Below, piece after piece: positions 1 through 64,000 of a DNA stretch of 64,000 bases (position 1 is its first letter; each line of letters begins with the position of its first letter). Source of the DNA: Sphingomonas arvum (lineage in GTDB: Bacteria > Pseudomonadota > Alphaproteobacteria > Sphingomonadales > Sphingomonadaceae); NCBI RefSeq assembly GCF_026013565.1, contig NZ_JAPDOB010000001.1, forward strand, positions 186,001 through 250,000, written 5' to 3'. Both the position numbers and the translations under genes were made by a program. Below the pieces are notes generated by a model that saw nothing but the letters and a program-made list of their open reading frames with translations, was not told where the DNA came from and did no database searches.

Positions 1-1083
1 GCGGAACCGGCGCGACCGGATGATCCGATCGACGGCCTTGGTGCCGAGACCAGGAATGCGCAGCAATTGCTCCTTGCCCGCGCGGTTGACGTCGACCGGA
101 AAGTGCTCGCGAAACTTCAGCGCCCAGGCGAGCTTCGGGTCGATGTCGAGCGGCAGCATGCCGGTCGGATCGGCGGCCTGCTGCACCTCCGCCGGCTTGA
201 ATCCATAGAAGCGCATCAGCCAGTCCGACTGGTACAAACGGTGCTCGCGCATCAAAGGGGGGCGCTGCAGCGGCAGGACGGCGCTGGCGTCGGGAATGGG
301 CGAGAAAGCCGAGTAATAGACGCGGCGCAGGCCGAAGCGGTCGTACAGGGTCGAAGCCTTGCCGACGATGTCGCTGTCCGTCGCCGCATCCGCTCCCACG
401 ATCATCTGCGTCGACTGACCGGCCGGAGCGAAGCTGGGCGCGGACTTGTACTTCCGCTTGGCATCACGCCCGTCCTCGATCGCGCCCTTCATGTCGCGCA
501 TCGCGCCCTCGATCTGCGGCGCGCTCTTTTCCGGCGCGAGCTGCTTCAGCCCTGGCTCGGTCGGCAGTTCCACATTGATCGACACGCGGTCGGCATGGAG
601 GCCCGCCTGGCGCACCAGCTCCGGGTCGGCGTCGGGGATGGTCTTGAGGTGGATGTAGCCGCGAAAATCATGGTCCTCGCGCAGGCTCCGCGCCACCTCG
701 ACCAGCTGCTCCATCGTATAATTGGACGAGCGAATGATGCCCGAGGAGAGGAACAGTCCCTCGATGTAGTTACGCTTGTAGAAAGCGAGGGTGAGCTTCA
801 CCACCTCCTCGGCCGTGAACCGGGCCCGGCGCACGTTGGAGCTCTTGCGGTTGATGCAGTAGTGGCAATCGAAGATGCAGCTGTTGGTCAGCAGGATCTT
901 CAGCAGCGAAATGCAGCGTCCATCCGGAGCATAGGCGTGGCAGATGCCCATGCCCTCGCTGGAGCCCATCCCCTTGCCGTCGCGGCTGTCGCGCTTGGTC
1001 GTGCCCGACGATGCGCAGCTCGCATCATATTTTGCCGCGTCCGCGAGGATCGCCAGCTTTTCGCGGGTGTCGAGCTGCGCCAT
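1..1083 (-). CDS. Putative DNA modification/repair radical SAM protein (3' part outside window)
   Basis: 361 codons are open from an ATG at 1083 to the window edge, so the C-terminus is missing. The radical SAM [4Fe-4S] motif CIFDCHYC lies near residue 68, which should bind the cluster that cleaves S-adenosylmethionine. The last visible residues (RIPGLGTKAVDRI) look like a helix-hairpin-helix DNA-binding element. This combination matches the family of radical SAM proteins found next to a uracil-DNA-glycosylase-like partner; that partner would be expected just outside the window, downstream on the same strand. The substrate of this family is not known to me. No strong ribosome binding site precedes the ATG, but the first residues (MAQLDTREKLAILADAAKYD) fit the family N-terminus. 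A role in DNA repair or base modification is inferred from the family and the DNA-binding motif only. Confidence 0.85.
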   Translation of the reverse strand, partial: MAQLDTREKLAILADAAKYDASCASSGTTKRDSRDGKGMGSSEGMGICHAYAPDGRCISLLKILLTNSCIFDCHYCINRKSSNVRRARFTAEEVVKLTLAFYKRNYIEGLFLSSGIIRSSNYTMEQLVEVARSLREDHDFRGYIHLKTIPDADPELVRQAGLHADRVSINVELPTEPGLKQLAPEKSAPQIEGAMRDMKGAIEDGRDAKRKYKSAPSFAPAGQSTQMIVGADAATDSDIVGKASTLYDRFGLRRVYYSAFSPIPDASAVLPLQRPPLMREHRLYQSDWLMRFYGFKPAEVQQAADPTGMLPLDIDPKLAWALKFREHFPVDVNRAGKEQLLRIPGLGTKAVDRIIRSRRFR

Positions 1084-1147
1084 TCGTTCGATATATGTTC
1101 ACGTGGCGCTGCGGGCAAGCTTTTACCGGTGATTTCCGGCGCTTAGG

Positions 1148-1951
1148 TCACACCGGCAGCTTGGCTCGGGCCTGCCGCGCCATGCCTTCGACCGGTACGT
1201 CATGGATCACGCGATACCGGGCCTCGACCAGGCTGAAGATACCGAACAGGGCCAGGCCCAGCGCCACGATCGTGTCCCACGGCGACGTCAGCCAGGCCAG
1301 CGCCTCCTGCATGCCGCCAGCCCGCGATGCCTGTTCGGCAAAGCCTGCGCGAAGCAGGAAATAGCCCGTGATCAGGAACACCAGCCCGCGCGCCGCATAG
1401 CCGCCGCGACCGGTCCACTTCACCCACTCCTTGCGCGCGACCCGCCCGTCCAGCGACTGGCAGAACTTCAGGGTGTAGGTCTGCACGAGTTGCGCAATGC
1501 CGACTCCCAGCAGCACCAGTCCGCCGACAATCAGCAGCAGCTGGCCGCCCGGCAGGTGCAGCGCCGTTTCCGCGCCCTGCTCGGCTCCATTGCCGTTGCT
1601 CTGGGCGGCGCCGCGGAGCAGGCGGACGGCCTGCCACGCCAGGAACAGGTGGACGATCCCGCTCGCGCCCGCGCCGATGCGCTCGCCCAGTCCCTTCCGG
1701 CCCGCCTCGTGCCGCTCGATGTTGAACGCCGCGTCGCTCAGCCGCCAGACGCCGTAGGCGACGAAGCCGGCCGTGATCAGCACCAGCAGCCACCAGCCGG
1801 CGCCGCTCGCGAGATAGCCAAGCGCACCCGCGGGATCTTCCGTCCGGCCAGCGGTGAGCACCAGATAAGCGATGACCAGGTACAGCAACCCACGCGCGGC
1901 AAAGCCCAGGCGCGCCAGGGTCGTCAGTGTCGCGCTGGGATCGGTGGCCAT
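1148..1951 (-). CDS. DUF1206 domain membrane protein
   Basis: 267 residues with about six hydrophobic segments arranged as three two-helix repeats. Each repeat starts with a similar LGFAARGLLYL / IGAGASGIVHLFLA / GYAARGLVFLITGYF stretch, which is the hallmark of the DUF1206 family of bacterial inner-membrane proteins of unknown function. The start at 1951 is chosen because AGGAGG lies about 7 bases upstream; the reading frame stays open further upstream, but that part is the antisense of the neighbouring gene. It follows another membrane protein gene on the same strand by 41 bases and may be co-transcribed with it. Function unknown; the family assignment rests on the repeat pattern. Confidence 0.85.
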   Translation of the reverse strand: MATDPSATLTTLARLGFAARGLLYLVIAYLVLTAGRTEDPAGALGYLASGAGWWLLVLITAGFVAYGVWRLSDAAFNIERHEAGRKGLGERIGAGASGIVHLFLAWQAVRLLRGAAQSNGNGAEQGAETALHLPGGQLLLIVGGLVLLGVGIAQLVQTYTLKFCQSLDGRVARKEWVKWTGRGGYAARGLVFLITGYFLLRAGFAEQASRAGGMQEALAWLTSPWDTIVALGLALFGIFSLVEARYRVIHDVPVEGMARQARAKLPV

Positions 1952-1992
1952 CGAGTAATTCCTCCTGCTCGCTCGATAACCACGGCCAGCTT

Positions 1993-2808
1993 CTATTCGT
2001 TCCGACCGCGTTCCGGCCTGGCCGGATGCCCGCCCGGCCGCTGCGGCAGCAGCCACAGCAGCAGGACGATCAGCACCAGCAGGATGACGGACGCCAGCGG
2101 CCGGCTGACCTCCAGGCCACCGCTGGCGACCGGCTTGTCGAGGAAGTCGCCGATTGTGGCGCCGAGCGGGCGGGTGAGGATGAAGGCCGCCCAGAACAGG
2201 CCGGCGCGCGACAGCCGCGTCGTAAACCACAGCGCCGCCACCGCCACGATCGCCATGCCGAAGATCAGCGCGCCGCCGCCATAACCCGGACCACTGTCGG
2301 CCACCCAATCGCCCAGCGCCGTGCCGAGCGTCTGCGAGAGGGTGATCGTCACCCAGTAGAACAGTTCCTGACGCGGGCTCTCGATGTCGTCGCTTGCGAT
2401 GCGACCGAGCGCCAACCGCCACGCGCCCAGGCTGGCCAGCACCAAACCGAGCAGCAGCAGCGAGCCGCCGGGATAGCCGATGCCGAGCGAGCGGGTGGCG
2501 AAATCGGCCAGCGTCGTCCCGAAGGTGGTCGAGGCGATGATCGCCGCCCAATAGAGCGCCGGGTGAAACCCCCGGGCACGGACCTGCGCCGCGACCAGCA
2601 GCAGCAGCGGCAAGCCGAAGATCAGCGTGCCGACCAAGTAACCGCTGACCGCTGCCTCGCTCGCTTCGGGCGTTGTTTCGCCCAGCCAAGTCATGGTCAC
2701 CGTGTCGCCGGCCGTCTCGCCCAGCGTCGTCGCCAAAATCTTCACCAGCCAGAAGCCGAAGGTCAGCGCCGGAACCTTCGACAGGCGCTCCGGTGATTGG
2801 TGATCCAT
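1993..2808 (-). CDS. COG4705-type multi-pass membrane protein
   Basis: 271 residues, with around eight hydrophobic helices. Four internal repeats each contain a helix carrying a T-x-[LF]-G-x-x-x-x-D type motif (TTLGETAGD, TTFGTTLAD, QTLGTALGD, RPLGATIGD). This is typical of the COG4705 family of bacterial membrane proteins, whose function is not established. The conserved Asp and Gly inside membrane helices suggest a transporter-like or ion-binding core, but that is inference. The start MDHQSPERLSKVP at 2808 is preferred over an upstream ATG at 2862 because it begins right before the conserved KVPALTFGFWLVKI segment; the upstream region has no family-like sequence. It is transcribed divergently from the metallohydrolase gene. 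Confidence 0.75.
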   Translation of the reverse strand: MDHQSPERLSKVPALTFGFWLVKILATTLGETAGDTVTMTWLGETTPEASEAAVSGYLVGTLIFGLPLLLLVAAQVRARGFHPALYWAAIIASTTFGTTLADFATRSLGIGYPGGSLLLLGLVLASLGAWRLALGRIASDDIESPRQELFYWVTITLSQTLGTALGDWVADSGPGYGGGALIFGMAIVAVAALWFTTRLSRAGLFWAAFILTRPLGATIGDFLDKPVASGGLEVSRPLASVILLVLIVLLLWLLPQRPGGHPARPERGRNE

Positions 2809-2881
2809 GAGCTGCCCCCCGCAACTTTGTGCCCGCGCAAACGCTTGCTTGCGCACCACCATGGCTGACGGGAGCGGATGC

Positions 2882-3781
2882 GTGAAGGTCCATCACCTCA
2901 ATTGCGGAACCTGCTGCCCGTGGGGCGGCCGGCTGTTCGACGGCGAGAGCCACGGCCTGCTGCATGGCCACATCGTCTGCCACTGCCTGCTGCTCGAAAC
3001 CGACCGCGGGCTGGTGCTGGTCGACACCGGCTACGGACACCGGCAGCTGGAGCGCCGGCGCCTGTCCAAGTTCTTCACCTTCCTCAACCAGCCGCAGTTG
3101 CTCGAGGGCGAAACCGCCGTCGCCCAGGTGCGTCGGCTAGGCTTCGACCCGGCCGACGTGCGCCACATCGTCATTACCCATCTCGACTTCGACCATGCCG
3201 GCGGCATCGAGGACTTCCCCAACGCCACCGTCCACCTCACCGCGCGCGAGAAGGAGGTGGCGGAGGCGGGCGCGGGCGGCGCGTTCGTCGGCACCCGGCG
3301 CTACCGGCCGCAGCAATGGGACGAGGTCGACAAGTGGGCGCTCTACCCGCTCGGCCGGGGTGAGCCGTGGCTCGGCTTCGACTGCGTCCGCGACCTCGAA
3401 GGCCTGCCGCCCGAGATCCTGCTGGTGCCGCTGGTCGGCCACACCTGGGGCCATTCGGGGGTGGCGATCGATACCGGCAACGGCTGGCTGTTCTACGCCG
3501 GCGACGCCTACTTCCACCATGGCGAGATCGGTCGGCGCGACCGCCGCTGCCCGCCCGGCATGCGCTTCTACCAGGACATGATGGAGGTCGATCGCGCGGC
3601 GCGCGTGACCAACCAGAAGAAGCTTCGGCAATTGTCGCTGGAGCGCGCCGGCGAGGTCGAGATCTTCTGCGCCCACGACCGGGCCGAGTTCGACCAGTTC
3701 GCCACCGCCGCGCCCGACGCCGACCGCCCGCTCATGCGCTGGCGCGAACGCCGCGCGCCGGAGCGGACGTTCGCCGGCTAG
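2882..3781 (+). CDS. MBL-fold metallo-hydrolase
   Basis: 299 residues with the metallo-beta-lactamase fold. The zinc-binding motif HLDFDH is near residue 100, further ligands are likely in VGHTWGHSG and in AGDAYFHHGE, and a late His is found in CAHDRAEF. The N-terminus VHHLNCGTCCP is typical of a group of MBL hydrolases related to quorum-quenching lactonases and other small-molecule hydrolases; the true substrate cannot be read from sequence. The GTG at 2882 is preferred because GGGAG lies about 7 bases upstream and homologues usually start with M-[KR]-V-H-H; an ATG at 2861 in the same frame is the alternative. The gene converges on the next minus-strand gene, with only six bases between the stop codons. 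Confidence 0.85.
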   Translation: MKVHHLNCGTCCPWGGRLFDGESHGLLHGHIVCHCLLLETDRGLVLVDTGYGHRQLERRRLSKFFTFLNQPQLLEGETAVAQVRRLGFDPADVRHIVITHLDFDHAGGIEDFPNATVHLTAREKEVAEAGAGGAFVGTRRYRPQQWDEVDKWALYPLGRGEPWLGFDCVRDLEGLPPEILLVPLVGHTWGHSGVAIDTGNGWLFYAGDAYFHHGEIGRRDRRCPPGMRFYQDMMEVDRAARVTNQKKLRQLSLERAGEVEIFCAHDRAEFDQFATAAPDADRPLMRWRERRAPERTFAG

Positions 3782-3796
3782 GCCCGCCTAGCGCGG
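3774..3796. terminator. Stem-loop covering both convergent stop codons
   Basis: A stem CCGGCTAGG / CCTAGCGCGG with a CCCG loop and one bulged G spans the TAG of the metallohydrolase gene (3779-3781) and the TAG of the minus-strand gene ending at 3788. It could act as a bidirectional transcription end, but there is no T-tract on either side, so termination activity is uncertain. Confidence 0.4.
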
Positions 3797-4186
3797 AACG
3801 GTGTTCTCCGTCTCGCTTTCGCGGGTCTCGGCATAGGCCTGGTCGATGATTCGCTGCAGGCAGCCGCTCTGGCCCGACGGCCCAACCGCGTCACAGGTGT
3901 TGACGCCGCGACGGGTCGCGATCTCGAAGCTGCGGGCGCGGTTGGCCCAGGCCTGCCGGCTCTGCAGCGCGCCGCCGGTGCGCAGGCGCTCGGGGATGCG
4001 GAACCGCTCGCTGTCGGGCTTGCGAGCGCAGACCACCACTTCGCTGTCGGTCGAGCGCGGGCAGGGGTCGTTCCCGAACACCTCGATATAGGCCTGGCCT
4101 TCGCGGCTCTGCGCCTGTGCGGGCGACAGGCTGGCGACGGTCGCGGCTCCGGCCAGCGCGGCGGCGGCGAGGATCGGCTTCAACAT
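3788..4186 (-). CDS. Small secreted protein of unknown function
   Basis: 132 residues. A clear signal peptide (MLKPILAAAALAGAATVASL ... SPAQAQ, cut about residue 26) is followed by a soluble domain with four Cys (DPCPR, VVCAR, NTCDA, SGCLQR), which would form disulfides in the periplasm. The ATG at 4186 has AAGGAAG about 8 bases upstream. The sequence IEVFGNDPCPRSTDSEVVVCAR is a pattern I associate with small sphingomonad proteins of unknown role. The neighbouring dsbB gene on the same strand fits with a disulfide-containing exported product, although this link is circumstantial. Confidence 0.75.
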   Translation of the reverse strand: MLKPILAAAALAGAATVASLSPAQAQSREGQAYIEVFGNDPCPRSTDSEVVVCARKPDSERFRIPERLRTGGALQSRQAWANRARSFEIATRRGVNTCDAVGPSGQSGCLQRIIDQAYAETRESETENTVPR

Positions 4187-4239
4187 GATACTTCCTTTCA
4201 CTGCGCCACAACGGCCGAGCCGCCGCGGCGTATCCCGAT

Positions 4240-4812
4240 TCAGATGCGCTTGGAGACCTGGATCGCCGCCCGGCAGATGCCGCGGATGGCGAAGGTCAGC
4301 AGCGGGTAGGCGGGCGCATTCATCGCCCCGGCCTCGCGCGCCGTGTCGCGATGCTCGAGCTCCTCGGCCTGGAACTGCCGGATGTCGGCCGCGAGTTCCG
4401 GATCATCCTCGCCCAGCGCCACCAGCTGTTCCTCGTAATGGCGGTCGATCTCGGTCTCCACCGCATCGGTGCAGGCCATCGCCGCTTCCTCGGAGATGAG
4501 CGCGGTCACCGCGCCCAGCGCGAACCCGCCGACATGCCACAGCGGTTGCAGCAGGGTCGGCCGAACGCGCCGCTCGGCCATCAGATGATTGAAGCGCGCA
4601 AGGTGTCGATCTTCCTGGCCCGCCATGTGAGTGACAAGGTGGGCGGCGGGCGACGACCCGCGCAGCACCGCCAGCTGACCCGCATAGATGCGCGTCGCGC
4701 CATATTCGCCGGCCTGGTCGACCCGCAGCATGGACTCGGTGTCCACCCGCCGGTCGCCCGGCCGCCAGCGCTTCACGGGCGCGTTGCTCAGCGGTGCTTC
4801 AGCGTCAGCCAT
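4240..4812 (-). CDS. coq7: Demethoxyubiquinone hydroxylase Coq7
   Basis: 190 residues. It is a di-iron carboxylate enzyme that hydroxylates 2-polyprenyl-3-methyl-6-methoxy-1,4-benzoquinol in ubiquinone synthesis at the membrane. The signature LRVDQAGEYGATRIYAGQL, the EDRH motif, and the second repeat with SEEAAMACTDAVETEI and EELEHRDTA supply the Glu and His ligands. Length is normal for the short bacterial Coq7. The start at 4812 (MADAEAPL) overlaps the end of dsbB by 25 bases, so the two genes are probably translated from one mRNA. A further ubiquinone gene, ubiG, lies at 25.9 kb. Confidence 0.93.
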   Translation of the reverse strand: MADAEAPLSNAPVKRWRPGDRRVDTESMLRVDQAGEYGATRIYAGQLAVLRGSSPAAHLVTHMAGQEDRHLARFNHLMAERRVRPTLLQPLWHVGGFALGAVTALISEEAAMACTDAVETEIDRHYEEQLVALGEDDPELAADIRQFQAEELEHRDTAREAGAMNAPAYPLLTFAIRGICRAAIQVSKRI

Positions 4813-5279
4813 GCGATCGCTCCTGCCGCTGAAGGGGAGATGATGGCGTTCCATGCGGCCATGGACAGGCCGAGGAAGCTCCACTGCACCTGGTCGCAGC
4901 GGATCAGCGGCGTGTTGAGGATGTCCTGCAGCGTCCGCGCGCCCGTTGCCGTGCAGGTGGTGAAGCCTTCCCACCAACCCGCCTCGACGCCCGCATGGAA
5001 CAGCCCGATCGCGCCCGACGCTCCGATGCCGAGCGCGGCCAGCAGCACCATAGGCCGTCGCGCGCCAGTCAGGACCAGCGCCAGCGTGGCGAAGCTCAGC
5101 CCCGCCCAATGGGCATAGCGCTGCCAGTAGCACATCTCGCACGGATGCAGCCCACCAAGGTACTGCGAGCCGAGCGCTCCGGCCAGCAACGCGCCCGGCA
5201 CCAGCAGCGCCAGCCACAGCGCACGGGTCAGCCGGCGATCCTGCCCGACCGTTCCAACACTGCCAGTCCTGGCGTCCAC
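4788..5279 (-). CDS. dsbB: Disulfide bond formation protein B
   Basis: 163 residues with four predicted transmembrane helices. The quinone-linked redox Cys pair is CEMC in LHPCEMCYWQRY, and the second periplasmic pair is at TTCTATG and IRCDQVQW. DsbB reoxidises DsbA and passes electrons to ubiquinone, so its overlap with coq7 is functionally sensible. Translation starts at a GTG (5279). Compared with E. coli DsbB, the N-terminus has an extra 20 mainly polar residues. Confidence 0.92.
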   Translation of the reverse strand: MDARTGSVGTVGQDRRLTRALWLALLVPGALLAGALGSQYLGGLHPCEMCYWQRYAHWAGLSFATLALVLTGARRPMVLLAALGIGASGAIGLFHAGVEAGWWEGFTTCTATGARTLQDILNTPLIRCDQVQWSFLGLSMAAWNAIISPSAAGAIAWLTLKHR

Positions 5280-5292
5280 CTCGCGTTCGTCC

Positions 5293-6639
5293 CTAGCGCG
5301 AGCGGACCGGACCGCCGCCCGCGGCCACCTTGGCCGGCGCGGCGCCGGGCGCCAGTCGCTTCAGCGTCTGCAGCGCATAATAAAGCTGGAAGTCCTTGAT
5401 CCCGCGCTTGTCGAGCTCGGCCGCCGTCTGGGTGAAGCGCGGATCGGGCGTGGTGTCCCGCTCCAGCAGCTTGTCGTCAACCGTGCTCTGCGCAATCAGG
5501 TGGCGGCGCAGGTCCGCCTCGCGGATCACGCGGCGGTCCTTGTAATCCGGGTCAGTCAGCTGCGGCACCGCCACGTCCGGGGTGATTCCGCCGGCCTGCA
5601 CCGACCGGCCCGATGGCGTGTAGTAGCGCGCGGTGGTCAGCCGGAGCGCGCTGTCCTGCCCAAGCTGGATGACGCTCTGGACCGAGCCCTTGCCGAAGCT
5701 CTGCTCGCCCATCACCAGCGCCCGGCGCTGGTCCTGCAGTGCGCCCGCCACGATCTCCGCCGCGCTGGCCGAGCCGGCGTCCACCAGCACGATCACCGGC
5801 CGGCCGCCCGTCAGGTCGCCCGGCTTGGCGTAGAAGCGTTCGATGTCGTCCTTGGCGCGGCCGCGCTCGGACACGATCTCGCCCCGTTCCAGGAAGGCAT
5901 CGGAGACCTGGATCGCCTGGTCGAGCAGCCCGCCCGGATTGGAGCGCAGGTCGACGATATAGCCCAGCGGCTTGCCGGCAGTCGCCTTGTTGATCGCGGT
6001 CAGCGCCGCCTCGGTCTCCTGGCCGACGTTGCCCGAGAAGGTGTTGATGTTGACGACGCCAATGCCGTCGCGGACCTCCCACTTGACCGGGCGCAGCACG
6101 ATCCGCTCCCGGGTCAGGGTTACGTCGAACGGCTTGTCGCGGCCCGATCGTATGATGGTCAGCTTGACCTGGCTGCCCGGCGCGCCCCGCATCTTCTCGA
6201 CCGCCTGGTCAAGGTCGAGGCCCATGATCAGCTCGCCGCCGATATGGCTGATGTAATCGCCCGCTTTGAGGCCCGCGCGGGCGGCCGGCGTGTCCTCGGT
6301 CGGGGTGATGATCTTGATCACCCCGTCTTCCATGGTGACCGACAGGCCGAGCCCGCCGTAGTTGCCGTCGGTGGTGGACTTCAGTTGCTGGAAGTCGCTG
6401 CCTTCCATGTAGCTGCTGTGCGGATCGAGCGCCGCCAGCATGCCGTCAATGGCGCCCTTGATCAGCGTATGGTCATCGACCTTGTCGACATAGTTCGCGC
6501 GCACCCGCTCGAACACGCCCATGAACGTCTCGAGCTCCTTGTAGGTGTCGACGTCGGCCGCCGCCACGGTCGAGGTGGTGACCGGGACCAGCGCAAGCGC
6601 GCCAACCAGGGCGAGAGGCGGGAGGAGCTTGCGGAACAT
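5293..6639 (-). CDS. ctpA: S41 family C-terminal processing peptidase
   Basis: 448 residues with an N-terminal signal sequence (MFRKLLPPLALVGALALVPV), a PDZ domain around residues 85-170 (GGLGLSVTMEDG... TPAARAGLKAGD), and the S41 catalytic domain. The nucleophile Ser is in GSASAAEIVAGAL and the general base Lys is in EQSFGKGSVQ. Such periplasmic proteases trim or degrade exported proteins and murein hydrolases. The downstream position next to an EnvC-like activator is common in Proteobacteria and supports a cell-wall role. AAGGA lies 8 bases before the ATG at 6639; an in-frame ATG at 6660 is possible. Confidence 0.92.
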   Translation of the reverse strand: MFRKLLPPLALVGALALVPVTTSTVAAADVDTYKELETFMGVFERVRANYVDKVDDHTLIKGAIDGMLAALDPHSSYMEGSDFQQLKSTTDGNYGGLGLSVTMEDGVIKIITPTEDTPAARAGLKAGDYISHIGGELIMGLDLDQAVEKMRGAPGSQVKLTIIRSGRDKPFDVTLTRERIVLRPVKWEVRDGIGVVNINTFSGNVGQETEAALTAINKATAGKPLGYIVDLRSNPGGLLDQAIQVSDAFLERGEIVSERGRAKDDIERFYAKPGDLTGGRPVIVLVDAGSASAAEIVAGALQDQRRALVMGEQSFGKGSVQSVIQLGQDSALRLTTARYYTPSGRSVQAGGITPDVAVPQLTDPDYKDRRVIREADLRRHLIAQSTVDDKLLERDTTPDPRFTQTAAELDKRGIKDFQLYYALQTLKRLAPGAAPAKVAAGGGPVRSR

Positions 6640-6669
6640 GCGCGAATCCTTGTGAGCCATGGACGGCTT

Positions 6670-7827
6670 CTAACTGGGTTGCCGGTCATTTGACAGCAAG
6701 GCAGATGAACCCGCGATGAGGGCCGCGGGTTGCGGCCGCCCGTCGCGGCTCAGTTCCACGGCGACGGCAGTTCCGGTCGCCTGGCCCAGCGCCTCGCCCC
6801 GGCCGAGTTCGCTGCCGACCGCCAGGTCCGTGCGCACCCCGGTGAGCAGAGTCATCCAGCCGTGGCCATGGTCGAGGATGATGACGGACGCATGGCTGCG
6901 GAACGGGCCGGCAAAGGCGATCCGCCCGGCCGCTGGCACCGTTACCGGCGCTCCATAGCGGCTGCCAATCGTCAGGCCGCGGGAACGCACGCCGCTGGCG
7001 CTGATCTCGGCCAGTCCGGTGAGCACCGGCCCGCGAAGGGGCACCTGCCAGGCGAGCGGCGGTGGGGCAGCCGCGCCGGCGGGCGCGGCCGGCCTGGGCG
7101 GCGCCGGCTCCAACCGGGCCAGCTGCGCGGCCGTGCGCGCCGCCGTCCGGCGTTCGGCCGCCAGGCTCTCCGCCCGCTCCGCCTCGCTCTGCCGGGCGAG
7201 CACCACGTCGCCCGCGCCGAGCGCCGCGCTGCCCAGTTCGACCAGTCGCCGATTGGACTGTGCCTCCACCGCCGCGAAGCGCCGCTGCCGCTCGGCAAGC
7301 TGGGTCCGCGCAGCGACCTTCGCCGAACGGGCTTCGGCCGCGGCGCTCGCGAGTGCCTCGCCCCGGCGCAGCTCCGTACGCAACGCCGCCGTGCGGGCGG
7401 TGACCGCGGGCAGGGTGGCGTCCAGGACTGCCCGTAAGTGGACCAGGTCCTCGACCGAGCGTGCGTCGGCGAGCTGCAACAGCGGCGGACGCCGCCCGAT
7501 CTGCGCCAGCCCCGCCAGCAGCAGCGCCGCGGGCCGCTGCTCGCGGGTCAGCCGCTCGCGCTGCCCGTCCAGCTGCCGCTGCAACTCTGCTGCGCGCACG
7601 TCCGCCTCGGCGACGGCGGCCTCCGCGGCTATGATCGCCTGGGCGGCGGCCGCCTGCTCGGCGCGCAGCTTTCCGGCGGCATCCTCCGCCCGCCGGACTA
7701 GCGCCTCAAGCCGGGCCTGCTCCCGCGCCGCGGCCGCCGCTTCGGCCCGCGCCGCGGTCAGCGGATCGGCCGCCGACAGCAGCGCCGGCGCAAGCAGCAT
7801 CAGGGCAAGGGGAGCGAGCGCGCGCAT
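6670..7827 (-). CDS. envC: EnvC-like murein hydrolase activator
   Basis: 385 residues: signal peptide, then a long Ala/Arg/Glu-rich coiled coil (residues about 20-225), a Pro-rich linker, and a C-terminal LytM (M23) domain. The LytM domain lacks the usual zinc ligands: the HxxxD position reads SRGLTIGSRYG and the HxH position reads TLLTG. It is therefore a degenerate, probably non-catalytic domain, as in EnvC, which activates periplasmic amidases at the septum. The ATG at 7827 is preceded by GAAGG and lies 4 bases after the rlmH stop. ctpA follows on the same strand. Confidence 0.85.
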   Translation of the reverse strand: MRALAPLALMLLAPALLSAADPLTAARAEAAAAAREQARLEALVRRAEDAAGKLRAEQAAAAQAIIAAEAAVAEADVRAAELQRQLDGQRERLTREQRPAALLLAGLAQIGRRPPLLQLADARSVEDLVHLRAVLDATLPAVTARTAALRTELRRGEALASAAAEARSAKVAARTQLAERQRRFAAVEAQSNRRLVELGSAALGAGDVVLARQSEAERAESLAAERRTAARTAAQLARLEPAPPRPAAPAGAAAPPPLAWQVPLRGPVLTGLAEISASGVRSRGLTIGSRYGAPVTVPAAGRIAFAGPFRSHASVIILDHGHGWMTLLTGVRTDLAVGSELGRGEALGQATGTAVAVELSRDGRPQPAALIAGSSALLSNDRQPS

Positions 7828-7831
7828 CGCG

Positions 7832-8254
7832 CTAGCCTTCGCGGTGGTAGGGGTGGTTGACAAGGATCGACGTTGCCCGGAACAGCTGCTCGGCCAGCAT
7901 GGCGCGTACCAGCAGGTGCGGCCAGGTTGCCGGCCCGAAGCTCAGCAGCAGGTCGGCACCGGCCCGCTCCGCGTCCCCGTGGCCGTCCGCCGCCCCGATC
8001 ACGAATCGGGCTTCGCGCTTGCCCCCATCGCGCCACCGCTCCAGCTGCCGCGCGAACGCCATCGACGACAAGGCTTCGCCCCGCTCGTCCAGCAGCACGG
8101 TCGCTGAGTTGGCCGGAGCCGGCGGAACGGTGCCGCCGCGGTCCGGCAGCTCGGTCAGCTTTACCGGCCACGCGATGCGTTTCAGATAGCGCTCCACCAG
8201 CTCGGCTTCGGGCGATCGCCCGATCTTGCCGCGCGCGATGATGTGCAGCAGCAA
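7832..8254 (-). CDS. rlmH: 23S rRNA (pseudouridine1915-N3)-methyltransferase
   Basis: 140 residues, SPOUT-type methyltransferase with the expected C-terminal knot: FVIGAADGHG, LSFGPATWPHLLVRAMLAEQLFRA and the terminal NHPYHR motif that is nearly invariant in RlmH. It methylates pseudouridine 1915 in helix 69 of 23S rRNA in assembled 70S ribosomes. The central motif normally written GGxxG is here GAADGHG. Gene order nadD-rsfS-rlmH-envC-ctpA is common in alphaproteobacteria and supports the call. Confidence 0.95.
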   Translation of the reverse strand: MLLHIIARGKIGRSPEAELVERYLKRIAWPVKLTELPDRGGTVPPAPANSATVLLDERGEALSSMAFARQLERWRDGGKREARFVIGAADGHGDAERAGADLLLSFGPATWPHLLVRAMLAEQLFRATSILVNHPYHREG

Positions 8255-8260
8255 GCGCCG

Positions 8261-8644
8261 TTACGCGCCCGCGGCGGCCTGCTTGGGCTGCTCGTCACCG
8301 AACGCCCACATGCGCTCCAGGTTGTAGAAGGTGCGGACCTCGGGCCGGAACAGGTGAACGATCACGTCGTCGGCATCGATCAGCACCCAGTCGGCTGCGG
8401 GCAACCCCTCGATCCGCGCCAGCTTGCCATATTGCTGCTTCAGCTTGTCGGCGAGCTTGGTCGCCATGGACGCGACCTGGCGGGTCGACCGCCCGGACGC
8501 GATCACCATGTGGTCGGCAATGCTCGACTTGCCGGCAAGGGGAATGGACACGACGTCAACCGCCTGATCGTCGTCCAGGGACTGGAGCACGCTGCGGTGG
8601 AGCTCTTCAACGGTCGGAACCGTCTTCACGCTATCGTCGGCCAA
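8261..8644 (-). CDS. rsfS: Ribosome silencing factor RsfS
   Basis: 127 residues of the RsfS/Iojap family. It binds ribosomal protein L14 (uL14) and blocks subunit joining when nutrients are scarce. Recognisable parts are DDDQAVDVVSIPLAGKSSIADHMVIASGRSTRQV and the DWVLIDADDVIVHLFRPEVR.FY.LE block. The start overlaps the end of nadD by 14 bases. A 15-residue polar tail rich in Ala and Gln follows the conserved domain. Confidence 0.95.
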   Translation of the reverse strand: MADDSVKTVPTVEELHRSVLQSLDDDQAVDVVSIPLAGKSSIADHMVIASGRSTRQVASMATKLADKLKQQYGKLARIEGLPAADWVLIDADDVIVHLFRPEVRTFYNLERMWAFGDEQPKQAAAGA

Positions 8645-9284
8645 GGTTTCTCCTGATGCTGGTAGGGGGTTGAACGCACGAACGCCGGTTTATGTTGCCG
8701 GCGAAACGAAGGTGCCAGTCGGGGTTGCGCGCGCGGAGGGCGGTGGCGGAGGTCCTGTCGGGCGGAAGCCTCAGGAAGATGATCGCCGGTGCACCCCAAC
8801 GCGTCCAGTGCTGTGCCAGGCTGCGGGGCCGGACGAAGCGCCGCAGCCAACCCATCGCGCGGTTCGCGCGGGCAGTGTCGTCATACCCCGGCCGGGACAG
8901 CACGGCAATCGGCAGGGTGGCACTAAGCCTGCGCCAATCCTTCCACTGGTGAAACTGGGCCACAGTATCCTCGCCCATCAACCACACGAACCGGTCCCGC
9001 GGGTAGCGCCGCAACAGCTTGGTCACCGTGTCCACCGTATAGCGCGTGCCGGTCTTTGCCTCGAAGTCGCTGACCCGGATCGCCGTGCCCCGCGCCGCCC
9101 GCCGCGCCGACGCGAGCCGCGCCTCGAACGGTGCCATGCCCGCCTTGGGCTTGAGCGGATTGCCCGGCGACACCAGCCACCACACCTCGTCCAGCCCCAG
9201 CGCCGCCGCCGCGGCCAGGCTCATCCGCCGGTGGCCGCGATGGGCCGGGTTGAAGCTGCCGCCGAGAAGGCCGATGCGCCGCAT
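8631..9284 (-). CDS. nadD: Nicotinate-nucleotide adenylyltransferase
   Basis: 217 residues. It joins ATP and nicotinate mononucleotide to form deamido-NAD. The nucleotidyltransferase motif GGSFNPAHRGHRRMS is at residues 9-23 and the C-terminal SATALR replaces the usual ISST-x-[IV]-R. The first gene of the nadD-rsfS-rlmH run, it is transcribed away from the DUF3667 gene with 61 bases between the starts. Confidence 0.95.
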   Translation of the reverse strand: MRRIGLLGGSFNPAHRGHRRMSLAAAAALGLDEVWWLVSPGNPLKPKAGMAPFEARLASARRAARGTAIRVSDFEAKTGTRYTVDTVTKLLRRYPRDRFVWLMGEDTVAQFHQWKDWRRLSATLPIAVLSRPGYDDTARANRAMGWLRRFVRPRSLAQHWTRWGAPAIIFLRLPPDRTSATALRARNPDWHLRFAGNINRRSCVQPPTSIRRNLGRR

Positions 9285-9345
9285 GCGTCCAGGGGGCTAG
9301 CAGGGGCGGGGCCGGTCTGCCAATCTGGCGGCAGGGGAAGCGCTG

Positions 9346-10314
9346 ATGAACAGGGAAGGGTCGGTCACCACCGCGGCCTCGACGACGACGTGCCTCAACT
9401 GCGGCGCGGCGCTCGGCGGCTCCTATTGCGCCAGCTGCGGCCAGAAGGCGCTGATCCCGCGCTCGCTCGCCGGTTTCGCGGGTGACCTTGTCGCCGGGCT
9501 GTTCAACTTCGAGGGCAAATTCTGGGCGACCCTGCCGATGCTGGCGTGGCGCCCGGGCGAGCTCACCCGTCGCTACGTCGAGGGCCAGCGCAGCCGTTTC
9601 ATCTCGCCGGTCGCGCTCTACCTGTTCAGCGTGTTCCTGATGTTCGCCGCCCTGAGCTTCTCGGGCACCCTGTCGAACGTCAAGATCACGGGTGACCTCG
9701 ACTCGGCGGCCCGCGAAGAACTGGTAGCGCTCCAGCGACTCGAGCAGGACCGCGCCTCAACCGTGAGCCAGGGCAAGCCAACTGCCGAACTCGACCGGAA
9801 GATCGCCAGCCAGCGCGAAGAGCTGAAGCAGCTGCAGCAGCTCAAGGAGGGGCGGCTTCCGACGGGCCTCAGCGAAGACGGCAACAATCCGCCCTGGCTC
9901 CGCAACGCCCTGCGCAAGGTCGCCACCGAACCCAATGCGGTCATGGCCAACGTGCAGGAAGCCACGTCCAAGTACAGCTGGGCGCTGATCCCGCTGTCCG
10001 TGCCGTTCATGTGGCTGCTGTTCCCGTTCCGGCGCAACGTCCACCTGTTCGATCACGCCGTGTTCGTGACCTACTCGCTGTCCTTCATGATGCTGCTGAT
10101 CCTCGCCGGCAGCCTGCTGGTGATGGCCGGTGCGGGCAGCTTCGCGGCCTTGTTGCTGCTGGTCCCGCCGGTGCACCTCTACCGCCAGCTGAAGGGCGCC
10201 TACCGCCTTCGCTGGTGGAGTGCGCTGATCCGCACCTTCGTGCTGCTCATCGTCGCCAGCGTGGTTCTGGCGCTGTTCGGGACGGCGATGCTGGCCCTTG
10301 GCGTGTTCAGCTAG
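9346..10314 (+). CDS. DUF3667 membrane protein with N-terminal zinc ribbon
   Basis: 322 residues. Residues 16-34 hold two CxxC pairs (CLNCG and CASCGQK), a zinc ribbon followed by the DUF3667 signature (LFNFEGKFWATLPMLAWRPGELTRRYVEGQRSRFISP, quoted as a family block at residues 53-90). Five or so hydrophobic helices follow. Between the first and second helix is an insertion of about 90 residues with a Glu/Gln/Lys-rich coiled coil (ELDRKIASQREELKQLQQL at about 145-163). GGGGAAG precedes the ATG. Function of the family is unknown. The gene meets the next minus-strand gene with one base between stops. Confidence 0.85.
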   Translation: MNREGSVTTAASTTTCLNCGAALGGSYCASCGQKALIPRSLAGFAGDLVAGLFNFEGKFWATLPMLAWRPGELTRRYVEGQRSRFISPVALYLFSVFLMFAALSFSGTLSNVKITGDLDSAAREELVALQRLEQDRASTVSQGKPTAELDRKIASQREELKQLQQLKEGRLPTGLSEDGNNPPWLRNALRKVATEPNAVMANVQEATSKYSWALIPLSVPFMWLLFPFRRNVHLFDHAVFVTYSLSFMMLLILAGSLLVMAGAGSFAALLLLVPPVHLYRQLKGAYRLRWWSALIRTFVLLIVASVVLALFGTAMLALGVFS

Positions 10315-10315
10315 G

Positions 10316-10693
10316 TCAGGCGGGGCAGGGGTATTTGGACGCGAGCACCCGCACCGTCGCTTCGGTCATGTCCATCCGCGCCCGCTCGGCCACGGGGATG
10401 GCCGCCATGCGCTGCATGAACTCGGTCGCGCCGATGCCGCCGCTGTTGCCGGGCGGGCAGTAGCGCGGCTTGCCGCCAGCCTTGATCGTCGCCAGCCGCT
10501 GCTCCCGCGCCTTCTGCGCCGACGCTTTCACCTCCCCCATCAGCGTGTTGATCTCGGTTCGCGAGAAGATCGCCAGCGGCCCCTTGGCCTGCAGCGCCGA
10601 GGCCCGCTTGTGAAAGGCTTCGGCATTCATGGACTGGGCCGCAACAGGCGCGGCGACAAGCAGGGCGGCTACGGCCGCAAGACGCATCGGCAA
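10316..10693 (-). CDS. Small secreted protein, tandem paralogue A
   Basis: 125 residues with a signal peptide (MRLAAVAALLVAAPVAAQS) and a short alpha-helical domain ending in SKYPCPA. A single Cys pair, RYCPPG near residue 79 and KYPC at the end, is positioned identically in the upstream neighbour, which shares the pattern KGP-[LF]-A-[IL]-F, YC-x-P, F[MI]xxxxAIP and K-YPC. The pair is clearly a tandem duplication. A TTG at 10693 has GGAGAG 7 bases upstream; the ATG at 10687 is the alternative. Function unknown; periplasmic location inferred. Confidence 0.7.
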   Translation of the reverse strand: MPMRLAAVAALLVAAPVAAQSMNAEAFHKRASALQAKGPLAIFSRTEINTLMGEVKASAQKAREQRLATIKAGGKPRYCPPGNSGGIGATEFMQRMAAIPVAERARMDMTEATVRVLASKYPCPA

Positions 10694-10709
10694 GGGTGAT
10701 CTCTCCTGG

Positions 10710-11090
10710 TCAGTGGTGGGAGCATGGGTATTTCTTCTGCAGCACCATGAGCATGGCCTGCTTCAGGCTCATGCGCTGGCGCTGCGGCGCGGGAATGGCG
10801 CGCAGCCCGCGGATGAATTCCATGTTGCCGAGCTCGGCACGCGGCTTGGGCGAGCAGTAGAGGATCGGCCGATGCGTCCGCTCGGCCGTTTCGCGATCGC
10901 GGCGGATACTGTCACCGGCGGCGGTGCCTTCCCGCTGCAGCCGCTTGTAGTCGGGGTCGAACAAGGCGAACGGCCCCTTGCCCAGCAGGCGCTCGGCCCG
11001 CTCAAGGAAATCCTGCGCCGTTCCGGGCATTGCCGCCGTCGCCGGCACGGCGAAGGCGAGCAGCAGTCCGGCCATCAACGGCACGCGCAT
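10710..11090 (-). CDS. Small secreted protein, tandem paralogue B
   Basis: 126 residues with signal peptide MRVPLMAGLLLAFAVPATAA and a domain paralogous to the downstream gene: GKGPFALF, LYCSPKP, FIRGLRAIPAPQRQRM, and a C-terminal KKYPCSHH. Two Cys are conserved between the paralogues, suggesting an intramolecular disulfide. The ATG at 11090 has a strong GAGGAGG at 9 bases, but that Shine-Dalgarno lies within a long stem-loop shared with the 3' side of ftsH. Cotranscription with ftsH is possible by read-through. Function unknown. Confidence 0.75.
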   Translation of the reverse strand: MRVPLMAGLLLAFAVPATAAMPGTAQDFLERAERLLGKGPFALFDPDYKRLQREGTAAGDSIRRDRETAERTHRPILYCSPKPRAELGNMEFIRGLRAIPAPQRQRMSLKQAMLMVLQKKYPCSHH

Positions 11091-11097
11091 GTGAAGA

Positions 11098-11131
11098 ACC
11101 CCTCCTCCGCGAAGATGAGCGGAGAAGGGGT
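11098..11131 (-). terminator. Stem-loop after ftsH that holds the next gene's Shine-Dalgarno
   Basis: A 34-base hairpin has a 6-bp inner stem (CTCCGC/GCGGAG) and a 6-bp outer stem (ACCCCT/AGGGGT) separated by a single mismatch, with an 8-base loop. It starts about 32 bases beyond the ftsH stop. On the minus strand the 3' arm contains GGAGGAGGGG, which is the ribosome binding site of the gene starting at 11090. Only TTCTTC follows, not a clean T-tract, so it may be a weak terminator, an RNA-stabilising end, or a translational attenuator. Confidence 0.6.
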
Positions 11132-11163
11132 CCAATGGTTGAACAGGAAATGAACGCTGCCCG

Positions 11164-13119
<1,956 letters not shown>

Positions 13120-13266
13120 GCGAACGGTATCTTCCCTTGAGGTTCGCTCTGCAATGTAAGGTTGCGGCCCTTAATGGCAATGGAACGGGGGTCCCTCGCC
13201 CTGTCGCTCCCTAAACACGTCTTGTCCCACGTTTGGCCAAGGTGGGGGAGTCAAGGAACCATTCAC

Positions 13267-13287
13267 CTTCTATCCGCATGATAGAAG
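13267..13287. repeat. Inverted repeat upstream of serine hydrolase gene
   Basis: CTTCTAT and ATAGAAG form a perfect 7-bp inverted repeat with a 7-base spacer. It ends 23 bases before the start codon at 13311, so it could be an operator or an mRNA leader hairpin. No regulator gene is adjacent and no binding protein can be named. Confidence 0.35.
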
Positions 13288-13310
13288 ATCGTTTCGGGGC
13301 TGGAGATAAG

Positions 13311-14177
13311 ATGCGCGTACTGGCTGTGCTGATGTGCTGGCTTTCGGCGCTCGCCGCGGTGCCTGCCGCGGCGGCGACCTCGCCGTCGCCCGAGATGCGC
13401 GGACTGGAATCGCAGCTGGCCGCGCTGCTCGCCAACCGGCCGGGCGACATCGGCGTCGCCGCGCTTGACCTCGACAGCGGCAAGATGGTCAGCGTTCGCG
13501 GCGACAAGCCTTATCCGATGGCCAGCACGGTGAAGGTCGCCGTCGCCGCCGCCTACCTGTCGCAGGTCGATGCCGGTCGCCGCTCCCTGAACGACCGCAT
13601 CGGCTCGCTCACCGCCCGGCAGCTGCTGGAAGCCATGCTGATCCACAGCAACAACGGCGCCACCGACATCCTGATCCGCAACCTCGGCGGCCCCGCCACC
13701 GTGCAGGGCTGGATCGACTTTCATCACCTGTCCGGCATTCGGGTGAACCGCACGATCGCCCAGTTGCTAGCCTCGCCTCGCGACCTGTTCGACATCCGCG
13801 ATTCCGCCACGCCCGAGGCGATGGTCACCTTGCTGCGCCAGATCGACCGCGGCAACGTCATCTCGCCCGCTAGCCGCGTCTACCTCCTTAGCGTGATGCG
13901 TCGCTGCGCCACCGGCTCCAACCGCATCCGCGGCCTGCTGGGGCCCTCGGTCCCGGTGGAGCATAAGACCGGCACGCTCAACAACTACACCAGCGACGTC
14001 GGCTTTATCACCATGCCCGACGGCCGCCGCATCGCGCTTGCGCTGTTCGCCCGTGGCGGCACCGACCGCCCCAATTCCATCGCGCAGGCCGCCCGCGCCA
14101 TCTACGACGGCTTCCTGCGCCTGCTGCCCGATCCGCTCGCCCCCATGCCGGTGTCGGCGTTTGGCGGCGGTCGCTAA
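13311..14177 (+). CDS. Class A beta-lactamase-fold serine hydrolase, secreted
   Basis: 288 residues with a signal peptide (MRVLAVLMCWLSALAAVPAA) and the class A beta-lactamase/transpeptidase fold. The Ser-x-x-Lys motif is STVK in PMASTVKVAVA, the SDN loop is SNN in LIHSNNGATD, and the KTG box is HKTGTLNNY. The omega-loop Glu (E166 in class A enzymes, usually in an EPELN motif) is not seen: the matching segment reads RTIAQLL before RDSATPEAM. The protein may thus be a penicillin-binding hydrolase with slow deacylation or act on another substrate; beta-lactam resistance should not be assumed. GGAG lies 6 bases before the ATG; upstream in-frame starts lack a ribosome binding site. Confidence 0.8.
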   Translation: MRVLAVLMCWLSALAAVPAAAATSPSPEMRGLESQLAALLANRPGDIGVAALDLDSGKMVSVRGDKPYPMASTVKVAVAAAYLSQVDAGRRSLNDRIGSLTARQLLEAMLIHSNNGATDILIRNLGGPATVQGWIDFHHLSGIRVNRTIAQLLASPRDLFDIRDSATPEAMVTLLRQIDRGNVISPASRVYLLSVMRRCATGSNRIRGLLGPSVPVEHKTGTLNNYTSDVGFITMPDGRRIALALFARGGTDRPNSIAQAARAIYDGFLRLLPDPLAPMPVSAFGGGR

Positions 14178-14204
14178 GGGAACGCCCGCTTCCCGCACCC
14201 GTTC

Positions 14205-14223
14205 GGATGGCGGGAGGCCATCC
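14205..14223 (+). other. Leader hairpin with Shine-Dalgarno of pcm in its loop
   Basis: GGATGGC and GCCATCC form a 7-bp stem around the loop GGGAG; the Shine-Dalgarno GGGAGG (14212-14217) is displayed in the loop and its last base enters the stem. The start codon of pcm follows 3 bases after the hairpin. It may help present or gate the ribosome binding site. Confidence 0.35.
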
Positions 14224-14225
14224 GC

Positions 14226-14894
14226 ATGAAGCCGCTGACCGAGCAGCACCTCGCCCTGTTCCGCCGGCACATGGTCGAGATCATCGACCTTCACTTCGAC
14301 CTCGCCAGCGACGAGCTCGGCCGGGGCGAACTGTCGCCCGGGCTGCGCCGCGCGCTGCTGGACGTCCCGCGCCACCTGTTCGTGCCCGAACAGCTCGCCG
14401 CCGTCGCCTACCAGGACACGCCGCTTCCGATCGGCTTTGACAAGACCTTGTCCCAGCCCTTCATCGCCGCCGCCATGATCGAGCTGCTCGAACTCCAGCC
14501 CGGCCAGAAGGTGCTCGAGGTCGGCACCGGGCTTGGCTACCAGGCGACCGTCATGGCCGAGATGGGCGCCGACGTCTTCTCGGTCGATGTCGTGGAGGAA
14601 TTCGTGGAGGCCGCCACGCTCCGCTTCGCCGCCCTCGGCTCACCGGTTCAGGCGCGGGTGGGAGACGGCTCCAGGGGCTGGCCGGAACACGCGCCATTCG
14701 CTGCCATTCTCGTCACCGCCGCGGCGAGCGAACCGCCCGCAGCCCTGCTCGACCAGCTTGCCCCGGGTGGCCGCATGGTCATCCCGCTGGGCGGCAGCGA
14801 CGCGCAGCAGCTGACGGTGGTAACAGGGGCGAAATCGGACGCCGCTCAGCGCGCGGTCATGCCCGTCCGCTTCACACAGCTGGAGACCGGCTAG
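14226..14894 (+). CDS. pcm: Protein-L-isoaspartate O-methyltransferase family protein
   Basis: 222 residues. The Rossmann SAM-binding motif VLEVGTGLGYQATVMAEMG is at residues 98-116, and the upstream segment with PLPIGFDKTLSQPFIAAAMIELL corresponds to the family signature P-[IL]-G-x-x-x-T-[IL]-S-[QA]-P. The family repairs isoaspartyl residues by methylating L-isoaspartate; in many alphaproteobacterial members the exact activity is untested. The 3' end overlaps the convergent PilZ gene by 4 bases. Confidence 0.9.
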   Translation: MKPLTEQHLALFRRHMVEIIDLHFDLASDELGRGELSPGLRRALLDVPRHLFVPEQLAAVAYQDTPLPIGFDKTLSQPFIAAAMIELLELQPGQKVLEVGTGLGYQATVMAEMGADVFSVDVVEEFVEAATLRFAALGSPVQARVGDGSRGWPEHAPFAAILVTAAASEPPAALLDQLAPGGRMVIPLGGSDAQQLTVVTGAKSDAAQRAVMPVRFTQLETG

Positions 14895-15505
14895 CGCATC
14901 ATTGCTGCCTGGGCCGAAGCGCGGAGATCGGCCAGTCGCGCGCCGTCGATGGCGAGGCCCTCGTCGGCCCTGGCCAGCGCTTCCAGCAATTGCTGAACCA
15001 CATCCAGGCTCTGCAGCTCACGGCCGTGGCTCGCTACCAGTGCCATGTCCGCCACAAGCGTGTCGCCAAGCTGCTCGAGCAGCTTGGCCGCGAGCCGCAG
15101 ATCCATCGCAGCCGCCACCGACAGCTCCGCCAGCGAACGTGGGTGGTGGCTCGGCAGGTCGCCGCTGCGGATGGCGCGGACCAGCCCATCCACGCGCTGC
15201 TGCGCCGCACTGCCAGTCGCTCCCATCCACTCCCGCACGGAAACAATCTCGGCCAGCCTCAGCCCGGCCTTGTTGCCGCTGTTCCAGGCGACAGCGCCGC
15301 CGGCGCAAAGCTCGCCGCGGACCAGCTCGACCGCCGTGCTGGCCAACGGCAGCACCGCCGCCTCGATGAGGGCACCACGCGCGCTCAGGTTGCGAATGCG
15401 GACGGCCGTGGCGCCCCCCGGCCACCGCAGATTGGCCGCGAGGTACAGGTTCGTGCGGCCGTCGGCCCGCAATTCCTGCTCTTCGCTCGCTGCTACTACC
15501 GTCAC
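14891..15505 (-). CDS. PilZ-domain protein
   Basis: 204 residues. The N-terminal 95 residues contain the c-di-GMP-binding signature: RADGR (RxxxR) near residue 13 and NLSARGALIE ([DN]xSxxG) near residue 39. The C-terminal half is helical, with no motif I recognise. It probably responds to cyclic di-GMP. It lies beside a chemoreceptor gene transcribed divergently, which suggests a role in motility or surface behaviour, but no flagellar or pilus gene is in the window. Confidence 0.75.
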   Translation of the reverse strand: MTVVAASEEQELRADGRTNLYLAANLRWPGGATAVRIRNLSARGALIEAAVLPLASTAVELVRGELCAGGAVAWNSGNKAGLRLAEIVSVREWMGATGSAAQQRVDGLVRAIRSGDLPSHHPRSLAELSVAAAMDLRLAAKLLEQLGDTLVADMALVASHGRELQSLDVVQQLLEALARADEGLAIDGARLADLRASAQAAMMR

Positions 15506-15706
15506 CGTCCACTCCTCCGAAGCGCAGCGCCGCGCCCGTCGCCCTTCAGCTTAGACAACGAGCGCAAGACCGACCGGAACTCGTCAGCAACAAGCGAATG
15601 TGGCCGGTCGCCCCTGAAGACTGCCTTCCCACCTAAGATAGACGTCGGGCGGGGCAGGGTGCGCCTGCCGCGGCAAAAAAGACGGTTCAGCACACGGGGG
15701 GACTGG

Positions 15707-17284
15707 ATGAGCAGGGAACTTGATAGCCGGCTTGATTTCATGCGGTTCGATGGCCAGCACCGCCAACTGCTCAAGGGTGTTCAGCCAGACGTGGAGCGCT
15801 GGATCGGACCGGCGCTCGATAGCTTCTACGCGCAGGTCCGCGGCACTGCGGAGGTCTCCTCTTTCTTCCGCGACGACAGCCACATGGCGTCAGCAAGAAC
15901 GGCTCAGGCGCGGCACTGGAGCCGTATCTCGCAGGCGCGGTTCGACAACGACTTTCACGCCAGCGTGCGCGCGATCGGCAGCGTCCACGCGCGCATCGGG
16001 CTGCAGCCACGCTGGTACATGGGCGCCTACGGGCTGGTCCTCGACTACATGCTCCGGGCGATCGACAATGAATATAGCTGGTGGCGGCGGGCCCTGACGT
16101 TCTTCCGCAAGCCCAAGGGCATCGATGTCGCGGTAACGCTGGTGAAGGCGGCCTTGCTCGACATGGAGCTGTCGACCTCCATCTGGTACGAGGAATGCCA
16201 GACGTCGCGCGAAGCGGCGATCCAGGCGCTGGGCGCAACGCTGGCCAAGCTATCAGGCGGTGACCTGACGGAAAACCTGTCCGGCCTCCCCGCCAGCTTC
16301 GCGATGATCGAGACGCACTACAACAATTCGGTCGCCAAGCTGCGCGACTTGATCGGCTCCGTCGCAGTCAGCGCCGAGCAAATCCGCACCGGCTCGGCGG
16401 AGATCGCCCAAGCGAGCGAGGACCTCGCCCGCCGTACGGAAAGCAACGCCGCCTCGCTTGAGCAGACCGCTGCCGCAGTGTCGCAGATGGACGGTCGCCT
16501 CAAGGCCACGGCCAGCGCCGCGCAGGACACGGTGCAGCGCGCCGACCAGACCAAGGTCACGGTGGCCAGCGGCCGCTCGGTCGCGGACGAAGCGGTGCAG
16601 GCGATGGGCCGGGTCAGCGAAAGCGCCAAGGGCATCGACAGCGTGATCGAGGGCCTCGACAAGATTGCGTTCCAGACCCGCGTGCTGGCCATGAATGCCG
16701 CCGTCGAGGCTGGCCGTGCCGGTGAGGCGGGCCGCGGCTTCGCGGTGGTCGCCGACCTCGTCAGCGCGCTTGCCATGCGCGCCGAGGAAGAGGCCAAGCG
16801 GGCCCGCGACCAGCTGACCGTTACCCAGTCCGACGTGGTCACGGCGGTGCAGGCGGTGGAAAAGGTCGACGGCGCGCTGCAGAACATCTCGGGCGATGTC
16901 GAGCAGGTCCATGCGCTGCTGGCGACCATCGCCAGCGACAACCAGGCCCAGGCCAGCGCCGTGACCGAGATCAACTCGGCCATCGCCAGCATGGACCAGG
17001 CCACCCAGCAGAACGCCGCCATGGTCGAGGAAACCTCCGCCGCGTCGCGCAACCTGCTGAGCGAAGTAAGCACGCTGTCGGATCAGATCAGCCGGTTCGT
17101 GGTCAGGATGCGGCGGGCCAGCCAGGCCGGGAGTTCACGGGCGCAAGAGTCAAGCCGCTGCCCAGCACTGCGGCGGCGAAGCTGGTCCGCATGCCGGCGC
17201 CCGCGGGCGGGGACTGGCAGCAGTTCTAGGGTCGCCGCCGGGGTTCCCGTTCGAACCGCCATTCGCCTGCGCCCGGCCGGATGA
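15707..17284 (+). CDS. Globin-coupled methyl-accepting chemotaxis protein (3' end probably frameshifted)
   Basis: The start at 15707 gives a globin-sensor domain (residues 1-160) with the proximal heme His in IGSVHARIGLQPRWYMGAY, so it should sense oxygen or another heme ligand. There is no transmembrane helix, so the receptor is cytoplasmic. An MCP signalling domain follows, with the hairpin tip around DKIAFQTRVLAMNAAVEAGRAGEAGRGFAVVA. After RFVV (about 17105) the frame gives an Arg/Ser-rich tail of about 60 residues ending at 17284. The other forward frame gives VKPLPSTAAAKLVRM... ending DWQQF and a stop at 17229, like the CheR-docking tail of many MCPs. A one-base deletion near 17100-17130 is the simplest explanation. 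Confidence 0.85.
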   Translation: MSRELDSRLDFMRFDGQHRQLLKGVQPDVERWIGPALDSFYAQVRGTAEVSSFFRDDSHMASARTAQARHWSRISQARFDNDFHASVRAIGSVHARIGLQPRWYMGAYGLVLDYMLRAIDNEYSWWRRALTFFRKPKGIDVAVTLVKAALLDMELSTSIWYEECQTSREAAIQALGATLAKLSGGDLTENLSGLPASFAMIETHYNNSVAKLRDLIGSVAVSAEQIRTGSAEIAQASEDLARRTESNAASLEQTAAAVSQMDGRLKATASAAQDTVQRADQTKVTVASGRSVADEAVQAMGRVSESAKGIDSVIEGLDKIAFQTRVLAMNAAVEAGRAGEAGRGFAVVADLVSALAMRAEEEAKRARDQLTVTQSDVVTAVQAVEKVDGALQNISGDVEQVHALLATIASDNQAQASAVTEINSAIASMDQATQQNAAMVEETSAASRNLLSEVSTLSDQISRFVVRMRRASQAGSSRAQESSRCPALRRRSWSACRRPRAGTGSSSRVAAGVPVRTAIRLRPAG

Positions 17285-18212
17285 CCACGCCGCCGAGAGT
17301 GGCGACCTCATCCGCGACCAGTCGGAGGAGGGCGCGGGCGACCTCGTCCCCGCGCTGTGGCGTGCTGGCAGGCGCCAGGTCGGCAAGTATCCGCAGCAGC
17401 AGTCGTCGCCGCAGCTCCCGCGGCACGCCGCGCACGTCCAGCGTGCACCCGCCATCCGCGGCCTTCGCCCGGGTACGAAGCAACTCGCCCACCATCCACT
17501 CCAGCGCATCCCGGGCGTCTCTCAGATGGCACGCGGTGGCGGCAAGCCGGCGCCGGTCGGGCCAATCGGGGGATGCGTCGAGGAAGGCGCGCGCCCGGGT
17601 GCGGTCGTGCGCCGGATCAGCATTGCTCGGGTCGTTCACCGGGGTCAAAGAAGCTCGCTCGACCACCGCCTTGAGATCGCACTTGCGCCAACCAAGAAGC
17701 GGCCGGACGAGCGACACTTCTGCGTTGCTGGACATCGGCCGCGCCGCCTGGATCCCGGCCAACCCGTCTACCCCTGTCCCGCGATGAAGGCGCATCAGCA
17801 CGGTCTCTGCCTGATCGTCGAGGTGATGGCCGGTCGCCAACCAGCGCACCGACCGCTCCTCGGCCCACTGTTCCAGCCGAGCGTAGCGCGCCTCCCGGGC
17901 GCTCGCCTGGCGGTTGGCGGACGGCACTTCCCATTCCAAGGCTAATATGTCGTGCGGCACTCCGAGGGTGGCGCACACATCCGCGACGAACCCTGCTTCC
18001 GCCGCGCTCTCAGGTCGTAGGCGGTGATCCACCGTCGCCGCCAGCACGCGTCGGGGCAGGGCGGCAGCGGCAAGCAGCAGAAGGGCCAGGCTATCCGGTC
18101 CGCCCGAAACCGCCACTCCGAGCGAAGCGCTTTCCAGCATTTCGTCACCGACCAGGCAGGCCAGCGCGGCGCGGAAGCGCCGGACGTCGTCCTTGTCGGT
18201 CGCTAGCGGCAC
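17226..18212 (-). CDS. tilS: tRNA(Ile)-lysidine synthetase
   Basis: 328 residues. The PP-loop ATP-pyrophosphatase motif is SGGPDS at residues 36-41, and GHHLDDQAETVLMRLHRGTG is the characteristic downstream motif. TilS attaches lysine to C34 of the CAU-anticodon tRNA-Ile, changing its decoding from AUG to AUA. It starts at GTG 18212 and overlaps the end of cpoB by 10 bases. The C-terminal region is short compared with E. coli TilS, as in other alphaproteobacteria. Confidence 0.93.
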   Translation of the reverse strand: MPLATDKDDVRRFRAALACLVGDEMLESASLGVAVSGGPDSLALLLLAAAALPRRVLAATVDHRLRPESAAEAGFVADVCATLGVPHDILALEWEVPSANRQASAREARYARLEQWAEERSVRWLATGHHLDDQAETVLMRLHRGTGVDGLAGIQAARPMSSNAEVSLVRPLLGWRKCDLKAVVERASLTPVNDPSNADPAHDRTRARAFLDASPDWPDRRRLAATACHLRDARDALEWMVGELLRTRAKAADGGCTLDVRGVPRELRRRLLLRILADLAPASTPQRGDEVARALLRLVADEVATLGGVVIRPGAGEWRFEREPRRRP

Positions 18213-19081
18213 CCCGCCCTGCTCTTGGCGCCCGGCAGCAGAGTCTTGAGGTCGGGTCGCATGCGGTCGCCATAGACCTCCTCGAGCTCGGCATAGGCCT
18301 TGCAGGCCTGGCTCGACTGCTTGAGCCCGACCAGCGCCTGGCCAAGATAATAGAGGCTATCGGGCGCCCGCTCGCCGCGCGGGTTGCCGCGGTAATTGGC
18401 GAGCAGCGCCTCGGCGGCCGGGCGATAATCGCCCTTGTCCAGCAGCGAGCGGCCGATGAGGTTGTTGGCCCAGCTGACGCGACGGTGATTGGGGAAGGAC
18501 GATGTCATGGCGCGCAGGGCGGCAATGGCCTGGTCGTACTTCTTCTGCTGCCACAGCTGGTAGCCGACATCGTAGGCCGCCTCGGCATCGGCATTGGGAT
18601 CGCCGGTCTTGACCGGCGCCGTGCTGGCCTGGGTGGCCGGGGCAGGGCGAGGGCGATCAGTGGCGGCCGGGGCAGTATCGCGACTACCCCCAGTGTCTGC
18701 TCCAGCGGCGGGCGCAGCCGGCGCGGCGGTCTCAAGCGTTCGCAGCCGCTGGTCACTGTCGGCGCGCAGCCGCGCCAGCTCTGCTTCCATCGTGGAGATG
18801 CGGTTGGCATTCTCCTCGTTGACCCGGGTGATCTGCGTCAGCGAGCGCTCGATGTTGTCGAGCCGGTTGCTGAGCGCGGTTACGACCACCTGACTGGCAG
18901 CGGGATCATCGGCCAGGCCCGCGGTGCTGGCCGGCTGTCCGTTCGGGAACACGCGTCCCTGGATTTGGCGGACCTGGCGCTCGAGCCGCTCGACGCGCTG
19001 TTCGGGGGTGGGCTGGCGCTGAGCGACGGCAGGGCCGGCGAGGAGCAGGGTGAAGGCGGCGGAAGCAAGCAGGGTGCGCAT
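18203..19081 (-). CDS. cpoB: Cell division coordinator CpoB (YbgF), Tol-Pal system
   Basis: 292 residues with a signal peptide (MRTLLASAAFTLLLAGPAVAQ). An N-terminal coiled coil for trimerisation (residues 25-120, RVERLERQVRQIQ... SNRLDNIERSLTQI) is followed by a Pro/Ala-rich linker and a C-terminal TPR domain starting at AEAAYDVGYQLWQQKKYDQAI. CpoB links peptidoglycan synthesis to Tol-driven outer-membrane constriction at division. The tol-pal genes themselves are not in the window. tilS follows directly with a 10-base overlap. Confidence 0.9.
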   Translation of the reverse strand: MRTLLASAAFTLLLAGPAVAQRQPTPEQRVERLERQVRQIQGRVFPNGQPASTAGLADDPAASQVVVTALSNRLDNIERSLTQITRVNEENANRISTMEAELARLRADSDQRLRTLETAAPAAPAAGADTGGSRDTAPAATDRPRPAPATQASTAPVKTGDPNADAEAAYDVGYQLWQQKKYDQAIAALRAMTSSFPNHRRVSWANNLIGRSLLDKGDYRPAAEALLANYRGNPRGERAPDSLYYLGQALVGLKQSSQACKAYAELEEVYGDRMRPDLKTLLPGAKSRAGCR

Positions 19082-19140
19082 GTCGTTCTCGGTCGAAGGA
19101 AGGTGATGTGGTGGCTAGCGGAGCCTTGCGCTCCGATGAA

Positions 19141-19938
19141 TCAACGGGTTGCGGGTGCGCTTGCCGGGGCGGGCGTGGCCGCGCCGCCACGCATCAGGTC
19201 GGCCGGCAGCAGCGACACGTCACGCGCGGTCGTCCCCGGCTGGCCGACCGACGGCGCATCGGCGGTCCCGACCGACACGCGTAGCGCCTCCGGTTTGCCG
19301 GTCTTCAGCAGGGGGGCAGTAGCGCTGGCCGGCACCTCGTAGCTCTGGCCTGCGGCGAGCTGGCCCTGATACAGGGTCTTGCCGCCTTTTTCGTAGACCT
19401 GCAGCCAGGCCGGCTCGTTGGCGGTGATTACCACCGGGCCATTCGACGCTGGAGCCGCGGCCGATGAAGCGGCGGCCGCCGGCCCCTGCGGCGCCTCGGC
19501 GGCGACTGGCGCGGCACCCTCGTCAGGGCCACTGATTTCCCGGTTTCGCATGACCAACAGGGCGGCGACGACCGCAATTACGCCGAGCACGGCCAGCAGC
19601 ACGAGCCACTTGGGCATGACCCGGGCCGGGTCGGCCGGTTCGAACACCTCGGTCGTATGGGCCGGGCGCTGGCTGTAACCGCTCATCTCGGCCCGCAGCT
19701 GCTCGCCGATGGCGGTCCGGTCTAGCCCGACCGCGCTGGCGTAGGACTTGGCGAAGCCGATCGAATAAGTGGTGGCCGGGAGCTTGCTCCAGTCGCTCGC
19801 CTCCAGGCTTTCGAGGTGGCGCGTCGGAATGCGGGTCCGCGCGGCCAGCTCTTCCAGGCTGACGTCCTGCGCCGTGCGCGCAGCGCGCAGCTGCTCACCG
19901 ACCGTCTTTCCTCCGCCCATGTCCGTTTCGTCGACCAT
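19141..19938 (-). CDS. RodZ-like protein with HTH and DUF4115 domains
   Basis: 265 residues. Residues 13-75 form a cytoplasmic helix-turn-helix of the RodZ type (VGEQLRAARTAQDVSLEELAARTRIP... LESLEASDWSKLP). A single transmembrane helix (PKWLVLLAVLGVIAVVAALLV at about 110-130) comes next, followed by an Ala/Pro linker and a periplasmic DUF4115 beta domain (EPAWLQVYEKGGKTLYQG). RodZ proteins connect MreB to the cell-wall elongation machinery. In alphaproteobacteria this domain set is usually annotated just as HTH-domain protein. GGGGAG precedes the ATG at 19938. Confidence 0.8.
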   Translation of the reverse strand: MVDETDMGGGKTVGEQLRAARTAQDVSLEELAARTRIPTRHLESLEASDWSKLPATTYSIGFAKSYASAVGLDRTAIGEQLRAEMSGYSQRPAHTTEVFEPADPARVMPKWLVLLAVLGVIAVVAALLVMRNREISGPDEGAAPVAAEAPQGPAAAASSAAAPASNGPVVITANEPAWLQVYEKGGKTLYQGQLAAGQSYEVPASATAPLLKTGKPEALRVSVGTADAPSVGQPGTTARDVSLLPADLMRGGAATPAPASAPATR

Positions 19939-20004
19939 GCCGCTCCCCGCCCCGGTCCGCTTTCGCCGCTGTTCTTGAAGGTGAACGTCGGCAAGTCAAC
20001 GCCT

Positions 20005-22269
20005 TTAGCCCAGCACGACTCCTTGTCGCTTCGCCCAATCGGTCAACGCCTTGCGCATGTCGCGCGGCGGGCGCGCGAGCAGCTGTTCCATTCGGGTCCG
20101 GACCGCTCCGGCATCGAGCGAGCGGATCATCGCCTTGACCGGCCCGACTGCGGCCGGCGTGATGGAAAAGTTATCGATGCCGACGCCGATTAGGGCCATC
20201 GCCTCCAAGGGGCGGCCACCCATTTCTCCACACACTCGGACGGGCACACCGGCCGCCGTAGCCTCGCGCGCGACCCGCCGCAGGAAGCGCAGGATGGCCG
20301 GGCTCAGCCAGTCGTAGCGTTGAGCCAGCCGGGGATCGGCGCGATCGGCGGCGAACAGGAACTGGGTTAGATCGTTGGTCCCAATCGACAGGAAGTCGAC
20401 CCGCGGCAGCAGCACGTCCAGCATCTCGGCCAAACCCGGCACCTCCAGCATGGCGCCGAACTCCACCCGGCTCGGCTGGATGCGCCGATTGTCCCGAGCC
20501 CAGGCCAGCTGTTCCTCGAATAGCGCGCGCGCCTCCTCATATTCCCACGGTTCGGAGATCATCGGGAACATGACTCGCAGCACGCGCCGGTCCGTCGCTT
20601 CGATCAACGCCCGCGCCTGCGCCTTCATCAAGGTCGAGCGGGACAGGGATAGGCGCAGGGCGCGCCAGCCCATCGCTGGGTTCTCCGCTTCGTCCTTTTC
20701 ATCCGCAAGATAAGGGAGCGCCTTGTCGCCGCCGATGTCGACGGTTCGGAAGATCACCGGCTTGTCGCCCGCGGCATCGAGCACCTGGCGGTAGAGCCGC
20801 AGCTGGCTGTCGCGGCCGGGCAGGGTGGCGGACACCAGGAACTGGAACTCGGTGCGGAACAGGCCGATGCCGTCAGCGCCGACCGCTTCCAGCTGCGCAG
20901 AGTCCTCTGCCAGTCCGGCGTTCACCATCAGCGTGCAGCGGCGGCCGTCCTTGGTAGTGGCCGGCGCGCCCCTGATGGTGGCGAACTCGGCGCGGCGGCG
21001 CTGGCTCATCGCCATGCGCCCTTCGAAGCTGGCCGTGACCTGGCTCGTGGGGCGGACGACGAGGCTACCCTGGTCGCCGTCGACCAGGATGGTGTCGCCC
21101 TCGTTAGCCGTATGGCGAATGTCGGTGATGCGGCCGAGCACGGGTACCCCGATGGCCCGGGCGACGATCACCATGTGGCTGGTCAGCGAGCCTTCCTCCA
21201 GCACCACCGCCTTCAAACGCCGCCGGTCATACTCGAGCAGCTCCGCCGGACCCATGTTGCGCGCGATCAGCACTGCGTCGCGCTGCAGCCCGGTCTGCGC
21301 GGCGGTGCCCATCCGCCCCGACACGATCCGCAGTAGTCGGTTCGCGAGGTCCTCCAGGTCGTGCATCCGCTCCTTCAGCAGGGGATCGTCGATCTCCTGC
21401 ATCCGGGCGCGGGTGCGCTGCTGGACCCGCTCGATCGCCGCCTCCGCGGTAAGGCCGCTGTCGATCGCCGCATTGATGCGCCGCGACCAGCCCTCGTCGT
21501 AAGCAAACATCTTGTAGGTCTCGAGGATCTCCTGATGCTCTCCGACCGTCCCGAACTCCGCCTCGCGGGTCATGTGCTCGATCTGCTCGCGCATTTTACG
21601 GAATGCCGCGTAGACGCGGGCCCGCTCAAGCTCGGTATCTTCGGCCACGGTATGCTCGACCACCACCCGCGGCTGGTGAAAGACGGCGGTGCCGCGGGCC
21701 ATACCGGACACCAGCTTGAGCCCCGCGAGCCGCACCATTCCGTCGCGGGCACGACGGCGGTCGGAGCCGTCGACCAGCCGGGCGCCCGCGATCAGCTCGG
21801 CCAGCACCATGGCGACCGTCTGCAGAGCCTCGATCTCGACATCCTGGTAGCCGCGCGCGTCGGCGTGCTGCACGGCAAGCACACCGATCACGTTCTCGCG
21901 CCGGATGATCGGCACGCCGGCAAAGCTGTGGAAGCTCTCCTCACCCGTCTCGGGCCGGTAGGCAAAGGCCGGGTGGGAGGAGGCTTCCGCCAGATTAAGG
22001 ACGCGGCCTTCTGCGGCGATGGTGCCGACCAGGCCCTGGCTCAGCTGCAGCCGGGTGACGTGCACCGCTTCCTTGCGCAGGCCGTGGGTGGCGAACAGTT
22101 CCAGCGCATTGTCGCGCAGCAGGTAGATGGAGCAGACCTCGCTTTTCATCGCCTCGGCGATGAGGTCGACGACATGGTCGAGCTTGCCCTGCGCCGAGCC
22201 GCGCCGCGCCATGACGTCGTGCAGGCCCGTCAGGATCTCGCGGGCGGCGTTGGCGGCGTTCAGCGGCAT
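20005..22269 (-). CDS. ptsP: Phosphoenolpyruvate--protein phosphotransferase PtsP (enzyme I-Ntr)
   Basis: About 754 residues. An N-terminal GAF domain (residues 1-170) senses small molecules such as glutamine in related proteins, and a PEP-utilising enzyme I part follows. The phosphorylated His is in EEGSLTSHMVIVARA, and the PEP-binding TIM barrel has GIGLFRTEFQF and IGTNDLTQF. PtsP starts the nitrogen-related phosphotransfer chain to NPr and EIIA-Ntr, which are not in this window. The ATG at 22269 begins the conserved AREILTGLHDVMA region; a GTG at 22311 in frame is possible. It lies 44 bases after the DnaJ gene. Confidence 0.93.
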   Translation of the reverse strand: MPLNAANAAREILTGLHDVMARRGSAQGKLDHVVDLIAEAMKSEVCSIYLLRDNALELFATHGLRKEAVHVTRLQLSQGLVGTIAAEGRVLNLAEASSHPAFAYRPETGEESFHSFAGVPIIRRENVIGVLAVQHADARGYQDVEIEALQTVAMVLAELIAGARLVDGSDRRRARDGMVRLAGLKLVSGMARGTAVFHQPRVVVEHTVAEDTELERARVYAAFRKMREQIEHMTREAEFGTVGEHQEILETYKMFAYDEGWSRRINAAIDSGLTAEAAIERVQQRTRARMQEIDDPLLKERMHDLEDLANRLLRIVSGRMGTAAQTGLQRDAVLIARNMGPAELLEYDRRRLKAVVLEEGSLTSHMVIVARAIGVPVLGRITDIRHTANEGDTILVDGDQGSLVVRPTSQVTASFEGRMAMSQRRRAEFATIRGAPATTKDGRRCTLMVNAGLAEDSAQLEAVGADGIGLFRTEFQFLVSATLPGRDSQLRLYRQVLDAAGDKPVIFRTVDIGGDKALPYLADEKDEAENPAMGWRALRLSLSRSTLMKAQARALIEATDRRVLRVMFPMISEPWEYEEARALFEEQLAWARDNRRIQPSRVEFGAMLEVPGLAEMLDVLLPRVDFLSIGTNDLTQFLFAADRADPRLAQRYDWLSPAILRFLRRVAREATAAGVPVRVCGEMGGRPLEAMALIGVGIDNFSITPAAVGPVKAMIRSLDAGAVRTRMEQLLARPPRDMRKALTDWAKRQGVVLG

Positions 22270-22313
22270 GGCGACCGGGCTAACAGACGGGGGCCGTGCT
22301 TCCAAGCGCACCG

Positions 22314-23141
22314 CTAGCCGCGCATGATGTCGGCGATCTCCCGATTGCGCGCGAGAAAGGCGTCGCGCTTGCAGCTAGCGGAGCTGCAGTGAGTCATGCG
22401 GACCTGAAACGTTGCCTGCGTTCTCACCAGGAGGGTTCGGGTCTCAGGATCGGCGTTCTGCAGTGACTGACCGGTCAGCAAGGCAAGGTGACGCTCCAGC
22501 GCCGCCAGGTCGATCGCCGGGCAACTCGCATCGACCTCGCACGGATCGATGCTCGGGTTTGTGGGCTGGGGAACAGGTAGCGGCTGCGTCCTGGGCGCGG
22601 GTATGACCGCAACTTTGCTAACCGGCGGCAACGCTCGCGGCAGCGGTAGGGCGACCACTTGCGGCGCGGGAGTGGTTGGCGGCTCGACGGGCTCTGGCGG
22701 CGCCGGAGTCGGCTCCACCTGGTGTTCAATCGATGCGAGCAAGGCCGGCGGCGGTGTGGTCGGCTCGGCACTGGTCGCAGGAGGCTGGGGTCGGCGCAAG
22801 GATGCGGCCGGCGGCTTCATCACGGCAAAGGCGACCAGGCCGGCGCTCAGCAGCACCAGCAGCATGCCGCCCGCGCGCCCGCGCGCCCGCGGCCGCCGCC
22901 GGGGCGGGAGCGCCGGAGACGAACGCGGCGCGACATGCAGGCGCTGCCGATCGAACTCGGCACGCCGGTCGGGATCGCTGAGCACGGCGTACGCTGTCGC
23001 CAGGTCCCGCGCGCGGCATTGAGCCTCCGCCGACCGGTTCTGGTCAGGATGGTAGCGCTTCATCAGCGCGCGATAGGCGTCCCGGATCGCGACGCCGTCG
23101 GCCGACGGCGGCACCCCGAGCACGCGATAGGGGTCAGGCAC
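22314..23141 (-). CDS. Membrane-anchored DnaJ-domain protein
   Basis: 275 residues. The J domain (residues 3-65) carries the HPD motif in MKRYHPDQNRSAEA. A basic stretch and one transmembrane helix (about 91-109, GGMLLVLLSAGLVAFAVM) follow, then about 90 residues rich in Pro, and a C-terminal region with two close Cys pairs (DPCEVDASCPA and THCSSASCKRD). With the J domain inside, the Cys-rich end would be periplasmic. It can recruit DnaK to the membrane, but the client is unknown. Not classical DnaJ, since the zinc-finger and substrate domains are missing. Confidence 0.8.
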   Translation of the reverse strand: MPDPYRVLGVPPSADGVAIRDAYRALMKRYHPDQNRSAEAQCRARDLATAYAVLSDPDRRAEFDRQRLHVAPRSSPALPPRRRPRARGRAGGMLLVLLSAGLVAFAVMKPPAASLRRPQPPATSAEPTTPPPALLASIEHQVEPTPAPPEPVEPPTTPAPQVVALPLPRALPPVSKVAVIPAPRTQPLPVPQPTNPSIDPCEVDASCPAIDLAALERHLALLTGQSLQNADPETRTLLVRTQATFQVRMTHCSSASCKRDAFLARNREIADIMRG

Positions 23142-23150
23142 CGCCGCTGC

Positions 23151-23546
23151 TCAGCGCACCGTCTCCGTCAGCATCAGGACGTTGCCGTCGGGATCGGAAA
23201 ACCAGGCCAGGCGGCTCTTGCCGTCGGGCGAGGTGCAGATGCCATGCTCGTCCTGGCCCATGCCGTCGTAGATGGTGAAGCGGACGCCCTTGTCGCCGAG
23301 CGCTCGCCCGACCGCCGCCATGTCCGGCACGTCCCAGCCGACGACGGGGTGCTCGGACGGGGTGAAGGAAGGCAGCGCGGTAACTCGGACCATCGCGCCC
23401 GGTGCACCAGACACCACCAGCTCCGCCCCATATTCGTCGCGGCTGCGCGCCTCCAGGGCCAGCACGTCGCCATACCATCGAATGCAGCGCTCGACGTCGG
23501 TGGTGTACAGGAACGCGATTACGGTGGAGCCACTCAGAACCGGCAT
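23151..23546 (-). CDS. VOC family (glyoxalase/bleomycin-resistance fold) protein
   Basis: 131 residues with the vicinal-oxygen-chelate fold: two beta-alpha-beta-beta-beta units, seen as AFLYTTDVERCIRWYGDVLALE and GVRFTIYDGMGQDEHGICTSPDGKSRLAWFSDPDGNVLMLTE (a family-typical end, residues about 85-128). Such proteins bind a metal for isomerase, dioxygenase or resistance roles, and the substrate cannot be told. It lies 16 bases upstream of nothing specific: the neighbours are the nitronate monooxygenase gene and the DnaJ gene on the same strand. Confidence 0.85.
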   Translation of the reverse strand: MPVLSGSTVIAFLYTTDVERCIRWYGDVLALEARSRDEYGAELVVSGAPGAMVRVTALPSFTPSEHPVVGWDVPDMAAVGRALGDKGVRFTIYDGMGQDEHGICTSPDGKSRLAWFSDPDGNVLMLTETVR

Positions 23547-23562
23547 GGCATTTCTCCCTGTT

Positions 23563-24573
23563 TCAGCGTCGCCGTTCTAACGCGGCCGCCGCCTCCTCCA
23601 CCAGTTCGCCGATGATCTCGGCGGTCGGCTGCTCCTTCGTCACCATGCCCACCGACTGGCCAGCCATCACGCTACCCGTTTCCACGTCGCCGTCGATCAC
23701 CGCCCGGCGCAGCGCACCGGCCCAATAGTGCTCGATCTGCAGCTGCGCTTCGGCCATCTCCAGTCGTTGGCCGTCGAGGTGCTCGGCAATCTCGCGTTGC
23801 TTGGCGGCGAAGCGCTCGGTTTCCTTGTTCTTGAGCGCGCGCACCGGGATTACCGGCAGGCGCGGGTCGATCTGCACGCTCGGCACCGCGTCGCGCGCCG
23901 AGGCGCGGATGAAGGCCTTCTTGAAGTTCGCGTGCGCGATGCTCTCGGTCGCGCAGACGAAGCGGGTCCCGAGCTGCACACCCGCCGCGCCCATCTCCAG
24001 GTAGGCGGCAATCGCCTCGCCGCGGCCGATCCCGCCGGCAACGAACACCGGGATCTGCTCGCAGATGTGCGGGAGGATTTCTTGCGCCAGGACAGAGGTG
24101 GAGACCGGCCCGATGTGCCCGCCCGCCTCCATTCCTTCAATCACGATCGCGTCCGCGCCCGAGCGCATCAGCTTCTTGGCCAAGCTGAGCGCCGGCGCGA
24201 AGGCGATCAGCTTGGCGCCTGTGCTCTTGATCTTGTCGAGCGCGCCGCTCGGCGGCAGGCCACCCGCCAGCACGATGTGGCCGACTCCATGCCGTCCACA
24301 GACCTCGATCAGCTCGGACAGCTGCGGGTGCATGGTGATGAGGTTGACCCCAAACGGCCGGTCAGTCCGCGCCTTGGTTTCCCTGATCTCCGTGTCGAGC
24401 AGCTCGGGGTTCATCGCCCCGCAGGCGATCACGCCGAAGCCGCCGGCGTTGCTGATCGCGGAAACCAGGTTGCGCTCCGACACCCAGCTCATCGCGCCGC
24501 CGAGGATCGCATGCTCGCAGCCGAGGAACTCCGTGCCCCGCGACCACAGTTCGGCTAGCCGCTGCGCGGTCAC
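23563..24573 (-). CDS. NAD(P)H-dependent flavin oxidoreductase, nitronate monooxygenase-like
   Basis: 336 residues of the nitronate monooxygenase / 2-nitropropane dioxygenase family, an FMN-binding TIM barrel. Motifs are GGAMSWVSERNLVSAISNAGGFGVIA, the glycine loop IEGMEAGGHIG and the phosphate-binding VAGGIGRGEAIAAYLEMGAAGVQLGTRF (residues about 195-222). The catalytic His of true nitronate monooxygenases lies in the AGGHIG loop. The gene starts at a GTG that overlaps the lysC stop in a GTGA, so the two are translationally coupled, although no metabolic link is obvious. Confidence 0.88.
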   Translation of the reverse strand: MTAQRLAELWSRGTEFLGCEHAILGGAMSWVSERNLVSAISNAGGFGVIACGAMNPELLDTEIRETKARTDRPFGVNLITMHPQLSELIEVCGRHGVGHIVLAGGLPPSGALDKIKSTGAKLIAFAPALSLAKKLMRSGADAIVIEGMEAGGHIGPVSTSVLAQEILPHICEQIPVFVAGGIGRGEAIAAYLEMGAAGVQLGTRFVCATESIAHANFKKAFIRASARDAVPSVQIDPRLPVIPVRALKNKETERFAAKQREIAEHLDGQRLEMAEAQLQIEHYWAGALRRAVIDGDVETGSVMAGQSVGMVTKEQPTAEIIGELVEEAAAALERRR

Positions 24574-25814
24574 GCCGCCTGCTCCGGCCTGGCGTCGAGC
24601 CCGAAGGCGGTGTGCAGCACGCGCACGGCCAGCTCCGTATAGTCTTCGGGGATAAGCACGCTGACCTTGATCTCCGACGTGGTGATGGCGAGGATGTTGA
24701 TGCCGCGCTCCGCCAGCGTGTCGAACATCTTGGCGGCGATGCCGGCATTGGAGCGCATACCGACGCCCACCGCGCTGACCTTGACCACGTCCGTGTCGGT
24801 CAGCAGGTCCGTGAAGCCGACAGCGCCACGTACCCTTTCCAGTTCCGCCACCGTGTGCGGCAGGCTGGCGGTCGGCACGGTGAAGGTCAGGTCGCTGGGC
24901 TCGCCCGCACGCGCGACCGACTGAACGATCATGTCGACGTTGATGTTGGCGGCGGCGAGCGGCGCGAACACGGCGGCGACAGCGCCCGGCCGGTCGGGCA
25001 GGCCGGCGAGCGTGACCCTCGCTTCGTTGAGGTCGTGGGCGATGCCAGTGACAACGTTGCGTTCCATCTGTTTCCCTTCGAGCGCGTCTTCGCTCACGAT
25101 CATGGTGCCTGGCCGGTCCTCGAACGAGGACAGAACCTGCAGCGGCAGGTTGAAGCGCATGGCGAGGCCAACCGAACGGGTCTGCAGCACCTTGGCGCCG
25201 ACGGACGCGAGTTCCAGCATCTCCTCGTAGGTGACGAGGTCCAGCTTGCGCGCCTTGGGCACGATCCGCGGGTCGGTGGTGTAGACGCCGTCCACGTCCG
25301 TGTAGATGTCGCAGCGGTCGGCCTTCATCGCCACGGCAAGAGCGACGGCCGACGTGTCCGACCCACCGCGGCCAAGCGTCGCCAGTGCGCCCTCGCCGGT
25401 CACGCCCTGGAAGCCGGGAATCACGGCGATGCCGTCCTCGGCGAACACCCGCTCCAGCACGTCCACGTCGATCTCCTCGATCAGCGCGCTGACATGGCCC
25501 GACGCGCGGATCGGCAGCTGCCAACCCATATAGGAACGGGCCTTAATGCCCATGCCCTGCAGCGTGATCGCCAACAGGCCGCTCGTGACCTGCTCGCCGC
25601 TCGCGACCACCACGTCATACTCGCGCGGGTCGTAAAGAGCGGCCGCCTCGCGGCACAGTTGCACCAGCCGGTCGGTCTCCCCGGCCATGGCGCTGACCAC
25701 CACTGCCACTTGGTTGCCGGCCTCGGCTTCGCGCCGCACGCGGTCGGCGACATGCCGGATGCGCTCGATCCCCGCCATGGAGGTGCCGCCGAATTTCATG
25801 ACGATGCGGGCCAT
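24570..25814 (-). CDS. lysC: Aspartate kinase
   Basis: 414 residues, the length of class I aspartokinases with two C-terminal ACT domains (about 265-410). The kinase begins with [15 protein letters not shown] and has the [15 protein letters not shown] motif. It phosphorylates aspartate at the entry to lysine, threonine and methionine synthesis, with feedback control through the ACT domains. The start is at 25814; the open frame upstream has no family sequence. The next gene begins within the stop codon. There is no sign of an internal second start for a small subunit that can be supported by a ribosome binding site. Confidence 0.96.
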
Positions 25815-25871
25815 GCTGGGTCGGCCAAGGTCCTGATGGTGGAAAGGGCGGCGCCCTGTTAGGGGGCGGGC

Positions 25872-26594
25872 ATGGTGGAGACAAGCATCCGGCCCGAGGA
25901 AGCCGCCCACTTTGGCGCCATGGCCGGCGACTGGTGGGATCCCAAGGGCGCGTCGGCCATGCTGCACCGGCTGAACCCGGTGCGGCTCGGATACATCCGC
26001 GACCGCGTAGACCAGCACTGGCAGACGGACGAGCGCTCGTTGAAGCCCCTCGCGGGAAAGTCAGCCTTGGACGTCGGCTGCGGCGCTGGCCTGCTTTGCG
26101 AACCACTAGCCCGGTTGGGTGCGACCGTGACCGGTGTCGACGCCGCCCCCGAGCTCATCACCGCCGCCCGCGGCCATTGCAAAGGCCGTGGGCTGGCCAT
26201 CGACTACCGAGCGTGCGGCGTGGAGGAGGTGCAAGGCCGGTACGACCTGATCACCGCTATGGAGGTGATCGAGCATGTCGCCGCGCCCGCCGACTTCCTG
26301 CGCAACCTCACCGAGCGGCTGGCGCCCGGCGGCTTGTTGATCTTGTCGACCCCCAATCGCACGGCCTGGGCGCGCCTGCTCACCATCACGCTAGCGGAAG
26401 GCTTCGGCCAGATCCCTCGCGGGACCCACGACTACGACCAATTCATCGCGCCCGAGCAGATGGCGGCGCTGCTTGACCAAGTGGGGCTCCAGCTGCGCGA
26501 CACGGCCGGCATTGCTTTCAGCCCGTCCCGCGGGCTGCACCTCAGCGATGATCTTCGTCTGAACTATCTGCTGACGGCGACTGCTCGTTCTTGA
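25872..26594 (+). CDS. ubiG: Ubiquinone biosynthesis O-methyltransferase
   Basis: 240 residues. The SAM motif I is ALDVGCGAGLLCEPLARLG, preceded by the UbiG N-terminus EEAAHFGAMAGDWWDPKGASAMLHRLNPVRLGYI. UbiG carries out both O-methylations of ubiquinone synthesis. The typical C-terminus with NYL is seen (DDLRLNYLLTA). The gene is divergent from lysC with 57 bases between starts. The last 53 bases overlap the convergent PAP2 gene. Confidence 0.93.
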   Translation: MVETSIRPEEAAHFGAMAGDWWDPKGASAMLHRLNPVRLGYIRDRVDQHWQTDERSLKPLAGKSALDVGCGAGLLCEPLARLGATVTGVDAAPELITAARGHCKGRGLAIDYRACGVEEVQGRYDLITAMEVIEHVAAPADFLRNLTERLAPGGLLILSTPNRTAWARLLTITLAEGFGQIPRGTHDYDQFIAPEQMAALLDQVGLQLRDTAGIAFSPSRGLHLSDDLRLNYLLTATARS

Positions 26595-27339
26595 CCACGG
26601 CGGCGATCGGTGCCGCCGGCCGTTCCTTCAGAACACCGATATGCCGCAGCAGGCCGCCCGCCCCGTGTCGGACATCGTCGAACATCGTGCCCAATTGGAA
26701 CAGCATGCCAACCAGGAACAGGCAGGTGAGCGTGGGGGCCGTGGCCAGCGCCCGCTCGGCGAGGCGGGCCTCGCGGCTTGTCACAAAAGAGCTTGAGATA
26801 ACTATCGCTACCAACGCGCCGATCGCCGCACCGGCCAGCAGGTCGCTGGGGTAGTGAAAGGCGCTGATCAGCCGCGCCATGCTGACCAGCAATGCCCAGA
26901 TCAACGCGAATAGGCCAAGCGGCCGAGACCGCCGCAGGGTCACCAGTGCCAAGGCCGTCGCTAACGCCGCCGTGTCACTGGGAAAGCTGCTCCAGTCTGA
27001 TGGGATCATCCAGACAAAGGGCAGCGGCCCGTCGAAACCGGGCAGGAACGCCGGCCGGAACCGCGCCGGACCGAGGTTCTGAACCAAACGGGCGACCACC
27101 AGGGCCAGCAGGCCGGCAGCAATGCCATCGAACAGCACCCTTACCGCTTGGGGCCGGTCGCGTTGCTGGCTGGCAACGGCGCACAGCAGGGCGACGAGCG
27201 GGAAAATCTTAAACGTATCGAACTGCGCCAGATATCGGATCAGTGCGTCGAACACAGCACTATGACCGAGCAGTCGCGCCGCGGACTCGGTCGCGGCCAG
27301 GTCTAAGCGCTGCAACTGACTGGCGAACGCGCTACGCAA
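26542..27339 (-). CDS. PAP2 family (type 2 phosphatidic acid phosphatase) membrane protein
   Basis: 265 residues with about six membrane helices. The phosphatase motifs are SDWSSFPSDTAALATA (the PSGH-type motif, with D in place of H) and SRLISAFHYPSDLLAG-like MARLISAFHYPSDLLAGAAIG. The second motif retains the catalytic His and Asp. The Asp for His change in the first motif could reduce or alter activity. The polar tail of about 25 residues lies in the region overlapping ubiG by 53 bases. Substrate (lipid or undecaprenyl phosphate) is unknown. Confidence 0.82.
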   Translation of the reverse strand: MRSAFASQLQRLDLAATESAARLLGHSAVFDALIRYLAQFDTFKIFPLVALLCAVASQQRDRPQAVRVLFDGIAAGLLALVVARLVQNLGPARFRPAFLPGFDGPLPFVWMIPSDWSSFPSDTAALATALALVTLRRSRPLGLFALIWALLVSMARLISAFHYPSDLLAGAAIGALVAIVISSSFVTSREARLAERALATAPTLTCLFLVGMLFQLGTMFDDVRHGAGGLLRHIGVLKERPAAPIAAVVKNEQSPSADSSDEDHR

Positions 27340-27479
27340 CTTATCTCCCCGGCAAGCGAGCTGTCAGCCGCGTCTCACGCCAGGTCGGTGGACGCGGCTT
27401 GGAAGGCCGCTTGAGTGAGAACGTTACGCCTGTGATCGTGAAAAAGCTAGCGTTACCGCCATTAACACAGGCGAGCCGC

Positions 27480-28151
27480 TTAGAAGTCGACCTTGTCGTA
27501 GTGGGTTGGCGGGACGATCACGTCCATGCGCTCGCCCAAGAGCGGACGAAAGCTTGGCCGCGACTTCATCACCGCATACCAATCCTTGGTCTGGCGGTGC
27601 CCACGCCAGTCGAGCGCGCCGAGGTAATCGATGACGCTGAGGTGAGCGGCGGCTGTGAAGTCGGCCAGGCTGATGGCCGGCCCCGCTACCCAGCGCCGGT
27701 GATCGAGCAGATAATCGAGATAGTCGAGGTGGTTGTTGCCGATCCGCATGGCTTCGCGGAGCACCCGGGTGTCGGGGCTTTCCTTGTTGACCAGGCGTTT
27801 GCGCATTCGCTCCACCATCAGCGGCTCGACCACTTCGCGGAACAGCTTCTCGTCGAACCATTCGACCAGCCGGCGGATCTCCGCTCGCATGGCGGCATCC
27901 CCGATGATCAGCGGCGATCGCTCCACTGCCTCATCGAAATATTCGGCGATCGGCTGCGATCCGATCAGGGTCAGGCCGTGGTCCGGCTCGATCAGCACCG
28001 GTGTCTCGCCGGCCGGATTGACGTCGACGAACTCGTCCCGCCGTTCCCACGGATATTCGCGGATCAGCTCAACCGGCACCCCCTTCTCGGCCATGACCAG
28101 CCGCACCTTGCGGGAAAAGGGACATAGCGGAAATTGCAGGAGCTGCCACAT
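27480..28151 (-). CDS. Glutathione S-transferase family protein
   Basis: 223 residues with an N-terminal thioredoxin-like domain (LLQFPLCPFSRKVRLVMAEKGV; GETPVLIEPDHGLTLIGSQPIAEYF) and an all-helical C-terminal domain. The conserved cis-Pro is in ETPVL and the glutathione-binding acidic-Ser motif is IGSQPI. The Cys in LCPFS could be the catalytic residue, as in the beta/omega-like bacterial GSTs. The gene stands alone, with 140 bases downstream before the PAP2 gene start. Confidence 0.85.
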   Translation of the reverse strand: MWQLLQFPLCPFSRKVRLVMAEKGVPVELIREYPWERRDEFVDVNPAGETPVLIEPDHGLTLIGSQPIAEYFDEAVERSPLIIGDAAMRAEIRRLVEWFDEKLFREVVEPLMVERMRKRLVNKESPDTRVLREAMRIGNNHLDYLDYLLDHRRWVAGPAISLADFTAAAHLSVIDYLGALDWRGHRQTKDWYAVMKSRPSFRPLLGERMDVIVPPTHYDKVDF

Positions 28152-28212
28152 GACCGGCAGGCTTTAGCGAGCGGTGCGCCCGCGTCTAGGCTTTGGCCGA
28201 GGCCGATGGGCC

Positions 28213-28629
28213 CTATCGGCGCGGGTAGGTGGGCGAGGGCAGGTTGTTGAGGGTACGTGCAATCTCGTCGGACGCCTGGTTCAGCGCCCGGCTGATAGCC
28301 GGCAGGCTGCGGGCAATTGCCTGGGTTCCGGCCTTCATGGTGTCGCTCCCTTCGGCGATCTCCCGGTCGAGCTGCCGCTCGTCCACCCCGGCAAGGTCGC
28401 GGACCCGGCGATTGCGTTCCTCGGGGCGCACCGCGCGGTTCTCGACTGCCACCTGGATCTCACCGACGGGCAGGTCGAGGAAGGCGTGAGCGACGGCGCG
28501 CAGCACAGGCTGCAGCTGATCCACGACCTGGCCGCTGGCAATCTCCGGCGGCAGTTGCGACGGCGGCAAGGGTTGTGCGACGGCGGGAGTAGCGGCACTC
28601 AGGGCGATAAGGAGCAAGGGGAGGCGCAT
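28213..28629 (-). CDS. Small secreted protein of unknown function
   Basis: 138 residues with signal peptide MRLPLLLIALSAATPAVAQ. The mature part is acidic/polar and helical (QVVDQLQPVLRAVAHAFLDLPVGEIQ; ERQLDREIAEGSDTMKAGTQ) and has no Cys. No family is recognised with certainty. The start at 28629 gives a canonical signal peptide; an in-frame GTG at 28662 is possible. The TAG lies inside the short inverted repeat GCCGAT...ATCGGC (28203-28221), which might serve as a transcript end. Confidence 0.65.
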   Translation of the reverse strand: MRLPLLLIALSAATPAVAQPLPPSQLPPEIASGQVVDQLQPVLRAVAHAFLDLPVGEIQVAVENRAVRPEERNRRVRDLAGVDERQLDREIAEGSDTMKAGTQAIARSLPAISRALNQASDEIARTLNNLPSPTYPRR

Positions 28630-28699
28630 GGCAAACAGTTCCGAATCGAGGACCTGCGCCACTGTAACCTCAATCGCTTAGCTGGGCCTGAACGGACGT

Positions 28700-29500
28700 T
28701 CAGCGCGCCGCCAGCCAGGCCAGCGCGGCTCCGCCGGCGATGATCCGGTACCAGGCGAATGGCGTGAAGCCGAACCGGCTGATGGTGGCCACGAAGACCT
28801 TCACCACCACCAGCGCGACGATGAAGCTGACGAACGCGCCCAACGCGATGTTGCCGTACATGCCCGGTGCGATGCGGTCGTGGTGCTTGAGTAGGAAATA
28901 GGCGGTCGCCCCGCTCAGCGTCGGCATTGCGAGGAAGAAGCTGAACTCGGCCGCCGTCTTGCGATCGACGCCGATCGACATGGCTCCGAGGATGGTCGCG
29001 CCCGACCGGCTGACACCCGGGATCATCGCCAAGCACTGGATCGCGCCAACGGTCAGCGATTGGCGCAGGGTGAGGTTCTGCACGCCGCCGCACTCGCGCG
29101 GGCGCACCAGCCGCTCCACGATGAAGATCGCGAGGCCGCCGACAACCAGCGCCCAGGCGACCACCAGCGCATTGCTCAGCAGGCTCTCGATATAGTCGCC
29201 GATGAGCAGCGCCAGGATGATGGCCGGCAGGCAGGCAACGATCAGGTTACGGACGAACCGCCAAGCGCCCGCGTCACGCCGGAACAGACCAATGAACACG
29301 TCCCGAAAGGTCCGCCAGTATAGGACCACGATCGCCAGGATGGCGCCGGGCTGAATCGCGACATTGAACGCCTCCCAATCGCTCGCCTTAAAGCCAAGCA
29401 GCTCGGTCGCCAGGATCAGGTGCCCGGTCGAGCTGACGGGCAGATATTCGGTAAGGCCCTCGACGACGCCGAGGAGGACCACGAGCAGCCAGATGGGCAC
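28700..29500 (-). CDS. uppP: Undecaprenyl-diphosphate phosphatase
   Basis: 266 residues with about eight membrane helices. The BacA/UppP motifs EGLTEYLPVSSTGHLIL (residues 14-30) and PGVSRSGATI (about 160-169) carry the catalytic Glu, Ser, His and Arg. It dephosphorylates undecaprenyl pyrophosphate, recycling the lipid carrier for peptidoglycan and other polymers; overexpression gives bacitracin resistance in other bacteria. It follows the NDUFA9-like gene by 6 bases and is likely co-transcribed. Confidence 0.95.
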   Translation of the reverse strand: MPIWLLVVLLGVVEGLTEYLPVSSTGHLILATELLGFKASDWEAFNVAIQPGAILAIVVLYWRTFRDVFIGLFRRDAGAWRFVRNLIVACLPAIILALLIGDYIESLLSNALVVAWALVVGGLAIFIVERLVRPRECGGVQNLTLRQSLTVGAIQCLAMIPGVSRSGATILGAMSIGVDRKTAAEFSFFLAMPTLSGATAYFLLKHHDRIAPGMYGNIALGAFVSFIVALVVVKVFVATISRFGFTPFAWYRIIAGGAALAWLAAR

Positions 29501-29506
29501 TGATGA

Positions 29507-30478
29507 TCAGCCGGCGCTGGCTTGGCTGCGGCGGTGATTGCGCTGGAAGCGGCCGCCGGGCTGGAACCGGTCCAGCCAGTCGGGCGCGACCACATCCAGC
29601 GGCGTCGGGGTGATCCCGAACGCTTCCAGTCCGGGCATGCCGTCGTGCACGACATTGTCATTGGCCAGCATCAGCCACTGGTCGCGGGTCAGCGGCGCGC
29701 CCGGAAGGAAGCCGAGCTTGCTCATTGCCGCGCCAACGAAATCCGGCAGGTCGACGATACCGGGCGAATGGCCGGCTGCCTCGGCGATCCGGGCGTTCAG
29801 CTCGTGCATGGTCATGACCTCTGGCCCGCCGATCTCGTAGGTCTCGCCGCCATGCTCCTCCGGGTCCTGCGCCGCTTCGGCGATCGCCTCCGCCAGGTCG
29901 CGGACGTAGACAGGCTGGAACCGCCGTGTGGGCGCCAGCACGGGCAGGATCGGCAACCGAGCCATGTTGGCGAAGCGGTTGGTCAGCTGGTCCTCCGGCC
30001 CGAACACCAGGCTCGGGCGGACGATGGTGGCATTTGGGAAGGCCGCGCGCACGGCCTGCTCACCGCGCCCCTTGGTCGACCCGTAGACGCTAGGCGAGTC
30101 CGGATCGGCATTGATCGCGGATACGTGGACGAAGCTTTCGGCACCCGTGCGCGCAGCCAGTTCGGCGGCGCGACCGGCGCTGTCGGCATGGACCTGCTGC
30201 AGGTTGCCGCTGAACGCGCCGACCAGATTGACCACGCCCCAGGCGCCGTCGATCGCCCGTTCCAGGCTGCCCGGCTTGTTCATGTCGATCGGCACGAGGT
30301 CGAGCTGCCCGACGGCGGCCAGCGGCTGCAGGAACCACGCCTTGCGCGGGTTGCGCTGCGCCACCCGCAGGCGGACGCCGGAATGGAACAGCTGCTCGCA
30401 CACATAGCGGCCGATGAACCCGCCTCCGCCGAGGACGGTAATGATGCGGTTGCGCCAGTCGGAAGCCGGGTCGGTCAT
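29507..30478 (-). CDS. Complex I NDUFA9-like NAD(P)-binding protein
   Basis: 323 residues of the atypical short-chain dehydrogenase family related to NDUFA9 and UDP-sugar epimerases. The nucleotide motif is ITVLGGGGFIGRYVCEQLF near residue 12. Later parts with VRPSLVFGPEDQLTNRFANMARLP and YEIGGPEVMTMHELNA are typical of this alphaproteobacterial group. In mitochondria NDUFA9 is an accessory subunit of complex I; the bacterial role is unproven. The ATG at 30478 starts 12 residues before the Rossmann motif; an in-frame upstream ATG at 30523 is less likely. Confidence 0.85.
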   Translation of the reverse strand: MTDPASDWRNRIITVLGGGGFIGRYVCEQLFHSGVRLRVAQRNPRKAWFLQPLAAVGQLDLVPIDMNKPGSLERAIDGAWGVVNLVGAFSGNLQQVHADSAGRAAELAARTGAESFVHVSAINADPDSPSVYGSTKGRGEQAVRAAFPNATIVRPSLVFGPEDQLTNRFANMARLPILPVLAPTRRFQPVYVRDLAEAIAEAAQDPEEHGGETYEIGGPEVMTMHELNARIAEAAGHSPGIVDLPDFVGAAMSKLGFLPGAPLTRDQWLMLANDNVVHDGMPGLEAFGITPTPLDVVAPDWLDRFQPGGRFQRNHRRSQASAG

Positions 30479-30555
30479 GCCGAGCGCCCTAGCGCCGCGC
30501 CTCAGGGCCGACAAGGCGGACAAACGTCGATCTGCGGCCCTGTTGCACTCGGCCG

Positions 30556-30584
30556 TTGACAGCCGCCGCCAGCCTCCCCTAAGC
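30556..30584 (+). promoter_or_regulatory. Promoter of tRNA-Leu
   Basis: A perfect -35 TTGACA (30556-30561) is followed after 17 bases by CTAAGC (30579-30584), a weak -10. The tRNA starts 31 bases further on, which is compatible with a short leader removed by RNase P. Confidence 0.5.
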
Positions 30585-30615
30585 GCCGCCGCCTACCAGC
30601 TGACGAAGCTCCTGT

Positions 30616-30702
30616 GCCCAGGTGGCGGAATTGGTAGACGCACCAGCTTCAGGTGCTGGCGCTCGCAAGGGCGTGGAGGTTCGAGTCCTCTCCTGGGCAC
30701 CA
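30616..30702 (+). tRNA. tRNA-Leu (anticodon CAG)
   Basis: 87 bases including an encoded CCA. The acceptor stem is GCCCAGG/CCTGGGC with discriminator A. The anticodon stem CCAGC/GCTGG encloses TTCAGGT, so the anticodon at 30650-30652 is CAG and reads CUG, the most used Leu codon in high-GC genomes. The T arm GGAGG-TTCGAGT-CCTCT and a long variable arm (class II) are present. Confidence 0.95.
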
Positions 30703-30773
30703 CCCTTCCGGGCGACGTAGCGTCCGCTATGGGACAAGCGGCTCGCAGCTTACGCAGTCGACTTGCTGGTCCG

Positions 30774-30983
30774 CTACTTTCCCATCTTCAACCGCCGGTT
30801 GCCTGTGCAACCAAGCGCTGCGTGGCAGCCGCTGGGGTGATCGGGTGCGCTCGGCTGGCGGCCGGGCTGTCCGGCGCTCCCATGGCAAATGCCGCCGCTG
30901 CGAGCCGATTTGATGGGGCAACACATCGCCACCGACAGCGAGGCGCAGGCCAGGATCGCCAGGGGAGCGGCAAGCCAACTCAC
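30774..30983 (-). CDS. Possible small ORF coupled to ccoS
   Basis: A 69-residue reading frame starts at a GTG that overlaps the ccoS stop in GTGA, the same arrangement used between ccoO/Q, ccoH/I and ccoI/S. The N-terminus is hydrophobic (SWLAAPLAILACASLSVAM) and the rest is Cys- and Gly-rich (CCPIK, GGICHGS, SGCHAALGC). I recognise no family. The overlap favours translation, while the odd composition may mean it is chance; confidence is low. Otherwise the 277 bases between tRNA-Leu and ccoS show nothing else. Confidence 0.25.
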   Translation of the reverse strand: MSWLAAPLAILACASLSVAMCCPIKSARSGGICHGSAGQPGRQPSAPDHPSGCHAALGCTGNRRLKMGK

Positions 30984-31126
30984 CCGTCATCCTCGTCGAG
31001 GAGGATGCGCATGCCGGCACCGTCGAGATCGTCGAATTGGCCGCTGCGCATCGACCAGAAAAACGCGGCCAGGCCGCAAAGGCCCAGCAGCAGGGCAAGC
31101 GGGATGAGCAGCGCAAGCCCGCTCAC
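30980..31126 (-). CDS. ccoS: cbb3-type cytochrome oxidase assembly protein CcoS
   Basis: 48 residues, normal for CcoS. A single transmembrane helix (ALLIPLALLLGLCGLAAFFWSM) is followed by the family tail RSGQFDDLDGAGMRILLDED. It is needed for heme and copper insertion into CcoN. It starts at GTG 31126, overlapping the ccoI stop by four bases (GTGA). Confidence 0.92.
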   Translation of the reverse strand: MSGLALLIPLALLLGLCGLAAFFWSMRSGQFDDLDGAGMRILLDEDDG

Positions 31127-33246
31127 CGTGCCGCGCCCCTGAGCCGCAGCGCGTTGGCGACCACGATTATCGACGAGCAAGACATTGCAAGCGCCGCGAC
31201 AAGCGGCGTGACCACCCCGGCAAAAGCCAGCGGCACCGCGATCACGTTGTAGCCGATTGCGATGGCGAAGTTCTGGCGCACGATCCGCAGGGTGCGGCGG
31301 GCGGCGGCGATTGCCTTCACCACGGGCAGCAGGCTGTCGCCAAGGAACACCATGTCCGCGGCATTCTGCCCGACGTCGCTGGCCGAGGCCGGCGCCATCG
31401 ACACGTGCCCGGCAGCGAGTGCCGGACCGTCGTTCAGCCCGTCGCCGACCATTAGTACCCGGTGCCCGGCGGCCTGCAGGCGCGCGATCAGGTCCAGCTT
31501 GTCCTGAGGGCGCATGCTGGTCTGGGCGGTGAGGTTGAGTCCGTTCAGCGTGGCGGCCACGGCGCCTGCGCGATCACCGGTGGCGACGGACGGCTCGATC
31601 CCAATGTCGCGCAGCCGGCGGATGGTCTCGGCCGCGTCGGGCCGCAGCCGGTCCTCGAACCGCAGCAGGGTCGTGATGCCGTCCGCGTCGGTAAAGGCAG
31701 CGGCCATCCCATCGGATGACCCGGCGCTCCGGCCGAGGCTAACGGGCTTGCCACCGGCATAAGCGCGGACACCATAGCCGGGCTCTTCCGCCAATCCGTC
31801 CAGCGCGGCCGCGACCACGCCGTCGGCCGAGAGAACCCGCCGGACGGCCTGGGACAGCGGATGGCGGCTGGCCTGCGCCAGCGCAAGCAGCACCGGCTTG
31901 ACATCAGGGGCGAGGTCGGCGGCGTTGACCAGCTCCGGCCGGCCCAGCGTCAGCGTGCCGGTCTTGTCGAACACGGCCCGGTCAGCCTCAGCCAGCCGCT
32001 CCAGCGCTGAGCCGTCTTTAACCAGCACGCCCGCCCGCATCAGCGAGCCGGCGGCGACGATCTGCGCGGCAGGGACGGCGAGGCCAAGCGCGCACGGGCA
32101 GGTGATGATCAGCACCGCCGCCGCAATCAGCAGCGACTGGTGCACGCCCGAGCCCATCAGCAGCCACAGCAGGAAGGAACAGGCCGCCAGCGTATGGACC
32201 GCCGGCGCATAAAGCCGGGCTGCCCGGTCCGCGATGCGGACGTAGCGCGACCGACCCTGGCCCGCTTCCTCCATCAGGCGCGAGATCTCGGCCAGGGTCG
32301 TGCCCTGCCCAGTGGCGGTGACCCGCACGGTGAGCGGCGCGAGCAAGTTCAGCGTGCCGGCGTGCACCGCCGTGCCGGGACCAGCCGCGACCGGCGTGGA
32401 TTCGCCCGTCAGGAGCGAACAGTCGAGTCTGCTGGAGCCCACCTCGATCTCGCCGTCGGCAGCCAGCCGCTCGCCGGTGGCGACGAGCATGCGCATGCCA
32501 GGCTGGAGCTCGGCAGCGCGGATCCATTGGCTCGGACCTTCGGATTGCAGCACGAGTGCCCCAAGCGCGGTCTGCTTCAGCAACGCCGTCACGCCGTCGC
32601 GCGCGCGGTCGCGCATGACGCTGTCCAGCACTCGCCCGACCAGCAGGAAGAACAACAGCATCACCGCGCCATCGAAATAGGCGTTGGGGCCGCCCGTCAG
32701 CGCCTCGAACAGGCTGAGCGATGTCACCAGCAGGACGCCGATCGAGATCGGCACATCCATGTTGGTGCGCCCGTGGCGCAGCGCCGACCAGGCCGACCGG
32801 AAAAACGGCATGCCCGAGTAAGCGACCGTGGGAATGGCGATCAGGCCGGAGATGAGGTGGAACAGGTCGCGCGTCGCGCCCGCCGCACCAGACCAGACCG
32901 ACACCGACAGCAGCATCACATTCATCGACGCGAAGCCGGCCACGGCGGTCGCTCGCAGCAGCTGGCGGGTCTCGCCCCCCGCAGCCTGCGCTGTGCCTAG
33001 GGTCAGCGGCTGCGACTGGAAGCCGACCCGCTCCACCGCGGCGACCAGGTCGGGCACCTGCAAGGATGCCGCATGCTCCACCGTCAGCTGCCTGGCGGTG
33101 ACGTTAACGCGCGCGGAGACGAGGCCGGGGACGCCCGCCAGGCCCTTTTCGATCTTGGAGATGCAGCCCGCGCAATGGACACCGGGCACCGCCAGTACCG
33201 TGCGCTCGACCGGCTCGGCAGCGCGGACGGCGGCTTGCGCGGTCAC
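31123..33246 (-). CDS. ccoI: Copper-transporting P-type ATPase CcoI (FixI)
   Basis: 707 residues. An N-terminal heavy-metal domain has CAGC in VHCAGCISK. Eight membrane helices are expected, with the ion-binding CPC motif in ITCPCALGLAVP. Phosphorylation occurs at DKTGTL, and the hinge is MVGDGLNDGPALAAG. It supplies copper to the cbb3 oxidase active site rather than conferring copper resistance; this is inferred from its place in the cco cluster. It starts at GTG 33246, overlapping the ccoH stop (GTGA). Confidence 0.94.
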   Translation of the reverse strand: MTAQAAVRAAEPVERTVLAVPGVHCAGCISKIEKGLAGVPGLVSARVNVTARQLTVEHAASLQVPDLVAAVERVGFQSQPLTLGTAQAAGGETRQLLRATAVAGFASMNVMLLSVSVWSGAAGATRDLFHLISGLIAIPTVAYSGMPFFRSAWSALRHGRTNMDVPISIGVLLVTSLSLFEALTGGPNAYFDGAVMLLFFLLVGRVLDSVMRDRARDGVTALLKQTALGALVLQSEGPSQWIRAAELQPGMRMLVATGERLAADGEIEVGSSRLDCSLLTGESTPVAAGPGTAVHAGTLNLLAPLTVRVTATGQGTTLAEISRLMEEAGQGRSRYVRIADRAARLYAPAVHTLAACSFLLWLLMGSGVHQSLLIAAAVLIITCPCALGLAVPAAQIVAAGSLMRAGVLVKDGSALERLAEADRAVFDKTGTLTLGRPELVNAADLAPDVKPVLLALAQASRHPLSQAVRRVLSADGVVAAALDGLAEEPGYGVRAYAGGKPVSLGRSAGSSDGMAAAFTDADGITTLLRFEDRLRPDAAETIRRLRDIGIEPSVATGDRAGAVAATLNGLNLTAQTSMRPQDKLDLIARLQAAGHRVLMVGDGLNDGPALAAGHVSMAPASASDVGQNAADMVFLGDSLLPVVKAIAAARRTLRIVRQNFAIAIGYNVIAVPLAFAGVVTPLVAALAMSCSSIIVVANALRLRGAAR

Positions 33247-33683
33247 GACAGCGTCTCGACGAGACGCGCCTCGTCGGCGCCCTTGCGAACGACCAGGTGC
33301 ACGGCCCAGCGGCCCGCCGGTAACGGCCGGTCGGAGACGAAACCGCCGTCCTGCCGGGAAAAGCGCAGGGGCACGTCCGCCCGCCGGCCCAGCGGATGTT
33401 CGGCATAGCCGCTGACCTCGGCACCGCTGACGGACACGGTTATGGTGACGCGCCGCGCAGCGTCAACGCCGGGCTTGATCCGCCAGCCGAGCGCCTGCTG
33501 GCGCTTCGCTGCTGCCAACCACCGATTATATTCCTGGCTCGCGACATAGCTGTTCTCGACGACCACGCCGCCGAACGTGCGTACGGCCAGCGTGGCCATC
33601 AGCATATTCACCGAGATCACCACGCCGAAAAAAGCGACTAGAATGGCCGTCATGTGCCGCCCGTTAATTGATCGGGTCCTCAT
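33243..33683 (-). CDS. ccoH: FixH/CcoH cbb3 oxidase maturation protein
   Basis: 146 residues. One transmembrane helix near the N-terminus (MTAILVAFFGVVISVNMLMATLA) is followed by the family motif VVENSYVASQEYNRWLA and a periplasmic beta domain. FixH is required for stable assembly of the cbb3 oxidase. The ATG at 33683 overlaps the ccoG stop (ATGA). An internal Met at about residue 11 begins the hydrophobic helix and is an alternative start. Confidence 0.9.
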   Translation of the reverse strand: MRTRSINGRHMTAILVAFFGVVISVNMLMATLAVRTFGGVVVENSYVASQEYNRWLAAAKRQQALGWRIKPGVDAARRVTITVSVSGAEVSGYAEHPLGRRADVPLRFSRQDGGFVSDRPLPAGRWAVHLVVRKGADEARLVETLS

Positions 33684-35137
33684 TGCGCCGGCCTGTCGAA
33701 TTTGGCGTCGGTCATGTCGCGCTCATCCTGTCCGATCGCCCTGACCGTGAAGGTGAAGGGCTCGTCCGCTTCTCCGCCAGCAGGCGCGGTCACGAAAATA
33801 GGTAGTTTTGCGAGGGAATCGGCTGGCACGTTGGTGCGGAAGGCGGCACCCGCACGATCCCGGCTGCCGTCGGCGGTCCACATGGCGCCGCCGTCGAGCC
33901 CGTCCATCCGAACCTCGAACAGGCGCGGGCGAAGTTCCATGTTGCGCAACTTGAGCGTGAAGTTGTTGCGCACATGTCCGTCGGACAGCTGCACATAGGC
34001 CGGGTTGCGCCCGTGCAGCGCGCTGATGCTCAGCCGCTGGCGGTCGCCCAGTGCGAACAGCATGGCGACGCCAACGCCGCTCCATAGGCTGAAGTAGGCG
34101 AGGGTGCGGGGGCGCAGCACTGTCTTCCACAGGGGCTTGGGCGGTGCGCCGGCAGACTCTGCCGCGCAATCCTCCAGCGTGGCATAGTCGATCAAACCGC
34201 GCGGCTTGCCGATCTTGCCCATGACGCTGTCGCAGGCGTCGATGCATAAGGCGCAGGTGATGCAACCGATCTGCGGCCCTTCGCGGATGTCGATACCGGT
34301 CGGGCACACGGCCACGCACTGGTTGCAGTCGATGCAATCGCCGAGCCGTTCCGGCTGCCCGCCCAGGTCCGCCAGGGTCGCTGTCCGCCGTCCGCGCCCC
34401 CGCGGTTCCCCGCGCCAGTCTTTGTAGGTCACGATGAGGGTTTTCTCGTCCATCATCGCGGTCTGGATGCGGGGCCAGGGGCACATATAGATGCACACCT
34501 GCTCCCGCATGAAGCCGCCAAACACGAAGGTGGTGGCGGTCAGCAGGGCCACGGTTGCGTAGGCGACAGGTGCGGCCTGACCGTTGACGAACTCGTGCGC
34601 CAAGGTTGGCGCGTCGGCGAAGTAGAAGATCCACGCGCCGCCGGTCGCCACCGACACCAGCAGAAACAGCGCGTACTTGGTGCCACGGCGGGCGATCTTG
34701 CCCAGCGTCCAGGGCGCCTTCGCGAGCCTCGCCTGCGCATTGCGGTCGCCGTCGATGAAGCGTTCGAGGTGCTGGAACAGGTCCGTCCAGACCGTTTGCG
34801 GGCAGGCGTAGCCGCACCAGGCGCGGCCGACGGCGGAGGTGACCAGGAACAGGCCGACGCCGGCCATGATCAGCAGGCCCGCGACGTAGTAAAACTCGTG
34901 TGGCCAGATCTCGAGCGGACCGAAGTAGAAGCGGCGGTGGGCAAGGTCGACCAGCACTGCCTGGTCCGGCGCATACTGACCGCGGTGCCAGCGCAGCCAA
35001 GGCGTGACGTAGTAGATCAGCAGCGCCGCTGCCATGATCGACCATTTCAGGCGTCGGTAGAAGCCGTCGACCGCCTTGGGGTAGACCGCCTTGCGCTTCT
35101 CGTAGAGGCTGGCTGGATTATTCGACAGGTCGTTCAT
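33680..35137 (-). CDS. ccoG: Cytochrome c oxidase accessory protein CcoG (FixG)
   Basis: 485 residues, start at 35137 (MNDLSNNPASLYEKRKAVYP). Several membrane helices and two ferredoxin-like [4Fe-4S] motifs, CIDCNQCVAVCP and CITCALCIDACD, plus the membrane-loop CGYACPQTVW. The C-terminus has an immunoglobulin-like FixG domain. It is a copper reductase in cbb3 oxidase maturation in other bacteria. The frame upstream of 35137 is open but encodes a low-complexity antisense-like stretch, so it is not included. Confidence 0.94.
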   Translation of the reverse strand: MNDLSNNPASLYEKRKAVYPKAVDGFYRRLKWSIMAAALLIYYVTPWLRWHRGQYAPDQAVLVDLAHRRFYFGPLEIWPHEFYYVAGLLIMAGVGLFLVTSAVGRAWCGYACPQTVWTDLFQHLERFIDGDRNAQARLAKAPWTLGKIARRGTKYALFLLVSVATGGAWIFYFADAPTLAHEFVNGQAAPVAYATVALLTATTFVFGGFMREQVCIYMCPWPRIQTAMMDEKTLIVTYKDWRGEPRGRGRRTATLADLGGQPERLGDCIDCNQCVAVCPTGIDIREGPQIGCITCALCIDACDSVMGKIGKPRGLIDYATLEDCAAESAGAPPKPLWKTVLRPRTLAYFSLWSGVGVAMLFALGDRQRLSISALHGRNPAYVQLSDGHVRNNFTLKLRNMELRPRLFEVRMDGLDGGAMWTADGSRDRAGAAFRTNVPADSLAKLPIFVTAPAGGEADEPFTFTVRAIGQDERDMTDAKFDRPAQ

Positions 35138-35164
35138 GGCGCTACCGAGTTTGCCGCAGGTCTC

Positions 35165-35190
35165 CCGCGCCGGTCTGGGTGCCGGCGCGG
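35165..35190 (-). other. GC-rich stem-loop between ccoP and ccoG
   Basis: A perfect 9-bp stem CCGCGCCGG/CCGGCGCGG with an 8-base loop lies in the 70-base space between the ccoP stop and the ccoG start. There is no T-tract. It may protect the 3' end of a ccoNOQP transcript or reduce read-through into the maturation genes. Confidence 0.5.
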
Positions 35191-35207
35191 AAGAGCTGGT
35201 GAGCTGA

Positions 35208-36110
35208 TTACCGGCTCGCCGTCTGCACCTTCTTCGCTTCGCCGCCACCAAGGGAGTATACGTAGGCGGCGAGCATCTTAACGGTAACGGGGTCGAGCTT
35301 CTCGCCCCAGCGCGGCATAACGCCAGCGCGGCTGTTGGTGATGGTCTCGGTGAGCGTCGCTTCATCGCCGCCGTACAGCCAGATGCCGTCCGTCAGGTTG
35401 GGCGCTCCGAACTGGCGGTTCCCTTTCCCGTCGGGGCCGTGGCAGGCGGCGCAGTTTGCGGCGAACAGGTCGCGGCCTTGAAGCGCCATGGCATCGGGTT
35501 TGCGCTGGTGACTGATAGTGCGGACATACGCGACCAGCGACTGGATCTGGTCGGGTTGCAGGATGCCGTCACGACCGAACGCAGGCATCAGCGACATGCG
35601 GGTGGCCTCGTGGTCCGGGTTACGGACGCCGTCGACCAGCGTGTGGTGGATGGCGCCCATGTCGCCGCCCCAAAGCCAATCATCGTCATTCAGGTTGGGA
35701 TAGCCCTTGCTGCCGGTCGCGCCCGAGCCGTGGCATTGGACGCAATTGACGCGGAACGCCGCACGCCCGCCTTCCACCGCTGCCTGGAACAGCTGCGGAT
35801 TGCCCGTCAGGTGCTCGGCGGGAGTTGCGGCGATGGCGCGGAGGACCGGCGCGCGCTGCGCCTCGGCCGCCTTCAGCTCTCCCTCCAACTGGCCCTGGCT
35901 CGACCAGCCGAGCGTCCCGGCCGTGGCCGAGCGGATCATCGGCCAGGCGGGATAGAAGATCGTGTAGGCCAGGCCCCAGGCGATGGTGATGTAGAAGGTC
36001 CACAGCCACCAGCGCGGCAGGGGCGTGTTGAGCTCCTCGATCCCGTCCCATTCATGGCCGACGGTTTCCGTCCCGGTCGGGTGATCGATGCGCTTCTTGT
36101 CGTCAGCCAT
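35208..36110 (-). CDS. ccoP: cbb3-type cytochrome c oxidase subunit III (CcoP)
   Basis: 300 residues. N-terminal membrane helix (WWLWTFYITIAWGLAYTIFYP) then two c-type heme domains with CVQCH and CAACH. This diheme cytochrome passes electrons to CcoO/CcoN. The Met ligands are likely in RMSLMPAFGRDG and AGVMPRWGE. The ATG overlaps the last 8 bases of ccoQ. Length is typical. Confidence 0.95.
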   Translation of the reverse strand: MADDKKRIDHPTGTETVGHEWDGIEELNTPLPRWWLWTFYITIAWGLAYTIFYPAWPMIRSATAGTLGWSSQGQLEGELKAAEAQRAPVLRAIAATPAEHLTGNPQLFQAAVEGGRAAFRVNCVQCHGSGATGSKGYPNLNDDDWLWGGDMGAIHHTLVDGVRNPDHEATRMSLMPAFGRDGILQPDQIQSLVAYVRTISHQRKPDAMALQGRDLFAANCAACHGPDGKGNRQFGAPNLTDGIWLYGGDEATLTETITNSRAGVMPRWGEKLDPVTVKMLAAYVYSLGGGEAKKVQTASR

Positions 36111-36261
36111 GGTCGGCGTCCTTGAAGATCATGGTGGCAGCGTCGCGATTGCGGCTGCGGTTGCGAGGCAGAAAGGCCCAACCGACGAAGATCAGGTAGG
36201 TGAGGGCCATCACCACCAGGCCCCAGCTATCGGCAAAATGGCGGAAGGTCTCGTAGCTCAC
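36103..36261 (-). CDS. ccoQ: cbb3-type cytochrome c oxidase subunit IV (CcoQ)
   Basis: 52 residues from a GTG at 36261 ([20 protein letters not shown]) to TGA at 36103. One transmembrane helix ([19 protein letters not shown]) is followed by a short basic tail [14 protein letters not shown]. CcoQ stabilises CcoP in the complex. The start overlaps the ccoO stop (GTGA), and the end overlaps the ccoP start by 8 bases. The size and position fix the identity, although the sequence is too short for a strong match by itself. Confidence 0.92.
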
Positions 36262-36992
36262 TTCATCTGCTCCTGCGCGGCGGCAGCTTTGAAGTCGACC
36301 TGGGTGCCGAGCATCTGGATATAGGCGACCAGCGCATCCATTTCGGTCACCTGGCTGGGATCGCCGTCGAAGTCGCGGATCTGCGCCTTGGGATAGCGCT
36401 TGGCGAGGTCGCCGGCATCGCGGCTCGGATCGGCCTGCGCCAGGAGGTCGTCATTGGCCTTAGCGATCGACGCTTCGCTATATGGCACGCCCGTGCGGCT
36501 GAGCGCCCGCAGGTCGCGGCTGACGTCGCCGACCTCCAGTTCGCGACTGGCCAGGAAGGAATAGCCCGGCATGATCGATTCCGGCACCACCGAGCGCGGG
36601 TTCTTGAGGTGCTGCACGTGCCATTCGTCAGAATAGCGTCCGCCGACCCGGGCCAAATCCGGCCCGGTCCGCTTGGAGCCCCATTGGAACGGGTGGTCGT
36701 ACATACTCTCGGCCGCCAGGCTGTAGTGACCGTAGCGCTCTGTCTCATCCCGGAAGGGCCGGATCATCTGGCTGTGACAGCTGTAGCAGCCCTCACGGAT
36801 GTAGATGTTGCGGCCTTCCAGCTCGAGCGGGGTGTAGGGGCGCACCCCGTCGACCTTCTCGATGGTGGAGTCGATCCAGAACAAGGGCGCGATCTCGACG
36901 ATGCCGCCGATGGTGACCACCAGGAGGGAGAGCACCGCCAGGATGGTGACGTTGCGCTCGATGTGGCCGTGGGTGAAGGGCTTGCTGGCCAT
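36258..36992 (-). CDS. ccoO: cbb3-type cytochrome c oxidase subunit II (CcoO)
   Basis: 244 residues. One N-terminal membrane helix and a mono-heme domain with CYSCHSQM, where the family has C-x-x-C-H-x-Q-M. The [24 protein letters not shown] block is highly conserved. This membrane cytochrome c feeds CcoN. It lies 9 bases after ccoN. Confidence 0.96.
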
Positions 36993-37001
36993 GGACAGGT
37001 C

Positions 37002-38720
37002 CTATTCGGCGGCGATCGGCTGGGCGACAGGCTCGTTGGCGGGCACCGGCAGGGGTGCCGGCTGCTCCGCCGCCTGAGCCGGCAGCGGCCGGTCGGCGTC
37101 GGGGTTGAAGGGGGCGTCGCTCAGCGGCTTTTCCTGCCGCAGGTTGCCGCGGATCGTCTGGGCGATGTTCCAGATCATGATCAGGAAGCCGGCCAGGTAG
37201 AGCAGGCCGCCCGCCGCGCGGATCAGGTACATCGGGTGCATCGCCTGGACGACTTCCGCGAAGGAGTAGACGAGGTAGCCGTCCGCTCCATATTCGCGCC
37301 ACATCAGGCCCTGCATGATGCCGGCCGTCCACATGGCGGCGGCGTAGAGGACGATCCCCAGGGTCGCGAGCCAGAAGTGCCAGTTGACCATCCGCAGCGA
37401 GTAGAGCCGCTGGCGATTCCACAGGCGCGGGGCGAGATAATAGATGGCGGCGAAGGTGATCATGCCGTTCCAGCCAAGCGCGCCGGCATGGACGTGGCCG
37501 ATGGTCCAGTCGGTGTAGTGCGACAGCGAGTTCACCGCCTTCACCGACAGCATCGGGCCTTCGAAGGTGGCCATGCCGTAGAAGGCCAGCGCCATCACCA
37601 TCATGCGGATGATCGGGTCGGTGCGGACCTTGTCCCACGCCCCGTTGAGGGTCATCAGGCCGTTAATCATGCCGCCCCAGCTCGGCATCCACAGCATCAC
37701 GGAGAACACCATGCCCAGCGTCTGCGCCCAGTCGGGCAGCGCCGTATAATGCAGGTGGTGCGGACCCGCCCAAATGTAGAGGAAGATCAGCGACCAAAAG
37801 TGGATGATCGACAGCCGGTAGCTGTAGACTGGGCGCTCGGCCTGCTTGGGCACGAAGTAGTACATCATGGCCAAGAAGCCGGCCGTCAGGAAGAAGCCGA
37901 CCGCATTGTGGCCGTACCACCATTGGGTCAGCGCATCCTGCACGCCTGCGAATGCCGAGTAGCTTTTGGAGCCGAGCAGGCTGACCGGCATGCTGAGGTT
38001 GTTCACCAGGTGCAGCATGGCAATGGTCAGGATGAAGCTTAGGTAGAACCAGTTGGCAACGTAGATGTGCGGTTCGCGGCGCTTCACGATGGTGCCGACG
38101 AACACCGCTGCATAGGCGACCCACACGACGGTCAGCCACAGGTCGACGTACCACTCGGGCTCGGCATACTCGCGCCCTTCCGTGATCCCGAGCAGGTAGC
38201 CGGTGGCGGCGAGCACGATGAACAACTGGTAGCCCCAGAAGACGAAGCGGGCGAGGGTGGGAAAGGCGAGCCGCGCGCGGCAGGTGCGCTGCACCACGTA
38301 GAAGCTGGTGGCGATCAGGGCATTGCCGCCGAAGGCAAAGATCACCGCCGACGTGTGCAGCGGGCGGAGACGGCCGAAGCTGGTGTATTCGAGGCCTAGG
38401 TTCAGCGCCGGATAGGCCAGCTGAAGCGCGATATAGAGGCCCGCGAGGAAGCCCGCCGCACCCCAGAAGAGAGTGGCAATGACGCCCCACCGGACGGGGT
38501 CGTCATCGTAGCGCGAGTGGTCGGCCTTGCGCGGCGCTGCGGCGGTGGCGAACGCGAAGTAATTGGCCTTTTGCAGGCCAGCGGTCATCGCCAGCAGCGC
38601 CGCGATCGCGACGATGGCCATGTGGACCGAGAAGCCGAAGTCGGCAGAGGCGGCCACCGCGATCACGGCGATCACCGCGACCAGCAGCCACCCGCCGCTC
38701 TTGAGTACCAGCTGTTCCAT
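37002..38720 (-). CDS. ccoN: cbb3-type cytochrome c oxidase subunit I (CcoN)
   Basis: 572 residues with about 14 hydrophobic segments. It is the heme-copper catalytic subunit that reduces oxygen to water and pumps protons under low oxygen. Conserved His-rich segments are [17 protein letters not shown] (heme b3/CuB side), [14 protein letters not shown] and [20 protein letters not shown]. The N-terminus holds two extra predicted helices. The ATG at 38720 is preceded by a 180-base space carrying an FNR/FixK-like site. First gene of ccoNOQP-GHIS. Confidence 0.96.
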
Positions 38721-38859
38721 GAGTTTCGCCCGTCAATTGCCCTTGCGCCAAGACTAGCGAAGAGCAGGCGGGCCGCGCCGTAAGCAAAGTTACTTAGCTT
38801 CAGGGCGCCCGCGCGGACCCCGCGCCGAGCCTCCCTGCCGCCTAGGGCCTCAAGGTGAA

Positions 38860-38873
38860 TTGCGCTGGATCAA
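38860..38873 (-). promoter_or_regulatory. FNR/FixK-like box upstream of ccoN
   Basis: The 14-mer TTGCGCTGGATCAA matches the symmetric consensus TTGATC-NN-GATCAA at 10 of 12 fixed positions, with one perfect half-site GATCAA. It lies 140 bases before the ccoN start. Such boxes activate cbb3 genes at low oxygen in many alphaproteobacteria. No FNR or FixK gene is in the window. The site overlaps the last two bases of the his terminator T-tract. Confidence 0.6.
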
Positions 38874-38894
38874 AACGGGCGCACGAGGCGCCCG
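38872..38894 (-). terminator. Intrinsic terminator of the histidine operon
   Basis: On the minus strand a 7-bp stem CGGGCGC/GCGCCCG with a 5-base loop is followed by TTTTG. It begins 6 bases after the hisIE stop, so it most likely ends the his transcript before the cco cluster. Confidence 0.75.
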
Positions 38895-38899
38895 GAGCG

Positions 38900-39532
38900 T
38901 CAGCTGCGGTGGCGGCGGCGCAGCACCTCGACCACCTCGTTCCACCCGAAGCCGCGCGCCTCCATCAGCACGGTGAGATGATAGAGCAGGTCGGCGATCT
39001 CCTCCGCGGTTCCGGCTGGGTCACGGGTGACGGCGGCGAGCGCGACCTCGACGCCCTCCTCGCCGATCTTTTGCGCGATCCGGGTCGGGCCTTCCTTCAA
39101 GAGCCAGCGGGTGTAGCTGGTGTCCGGACCGGAGCGCGCCCGTTCGGCCACTACCTGCGACAGCTCGGCCAGCCAGGCGGGGCCGTCGAGTTCGCCGCCG
39201 AAGCAGCTCGGCGTGCCTTCGTGGCAGGTCGGGCCTTCGGGGTCGGCCAGCACGACTAGCGCATCGGCGTCGCAATCCTCGTGGACGGCGCGCACCCGGA
39301 GGCGGTTGCCGCTCGTCTCGCCCTTCTGCCACAGCCGGTTCTTGGAGCGGCTGAAGAAGGTTGCGTAACCGGTCTCCAGCGTGGCGCCGAGCGCCGCCTC
39401 GTCCATGTAGCCGAGCATCAGCAGCCGGCCGCCGTGCGCATCCTGCACCGCCGCAGGCAGAAGCCCGCCCATCTTGTCCCAGGCAAGGGCGGGCAGGTCG
39501 GCGGGTGTCAGGGGCGAACGTCGATCCCGCAT
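38900..39532 (-). CDS. hisIE: Bifunctional phosphoribosyl-AMP cyclohydrolase / phosphoribosyl-ATP pyrophosphatase
   Basis: 210 residues with both domains: HisI at residues 1-110 (LGYMDEAALGATLETGYATFFSRSKNRLWQKGE; zinc Cys in CHEGTPSCF; metal Asp in EDCDADA) and HisE at 115-205 (WLLKEGPTRIAQKIGEEGVEVALAA... AEEIADLLYHLTVLM). It carries out steps 2 and 3 of histidine synthesis. The fusion is the enterobacterial type; most alphaproteobacteria have separate hisE and hisI genes. It overlaps hisF by 25 bases. Confidence 0.95.
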   Translation of the reverse strand: MRDRRSPLTPADLPALAWDKMGGLLPAAVQDAHGGRLLMLGYMDEAALGATLETGYATFFSRSKNRLWQKGETSGNRLRVRAVHEDCDADALVVLADPEGPTCHEGTPSCFGGELDGPAWLAELSQVVAERARSGPDTSYTRWLLKEGPTRIAQKIGEEGVEVALAAVTRDPAGTAEEIADLLYHLTVLMEARGFGWNEVVEVLRRRHRS

Positions 39533-40275
39533 CGGGCGAGAAACTCCTTGAGCTCGGGAATGGCGATCAGTCGGTCGTGGAAGACGGTGGCGGCGAGCGC
39601 CCCGCTGGCGCCGGCCAGGAAGGCATCCCGGAAGTGTGCGGGCGCGCCGGCGCCCCCGCTGGCGATCACGGGCACGGTGACGGCGTCGGCGACGTCACGG
39701 GTATGGTCGAGGTCGTAGCCGGACCGCACACCGTCCCGGCTCATGCAGTTGAGCACGATCTCGCCGGCCCCGCGCTCGGCCGCTTCGCGAACCCAATCGA
39801 GCGTGCGCCGGCCGGCCGCGCGGCTGCGGGTCGGGTCGCCGGTATATTGTTTAACGTGATAGTTGCCGTCTTCATCGCGCAGGCTGTCCACCCCAACGAC
39901 GACGCACTGGCTTCCAAAGTCGCGCGCGAGATCCTCGATCAGCGCCGGCCGTTCCAGTGCGGGCGAGTTGACCGACACCTTGTCGGCGCCCGCTTCCAGG
40001 CAGGCCGCCGCCTGGTCGCGCGTGCGGATGCCGCCGGCGACGGCGAATGGGATGTCGATCAGGCGCGCCACGCGGCGGATCCAGTCCAGGTCGAGCGTCC
40101 GTCCCGCCGGACTAGCCGAGATGTCGTAGAAGACAAGTTCGTCGGCGCTTTGCGCCACGTAGTAAGCGGTATGCTCCTCGATGCCGCCCACGTCGCGGTG
40201 GCCTTCGAAGCGGACGCCCTTGACCACGCGCCCATCGCGCACGTCGAGGCAGGGGATGATCCGGCGTGCCGGCAC
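39508..40275 (-). CDS. hisF: Imidazole glycerol phosphate synthase subunit HisF
   Basis: 255 residues, cyclase half of the HisH/HisF synthase. The (beta/alpha)8 barrel has catalytic Asp residues in IIPCLDVRDGRVVKGV and in NCMSRDGVRSGYDLD. It forms IGP and AICAR from PRFAR plus ammonia delivered by HisH. GTG start at 40275, directly after the hisA TAG. Confidence 0.97.
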   Translation of the reverse strand: MPARRIIPCLDVRDGRVVKGVRFEGHRDVGGIEEHTAYYVAQSADELVFYDISASPAGRTLDLDWIRRVARLIDIPFAVAGGIRTRDQAAACLEAGADKVSVNSPALERPALIEDLARDFGSQCVVVGVDSLRDEDGNYHVKQYTGDPTRSRAAGRRTLDWVREAAERGAGEIVLNCMSRDGVRSGYDLDHTRDVADAVTVPVIASGGAGAPAHFRDAFLAGASGALAATVFHDRLIAIPELKEFLARCGIDVRP

Positions 40276-40983
40276 CTAGGTAAACAGTTCGGACAGGGGG
40301 ATATGGCCTTCCCACAAGGCCTTGCCGACAATCGCGCCATCGGTCGGCAGGTGCGCGATGTCGGCGAGCGACGAAATACCGCCGCTGGCCTGTATGGCGA
40401 GGTGCGGGAGGCGCTCGGCGGCCTCCCCGTAAAGGGCGGCGTTGGGCCCCTCCAGCATGCCGTCCCGGCCGATATCGGTGAGCAGCAGGTGGCGCGCTTG
40501 CGGGAAGCGACCGGCAAGCTCCCACAAGCTGAGCCCGCTTGCCGCCTGCCAGCCGTGCATGGCGACCCTAGGCGTGCCCTGTTCCACGCGGACGTCCATT
40601 GCAAGGGTGATGCGGTCCGGACCGAAGCTGTCGAGCATCGACCCGACCAGGTCGGGCCGGGTTACGCACAGGCTGCCGACCACCGCGCGATCGACGCCCT
40701 GTTCGAATAGGCGGGCGACGTGGCCGGCGGTGCGAATGCCCCCGGCGACCTGCAGCTTTAGGCCGGACGAGCGGGCGAGAGTGCTAAGCAGGTCGTGCTG
40801 CACCGGTTCGCCCACGCGGGTGCCGTCGAGGTCGACGATGTGCGCCCAGGTCGCGCCCGCAGCGGCGAAGCGGGCGAGGGCGGCCGCCGGCGCTTCGTTG
40901 TAGAAGGTGCTGTCCTCGAACCGACCCTGGCGGAGGCGCACTGGCCGCCCACCGATCAGATCCATGGCGGGATAGACGATCAT
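40276..40983 (-). CDS. hisA: 1-(5-phosphoribosyl)-5-[(5-phosphoribosylamino)methylideneamino]imidazole-4-carboxamide isomerase
   Basis: 235 residues from ATG 40983 (MIVYPAMDLIGGRPVRLRQG). Half-barrel repeats typical of HisA with catalytic Asp in PAMDLIGG and Asp in LTDIGRDGMLEGPN. It isomerises ProFAR to PRFAR. The start overlaps the hisH stop (ATGA); an in-frame ATG at 40995 would add four residues. Confidence 0.96.
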   Translation of the reverse strand: MIVYPAMDLIGGRPVRLRQGRFEDSTFYNEAPAAALARFAAAGATWAHIVDLDGTRVGEPVQHDLLSTLARSSGLKLQVAGGIRTAGHVARLFEQGVDRAVVGSLCVTRPDLVGSMLDSFGPDRITLAMDVRVEQGTPRVAMHGWQAASGLSLWELAGRFPQARHLLLTDIGRDGMLEGPNAALYGEAAERLPHLAIQASGGISSLADIAHLPTDGAIVGKALWEGHIPLSELFT

Positions 40984-41561
40984 GCGGCCAGCCATGCTCC
41001 GAGGAAGCGGGCACCGGCCGCGCCGGAGCGCTCGGGGTGAAATTGTGCACCGGTCAGGCGGCCGGAGCGGACCACCGCTGGCACGGTACGGCCGTAGTCG
41101 GTGCTGGCGGCAGTCGCCGGGCCGTCGTCACAGGCATAGCTATGGGCGAAGTAGACGTAGTCGCCGCTGGCGAGGCCGAGCGATGGGTCGCGCACGTCCA
41201 GCTTGCTCCACCCCATATGCGGTACGGGGCGCTCCGGCGCGGGCTGCAGCTTGCGGACGCGGCCGGGCAGCAGGCCGAGGCCGCGCGTGTCCTCTTCTTC
41301 CGTATGCTCGAACAGCAACTGCATGCCGAGGCAGATGCCGAGCAGCGGCTGGGGGAGTTCGGCGACGAGCCGGTCCAGCCCGCGCGCACGGGCTTGCCGC
41401 ATTGCATAGCCGGCGTGACCAACGCCGGGCAGGACCAGCTTGTCGGCGGCGCGAAGCACCTCCGGCTCACCGCTGATCTCCGGCACGACGCCCAGGCGCT
41501 CGAACGCGATCGCGACGGAGCCCAAGTTACCGTAGCCGAGGTCGATGCAGACTAGCCTCAC
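40980..41561 (-). CDS. hisH: Imidazole glycerol phosphate synthase subunit HisH
   Basis: 193 residues, glutamine amidotransferase. The nucleophilic Cys is in LLGICLGMQLLF and the catalytic His-Glu pair is in GAQFHPERSG. It produces ammonia for HisF. GTG start at 41561 overlapping the hisCB stop (GTGA), and its own stop overlaps hisA. Confidence 0.96.
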   Translation of the reverse strand: MRLVCIDLGYGNLGSVAIAFERLGVVPEISGEPEVLRAADKLVLPGVGHAGYAMRQARARGLDRLVAELPQPLLGICLGMQLLFEHTEEEDTRGLGLLPGRVRKLQPAPERPVPHMGWSKLDVRDPSLGLASGDYVYFAHSYACDDGPATAASTDYGRTVPAVVRSGRLTGAQFHPERSGAAGARFLGAWLAA

Positions 41562-43210
41562 AGCACGCCCTTGGTGCTGGGCAGGGCGTCGGCCGCGCCC
41601 TCCCGCGCCACGGCCTGGCGCAGCGCCCGGCCGAATGCCTTGAAGCAGGCCTCAACCTTGTGGTGGTCGTTCTGGCCGTCGACCCGAACGTGGATGGCGG
41701 CGCGCATGCTGTCGGCCAGGCTGCGGAAGACGTGCGGCGTCATCTCGGTCGGATAGGCGCCGATGTGGGTCGCGTCGAACGCTCCTTCGAAGCGGCAGAA
41801 CGGGCGGCCGGACAGATCGATCAGCACCTGCGCCTCGGTTTCATCCATCGGCAGGGCGAAGCCAAACCGGCCAATTCCGCGCTTGTCGTCGAGCGCTCGT
41901 CCGAGCGCCTCGCCGAGCGCGATGGCGCAATCCTCGACGCTGTGATGGGCGTCGATGTCGAGGTCGCCATCGCAGCTCAGCAGCAGGCTGAAGTTGCCGT
42001 GGGCTGCGACCTGGTCGAGCATGTGGTCGAAGAAGGGCACGCCCGTGTCGATCCGGCGCGGCTCGGCCATGTCGAGGTCCACCGAGACCGCGATCCTGGT
42101 CTCCTTTGTGTCGCGGACCAGCTCGGCCCGGCGCTGCTTCGGCGCGGCGGTGGCGGGCACCTCGAAGGCGCGCAGTGCGGCGTCGTTCTCTTCTGGCGTG
42201 CCGATCGTGAGCCGCACCCCGCCCGGCGCCGCGTTGGGCCGGAAGCGAATGCGGATGCCCAGTGTGTCCAGGCGCCGGCTCAGCGCTTCCGCATCGTTCA
42301 CTTCCAGGAACAGGAAGTTGCCCGCGCTTCCGTGCACGCAATGGACGATCGGCGAGGTGGCGAGCAGCGGGGCGAGCCTCTCGCGTTCCGCCTTGATCCG
42401 CTCGATCCGCTCCAGGTGAACGGCGCGCCGGGCGGGTGACAGCGCCTTCAGCGCCTCGTCGATGCACAGAGTGGGGAGCGGGTAGGGCGGCGCGGCGCGG
42501 GCAACCATGGCGATCGTCTCGGGCGCGGCGACGAGCCCGCCCACCCGCGCACCGGCGAGCCCGAATGCCTTCGACAAGGTCTTGAGCACGATCAGATTCG
42601 GCCGACGGGTCGCTTCATCGGCCAGGCTCGGCGTGTCGGAGAACTCCAGATAGGCCTCGTCCGACAACACCATGGTGTTGGGCAGCGCATCCGCTACCGC
42701 CAGCACGTCGGCGGACTCGACCGGCGTTCCGGTGGGGTTGTTGGGCGAGCATATGAAGACGAGCTTCAGGTTTGCCTCACCCGCGACGGCGTCCAGCAGC
42801 CGCTTCGGCTCGAAGGCGAAATCCGCGCCCAGCCGCGCCTCGATGACGCGGGCGCCCTGCAGGTTTGCGAAATGGGCGTAGGCGGAGAAGGTCGGCAGGC
42901 ACACCGCCACCGCGTCCTCCTGCGGTCGGCAGAAGGTGCGCACGAGCAGGTCGATGGCATCGTCCCCGCCGCGGGTCACCAAAAAGCTGTCCGGGGCCAC
43001 GCCATACAATGCGGCCATCGCCACGCGCAGCCGGATCGGCTGCGGTTCGGGGTAACGGTTCACCCCGGCGCTTCCGAGCGGCGGGAATGGGTTCTCGTTC
43101 GCGTCAAGTTTGATGGTCTCAGACCCGAATGGGTTCCCATCCCGCTTGCCTAGGTCGAAGGCGGGCAGGCGCAGGATCTCGGGCCGGGCGAGGTACTCGG
43201 CGAGGCTCAT
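41558..43210 (-). CDS. hisCB: Fused histidinol-phosphate aminotransferase / imidazoleglycerol-phosphate dehydratase (HisC-HisB)
   Basis: 550 residues in one uninterrupted frame. Residues 1 to about 350 are HisC: N-terminal LDANENPFPPLG, SPNNPTG, LSDEAYLEF, PLP Lys in TLSKAFGLAGARVG, final Arg in VRLTIGTPEEN. Residues from about 360 to 550 are HisB dehydratase: RDTKETRI, FFDHMLDQVAAHG, DAHHSVED, DHHKVEACFKAFGRALRQA, ending LPSTKGVL. No stop, ATG or GTG with a ribosome binding site lies at the junction near 42130-42160. The HisB part resembles the C-terminal domain of the enterobacterial two-domain HisB (QRRA-x-x-V-R-x-TKET), but the histidinol-phosphatase domain is absent. The start overlaps the hisD stop (ATGA). 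Confidence 0.93.
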   Translation of the reverse strand: MSLAEYLARPEILRLPAFDLGKRDGNPFGSETIKLDANENPFPPLGSAGVNRYPEPQPIRLRVAMAALYGVAPDSFLVTRGGDDAIDLLVRTFCRPQEDAVAVCLPTFSAYAHFANLQGARVIEARLGADFAFEPKRLLDAVAGEANLKLVFICSPNNPTGTPVESADVLAVADALPNTMVLSDEAYLEFSDTPSLADEATRRPNLIVLKTLSKAFGLAGARVGGLVAAPETIAMVARAAPPYPLPTLCIDEALKALSPARRAVHLERIERIKAERERLAPLLATSPIVHCVHGSAGNFLFLEVNDAEALSRRLDTLGIRIRFRPNAAPGGVRLTIGTPEENDAALRAFEVPATAAPKQRRAELVRDTKETRIAVSVDLDMAEPRRIDTGVPFFDHMLDQVAAHGNFSLLLSCDGDLDIDAHHSVEDCAIALGEALGRALDDKRGIGRFGFALPMDETEAQVLIDLSGRPFCRFEGAFDATHIGAYPTEMTPHVFRSLADSMRAAIHVRVDGQNDHHKVEACFKAFGRALRQAVAREGAADALPSTKGVL

Positions 43211-44493
43211 GCATTCACCCGGGCATCGGCTGCGCGGGCGTGCGCCTCCAGCCCTTCCAACCGGGCGAGCGCCGCGGCAACGGGCGCGATCGCCTGCGCG
43301 GCACCGTCGGCCAATTGCTGCACGGTCATCGCTTTCATGAACGTCAGGACCGACACACCGCTCCACGCCCGCGCCGCGCCGTCGGTCGGCAGGACGTGGC
43401 TCGAACCGGCGCAATAATCGCCGAAGGTCTCGGCCGATTGCCGACCGGCGAACACCGCGCCCGCATTGCAAATGCTCGGCAGCAGCGCCTCCGGGTCGGC
43501 GAGGTTTAGCGACAGGTGCTCGGGCGCATAGGCGTTCGCCACCTCCGCCGCCGTGTCGAGGTCCGGGCACAGCACTAGCCGCGCCTGCTCCAGCGAGGCC
43601 TCTGCGGTCGCCCGACGCGGCAGGTCGGCCACTTGCCGCTGCACTTCGCCCCGCACGGCTTCGAGCAAGCTCGCCGAGTCCGTGGCCAGCATGACCTGCG
43701 CCTGTGAGTCGTGCTCGGCCTGGCTCAGCAGGTCGGCAGCAACGACCGCAGGGTCGGCCTCGCCGTCGGCGATGACCAGCAACTCGGACGGGCCGGCCGG
43801 CATGTCGATCGCCGGTCCGCCGGGGAGGGATGCGACGAGCGTCTTGGCCTCGGCCACCCAGGCGTTGCCCGGACCGCAGATCTTGTCGCAGCGTGGGATC
43901 GCTCCGGCCCCGAACGCCAGCGCGGCGATCGCCTGCGCCCCGCCAATAGTCCATACCGCGTCGATACCGCACAGCTCCGCCGAGAGCGCGACCAGCGGAT
44001 CGAGGCTGGCGTCGCACGGCGGCGTGACCACTACCAGCTCGCCCACGCCGGCCGCTTCCGCGGGCAGTGCGAGCATCAGCAGCGTAGAAAACAGAGGGGT
44101 CGCTCCGCCCGGCACATACAGGCCGACCCGGTCGATCGGCCGCCATAGCTTGCGCACCATGAGGCCGGGCTGGATCTCGACCGCCACGTCGGCTGGCCGA
44201 CTTGCTTGATGGAACGTACGGATGTTGGCGACGGCCAGCTCGATCGCGGCCCGCTGCTCGCTGCTCAGCATTCGCCGAGCTTCCCTCGCGCCATCCGCGA
44301 CCGGCACCAGCTCCGGCGCAGCGCGGTCGATTTGCTCGGCGTGGCGCACCACGGCTTCCCAGCCATCGGCCCGCACGTCCTCGACGATGGTCGCGACCGT
44401 CTGCTTCAGCGCTGGGTCCGCCCTACCACTTGGGCGCGACAGCACGGCCGCCTGCTCGACGGCGCCAAGCTCGTTCCAAACTACGCTCTTCAC
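43207..44493 (-). CDS. hisD: Histidinol dehydrogenase
   Basis: 428 residues from a GTG at 44493 (VKSVVWNELGAVEQ). The family block GPGNAWVAEAKTLV and the zinc/catalytic region with PAGPSELLVIADGEADPAVVAADLLSQAEHD (residues about 245-275) are present, as are catalytic His-Glu in AYAPEHLSLN. It performs the last two oxidations, histidinol to histidine. The start overlaps the hisG stop (GTGA). Confidence 0.96.
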   Translation of the reverse strand: MKSVVWNELGAVEQAAVLSRPSGRADPALKQTVATIVEDVRADGWEAVVRHAEQIDRAAPELVPVADGAREARRMLSSEQRAAIELAVANIRTFHQASRPADVAVEIQPGLMVRKLWRPIDRVGLYVPGGATPLFSTLLMLALPAEAAGVGELVVVTPPCDASLDPLVALSAELCGIDAVWTIGGAQAIAALAFGAGAIPRCDKICGPGNAWVAEAKTLVASLPGGPAIDMPAGPSELLVIADGEADPAVVAADLLSQAEHDSQAQVMLATDSASLLEAVRGEVQRQVADLPRRATAEASLEQARLVLCPDLDTAAEVANAYAPEHLSLNLADPEALLPSICNAGAVFAGRQSAETFGDYCAGSSHVLPTDGAARAWSGVSVLTFMKAMTVQQLADGAAQAIAPVAAALARLEGLEAHARAADARVNA

Positions 44494-45380
44494 AGCATCA
44501 TCTTCTCGATCGGCAAGACCAGGATCGCCGACGCGCCGGCCGCCTTGAGGTCGTGCAGCGTTTCCCAGAACACCGATTCCTGGCAAACGGCGTGCACGGC
44601 GAAGTGCCCCGGCCGCCCGTGCAGCGGAAGGATGGTCGGTGCCTCCGCGCCCGGAAGCAGCCGGGTGATCGCCGGCAGCGCGGTGCTCGGCGCATTGAGC
44701 ATGATGTATTTGGCGTCGCGGGTGCCGATCACGCCCTGCAGCCGCTTCCACAGCCGCTCCGCCTGCTCCTGCTTGGGGCCAGTCACGGGCTTGCGGGTGC
44801 GGATCAGCACTGCCTCGCTGTCCAGGACGGTGTCCACCGCCCTAAGGCCGTTCGCTTCCAGCGTGGCGCCGGTCGACACTAGGTCGCAGATGAAGGGCGC
44901 TATGCCCAGACGCGGCGCCAGTTCCACCGCTCCGTTCATCTTGACTGCCTCAGCGTCGATGCCGCGCTCTGCCAGCCACGCGTCGACGATGTTGGGGTAG
45001 GAAGTGGCGATGCGCTGGCCGGCCAGGCTCTCTGCACCATGCCACTGCGCTCCCTCGGGCGCCGCTAGCTTCAGCGTGCAGTGACCGAAGCCCAGCGCCG
45101 CCACGACCTCGCAGCGCTCCTCGCCCTCGTCGAGCGCGAATTCGTACAACACGTTCTGCCCCACGATGCCGAACTCGCACGCCCCATCGGCGACGAAAGT
45201 CGGGATGTCGTCATCCCGCACAAACATCAGGTCGGCTGGGAAATTCTCGATTCGAGCCGCCAGCGCGTTCTTGCCGTTCGCGATGCGCAGGCCGGCATCG
45301 GTCAGCAGCCCGCGGCTAAGGTCGGAGAGCCGCCCCGACTTCTGAACTGCGATGTGCAGCCGCTCCGCGTCAACCAGCAT
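44490..45380 (-). CDS. hisG: ATP phosphoribosyltransferase, long form
   Basis: 296 residues. This is the long, HisZ-independent form with a C-terminal regulatory domain: IAVQKSGRLSD at the start, FVRDDDIPTFV, ICDLVSTGATLEANGLR, and the C-terminal AGASAILVLPIEKMML, similar to E. coli HisG. It begins the pathway and is normally feedback-inhibited by histidine. The start overlaps the end of the trpR-like gene by 11 bases. Confidence 0.95.
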   Translation of the reverse strand: MLVDAERLHIAVQKSGRLSDLSRGLLTDAGLRIANGKNALAARIENFPADLMFVRDDDIPTFVADGACEFGIVGQNVLYEFALDEGEERCEVVAALGFGHCTLKLAAPEGAQWHGAESLAGQRIATSYPNIVDAWLAERGIDAEAVKMNGAVELAPRLGIAPFICDLVSTGATLEANGLRAVDTVLDSEAVLIRTRKPVTGPKQEQAERLWKRLQGVIGTRDAKYIMLNAPSTALPAITRLLPGAEAPTILPLHGRPGHFAVHAVCQESVFWETLHDLKAAGASAILVLPIEKMML

Positions 45381-45678
45381 TAGCCGCCTCCAGCGCGTCG
45401 ATCGTCTGCCGGTATCCCATGTGCGGCTCCTGCCGCAGGAACCGGGCGACCCGCACGATGGTGGTAGTGCTGACCCCCGTCGCTTCGTGGATGTCGCGAT
45501 AGCTCATGTCCGTCCGGTCCAGCAGGCGCGCGACATGCCAGCGCTCGGCCAGCGTCCTGACCTCCGCCGGCGTGCACAGATCGGTGAGCAGCCGCCGCAT
45601 CTGCGCCGGATCGTCGGGCACGAGCAGAGCCGCGCACAATTGATCGGTGAGGGTATCGAGGTTCTTGGTCGGGCTCAT
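45370..45678 (-). CDS. TrpR/YerC-family transcriptional regulator of the his operon
   Basis: 102 residues of the TrpR-like YerC/YecD family. The helix-turn-helix is DMSYRDIHEATGVSTTTIVRVARFL (recognition helix around residues 68-82), preceded by CTPAEVRTLAERWHVARLL. First gene of the his operon, overlapping hisG by 11 bases. A 26-bp inverted repeat lies 4 bases before its ATG, so autoregulation of the operon is likely. YerC-like proteins are regarded as histidine regulators in some bacteria; the effector here is inferred to be histidine. Confidence 0.88.
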   Translation of the reverse strand: MSPTKNLDTLTDQLCAALLVPDDPAQMRRLLTDLCTPAEVRTLAERWHVARLLDRTDMSYRDIHEATGVSTTTIVRVARFLRQEPHMGYRQTIDALEAANAG

Positions 45679-45681
45679 CTT

Positions 45682-45707
45682 GTTACAACGTGGTAGAACG
45701 TTGCAAC
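45682..45707. promoter_or_regulatory. Likely operator of the his operon
   Basis: GTTACAACGT-N6-ACGTTGCAAC: two 10-base arms that are reverse complements except one base, with spacer GGTAGA. It starts 4 bases from the start codon of the TrpR-like regulator, so bound protein would block transcription or ribosome access. The 22-bp-centre spacing fits a dimeric TrpR-type binder. It is the only such repeat seen near the operon. Confidence 0.65.
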
Positions 45708-45796
45708 GCAGTTAGGAGCGGCTGACGGCGAACGCAACCCTGTCGGTCGGTCAAACGGGTGATGACGGGTCGAGGCTTCGCCACTAGACGGGGGTC

Positions 45797-46321
45797 ATGC
45801 CGCTCTACGCCTTCGACAACCAGAGCCCGCAAGTCGCTCCGGGCGCCTGGGCAGCGCCGTCCGCTGATTTGATTGGCGACGTTCGCTTGGCACCTCGCGC
45901 CAGCGTCTGGTTCGGCGCGGTGATCCGGGCCGACAACACACCGATCATCGTCGGCGAGGAGAGCAATATCCAGGATGGGGCCGTGTGCCATTCCGATCCC
46001 GGCGCGCCGCTCCTTATCGGCGCGCGGGTCACGATCGGGCACCAGGCCATCCTGCACGGCTGCACGATCGGTGCAGGATCGCTGATCGGCATGGGCGCGC
46101 GGGTCCTCAACCACGCGGTGATCGCCGAGCGCTGCCTTGTCGGCGCCGGCGCGCTCGTAACTGAGGGCAAGGCGTTCGAGCCTGGCTATCTGATCGTCGG
46201 CTCGCCGGCGCGAGCGGTGCGGGCGCTGAGCGAGGCCGAACTTGCCGCACTTGAACTGTCCGCCGCCCATTATGCCGAGAAGGCAGCGCGATATGCGGCG
46301 GACCTAAAGGTGGTCGGGTAG
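45797..46321 (+). CDS. Gamma carbonic anhydrase family protein
   Basis: 174 residues of left-handed beta helix with hexapeptide repeats (IGDVRLAPRASVWFGAVIRADNTPIIVGEESNIQDGAVCH; quoted residues about 25-64). Metal-binding His are in GAVCHSD and IGHQAILHG. Members may be true carbonic anhydrases or ferripyochelin-binding-like proteins; activity here is unproven. It is divergent from the his operon with 118 bases between starts. Confidence 0.9.
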   Translation: MPLYAFDNQSPQVAPGAWAAPSADLIGDVRLAPRASVWFGAVIRADNTPIIVGEESNIQDGAVCHSDPGAPLLIGARVTIGHQAILHGCTIGAGSLIGMGARVLNHAVIAERCLVGAGALVTEGKAFEPGYLIVGSPARAVRALSEAELAALELSAAHYAEKAARYAADLKVVG

Positions 46322-46372
46322 GTCACAATCCTGACACTTGGCGCGGGATGGTCGGCCGCCCACCTTGCGTTC

Positions 46373-47065
46373 ATGATCGACATCCGCCCGTTCGCTTCGC
46401 TGGGCCATGCCAACCACGGCTGGCTCGACGCCCACCACCATTTCTCGTTCGCAAACTATTACGATCCGGCGCGCATGGGTTGGGGCCGGATCCGCGTGTG
46501 GAACGACGACTGGATTGCCGGCAAGAGCGGGTTCCCGCCCCACCCGCATCGCGACATGGAGATCGTCACCTACGTGCGCACGGGCGCCATCACGCACCAG
46601 GACTCGCTGGGCAACAAGGGCCGCACCGGCGCCGGCGACGTTCAGGTGATGAGCGCCGGCACGGGCGTCACCCACGCCGAGTATAATCTGGAAGACGAGG
46701 CGACGACCCTGTTTCAGATCTGGATTGAAACTGACCGCCCGTCGGCTCCGCCGAGCTGGGGCGCGATGCCGTTCCCAAAGGAAGCACGGAGCGGCAGCTT
46801 CCAGCTGCTCGCCAGCGGAGATGAACATGACGGCGCGCTGACCATCAACGCCGATGCGCGCGTGCTGGGCGCGACCCTGCCCGCGGGGCAGTCGATCGCG
46901 CTGGACGCCGATCCGAACCGTCACCTCTACCTCGTACCATCCGCACCGGTGCGGGTGAACGGCACCCCGGCGCCCGCCCGCGCCGGCGTCGCGATTACGG
47001 GTGAGGAGCGGGTGGTGATCGAAGCGGAGGAAGAGGCCGAACTGGTGCTGGTCGACGCCCGCTGA
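46373..47065 (+). CDS. Pirin family protein
   Basis: 230 residues, bicupin. The N-terminal cupin has the metal site HPHRDMEIVTYV (residues 57-68) and His in GVTHAEYN. The YhaK/quercetinase type is suggested by HHHFSFANYYDP near the start. Function could be quercetin dioxygenase or regulatory. 51 bases separate it from the carbonic anhydrase gene. Confidence 0.92.
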   Translation: MIDIRPFASLGHANHGWLDAHHHFSFANYYDPARMGWGRIRVWNDDWIAGKSGFPPHPHRDMEIVTYVRTGAITHQDSLGNKGRTGAGDVQVMSAGTGVTHAEYNLEDEATTLFQIWIETDRPSAPPSWGAMPFPKEARSGSFQLLASGDEHDGALTINADARVLGATLPAGQSIALDADPNRHLYLVPSAPVRVNGTPAPARAGVAITGEERVVIEAEEEAELVLVDAR

Positions 47066-47184
47066 CGGCCGCGGCGCTTGTGTCCCGTGGCAATCGGGGG
47101 TTATAGGCGCCGCTGATCCGCCGGCCGGACGCGGGGGCGTCCTGGGGGTGCCGGCAAGCCGTTGAAGGTGTTGGTAAACTGCTC

Positions 47185-48453
47185 GTGTCCGGCCTGCGCC
47201 GACTGATCCTTTCCCTGTTGCTGGGGGCAGCCGCCAGCGCTGCCGCCGCGCAGAGCGTAGTGGCGCCGCCGCCGCCGTCTCGACCCGACACGGTCGGCCC
47301 CGAGCAGCTGCGCGACTTTTCGCTCGGCGGCAACCGCCAGCAACAGGCAGAGCAGCCGGCGGCAACTGCGCCGACGAGGCCTGCGCCTGCAACAACTGCC
47401 ACCCTGCCGCCAGCCACGCGCGAGCAGGCCACAGCCCGCGGCTCCGTGCCGGTGGCGCGGCCAACGACGCAGCGGCCGCAGCCCCGTCCCGCGCCGGCGG
47501 AGACCCGCCCCGCCGATTCGGTGACTGTCGGCCTACCGCGGTCCACGCCGGACGACTCCGCCGGTGGGCCAACGCGGCGGGCGACGTCGGGGCTGCCTAC
47601 CTTCGGCTTCCCGTCCGCCGCTCCGACGCCAGCGCCGGTGAGCACCTTGCCGGCTCCCCTGCCGAGCGCGTCGACGGTGACTCCGGTCGAAGCTGAGGAA
47701 AGCGGAGGCTTAATCGGCTCGCTGCTGCCGCTGCTAGCGCTGCTTGTGGCGCTAGGCGGTGGACTGCTGTGGTGGTTGCGCCGCAACCGCGACGGGGCTG
47801 ACGAGGAGAGCTTCGGCCAGCTGGCCTTTGCCGGAGCCCCGTCGCCCGTGCCTGCACCCGGATCGAGACCCGCCCCGGCGCCGCCGGTCAGCGCACCGCA
47901 GCCGACAGGCCAGCCTGCTGCCAAGCCCGCCAGCGTGGGCGTGGTCTCGTCCCGGCTGCGCGCCTGGCTGGACATCGACATCGGCGTACGGGTGGCGGCA
48001 ATGACCGAGGCCGAACTGCAGCTGGAGATCGACATCCTGCTCACCAACAGCGGCAGCGCTCCAGCACGCGAGATTGCGGTCGAGGCGCTGCTGCTCAACG
48101 CAGGGCCGGAGCAGGATGCCGACATCGCCCGCTTCTTCGCCCGGCCCGATCCGCCGGAGCAGTCGCCCGACGTGGTTCCGCCGTTGGGCCAGCTGGCGCT
48201 TAGCGCCACGCTCCGGATGCCGCGCACCTCGTTCGTCGAATATGCTGCGGGAAACGGCAAAGTGATGGTGCCAGTGGTCGCGCTCAGCGCCGGCTATCGC
48301 GCCGGGTCCTCGCGCGGCCGCACGTCTGCCGCCTTCCTGATCGGGCGTGGCGAGGCAGATGCCGAGCGCCTCGGCCCACTGCCGACCGACCAGGGCGCCA
48401 AGGGCTACACCAGGCTGGCCGCCCGGCGCCTGCCCGGCGGGGATCGCCGCTAG
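47185..48453 (+). CDS. Large Pro/Thr-rich membrane protein of unknown function
   Basis: 422 residues from GTG 47185. A signal-like N-terminus (SGLRRLILSLLLGAAASAAAAQ) precedes about 130 residues of Pro/Thr/Ala-rich low complexity. A transmembrane helix (about 176-195, SLLPLLALLVALGGGLLWW) and RRNRDG follow, and a second Pro-rich linker leads to a soluble beta-rich domain (residues 250-400, RLRAWLDIDIGVRVAAM... ELQLEIDILLTNSG). The first half is probably periplasmic and the last domain cytoplasmic. No family is recognised. No strong ribosome binding site is seen before the GTG; the upstream 119 bases show nothing else. The stop overlaps the convergent glycosylase gene. Confidence 0.7.
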   Translation: MSGLRRLILSLLLGAAASAAAAQSVVAPPPPSRPDTVGPEQLRDFSLGGNRQQQAEQPAATAPTRPAPATTATLPPATREQATARGSVPVARPTTQRPQPRPAPAETRPADSVTVGLPRSTPDDSAGGPTRRATSGLPTFGFPSAAPTPAPVSTLPAPLPSASTVTPVEAEESGGLIGSLLPLLALLVALGGGLLWWLRRNRDGADEESFGQLAFAGAPSPVPAPGSRPAPAPPVSAPQPTGQPAAKPASVGVVSSRLRAWLDIDIGVRVAAMTEAELQLEIDILLTNSGSAPAREIAVEALLLNAGPEQDADIARFFARPDPPEQSPDVVPPLGQLALSATLRMPRTSFVEYAAGNGKVMVPVVALSAGYRAGSSRGRTSAAFLIGRGEADAERLGPLPTDQGAKGYTRLAARRLPGGDRR

Positions 48454-49067
48454 AGCACTTCCGTGTTGTAGTGGTGCCAGGCGAGGACCGCCGCCGCCCC
48501 ACGGTACGGGCGCCATGGCTCCGCCAGTTCGCGTAGCCGCTTCTCCGACGGTCGCTCCTCATGGCCGAGCAGGCGACCGAGCCCGACCTGCACTGCCAGG
48601 TCGCCGGCCGGAAAGGCGTCTGCGCGCCCTTCGGCGAACAACAGATAGATTTCCGCCGACCAGCGGCCGATGCCCCTGATCTTGGTCAGCAGCGCGATCG
48701 CTTCCTCGTCGTCACGGGGCAGGGCGGCAAGGTCTAGCTCGCCCGACAGCACCAGTTCGGCCAGGCTGCGCGCGTAGCCGGCCTTTTGCCGGGAAAGACC
48801 GGCTAGGCGCAGTTCTTCGTCGCTCGCGCGGGCGATGGTGGTGAGATCGGGCGGGCTGCCGTGGAGTCCTTCGAGCTTGTTCCACATCGAGCGGGCGGCG
48901 GGTACGCTGACCTGCTGCCCGACGATAGTCCGCAGCAAGGTAGTCGCTCCCGGCTCCGAGTTGCGCGGTTCGGGCGGACCAAGACGGGTGATCAGCGCCG
49001 CGAAGGCGGGTTCGGCGGCGGACAGATGGTCGAGCGCGGCCGACAGGCTTTCGCGCGTGCGGACCAC
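48450..49067 (-). CDS. DNA-3-methyladenine glycosylase 2 (AlkA-like)
   Basis: 205 residues with an HhH-GPD fold: LLTKIRGIGRWSAEIYLLFAEGR followed by the catalytic Asp in FPAGDLAVQVG. It removes alkylated bases from DNA. It is shorter than E. coli AlkA, lacking the N-terminal domain, as in many alphaproteobacteria. It starts at GTG 49067, sharing a base with the rlmB stop (TAGTG order GTG/TAG), so it is coupled to rlmB. Confidence 0.9.
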   Translation of the reverse strand: MVRTRESLSAALDHLSAAEPAFAALITRLGPPEPRNSEPGATTLLRTIVGQQVSVPAARSMWNKLEGLHGSPPDLTTIARASDEELRLAGLSRQKAGYARSLAELVLSGELDLAALPRDDEEAIALLTKIRGIGRWSAEIYLLFAEGRADAFPAGDLAVQVGLGRLLGHEERPSEKRLRELAEPWRPYRGAAAVLAWHHYNTEVL

Positions 49068-49810
49068 TAGGCAACGCTCGCGGCATAGAGCGCTACGGCG
49101 GCGGCATTGGATACGTTCAGACTCTCGATCGCTGCGCTGATCGGCAGCCGGGCGAGGGCGTCGCAATGCTCGCGCGTGTTGCTGCGCATGCCGGGTCCCT
49201 CAGCGCCCAGTACCAGGGCCACGCGCGGCGGCCCGAGCGCGTCCTTTAAGTCGGTGGTTGCCTCGCCCGCGAGACCGATGCGCCAGAAGCCGGCCTCGGC
49301 GATCTCCTCCAGCGCTCGCGCAAGATTGACGACGCGCGCCCACGGCACCCGCTCCAGCGCGCCGCTGGCTGCCTTGGCCAGCGCGCCGCTCTCGGGCGGA
49401 GAGTGGCGGTCCTGGGTGACGATCCCGACCGCGCCGAACGCCGCCGCGGAGCGGAGGATGGCGCCGACGTTATGCGGATCGGTCACCTGGTCGAGCACCA
49501 GCAGCACGGCCCGTTCGTCCGCAGTGGTCAGGATGTCGCCTAACCACATATCCTCCAGCGGCTCGACCTCGATCACCACGCCCTGGTGCGGCGCGTCCGA
49601 TGGCACCAGTCGGCCGAGGTCCGGCGCCTCGGCCAAGGTAACCGCCACGTCGGACGGGAACTGCATGAACCCGGCCGCCTCGCGCGTCGCCCAGGCCTTG
49701 GTGACCCGCCGTTCGGGATTGTCGAGTGCGGCGGCGACGGCGTGCTTGCCCCAGAAGCGGGGCCGGTTGGCGGTGCCGTGGCTTTGGTGCGATTTCTTGC
49801 GGCGGGTCAT
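49067..49810 (-). CDS. rlmB: 23S rRNA (guanosine2251-2'-O)-methyltransferase RlmB
   Basis: 247 residues, SpoU SPOUT methyltransferase. Motifs I-III: DPHNVGAILRSAAAFG, LVLGAEGPGM and SLNVSNAAAVALYAA. The N-terminal RNA-binding domain starts with RFWGKHAVAAALDNPERR. It methylates G2251 in the ribosomal P loop. It lies 12 bases after phoB on the same strand and could be read from the pho operon. Confidence 0.92.
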   Translation of the reverse strand: MTRRKKSHQSHGTANRPRFWGKHAVAAALDNPERRVTKAWATREAAGFMQFPSDVAVTLAEAPDLGRLVPSDAPHQGVVIEVEPLEDMWLGDILTTADERAVLLVLDQVTDPHNVGAILRSAAAFGAVGIVTQDRHSPPESGALAKAASGALERVPWARVVNLARALEEIAEAGFWRIGLAGEATTDLKDALGPPRVALVLGAEGPGMRSNTREHCDALARLPISAAIESLNVSNAAAVALYAASVA

Positions 49811-49822
49811 ACCGCCTCTTGC

Positions 49823-50512
49823 TTAGGCGAGACCTTCCGCGTCAAGCGCGTAACCGGCGCTGCGCACCGTTCGGATCAGATCCGGCTCGCCCAGCGCCAG
49901 CCGAAGGCGGCGGATGTGGACGTCGACGGTACGCAGCTCGATCTCCTCGCTGTGCGGCCACACGGTCTCCAGCAGTTGCTGGCGGGAGAACACCCGGCCG
50001 GGGTTCTCCAGGAAGTGGCGCAGCAGCCGGTATTCGGTCGGCCCGACCTGCACGCCCTTCCCGTCGCGGCGGACGCGGTGGGCGGTCAGGTCCATCTCCA
50101 ATCCCGCATAGTCGAGCTGCTCGGCCGCCAGCGCCGGCCGCACCCGCCGCAGCACGGCTGACGCCCGGGCGACCAGCTCCTTGGGGCTGAACGGCTTGGT
50201 CAGGTAATCGTCCGCGCCGGTTTCCAGGCCGCGCACCCGGTCATCTTCCTCGCCGCGCGCGGTGAGCATGATGATCGGCAGATGGGCAGTGTTCTGCCGG
50301 CGGCGCAGGCGACGGCAAACCTCGATCCCGCTGATCCCCTCGATCATCCAGTCGAGAATGACGAGGTCGGGCTTGACCTCCTCGGCCAGGATCAGCGCTT
50401 CTTCGCCGTCGCCCGTACGGGTGATCGCAAAGCCGGTTCGCTCGAAATGGAAGCCGATCAGCTCGGCCAGGTTGCGGTCGTCCTCGACCAGCAGCAACCG
50501 CTTCGTGCTCAT
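49823..50512 (-). CDS. phoB: Phosphate regulon response regulator PhoB
   Basis: 229 residues: receiver domain with phospho-acceptor Asp in PDLVILDWMI (about residue 54) and Lys in DDYLTKPFSPKEL, followed by a winged-helix OmpR/PhoB-type DNA-binding domain (YRLLRHFLENPGRVFSRQQLLETVW). It activates the Pho regulon, including the pst genes upstream. ATGA overlap with phoU. Confidence 0.95.
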   Translation of the reverse strand: MSTKRLLLVEDDRNLAELIGFHFERTGFAITRTGDGEEALILAEEVKPDLVILDWMIEGISGIEVCRRLRRRQNTAHLPIIMLTARGEEDDRVRGLETGADDYLTKPFSPKELVARASAVLRRVRPALAAEQLDYAGLEMDLTAHRVRRDGKGVQVGPTEYRLLRHFLENPGRVFSRQQLLETVWPHSEEIELRTVDVHIRRLRLALGEPDLIRTVRSAGYALDAEGLA

Positions 50513-51213
50513 GCCTCCAGCGCCAGCCCTTCACCGCCTTTGGGCCGTTGCTCCATGTGCTGGCCCGTCGCGGCGTAGTAGACCATCTCGGCGATGTTGG
50601 TGGCGTGATCGCCCACCCGCTCCAGGTTCTTGGCGACGAACAGCAGGTGCGCCGCCTGGCCGATGGTGTGCGGATTCTCCATCATGTGGGTCAGCAAGGT
50701 GCGGAAAATGCTGTCGTAGAAATCGTCCACCGCCTTGTCGCGCTGGCACACCTTGAGCGCGGCCTCGGCATCACGGTTGACGAAGGCGTTCAGCACGTCG
50801 TGCACCATCTGAGTTGCGATCCGCGCCATCTCGGGCAGCAGCGACAGCGGCTCGATCTTGCCGGCATCCTCCAGCAGCGGCACGCGCTTGGCGACGTTCT
50901 TGGCATAGTCGCCGATCCGCTCGACGACGCCCGAAATCTTGAGCGCGGCGACCACATCACGCAAGTCGCCGGCCATCGGCGCGCGCAAGGCGATGAGGCG
51001 GATGACCCGCTTCTCGGTCTCGATCTCCAGCGCGTCGATCTTCTTGTCGTCCTCGATCACCCGGTGAGCACCATCCAGGTCGCGCGTCGCCAGGCAGCGC
51101 ATCGCCTCGATGATCGCATGCTCGGCCAGCCCGCCCATCTCGCTAATGAGCGCGCGCAGCCGGTCGAGATCCTCGTCGAATGCTTTGAGCGTATGTCCCT
51201 GGGTCGCCATCAT
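50509..51213 (-). CDS. phoU: Phosphate signalling complex protein PhoU
   Basis: 234 residues, two three-helix bundle repeats with the metal-binding E/D motifs EKRVIRLIALRAPMAGDLR and HLLFVAKNLERVGDHATNIAEM. It links the Pst transporter to PhoR and restrains phosphate uptake. It lies 13 bases after pstB and overlaps phoB by four bases. Confidence 0.96.
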   Translation of the reverse strand: MMATQGHTLKAFDEDLDRLRALISEMGGLAEHAIIEAMRCLATRDLDGAHRVIEDDKKIDALEIETEKRVIRLIALRAPMAGDLRDVVAALKISGVVERIGDYAKNVAKRVPLLEDAGKIEPLSLLPEMARIATQMVHDVLNAFVNRDAEAALKVCQRDKAVDDFYDSIFRTLLTHMMENPHTIGQAAHLLFVAKNLERVGDHATNIAEMVYYAATGQHMEQRPKGGEGLALEA

Positions 51214-51226
51214 GTGCCCCTCCCAC

Positions 51227-52186
<960 letters not shown>

Positions 52187-52191
52187 GACAC

Positions 52192-53103
52192 CTACCAGCG
52201 TCGTTCGAACTTGTTGCGGAGATAAATGGCAAGGCCGTTCATCATGAGCATGAAGACCAGCAGCACGATAATCGCTGCGCTGGTCTTCTCGACAAAGGCG
52301 CGGTCGACCTCGTCCGACCAGAGGAAGATCTGCACGGGCAGCACCGTCGCCGGCGAGGTCACGCCTGCCGGCGGGGCCGCGATGAAGGCGCGCATGCCGA
52401 TCATCAGCAGCGGTGCGGTCTCGCCGAGCGCGCGGGCCATGCCGATGATGGTGCCGGTCAGGATGCCCGGCAGCGCCAGCGGCAGCACGTGGTGAAACAC
52501 GACTTGCATCTTGCTTGCGCCCACGCCCAGCGCAGCGTCTCGGATGGACGGCGGCACCGCCTTGATAGCGTTGCGGCCGGCGATGACGATCACCGGCATG
52601 GTCATCAGCGCCAGCGTGAGGCCCCCGACCAGCGGCGCCGAGCGCGGCAGGTTCATGACCTTAAGGAAGACGGCCAGGCCGAGCAGGCCGAAGATGATCG
52701 ACGGCACGGCGGCGAGGTTGTTGATGCTCACCTCGACCAGGTCGTTCCAGCGGTTCCGCCGCGCGAACTCCTCCAGGTAGACGGCGGCGAGCACGCCGAT
52801 GGGGAAGGCCAGCGCCATGGTGACGAGGATAGTCAGCATGCTGCCCTTGAGCGCACCCCATACGCCGGCCATGGCGGGATCCGTCGCGTCGGACGCGGTC
52901 AGGAACGTGCTGCTGAACCCGCCCGCACCGCGGACGATCATGGTGACCAGCAGGAAGGCGAGAAACGCCAGGCTGAGCAGCACTGCGGCGAGGCCCAGCG
53001 CACGGAACCGGCGCTCGGCGGCGTAGCGGCGGGCGACCCGGCGCTTCATCTCGTCGCCCGACCAGCGGGTGGCGGGGCCGGCCTGGATGAGCGGCTTACT
53101 CAT
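52192..53103 (-). CDS. pstA: Phosphate ABC transporter permease PstA
   Basis: 303 residues with six membrane helices; permease motif [36 protein letters not shown] (residues about 110-145) and the EAA-like loop [20 protein letters not shown]. It forms the channel with PstC. It overlaps pstC by 8 bases. Confidence 0.95.
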
Positions 53104-54481
53104 AAGCTTCCCGGTAGCGCCGCACTACGTGGAGCGCGATGAGGTTGAGGAGCAGGGTGACGACGAACAGCACCAGGCCGAGCGCGAATGCAGCCAGCGT
53201 CTTGGGGCTGTCGAACTCCTGGTCGCCGGTCAGCAACTGGACGATCTGCGTCGTGACGGTCGTCACGCTGTTGAACGGATTGGCGGTGAGGTTGGCGGAC
53301 AGGCCCGCGGCCATCACCACGATCATGGTCTCACCAATGGCCCGGCTGACCGCCAGCAGCACGCCGCCGACCACGCCGGGCAGCGCGGCGGGCAGGATGA
53401 CCTTGCGGATGGTCTCCGACCGGGTCGCGCCCATCGCCAGGCTGCCGTCCCGCATCGCCTGCGGCACGGCCGCGATGCTGTCGTCGGCCATGGAGCTGAC
53501 GAACGGGATGATCATGATGCCCATGACCAGGCCGGCGGCCAGCGCGCTTTCGCTGCTGGCCGAGCTGATGCCGATTCCCAGGCCAAGATCGCGGACCAGC
53601 GGGGCGACGGTCAGCGCGGCGAAGTAGCCGTAGACCACCGTCGGCACGCCCGCGAGGATCTCCAGCATCGGCTTCAGCACCGAGCGGAGCCGGGCCGGCG
53701 CATATTGGGTGAGGAAGATGGCGCTCATCAGCCCGAGCGGGATGGCGACGATCATCGCGATGATCGCGCCGATGAACACGGTGCCCCAGAAGAGCGGGAT
53801 GGAGCCGAACGCGCCTGACGATCCGGCCTGGTCCGCGCGCAGCGCCGTTTGCGGCGACCATTGGGTACCGAACAGGAAGTCGGTCGCCGGCACCATTGAG
53901 AAGAAGCGCAGCGATTCGAACAGCAAGGACAGAACGATGCCCAGCGTGGTCAGGATGGCGATCAGCGAGGCCGCGACCAGCAGGCCCATCAGCCACTTCT
54001 CGACGCCGGAGCGCGCCCGGAAGGTAGCCCGCACGCGGGTCAGCGCCCAGGCGGCCCCGGCGATCGCAAGCAGCAGGGCAAAGCCGCCACCGATCAGGCC
54101 ATAGCGGCCGAGCGCCTCGCGGTAGACCGGCGCGATCCTGGCCGCGTCCGGGCTGATGGCGGCGGCGATCTGCCCGGTCGCGAGCTGGTAGGCCTCACCC
54201 AGGATATTGGCGCGGGCGAGGTCGAAGTCGGGTAGCTGCCGGCCGGCCGCGCTGGCCAGCACCGCTCCGTTGACAAGCTGCTCCTGGATTGGCGCCCACG
54301 CCGCAAGGAACAGAAGGGCGGGCACCGCCGCCCACAGGAAGGCGAAGGCGGCGTGGTAACCGGGCAAGCTGTTGAGGCGTCCGCCGCCGCTCGCCCGCAA
54401 CCCCGCCGCACGGCTGCGTGCGAGGTATGCGGCGGCGGCGGCGACCAGCACCACCAGCACCAAGGCCAGGAACAGGGTCAC
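53096..54481 (-). CDS. pstC: Phosphate ABC transporter permease PstC
   Basis: 461 residues from GTG 54481; longer than E. coli PstC because of an N-terminal region of about 170 residues with two extra helices and a periplasmic stretch. The permease core has EILAGVPTVVYGYFAALTVAPLV and the EAA-like loop AVPQAMRDGSLAMGATRSETI. 17 bases after pstS. Confidence 0.94.
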   Translation of the reverse strand: MTLFLALVLVVLVAAAAAYLARSRAAGLRASGGGRLNSLPGYHAAFAFLWAAVPALLFLAAWAPIQEQLVNGAVLASAAGRQLPDFDLARANILGEAYQLATGQIAAAISPDAARIAPVYREALGRYGLIGGGFALLLAIAGAAWALTRVRATFRARSGVEKWLMGLLVAASLIAILTTLGIVLSLLFESLRFFSMVPATDFLFGTQWSPQTALRADQAGSSGAFGSIPLFWGTVFIGAIIAMIVAIPLGLMSAIFLTQYAPARLRSVLKPMLEILAGVPTVVYGYFAALTVAPLVRDLGLGIGISSASSESALAAGLVMGIMIIPFVSSMADDSIAAVPQAMRDGSLAMGATRSETIRKVILPAALPGVVGGVLLAVSRAIGETMIVVMAAGLSANLTANPFNSVTTVTTQIVQLLTGDQEFDSPKTLAAFALGLVLFVVTLLLNLIALHVVRRYREAYE

Positions 54482-54498
54482 GCCGCCGCCACTGTCGC

Positions 54499-55539
54499 TT
54501 ACTTGAGGGTCGCCGGGTCGACCGGCTTCAGCGCGGTCGCCTGAGCGGCCGCGGCCTGCGCCTCGCCGCCGCCGAACGGCACGAGCCCGCGCTTCTCCAG
54601 CAGCCCGCCGGTCGACCAGTTCTTCGCATATTCGGCGATGAACTGCTTGATGCCCGGCTTGGCCGCCGCATGCTCGCCCTTGACGTAGACGTAGAGCTTG
54701 CGGGCGCCCGGATAGCTCAGGTTCTGGATGGTCTGCTCGGTCGGCAGGACTCCGCCCAGCTCTACCGGCCGCACCTTGTCGGCATTCTGCTCGAGAAAGC
54801 TGTAGCCGAGCACACCGACGGTACCCGGGTCGGCCGCAACCTTCTGCACCAGCAGATTGTCGTTCTCGCCTGCCTCGACGTACGCGCCGTCCTCGCGAAT
54901 CTTCGTGCAGACGTCCTTGTGCTTTGCCTCATCGCTCTTCTTGAGCGCCACCATAGCCGGGTTGCTCTCGCAGCCCTTGGTGAGGATCAGGTCGGCCAGG
55001 CTGTCGCGGGTGCCGGAGGTCGGAGGCGGGCCGAGCACGCGGATCTTCACGGCGGGCAGCGCGGGGTTCACGTCCTTCCAGGTCTGGGCCTTGTTCGGAC
55101 CCTGGCCGAACGGATTGGCGGCCAAGGCCTTGTAGATGTCCGCCACGGTCAGCTTGAGCGGGGCCGCGGCGTTGGCCTCGATCATGGTCAGCCCGTCGAT
55201 GCCGATCGGCACCTCGATGACCTGGCGGGCGCCGGCCTTGGCACAGGAGTCATATTCGCTGCGTTTCATGGCGCGGGACGCGTTGACCATGTCGGGGAAG
55301 TTCTGGCCCACGCCGTCGCAGAAGAGCTTGATGCCGGCGCCCGTGCCGGTCGATTCAACGATCGCGCTGCTGCCCGGATTTGCCTTCTGGAACGCTTCGG
55401 CGATGGCGGTCGTGAACGGGTAGACCGTCGACGACCCGACGATCTTCAGCTGCGAGGCCGCGCCGGCATTGCCGCCGCCACCACCGCAGGCTGAGAGGAG
55501 TGCCGCCATCGGCAGCACAGCGAACGAAAACTTCTTCAT
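54499..55539 (-). CDS. pstS: Phosphate-binding lipoprotein PstS
   Basis: 346 residues. Lipoprotein signal with lipobox LLSAC at about residues 14-18, followed by a GGGGG linker. Phosphate-binding residues of the family are in IVGSSTVYPFTTAIAEAF, ESTGTGAGIKLFCDG and PPTSGTRDSLADL. It captures phosphate in the periplasm for PstCAB. Preceded by a Pho-box-like repeat. Confidence 0.95.
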   Translation of the reverse strand: MKKFSFAVLPMAALLSACGGGGGNAGAASQLKIVGSSTVYPFTTAIAEAFQKANPGSSAIVESTGTGAGIKLFCDGVGQNFPDMVNASRAMKRSEYDSCAKAGARQVIEVPIGIDGLTMIEANAAAPLKLTVADIYKALAANPFGQGPNKAQTWKDVNPALPAVKIRVLGPPPTSGTRDSLADLILTKGCESNPAMVALKKSDEAKHKDVCTKIREDGAYVEAGENDNLLVQKVAADPGTVGVLGYSFLEQNADKVRPVELGGVLPTEQTIQNLSYPGARKLYVYVKGEHAAAKPGIKQFIAEYAKNWSTGGLLEKRGLVPFGGGEAQAAAAQATALKPVDPATLK

Positions 55540-55620
55540 TGTCCCGATACCCTCCCGAGGAGCGGCCGCACCGCTGGTTCGCCCTCTAGCGGCTGGTTCG
55601 GGATTCCTGTGCGACGGTTC

Positions 55621-55640
55621 GGTGACTCTTTCGTGACACC
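55621..55640 (-). promoter_or_regulatory. Pho-box-like direct repeat before pstS
   Basis: On the minus strand TGTCACGAAAG is followed directly by AGTCACCGAAC, giving 11-base spaced TGTCAC/AGTCAC half-sites as in PhoB boxes (7-base repeats separated by 4). A third weaker unit, CGTCGCAC, follows in phase. It lies 82 bases before the pstS start. Confidence 0.65.
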
Positions 55641-55643
55641 AAA

Positions 55644-56645
55644 TCAGGCGAGCGGCAGTGCGACCACCACCTCCGTGCCGCGGCCCGGAGTGCTGCGGAT
55701 GTCCAGCCGGCCGCGGTGGCGCTCCACGATATGCTTGACGATGGCGAGGCCTAAACCAGTGCCGCCGCTGTCACGGCTGCGCGCGGCATCAACCCGATAG
55801 AAGCGCTCGGTGAGGCGCGGCAGGTGCCGGGGGGCGATGCCGTCGCCCCGGTCACGAACGCTCAGCACGGCCTCGCCGCCGCCCGCGGAGACCGTCACCG
55901 TCACGAGCTGCGAACGCTCCGAGCAGCCATAGCGGAGCGCATTGCCAACTAGGTTGTCGGCTAATTGTACCAGCTGAGCGGCATCGCCGGTCACGACCGC
56001 CGGTTCCGCTGCTTCCAGCTCGACTGTGCAGCCGCGACTCCCGGCAAGCGGCGCCGCGTTATCGGCCGCCACCTGCGCTACCTCGGCCAGATCGACCCGC
56101 TGCGAGGGTGCCACGAAGCGCTCGGCTTCGATCCGGCTCAAGCTCATCAGGTCCGAGACGATCCGCAGCATCCGTAGCGCTTCCGAATGGATCGACTCGC
56201 CGAAGCGGCGCCGCAGTGGCTCTGGCAATTCGCCATCCTCGGCCAGCGTCTCGGCATAGCCAATGACGGTCGCCAGCGGAGTGCGCAGTTCGTGACTGGC
56301 GTTGGCGACAAAATCTACCCGCATCTTCTCGGCCGCGCGAGCCTCCGAGCGGTCTAACAACCGCACCAGCAGCAAGTCTTCGGTGGCCGGACGGACCTGC
56401 AGCGCCCAGCTTCGCTCCAATCCACCCAACCCCGCAACCTCCAGGTCGGCCGGAAGATTCGCGAGGATGGCGGCCAGCGCTTGGGGCTGGCGAATGGCAA
56501 GGCGCACGTCGCGGCCGACGATGTCGCGGCCGAGCAGTGCCAGTGCGGCGCCATTTGCGGCCGACGTGCGTCCGCGCTCGACCAGCAGGGCGGGCTCTTC
56601 GAGTGCGTCGAGCAGGGCGCGGGCGAGCGGCGGGAGCGGGGCCAT
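55644..56645 (-). CDS. phoR: Phosphate regulon sensor kinase PhoR-like
   Basis: 333 residues. An N-terminal PAS-like segment (1-100), DHp domain with phospho-His in VANASHELRTPLATVIGYAETL (residues about 117-138), and HATPase with N box LADNLVGNALRYG, G boxes DRGDGIAP and GGTGLGLAIVKHIV. No transmembrane helix is visible, unlike E. coli PhoR with its membrane N-terminus. Its position before pstSCAB-phoUB identifies it. Confidence 0.9.
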   Translation of the reverse strand: MAPLPPLARALLDALEEPALLVERGRTSAANGAALALLGRDIVGRDVRLAIRQPQALAAILANLPADLEVAGLGGLERSWALQVRPATEDLLLVRLLDRSEARAAEKMRVDFVANASHELRTPLATVIGYAETLAEDGELPEPLRRRFGESIHSEALRMLRIVSDLMSLSRIEAERFVAPSQRVDLAEVAQVAADNAAPLAGSRGCTVELEAAEPAVVTGDAAQLVQLADNLVGNALRYGCSERSQLVTVTVSAGGGEAVLSVRDRGDGIAPRHLPRLTERFYRVDAARSRDSGGTGLGLAIVKHIVERHRGRLDIRSTPGRGTEVVVALPLA

Positions 56646-56676
56646 GCGCCGTCCTAACCGGACCGCACCGGCGCCG

Positions 56677-57096
56677 CTAGGCGGCGGGTTCCGGAGCCCG
56701 CGAGCCGTAACGCTTGCTGCGCCAGGCGGCGGCGATGACGATGAGGAGGATGGGATAGCTCCAAAAGCGCATGGCCGCGGCGTAGGCGATATCCATCAGG
56801 CTGGGTTCCAACAGGCGCAACACGTGACCCAGCACGGTGGTCAGTTGGAGCCCCGCCACCCACAGAGGCCAGAAGCGCTCCGTCTTCAGCGACAGTGCAA
56901 CGAAGCAAGCGAGCACCGCGACATCGACCACGGCGACATCCTGAGCGACCGGGTTCTTCAAGGTCAGCAGCGCAGACGAGACCAGCGACGCCAGGAGGCA
57001 GATGCAGGCGCCCCAGCGCGTCTCGCGGTCGCCGTAGCGGAAGGCGGCCGCAACGCCGGTCAGAACCAGCAGGTAGTAGATAGCGATCCGGATCAT
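56677..57096 (-). CDS. Small membrane protein of unknown function
   Basis: 139 residues with four predicted membrane helices (IAIYYLLVLTGVAAAF; CICLLASLVSSALLTL; VAVVDVAVLACFVALSL; FWSYPILLIVIAAAW). No family is assigned with confidence, though such proteins are common in sphingomonads. It ends 31 bases before phoR. Confidence 0.65.
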   Translation of the reverse strand: MIRIAIYYLLVLTGVAAAFRYGDRETRWGACICLLASLVSSALLTLKNPVAQDVAVVDVAVLACFVALSLKTERFWPLWVAGLQLTTVLGHVLRLLEPSLMDIAYAAAMRFWSYPILLIVIAAAWRSKRYGSRAPEPAA

Positions 57097-57169
57097 GCCG
57101 GTGCGTTACCGTTTGACGGCGCGTCTGGCCAAAGCAACTCGCCGGACGCGCCGCCAGTGGGCAAACGGC

Positions 57170-57511
57170 TCAGCCAACCGCGCGCAGCTGGGCGGTGGCG
57201 GTCTTTGGGCATTCGGCGCCATCGCCGAACGAAACGGTGCGCAGACCGGGCACCTGCTCCTTGGCGGTGACAAGGGCGGCGTGGGCCTGGCCCATGCGGC
57301 CGCGGGCGGCGACCAGCCCGGTCAAGGCCGCGGCAACTTCCTCCAGCGCCTGATGGCCGGTGGCGATACCGACGCCGGCCGTGTTGCGGGCGCGGATCAT
57401 GCGGGACTGCAGCTCGGCCAGCTCCATCAGCGCGGCTTCGATGCTGTCCTCGACGGCGCGGACCTGGGTCGCGACTGCGTGGGCGGACTGTTCAACCATC
57501 TGTTTACGCAT
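57170..57511 (-). CDS. Small helical protein of unknown function
   Basis: 113 residues from ATG 57511, preceded by a strong GAAGGAGAGG. It is almost wholly alpha-helical (QSAHAVATQVRAVEDSIEAALMELAELQ), likely a coiled coil of about 80 residues, with a short C-terminal part holding one Cys (GAECPKT). No signal peptide. The sequence resembles short coiled-coil partners of phage or surface proteins, but no family can be named. Confidence 0.65.
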   Translation of the reverse strand: MRKQMVEQSAHAVATQVRAVEDSIEAALMELAELQSRMIRARNTAGVGIATGHQALEEVAAALTGLVAARGRMGQAHAALVTAKEQVPGLRTVSFGDGAECPKTATAQLRAVG

Positions 57512-57579
57512 GACCTCTCCTTCGGGCGCAGGCGCTGCGTCCGGCTGAATGGGGTCCGCGGTGGGCGAGAAGAAGCGGC

Positions 57580-58179
57580 CTAGTGTCCGGCCATCCGGGC
57601 CAGGCTCTCGAGCCCCGCCAGGTACATGCCGGCCGAGAAGCTGGCTCCAACCGAGATCCCGATGATCCACAGGAGCCGCTGGCCGATGCTCATCTCGTTC
57701 CGCGGAGTGCTCCTGGTGGACCACGGCAAAACCAGGGGGGATCGGGGCGAAGGCGCCCTCTGCTCGGTATCGAGGTCTCCATCGACCCCGACCCCCTCTG
57801 CACGATCAGCGTGCCGAATCTGAAAACTGATCGCCCCGTCCTGTTCGGGCCGGATCGGTTCCGGGTCGAGGTACGGCGCTTGATGTATCAAGCGTTGATA
57901 TGGCTGCGCCTGCGCCACCAGACGCGCGGCGTCCTGCCGCCGGGCGACCCCAAGGATACGGATGGCGGTGCGGATGCGCTGGTCGACGGTGTGCGGCGAG
58001 ATGCCGAGCCGGGCGGCGATCTCCTTGCTGCTGAGGTGCTGGTCGACCAGGCGCAGCACTTCCAGCTGCCCGGCCGAGAGCTTGTCGATCAACGCCGTCG
58101 CGACCTCTTGGTTGTGGGCCGGACCGAGCTCGTCCGGGTTGAACTCAGGCACGAACGCACCCCTGAAAGACTGATACAC
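57580..58179 (-). CDS. LuxR-type HTH regulator with C-terminal membrane anchor
   Basis: 199 residues. Residues 34-92 form a LuxR/GerE helix-turn-helix (LSAGQLEVLRLVDQHLSSKEIAARLGISPHTVDQRIRTAI, quoted 34-73). A polar linker of about 75 residues follows, then a single C-terminal hydrophobic helix (LLWIIGISVGASFSAGMYLAGL). No receiver or sensor domain is present. This reversed order, HTH first and membrane anchor last, is a type seen in sphingomonads. Target genes unknown. Confidence 0.8.
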   Translation of the reverse strand: MYQSFRGAFVPEFNPDELGPAHNQEVATALIDKLSAGQLEVLRLVDQHLSSKEIAARLGISPHTVDQRIRTAIRILGVARRQDAARLVAQAQPYQRLIHQAPYLDPEPIRPEQDGAISFQIRHADRAEGVGVDGDLDTEQRAPSPRSPLVLPWSTRSTPRNEMSIGQRLLWIIGISVGASFSAGMYLAGLESLARMAGH

Positions 58180-58302
58180 GCTAACCCCTTCCCCAGCGCG
58201 GCGTAACTAACAGAAAACCGCTGCCATCGCGAATCGGGTGGAGAGAGTTAAGTGGGGATCGCGCTCTGACCAGCCCGGGGGAACTACTCACCCTCGGGGC
58301 GA

Positions 58303-58389
58303 TGGTGGAGAGGGCTGGATTCGAACCAGCGTACGACAACGTCGGGCAGATTTACAGTCTGCTGCCTTTAACCACTCGGCCACCTCTCC
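58303..58389 (-). tRNA. tRNA-Tyr (anticodon GTA)
   Basis: 87 bases with encoded CCA. Acceptor GGAGAGG/CCTCTCC, D arm with GGCCGAGTGGTTAAA, anticodon arm CAGACTGTAAATCTG with GTA at 58353-58355, a long variable arm (class II) and T arm GCTGG-TTCGAAT-CCAGC. It serves UAC/UAU. Confidence 0.95.
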
Positions 58390-58404
58390 ACGAGGCGCGG
58401 GGCG

Positions 58405-58433
58405 CACATGGCGGGGGCGTGCGGGCGTGTCAA
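58405..58433 (-). promoter_or_regulatory. Promoter of tRNA-Tyr
   Basis: On the minus strand TTGACA (58433-58428), a 17-base spacer and CATGTG (58410-58405) form a good -35/-10 pair. The tRNA 5' end is 15 bases downstream of the -10. Confidence 0.6.
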
Positions 58434-58446
58434 CGGCGGGAACGCT

Positions 58447-60063
58447 TCATCGGCCGCGAAACAGCCCGCCCATGATGCCGCGCAGCAGCTGGTTGCCGAG
58501 CTGCCGACCAATTGAGCTTGCCGCGGAGCGGGTCGCGCTTTGGAGCGCCTTGTCGAATGTGCTGGGCTTGGCGGCCTCTCGGGCGCGGCGCGCTTCCTCC
58601 CGCTCGGCCTCGCGGGTCCGGCGATCCTCCTCGCGCCGCGCGGCGGCGGCGGTGCGGGCCTGTTCGCGCGCGGCCTGTGCCTCGGCGCGCGCCTGCTGCG
58701 CCGCCTGTCTCTCCTCGTCGGTCCGCGCCTTTTGCGCGGCGGCAGCGGCGGCGGCCTCCTGCGTCTTGGCCGCCAGCAGCTCCTCGGCCGAGGAGCGGTC
58801 CACCGTCGTGTCATACTTGGCGCCGATCGCGTCCGTGCTCACCAGTAGCTGCCGCTCCGCCTGGGTCAGCGGTCCCACCCGGCTGGCCGGCGCCTTAATC
58901 AGCACTCGCTCGACCGGCGCCGGCGCGCCGTCCGGCTGGAGCAGGGACACCAGGGCCTCGCCAACCTTCAGCTCGGTGATCGCGCTCGCCACGTCCACTC
59001 CCGGGTTGGGCCGAAAGGTCTCGGCCGCACTCTTCACTGCCGCCTGGTCGCGGGGAGTAAACGCCCTCAGCGCGTGCTGCACCCGATTGCCGAGCTGGCC
59101 GGCGATCTTGTCCGGGATGTCGATCGGGTTCTGCGTGATAAAGTAGACGCCGACGCCCTTGGACCGAATCAGCCGCACGACCTGCTCAACCTTCTCCGTC
59201 AGTGCGGGCGGCGCGTCTTCGAAGAGCAGGTGCGCCTCGTCGAAGAAGAAGCACAGCTTGGGCACCGCCACGTCGCCGACCTCCGGCAACGTCTCGAACA
59301 GCTCGCTGAGCAGCCACAGCAGGAAGGTCGAATAAAGGCGGGGCGAGGCCATCAGCTTGTCGGCGGCCAGGATGTTGACCACCCCGCGCCCGTTCTCGTC
59401 CGTCACCAACAGGTCGGCAAGCTCGAGCGCCGGCTCTCCGAAGAACCTGTCGCCACCCTGAGCGCGCAGCTGCAGCAGTGAGCGCTGAATGGCGCCGACG
59501 GACGGTTTGGACACGTTGCCGTAGCGGAGCGTGATCTCGTCTGCCCGCTCGCCAATGCTCACCAGCATGGCCTGAAGGTCATCAAGATCGAGCAGCAGCA
59601 GCCCGTCCTCGTCCGCCACATGGAAAGCGATGACCAGCACACCTTCCTGTACCTCGTTCAGGTTCATCAGCCGGCCGAGCAGCAGAGGCCCCATTTCGCT
59701 GACAGTGGTTCGCACCGGGTGGCCGGAAGAGCCGAACAGGTCCCAGAACTGCACGGGGCAGGCGTCGTAGCGCCAATCCGCCTGGCCGATCTCGGCCGCG
59801 CGGGCGGCGAAGATGTCGTGGGTACGGCTGCCGGGCGAGCCCGGCATCGCCAGCCCGGCCAGGTCCCCTTTCACGTCGGCGACGAAGCACGGCACACCCG
59901 CCGCGGAGAAACCCTCGACCAGCCCTTGCAGGGTTACGGTCTTGCCGGTGCCGGTCGCGCCGGCAATCAAACCGTGGCGGTTGGCCCGCGACAGTTCGAG
60001 CCGCTGCGGGCTCGACCCACCCGCGGCCGAGCCGATGGAAATGCTGCCCTGCGTCTCGGCCAC
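58447..60063 (-). CDS. HerA-like ATPase (DUF853)
   Basis: 538 residues. Walker [11 protein letters not shown] at about residue 35, Walker [14 protein letters not shown] near 273, and the arginine-finger/sensor block with [25 protein letters not shown]. The C-terminus is a long Ala/Arg/Glu coiled coil (about 425-500) and a basic tail. DUF853 proteins are hexameric FtsK/HerA-superfamily ATPases; the substrate is unknown. It is preceded by a 50-base space after degQ's end. Confidence 0.9.
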
Positions 60064-60114
60064 GTTACAATTCTCCCTACCGGCGAGAACCGTAACGTGG
60101 CCGTGAAGCGGGCG

Positions 60115-61662
60115 CTAGCGGGCGATGTTGAGGCCGAGGAAGAACTCGGGCGCCTGACCGCGCTTGACCAGGAGCAGCACCGAAGGCCGGCCGGCCCGGC
60201 GGGCCGCTTCCACCGCCGCCACAACCTGCGCCGGGCTGGTCACCGGCTGCTGGTTGACGGAGATGATCAGGTCGCCGCGCTGGAAACCCTTCTCCGCCGC
60301 GTCGCTGTTGGGATCAACCCGGCCCACGATCACGCCGCGTGCCGTCGCCGGCAGGTTTACCGCGCGCGCGATGTCGGGAGTGAGCGGCTGCAGCGACAGG
60401 CCAAGCGCCTGATTGGCCGGTGCCGGAATGGCAGTTCCGCCGTTTTCATTCTCGGGGAAGGCGTTGCCGCCGGCGCCCTGCTGGCGCGCAAGTTCCTCCT
60501 CGCTCGGCCGCTGGGCAACGGTGACCTGCACCGTCTGGCGCCGCCCGCCGCGTACGATCTCAACGGGCACGCGGGCGCCAACCTGCGTATTGGCGATCAG
60601 GTAGCTGACCGTCTCGTCAGACGTCACCGCGCGGCCGTTGACCGAGAGGACCACGTCGCCCTGCTGCAGGCCGGCCCGCGCCGCCGCACCGCCCGGCACG
60701 ACCGAGCGAACGATCTCGCCCCGGTCCTTGGGCAGCCCAAGGCTCTGGGCGATGCTCTCGTCAAGCGCCTGCAGCCCAACGCCCAAGTAACCGCGCTGGG
60801 GCGCCTGGCCGCGGCGGAGGCTCTCGACCACCGGGCGGGCCAGCTCGGCCGGGATGGCCAGGCCGATGCCGACGTTGGTGCCGGTCGGGCTGATCAGCGC
60901 CGAATTGATGCCGATGACATTGCCGGCCATGTCGAACATCGGGCCGCCGGAATTGCCCATGTTGATGCTGGCATCAGTCTGAATGTAGCGGTCGTAGGCG
61001 CCTTGGCCCGTGATCCCGCGGTGCAGGGCGGAAACGATGCCGGCGGTGACGGTCCCGCCAAGCCCGTACGGATTGCCGATCGCGATCACCCAGTCGCCGA
61101 CCCGTGCCCGGGTGCTGTCGCCCCAGTTGACGTAAGGCAGGTTGTTCCCCTCGATCTTGAGCAGCGCGAGGTCGGACGGCTGGTCGCGGCCGATGATCCG
61201 GGCCGGGAACTCGCGCCGGTCGGGCAAGGTGACCGTCACTTGGTCAACCGTACCGGAACCGTTGGCGCCCTGGATCAGGTGGTTGTTGGTGACGATATAG
61301 CCGTCGGGCGAGATGATGAAGCCGGAACCGAGCGACCCGGTCTCACGCGTCCTCGCCTGCCCACCGCCAGTGCCGCCCTGGCCCTGGCCCCCATCCGGGG
61401 TCGGCGCGCCAAAGCGGCGGAACAGCTCCTCGAGCGGATCGGCGGTCTGCGCCTGCACCGGCACCCGCTGCTTGGTCGAGATGTTCACCACGGCCGGCTG
61501 CAACCGGGCGGTCAGGTCGGCGAACGAGCCCGGGGCACCCGCGCGGGGCGCCATCTGGGCGGGCGCATTCTGCGCCACCTGCGCCCCGACTGGACCGGTG
61601 GCGATCGAAAAGGCCGATCCACCGATCAACAGGGCTGCCGCGACACCATAGGCATAGCGCAC
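60115..61662 (-). CDS. degQ: Do/DegQ family periplasmic serine endoprotease
   Basis: 515 residues. Signal peptide from VRYAYGVAAALLIGGSAFSIA; trypsin-like triad His in IVTNNHLI, Asp in SDLALLKIE and Ser in GNSGGPMF. Two PDZ domains follow (about 300-390 and 430-510). It degrades or refolds damaged periplasmic proteins. GTG 61662 is chosen because AAGGAG lies 9 bases upstream; ATGs at 61689 and 61698 lack a ribosome binding site. Confidence 0.94.
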   Translation of the reverse strand: MRYAYGVAAALLIGGSAFSIATGPVGAQVAQNAPAQMAPRAGAPGSFADLTARLQPAVVNISTKQRVPVQAQTADPLEELFRRFGAPTPDGGQGQGGTGGGQARTRETGSLGSGFIISPDGYIVTNNHLIQGANGSGTVDQVTVTLPDRREFPARIIGRDQPSDLALLKIEGNNLPYVNWGDSTRARVGDWVIAIGNPYGLGGTVTAGIVSALHRGITGQGAYDRYIQTDASINMGNSGGPMFDMAGNVIGINSALISPTGTNVGIGLAIPAELARPVVESLRRGQAPQRGYLGVGLQALDESIAQSLGLPKDRGEIVRSVVPGGAAARAGLQQGDVVLSVNGRAVTSDETVSYLIANTQVGARVPVEIVRGGRRQTVQVTVAQRPSEEELARQQGAGGNAFPENENGGTAIPAPANQALGLSLQPLTPDIARAVNLPATARGVIVGRVDPNSDAAEKGFQRGDLIISVNQQPVTSPAQVVAAVEAARRAGRPSVLLLVKRGQAPEFFLGLNIAR

Positions 61663-61764
61663 TGGGGAAAACTCCTTCGGCGACGTCATTACCCACACCT
61701 CATGTAATCTGGCCTCAGGCTTCGCTCAAAGGTCAAGCGCCTGAACCGCGATTGAACCGTTATG

Positions 61765-62604
61765 TCAGCGCCCCGCGCCGCCACGAAACTCCCGCAGGAA
61801 CTCGTTGTCGGGCGACAGGATGATGTTCGTTCCGGCCGGCTTGTTGTCGCCATCTCCGACGAAGGTCGTCTGGTAGCTCTGCATGGCTCGATAGAAGTCG
61901 TAGAACTGCGGGTCCTTGCCGAACGCGGCGGCATAAGTCTGCGCGGCTTCCGCGTCGGCCTGCGCCCGGATGATCTGTGCCCGCTTGGCGCCTTCCGCCC
62001 GGATCGAACGCGCTTCCTGCTCGCGCGCCGTGCGCATGCGCTGGAAGGCGGACTCGAGCGGCGTTCCGTCGGGCAGGTCAGTGCGCTTGATCCTGACGTC
62101 GACGATCTGCACGCCATATTGCGCCGCGATCCGGTTGAGGCCGCGCTGGACGTTCTCCATTGCGCCCTCGCGCTCGGGGCTGAGCAGCGAGGCGAACGGC
62201 CGCTTGCCGAGCTCGTTACGCAGCTCGGACCCGAGAATGGGGCGCAGCGCCAGACCGACCCGGTCCTCCGACCGCGCACGAATGTACATGCGTAGCGGAT
62301 CGACGACGCGGTAGCGGGCGAAGGCGTCGACCTGCAGTCGCAGCTGGTCGGTCGACAGCACCTGCTGCTGCTCCATGTCGATGTCGCGCACCCGCTTGTC
62401 GATCCACACCGTGTTCTCGACGAACGGGATGCGCCAGTTGATGCCGGCGTAGCGACCGCCCAGAATTCGCTCGGGCTTGCCGAAGCGTACGATCAGCGCC
62501 TGCTTGGTCTCCGGCACCACGATGACGCTGAGGCGGACGATCAGCAGGGCGGCGAGAATGATTGCAGCCCACAGGATCGGGCGGCGGGTGATGGCGTTGA
62601 TCAT
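61765..62604 (-). CDS. hflC: FtsH modulator protein HflC
   Basis: 279 residues, SPFH/prohibitin domain with one N-terminal membrane helix (PILWAAIILAALLIVRLSVIVV). The family block VVPETKQALIVRFGKPERI is clear. It forms the HflKC cage around FtsH. It overlaps hflK by four bases (ATGA). Confidence 0.95.
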   Translation of the reverse strand: MINAITRRPILWAAIILAALLIVRLSVIVVPETKQALIVRFGKPERILGGRYAGINWRIPFVENTVWIDKRVRDIDMEQQQVLSTDQLRLQVDAFARYRVVDPLRMYIRARSEDRVGLALRPILGSELRNELGKRPFASLLSPEREGAMENVQRGLNRIAAQYGVQIVDVRIKRTDLPDGTPLESAFQRMRTAREQEARSIRAEGAKRAQIIRAQADAEAAQTYAAAFGKDPQFYDFYRAMQSYQTTFVGDGDNKPAGTNIILSPDNEFLREFRGGAGR

Positions 62605-63725
62605 CGGCCCGCTCCCGCGCTGGGCTGCTGTGCTTGCTGCTGCCCCTGCTGCACCGCCGGCGAGGTCGTCCCACCACGGTTGACCTGTTGCAGCGGCAGA
62701 TAAGGGGTGACCCCCGGTGCCTCGACGATGGTCTTGTCAACGTTGGACAGCACACGTTCCATGGTCTCGTAATACATGCGGCGGCGAGTCACTTCAGGGG
62801 CCAGCCGATATTGTTCGTAGATGCGGTTGAACGCACCGGCTTCACCCTGCGCCTTCTGGCGCAGCTGCAGCGAGTAGGCGTTGGCCGAGTTCTGATAGCT
62901 TTCGGCTTCCTGCTGTGCGGCAGTCACGTCCTTGAACGCCTCGTTGACCGCGGCCGGCGGATCGGCCTGCTTGATCGCAATGCCCTGCACGGCGACGCCG
63001 GCCTGGTAGCTGTCGAGGACGTTCTGCATGACCTCCTGGACGCGCGCCTCGATCTCGCCGCGGCGCTGGCCAATGGCGTCGTTCAGGGTCACGGTGCCGA
63101 CCACCGCGCGCATCGCGCTTTCCGCCACCTGCTGGATGGTGTCATCCGGGTTCTGTAGCTTAAACAGGTATTGCTCGGGATCGCGGATGTTCCAGCGCAC
63201 CGAATAAGCGATGTCGATGATGTTCTGGTCGCCGGTCAGCATCAGGGTCTCGGCACCGGCCGAGCCCAGGTCGACGTTGCGGATGTTCTCCACGTCAACC
63301 TTCTGCACCCGCTCGAGCGGGGAAGGGAGGGTCAGCCCGATGCCCGGCCCCAGCGTGCGGCTGTAGCGGCCCAGCGTGGTCACCACGCCACGCTCTTCCG
63401 GCGCGATGCGGTGCATGCTGGTGAACACCAGCCACAGCAGCACCAGGGCGATGGCCCCCCACAGGAAGACGGAACGGTTGGGACCGCTGAAGCCGCCTCC
63501 GCCACCCCCGCCGAACCGCGCCCGGCTGCGCCGAAGCAGCTCGTCCAGGCTGGTGACGTTGCCCAGGCTCGCCTGGCCGGGAGTCCGGCCGGGCGTGTCG
63601 GCCCATGGTCCGGTCGATGGCCGCCGCGGCGGCTCACCCTGACCGCTGTCCGGCGCCTGACCCCAGGGTCCCTTGCTGTCGGCAAACAGGCCGCGAGCCC
63701 GCGCCCACCCCACGAAACTTATCAT
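62601..63725 (-). CDS. hflK: FtsH modulator protein HflK
   Basis: 374 residues from ATG 63725 (MISFVGWARARGLFADSKG). An N-terminal Gly/Pro-rich cytoplasmic part is followed by a membrane helix (RSVFLWGAIALVLLWLVF) and the SPFH domain with the family PEERGVVTTLGRYSRTLGPGIG block. Partner of HflC. The C-terminus is Gln-rich. Confidence 0.95.
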   Translation of the reverse strand: MISFVGWARARGLFADSKGPWGQAPDSGQGEPPRRPSTGPWADTPGRTPGQASLGNVTSLDELLRRSRARFGGGGGGGFSGPNRSVFLWGAIALVLLWLVFTSMHRIAPEERGVVTTLGRYSRTLGPGIGLTLPSPLERVQKVDVENIRNVDLGSAGAETLMLTGDQNIIDIAYSVRWNIRDPEQYLFKLQNPDDTIQQVAESAMRAVVGTVTLNDAIGQRRGEIEARVQEVMQNVLDSYQAGVAVQGIAIKQADPPAAVNEAFKDVTAAQQEAESYQNSANAYSLQLRQKAQGEAGAFNRIYEQYRLAPEVTRRRMYYETMERVLSNVDKTIVEAPGVTPYLPLQQVNRGGTTSPAVQQGQQQAQQPSAGAGR

Positions 63726-63822
63726 AGAGCGCAGATATAGATGGGCCGGGCGCGAATAACAGTAGGGCGCCGTAACAATCCGCCGGATTGCGCTATGGGA
63801 GCCGCGCACCTAGCTGCAGCAT

Positions 63823-64000
63823 ATGCCATTGGAAGAACAGCTTGGGGCCGGGCCCGACGGCGCGCGGGTCCGATCCGTGCGCGTCAAGGACGGTATTGTC
63901 ACCGTGCTCGCCGACGGGTCGGGCCTCGGCACAGCCGAGCGCAACACGCTCGAGCAAAGGCTACGCTCCGCCGCGCTGGCTGAGCCCGGGGTCAGGGACG
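63823..64000 (+). CDS. mrp: Mrp/ApbC (NBP35) Fe-S carrier ATPase, N-terminal part
   Basis: 59 codons from ATG 63823 to the window edge, with no stop. The visible part is the MIP18/DUF59-like N-terminal domain (VRSVRVKDGIVTVLADGSG and QRLRSAALAEPGVRD). The P-loop ATPase would follow. Mrp genes often neighbour hflKC in alphaproteobacteria, which supports the call; the ATPase domain itself is not visible here. Confidence 0.65.
   Translation, partial: MPLEEQLGAGPDGARVRSVRVKDGIVTVLADGSGLGTAERNTLEQRLRSAALAEPGVRD

Follow-up and report, generated by a model that had tools for sequence, protein, structure and literature searches.

A 26-bp palindrome directly upstream of hisR in this sphingomonad (45682–45707) serves, with high probability, as the HisR operator of the operon hisR-hisG-hisD-hisCB-hisH-hisA-hisF-hisIE, which is predicted to be autoregulated and to be shut down by histidine-loaded HisR, most likely as two dimers. 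The palindrome is very probably a switch by which a histidine-sensing repressor turns off the his genes along with its own gene; switches of this kind are known, but here the operator appears to consist of two overlapping sites rather than a single one. In the window, i.e. the whole 64-kb stretch of DNA that was analysed, the element reads GTTACAACGT-GGTAGA-ACGTTGCAAC, its two arms (45682–45691 and 45698–45707) being complementary at nine of ten positions and separated by a 6-nt spacer. The near-perfect palindrome described by the initial annotation is therefore real, and the gap to the start codon is three bases rather than the four given there: on the coding (minus) strand, the palindrome is followed by AAG and then by the hisR ATG (45678–45676). 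Palindromes of the same 10-6-10 layout with at least 9/10 paired positions occur six times in the 64-kb window, with a mean of 6.0 in 20 mononucleotide shuffles, so that rarity carries no weight and was dropped as evidence. The conservation and the position of the element are far above chance.

The gene that follows, hisR (45370–45678, minus strand, like the rest of the operon), encodes a 102-residue HisR regulator of the YerC/YecD type in the TrpR family and heads the his operon. The protein scores 70.7 bits against Pfam Trp_repressor and 54.3 bits against the NCBIfam model for YerC/YecD TrpR-related proteins (TIGR02531, cut-off 42.2), and its 31.1 bits against the TrpR equivalog TIGR01321 lie below the cut-off of 67.25, placing it outside TrpR as defined by that model. 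By sequence, the solved relatives are 3g1c, 3frw and 3kor, the first being a Eubacterium eligens protein named HisR by Ashniev et al. (PMC9413887). The top three rows of a Foldseek search with an AlphaFold2 model of the protein (mean pLDDT 95.6) are 3frw, 3kor and 3g1c, with TM values of 0.79–0.83. In a tree of 66 proteins, based on 85 columns, with 30 of 63 inner branches open and without Firmicutes HisR, 16 sphingomonad sequences form one group (83/81) and 11 TrpR-type proteins another (98/95), with the other HisR proteins on the sphingomonads' side; "TrpR-type" is our own label for these 11, given from scores under the YerC cut-off and from reading alone. Profile, solved relatives, fold and tree agree with the earlier assignment of the regulator to the TrpR family, and specify it as HisR. 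Downstream follow hisG (44490–45380), a long form with a HisG_C domain that overlaps hisR by 11 nt, hisD (43207–44493; TIGR00069, start codon chosen by hand), a joint hisC-hisB reading frame (41558–43207), hisH (40980–41561; TIGR01855), hisA (40276–40995; TIGR00007 at 199 bits, under the 228.95 cut-off), hisF (39508–40275; TIGR00735) and hisIE (38900–39532; NF002747). The hisC-hisB frame encodes 549 residues, with TIGR01141 at 8–349 and HisB at 358–549, both profiles scoring over a curated cut-off. It is free of stops in 15 of the 17 related loci with a match, and the other two (L011, L012) give split matches.

Searched for before the his genes of relatives, the element was found with a distribution that follows hisR. 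Of the 71 genomes from the window's genus, 49 carry hisR; a copy with at most three mismatches adjoins the gene in 47 of these 49, which is not a fully independent test given that the pattern was derived from the first loci and some of these recur in the genus sample, and there is no match in any of the 22 genomes lacking hisR. The two exceptions are G577, where hisR lies at a contig end and the sole match is on another contig, and G531, which has a four-mismatch copy. A protein search gave 27 loci and, once L027 (no true relative) was removed, the element precedes hisR at up to three mismatches in 24 of 26, the exceptions (L025 and L026) being distant alphaproteobacterial records. In the order, a copy accompanies 63 of 68 distinct HisR proteins at up to three mismatches and 66 of them at up to five. 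By itself the pattern fails to find operators, because only five of the 33 matching genomes in an order-wide search of 147 have the match beside hisR (G000, G094, G103, G135 and G140); the other 28 genomes have scattered matches, all at three mismatches except one at two, and a reversed control was commoner, matching in more than 28 genomes. Among the eight hisR-containing genomes of the order sample, G009, G016 and G114 lack a match at up to three mismatches beside the gene; the first two have TGTATTA-type tandem sites instead, and G114 has a five-mismatch copy.

Judged by its half-site register, the operator is probably a 28-bp composite (45681–45708, minus strand; the palindrome plus one base on each side) in which two 20-bp TrpR-family sites, shifted by 8 bp, overlap and provide four yGTnnyA half-sites. 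The predicted site of dimer A (45689–45708, minus strand) combines CGTTGCA (45702–45708) with CGTGGTA (45689–45695, opposite strand), and that of dimer B (45681–45700, minus strand) CGTTCTA (45694–45700) with TGTTACA (45681–45687, opposite strand). The centres of the two predicted sites are 8 bp apart, in a register drawn from comparisons among sphingomonads and with other lineages. For Proteobacteria, the HisR site has been published as the 20-bp palindrome TGTAnTArnnnnyTnTTACA (PMC9413887), with which the window agrees, in direct reading, at 10 of 14 specified positions for 45681–45700 and at 8 of 14 for 45689–45708. Both the 26-mer pattern and yGTnnyA were worded after the sphingomonad sites and the published consensus had been seen, which makes the sphingomonad counts partly circular and the other lineages the more independent test; counted in this way, 47 of 66 sphingomonad operators have yGTnnyA at every one of the four positions (forward at 0 and 8, reverse at 19 and 27), against 2 of 2,244 background positions with four half-sites. 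Singly, positions 0, 8, 19 and 27 carry the half-site in 57, 61, 60 and 65 of the 66 operators, a set that omits L137 (contig end) and L036 (seven mismatches). When scored against TGTAnTA (maximum 6), the top four positions are +8 (4.52), +21 (4.29), −19 (4.17) and −27 (3.93), i.e. three expected positions and an unexpected one (+21); the outer-left position scores 3.24 and ranks seventh. The element is the sole place in the 64-kb window with at least three of four half-sites in the tandem register, and all four are present there.

The initial annotation had instead proposed a site for a single dimer, which would read the 10-bp arm on each side of the 6-bp spacer. This geometry has something in its favour, as the symmetry among 58 distinct 26-mers is highest at the 26-mer centre (0.636), followed by 0.529 at 17.5 and about 0.44 at each of 8.5, 9.5 and 18.5. 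Nevertheless we consider it doubtful: published HisR and TrpR sites are about 20 bp long (PMC9413887), versus arms reaching over 26–28 bp here, and there is further symmetry 4 bp off the centre, the observed values at 9.5 plus 17.5 being reached in just 8 of 1,501 arm-column permutations (every third sequence). A single dimer would also leave aside the enrichment of 8-bp neighbours in other lineages. Outside the family of the window, the exact dyad yGTnnyA-N6-TRnnACR is found in 28 of 34 hisR upstreams (300 bp), compared to 6 of 1,700 shuffled ones, and is absent from the other six; with four more genes added, the dyad accompanies 32 of 38 distinct proteins. (L036 and L038, from the same order but another family, are in both the 68- and the 38-protein sets, and L038 is also among the 66 operators.) An extra half-site lies exactly 8 bp off in 22 of the 32 dyads, the offsets of extra half-sites being −8 in 19 cases, +8 in 10 and +13 in 5, with at most 3 at any other. 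These counts ignore kinship; of the 22 operators that have such a neighbour, 21 (all but L026) are spread over 12 families. With the edge-near L078, L087 and L139 omitted, two of which have an 8-bp neighbour, 20 of 29 dyads outside the family have the extra half-site at 8 bp: an outer one is present in 17 of the 29, versus 0.28 expected and a maximum of 4 in 2,000 flank-shuffle trials, and an inner one in 9 of the 29, versus 1.75 expected and a maximum of 7 with shuffled flanks. Gammaproteobacterial HisR genes have the dyad in nine of nine cases but the 8-bp neighbour in only two of nine. In the upstreams of L070 (G262) and L082 (G366), there are two separate 20-bp HisR-type dyads with starts 23 bp apart, a spacing of about two helical turns as opposed to the overlapping 8-bp arrangement only.

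Tandem TrpR dimers are spaced 8 bp apart, and half-sites repeated in an 8-bp register are present in the sphingomonads, in the other lineages and in the window itself. Among 12 TrpR-type genes, four have three half-sites in this same register and seven have the 12-bp inner pair. On balance we lean towards a more general view of alphaproteobacterial HisR, in which most operators would consist of overlapping 20-bp sites in an 8-bp register and his expression would be shut off cooperatively by two (or more) dimers; in the sphingomonads the arrangement would have become a fixed 28-bp operator with four half-sites over the transcription start, which could be swapped in evolution for a ribosome-dependent attenuator.

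How would the proposed two-dimer operator act on the operon? A putative promoter, TTGCGT-N17-TAACTG (45709–45737, minus strand), has its −35 element at 45732–45737 and its −10 element at 45709–45714. Because the −10 ends where the operator begins, transcription is predicted to start inside the operator, at about 45700–45702. A strict sigma-70 scan gave no match for this promoter, which would accordingly be weak or off-consensus. With the operator as anchor, 42 of 66 upstreams have TTG-n3-N17-TA and 14 of 66 its N16 form, compared to 0–2 for other spacers; the promoter TA sits 5–9 nt before the 26-mer. When histidine is plentiful, HisR together with histidine would occupy the 28-bp site, most likely in the form of two adjacent dimers with an 8-bp distance between their centres, much as TrpR binds in tandem. 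Since transcription would start within the operator, bound HisR is expected to exclude RNA polymerase and so to bring down the expression of hisR and every his gene at once; as histidine drops, HisR would release the operator and the operon would be expressed. Points against this account are that the palindrome is at chance level, that the strict promoter scan is empty, that the outer-left position agrees poorly with TGTAnTA and the unneeded +21 scores well, that the symmetry at 9.5 is matched at 8.5 and 18.5, that six of the 34 upstreams outside the family lack an exact dyad, and that most gammaproteobacterial sites have no 8-bp neighbour.

Histidine as the co-repressor is proposed by analogy with HisR of Ruminococcus gnavus (Firmicutes), which binds DNA with histidine and does not do so without (PMC9413887). 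HisR might conceivably use the operator with another ligand, such as a different amino acid or a pathway intermediate: the histidine response is reported for a Firmicutes protein, and a HisR2 paralogue is tied to tyrosine/tyramine genes (PMC9413887). We regard another ligand as unlikely, given the histidine dependence of R. gnavus HisR-DNA binding, the below-cut-off score of the protein against the TrpR model, and the fact that the his operon was the only target found when further HisR targets were sought in the 2.75-Mb genome. In that genome the element is the single site for the 26-mer patterns at up to three mismatches (reversed control: 0 and 1 places), and the four-half-site pattern gives one place at zero mismatches and five at three (control: 10).

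A very improbable alternative is that the repeat works at the RNA level, as a hairpin close to the start codon that controls translation or transcript stability. A 10-bp hairpin can form on the coding strand (−7 kcal/mol with DNA parameters, z −2.4); however, much of the 5′ arm would go untranscribed, as the predicted start lies inside the element and the arm would be part of the transcript at most partially. Moreover, conservation tracks the half-sites, whose invariant and free positions line up with those of other lineages, and the presence of the element follows the hisR gene. That the palindrome is due to chance, as the six equally good ones in the window could suggest, or serves the divergent gamma-carbonic-anhydrase-like gene at 45797, can practically be dismissed in view of the conservation beside hisR and the fact that just one of the 26 loci has a match to this neighbour.

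The proposed two-dimer operator invites comparison with several known systems. HisR sites immediately upstream of hisR-his operons have been published for other Proteobacteria (PMC9413887), and for this reason, as well as the conservation, the interpretation in the initial annotation of an operon-wide, autoregulatory operator is essentially right. The HisR (YerC) regulons of Ashniev et al. 2022 (PMC9413887) share the protein family and the predicted autoregulation; they differ in their alphaproteobacterial hosts, which are Rhodobacterales and Caulobacterales (11 genomes) as opposed to a sphingomonad, and in their site, one 20-bp palindrome compared to the predicted 28-bp composite of two. The main text of that paper, as distinct from its figures and supplementary site lists, does not contain "Sphingomon"; the words "tandem" and "half-site" occur there solely in connection with leader codons, T-boxes and TrpR. 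The part of PMC5343134 on TrpR in Proteobacteria does not mention HisR, and among titles and abstract starts of the open-licence literature we recognised no study devoted to HisR in sphingomonads or to HisR operators of the tandem kind. TrpR of E. coli (PDB 1tro, 1trr) belongs to the same fold family as the window HisR, and its tandem binding as paired dimers is documented on synthetic operators (PMC8745587). It differs in its regulon, presumably in its ligand, in its half-site (GNACT versus yGTnnyA) and in lying on a separate side of the tree, although several of the TrpR-type genes sampled have upstream half-sites in the same 8-bp register as the HisR operator. The results extend predicted HisR control to the sphingomonads, with an operator that can be read half-site by half-site, and suggest that the histidine-linked relatives of TrpR commonly share its tandem binding; natural operators with two, three or four half-sites would then allow cooperativity to be tested in the TrpR family. 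Finally, the ribosome-dependent his attenuator of the E. coli type (PMC9413887) serves the same purpose, turning down the his operon under ample histidine. It works through RNA and the ribosome; none was seen before the operon of the window, but in G551 one apparently stands in for HisR.

G551 (locus L110) has kept the his operon, with hisG and hisF, but has lost hisR. The region before its hisG also lacks an operator (best match at eight mismatches); a leader reading frame ends in MRDRWTARTHHHAHVHARVAGRVVAA (HHHAHVH) and is followed by a hairpin (−16.7 kcal/mol) and a T-rich stretch. By its anatomy this leader is a his attenuator, a call based on reading and folding because an Rfam search of L110 and L086 gave no match at E up to 1, and the genus apparently offers a natural case in which an RNA attenuator has taken the place of a DNA-binding repressor on the same operon. 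Among the 22 genomes of the genus without hisR, G551 is the only one with a HisG match; for HisF, G551 has a good match, G562 one of 39% identity and G565 one at only E 7e-4. The remaining 19 have neither HisG nor HisF and for that reason look like histidine auxotrophs, some genomes being incomplete; in these 19 the his pathway has apparently been lost together with hisR. The upstreams of 25 distant-type hisG loci gave a best operator match of seven mismatches, and reading frames with at least five His in 3 of 25, none of which is a clear attenuator as judged by reading without folding. In the family sample, a HisG close to that of the window (E below 1e-110) is found in 5 of 79 genomes, all five with hisR, and the other 74 have only distant HisG matches; 18 of these 74, which are also in the order sample, have no hisR match. 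The presence of the long, window-type HisG in 5 of 79 genomes versus distant HisG in 74 suggests that there are two his-operon lineages in the family.
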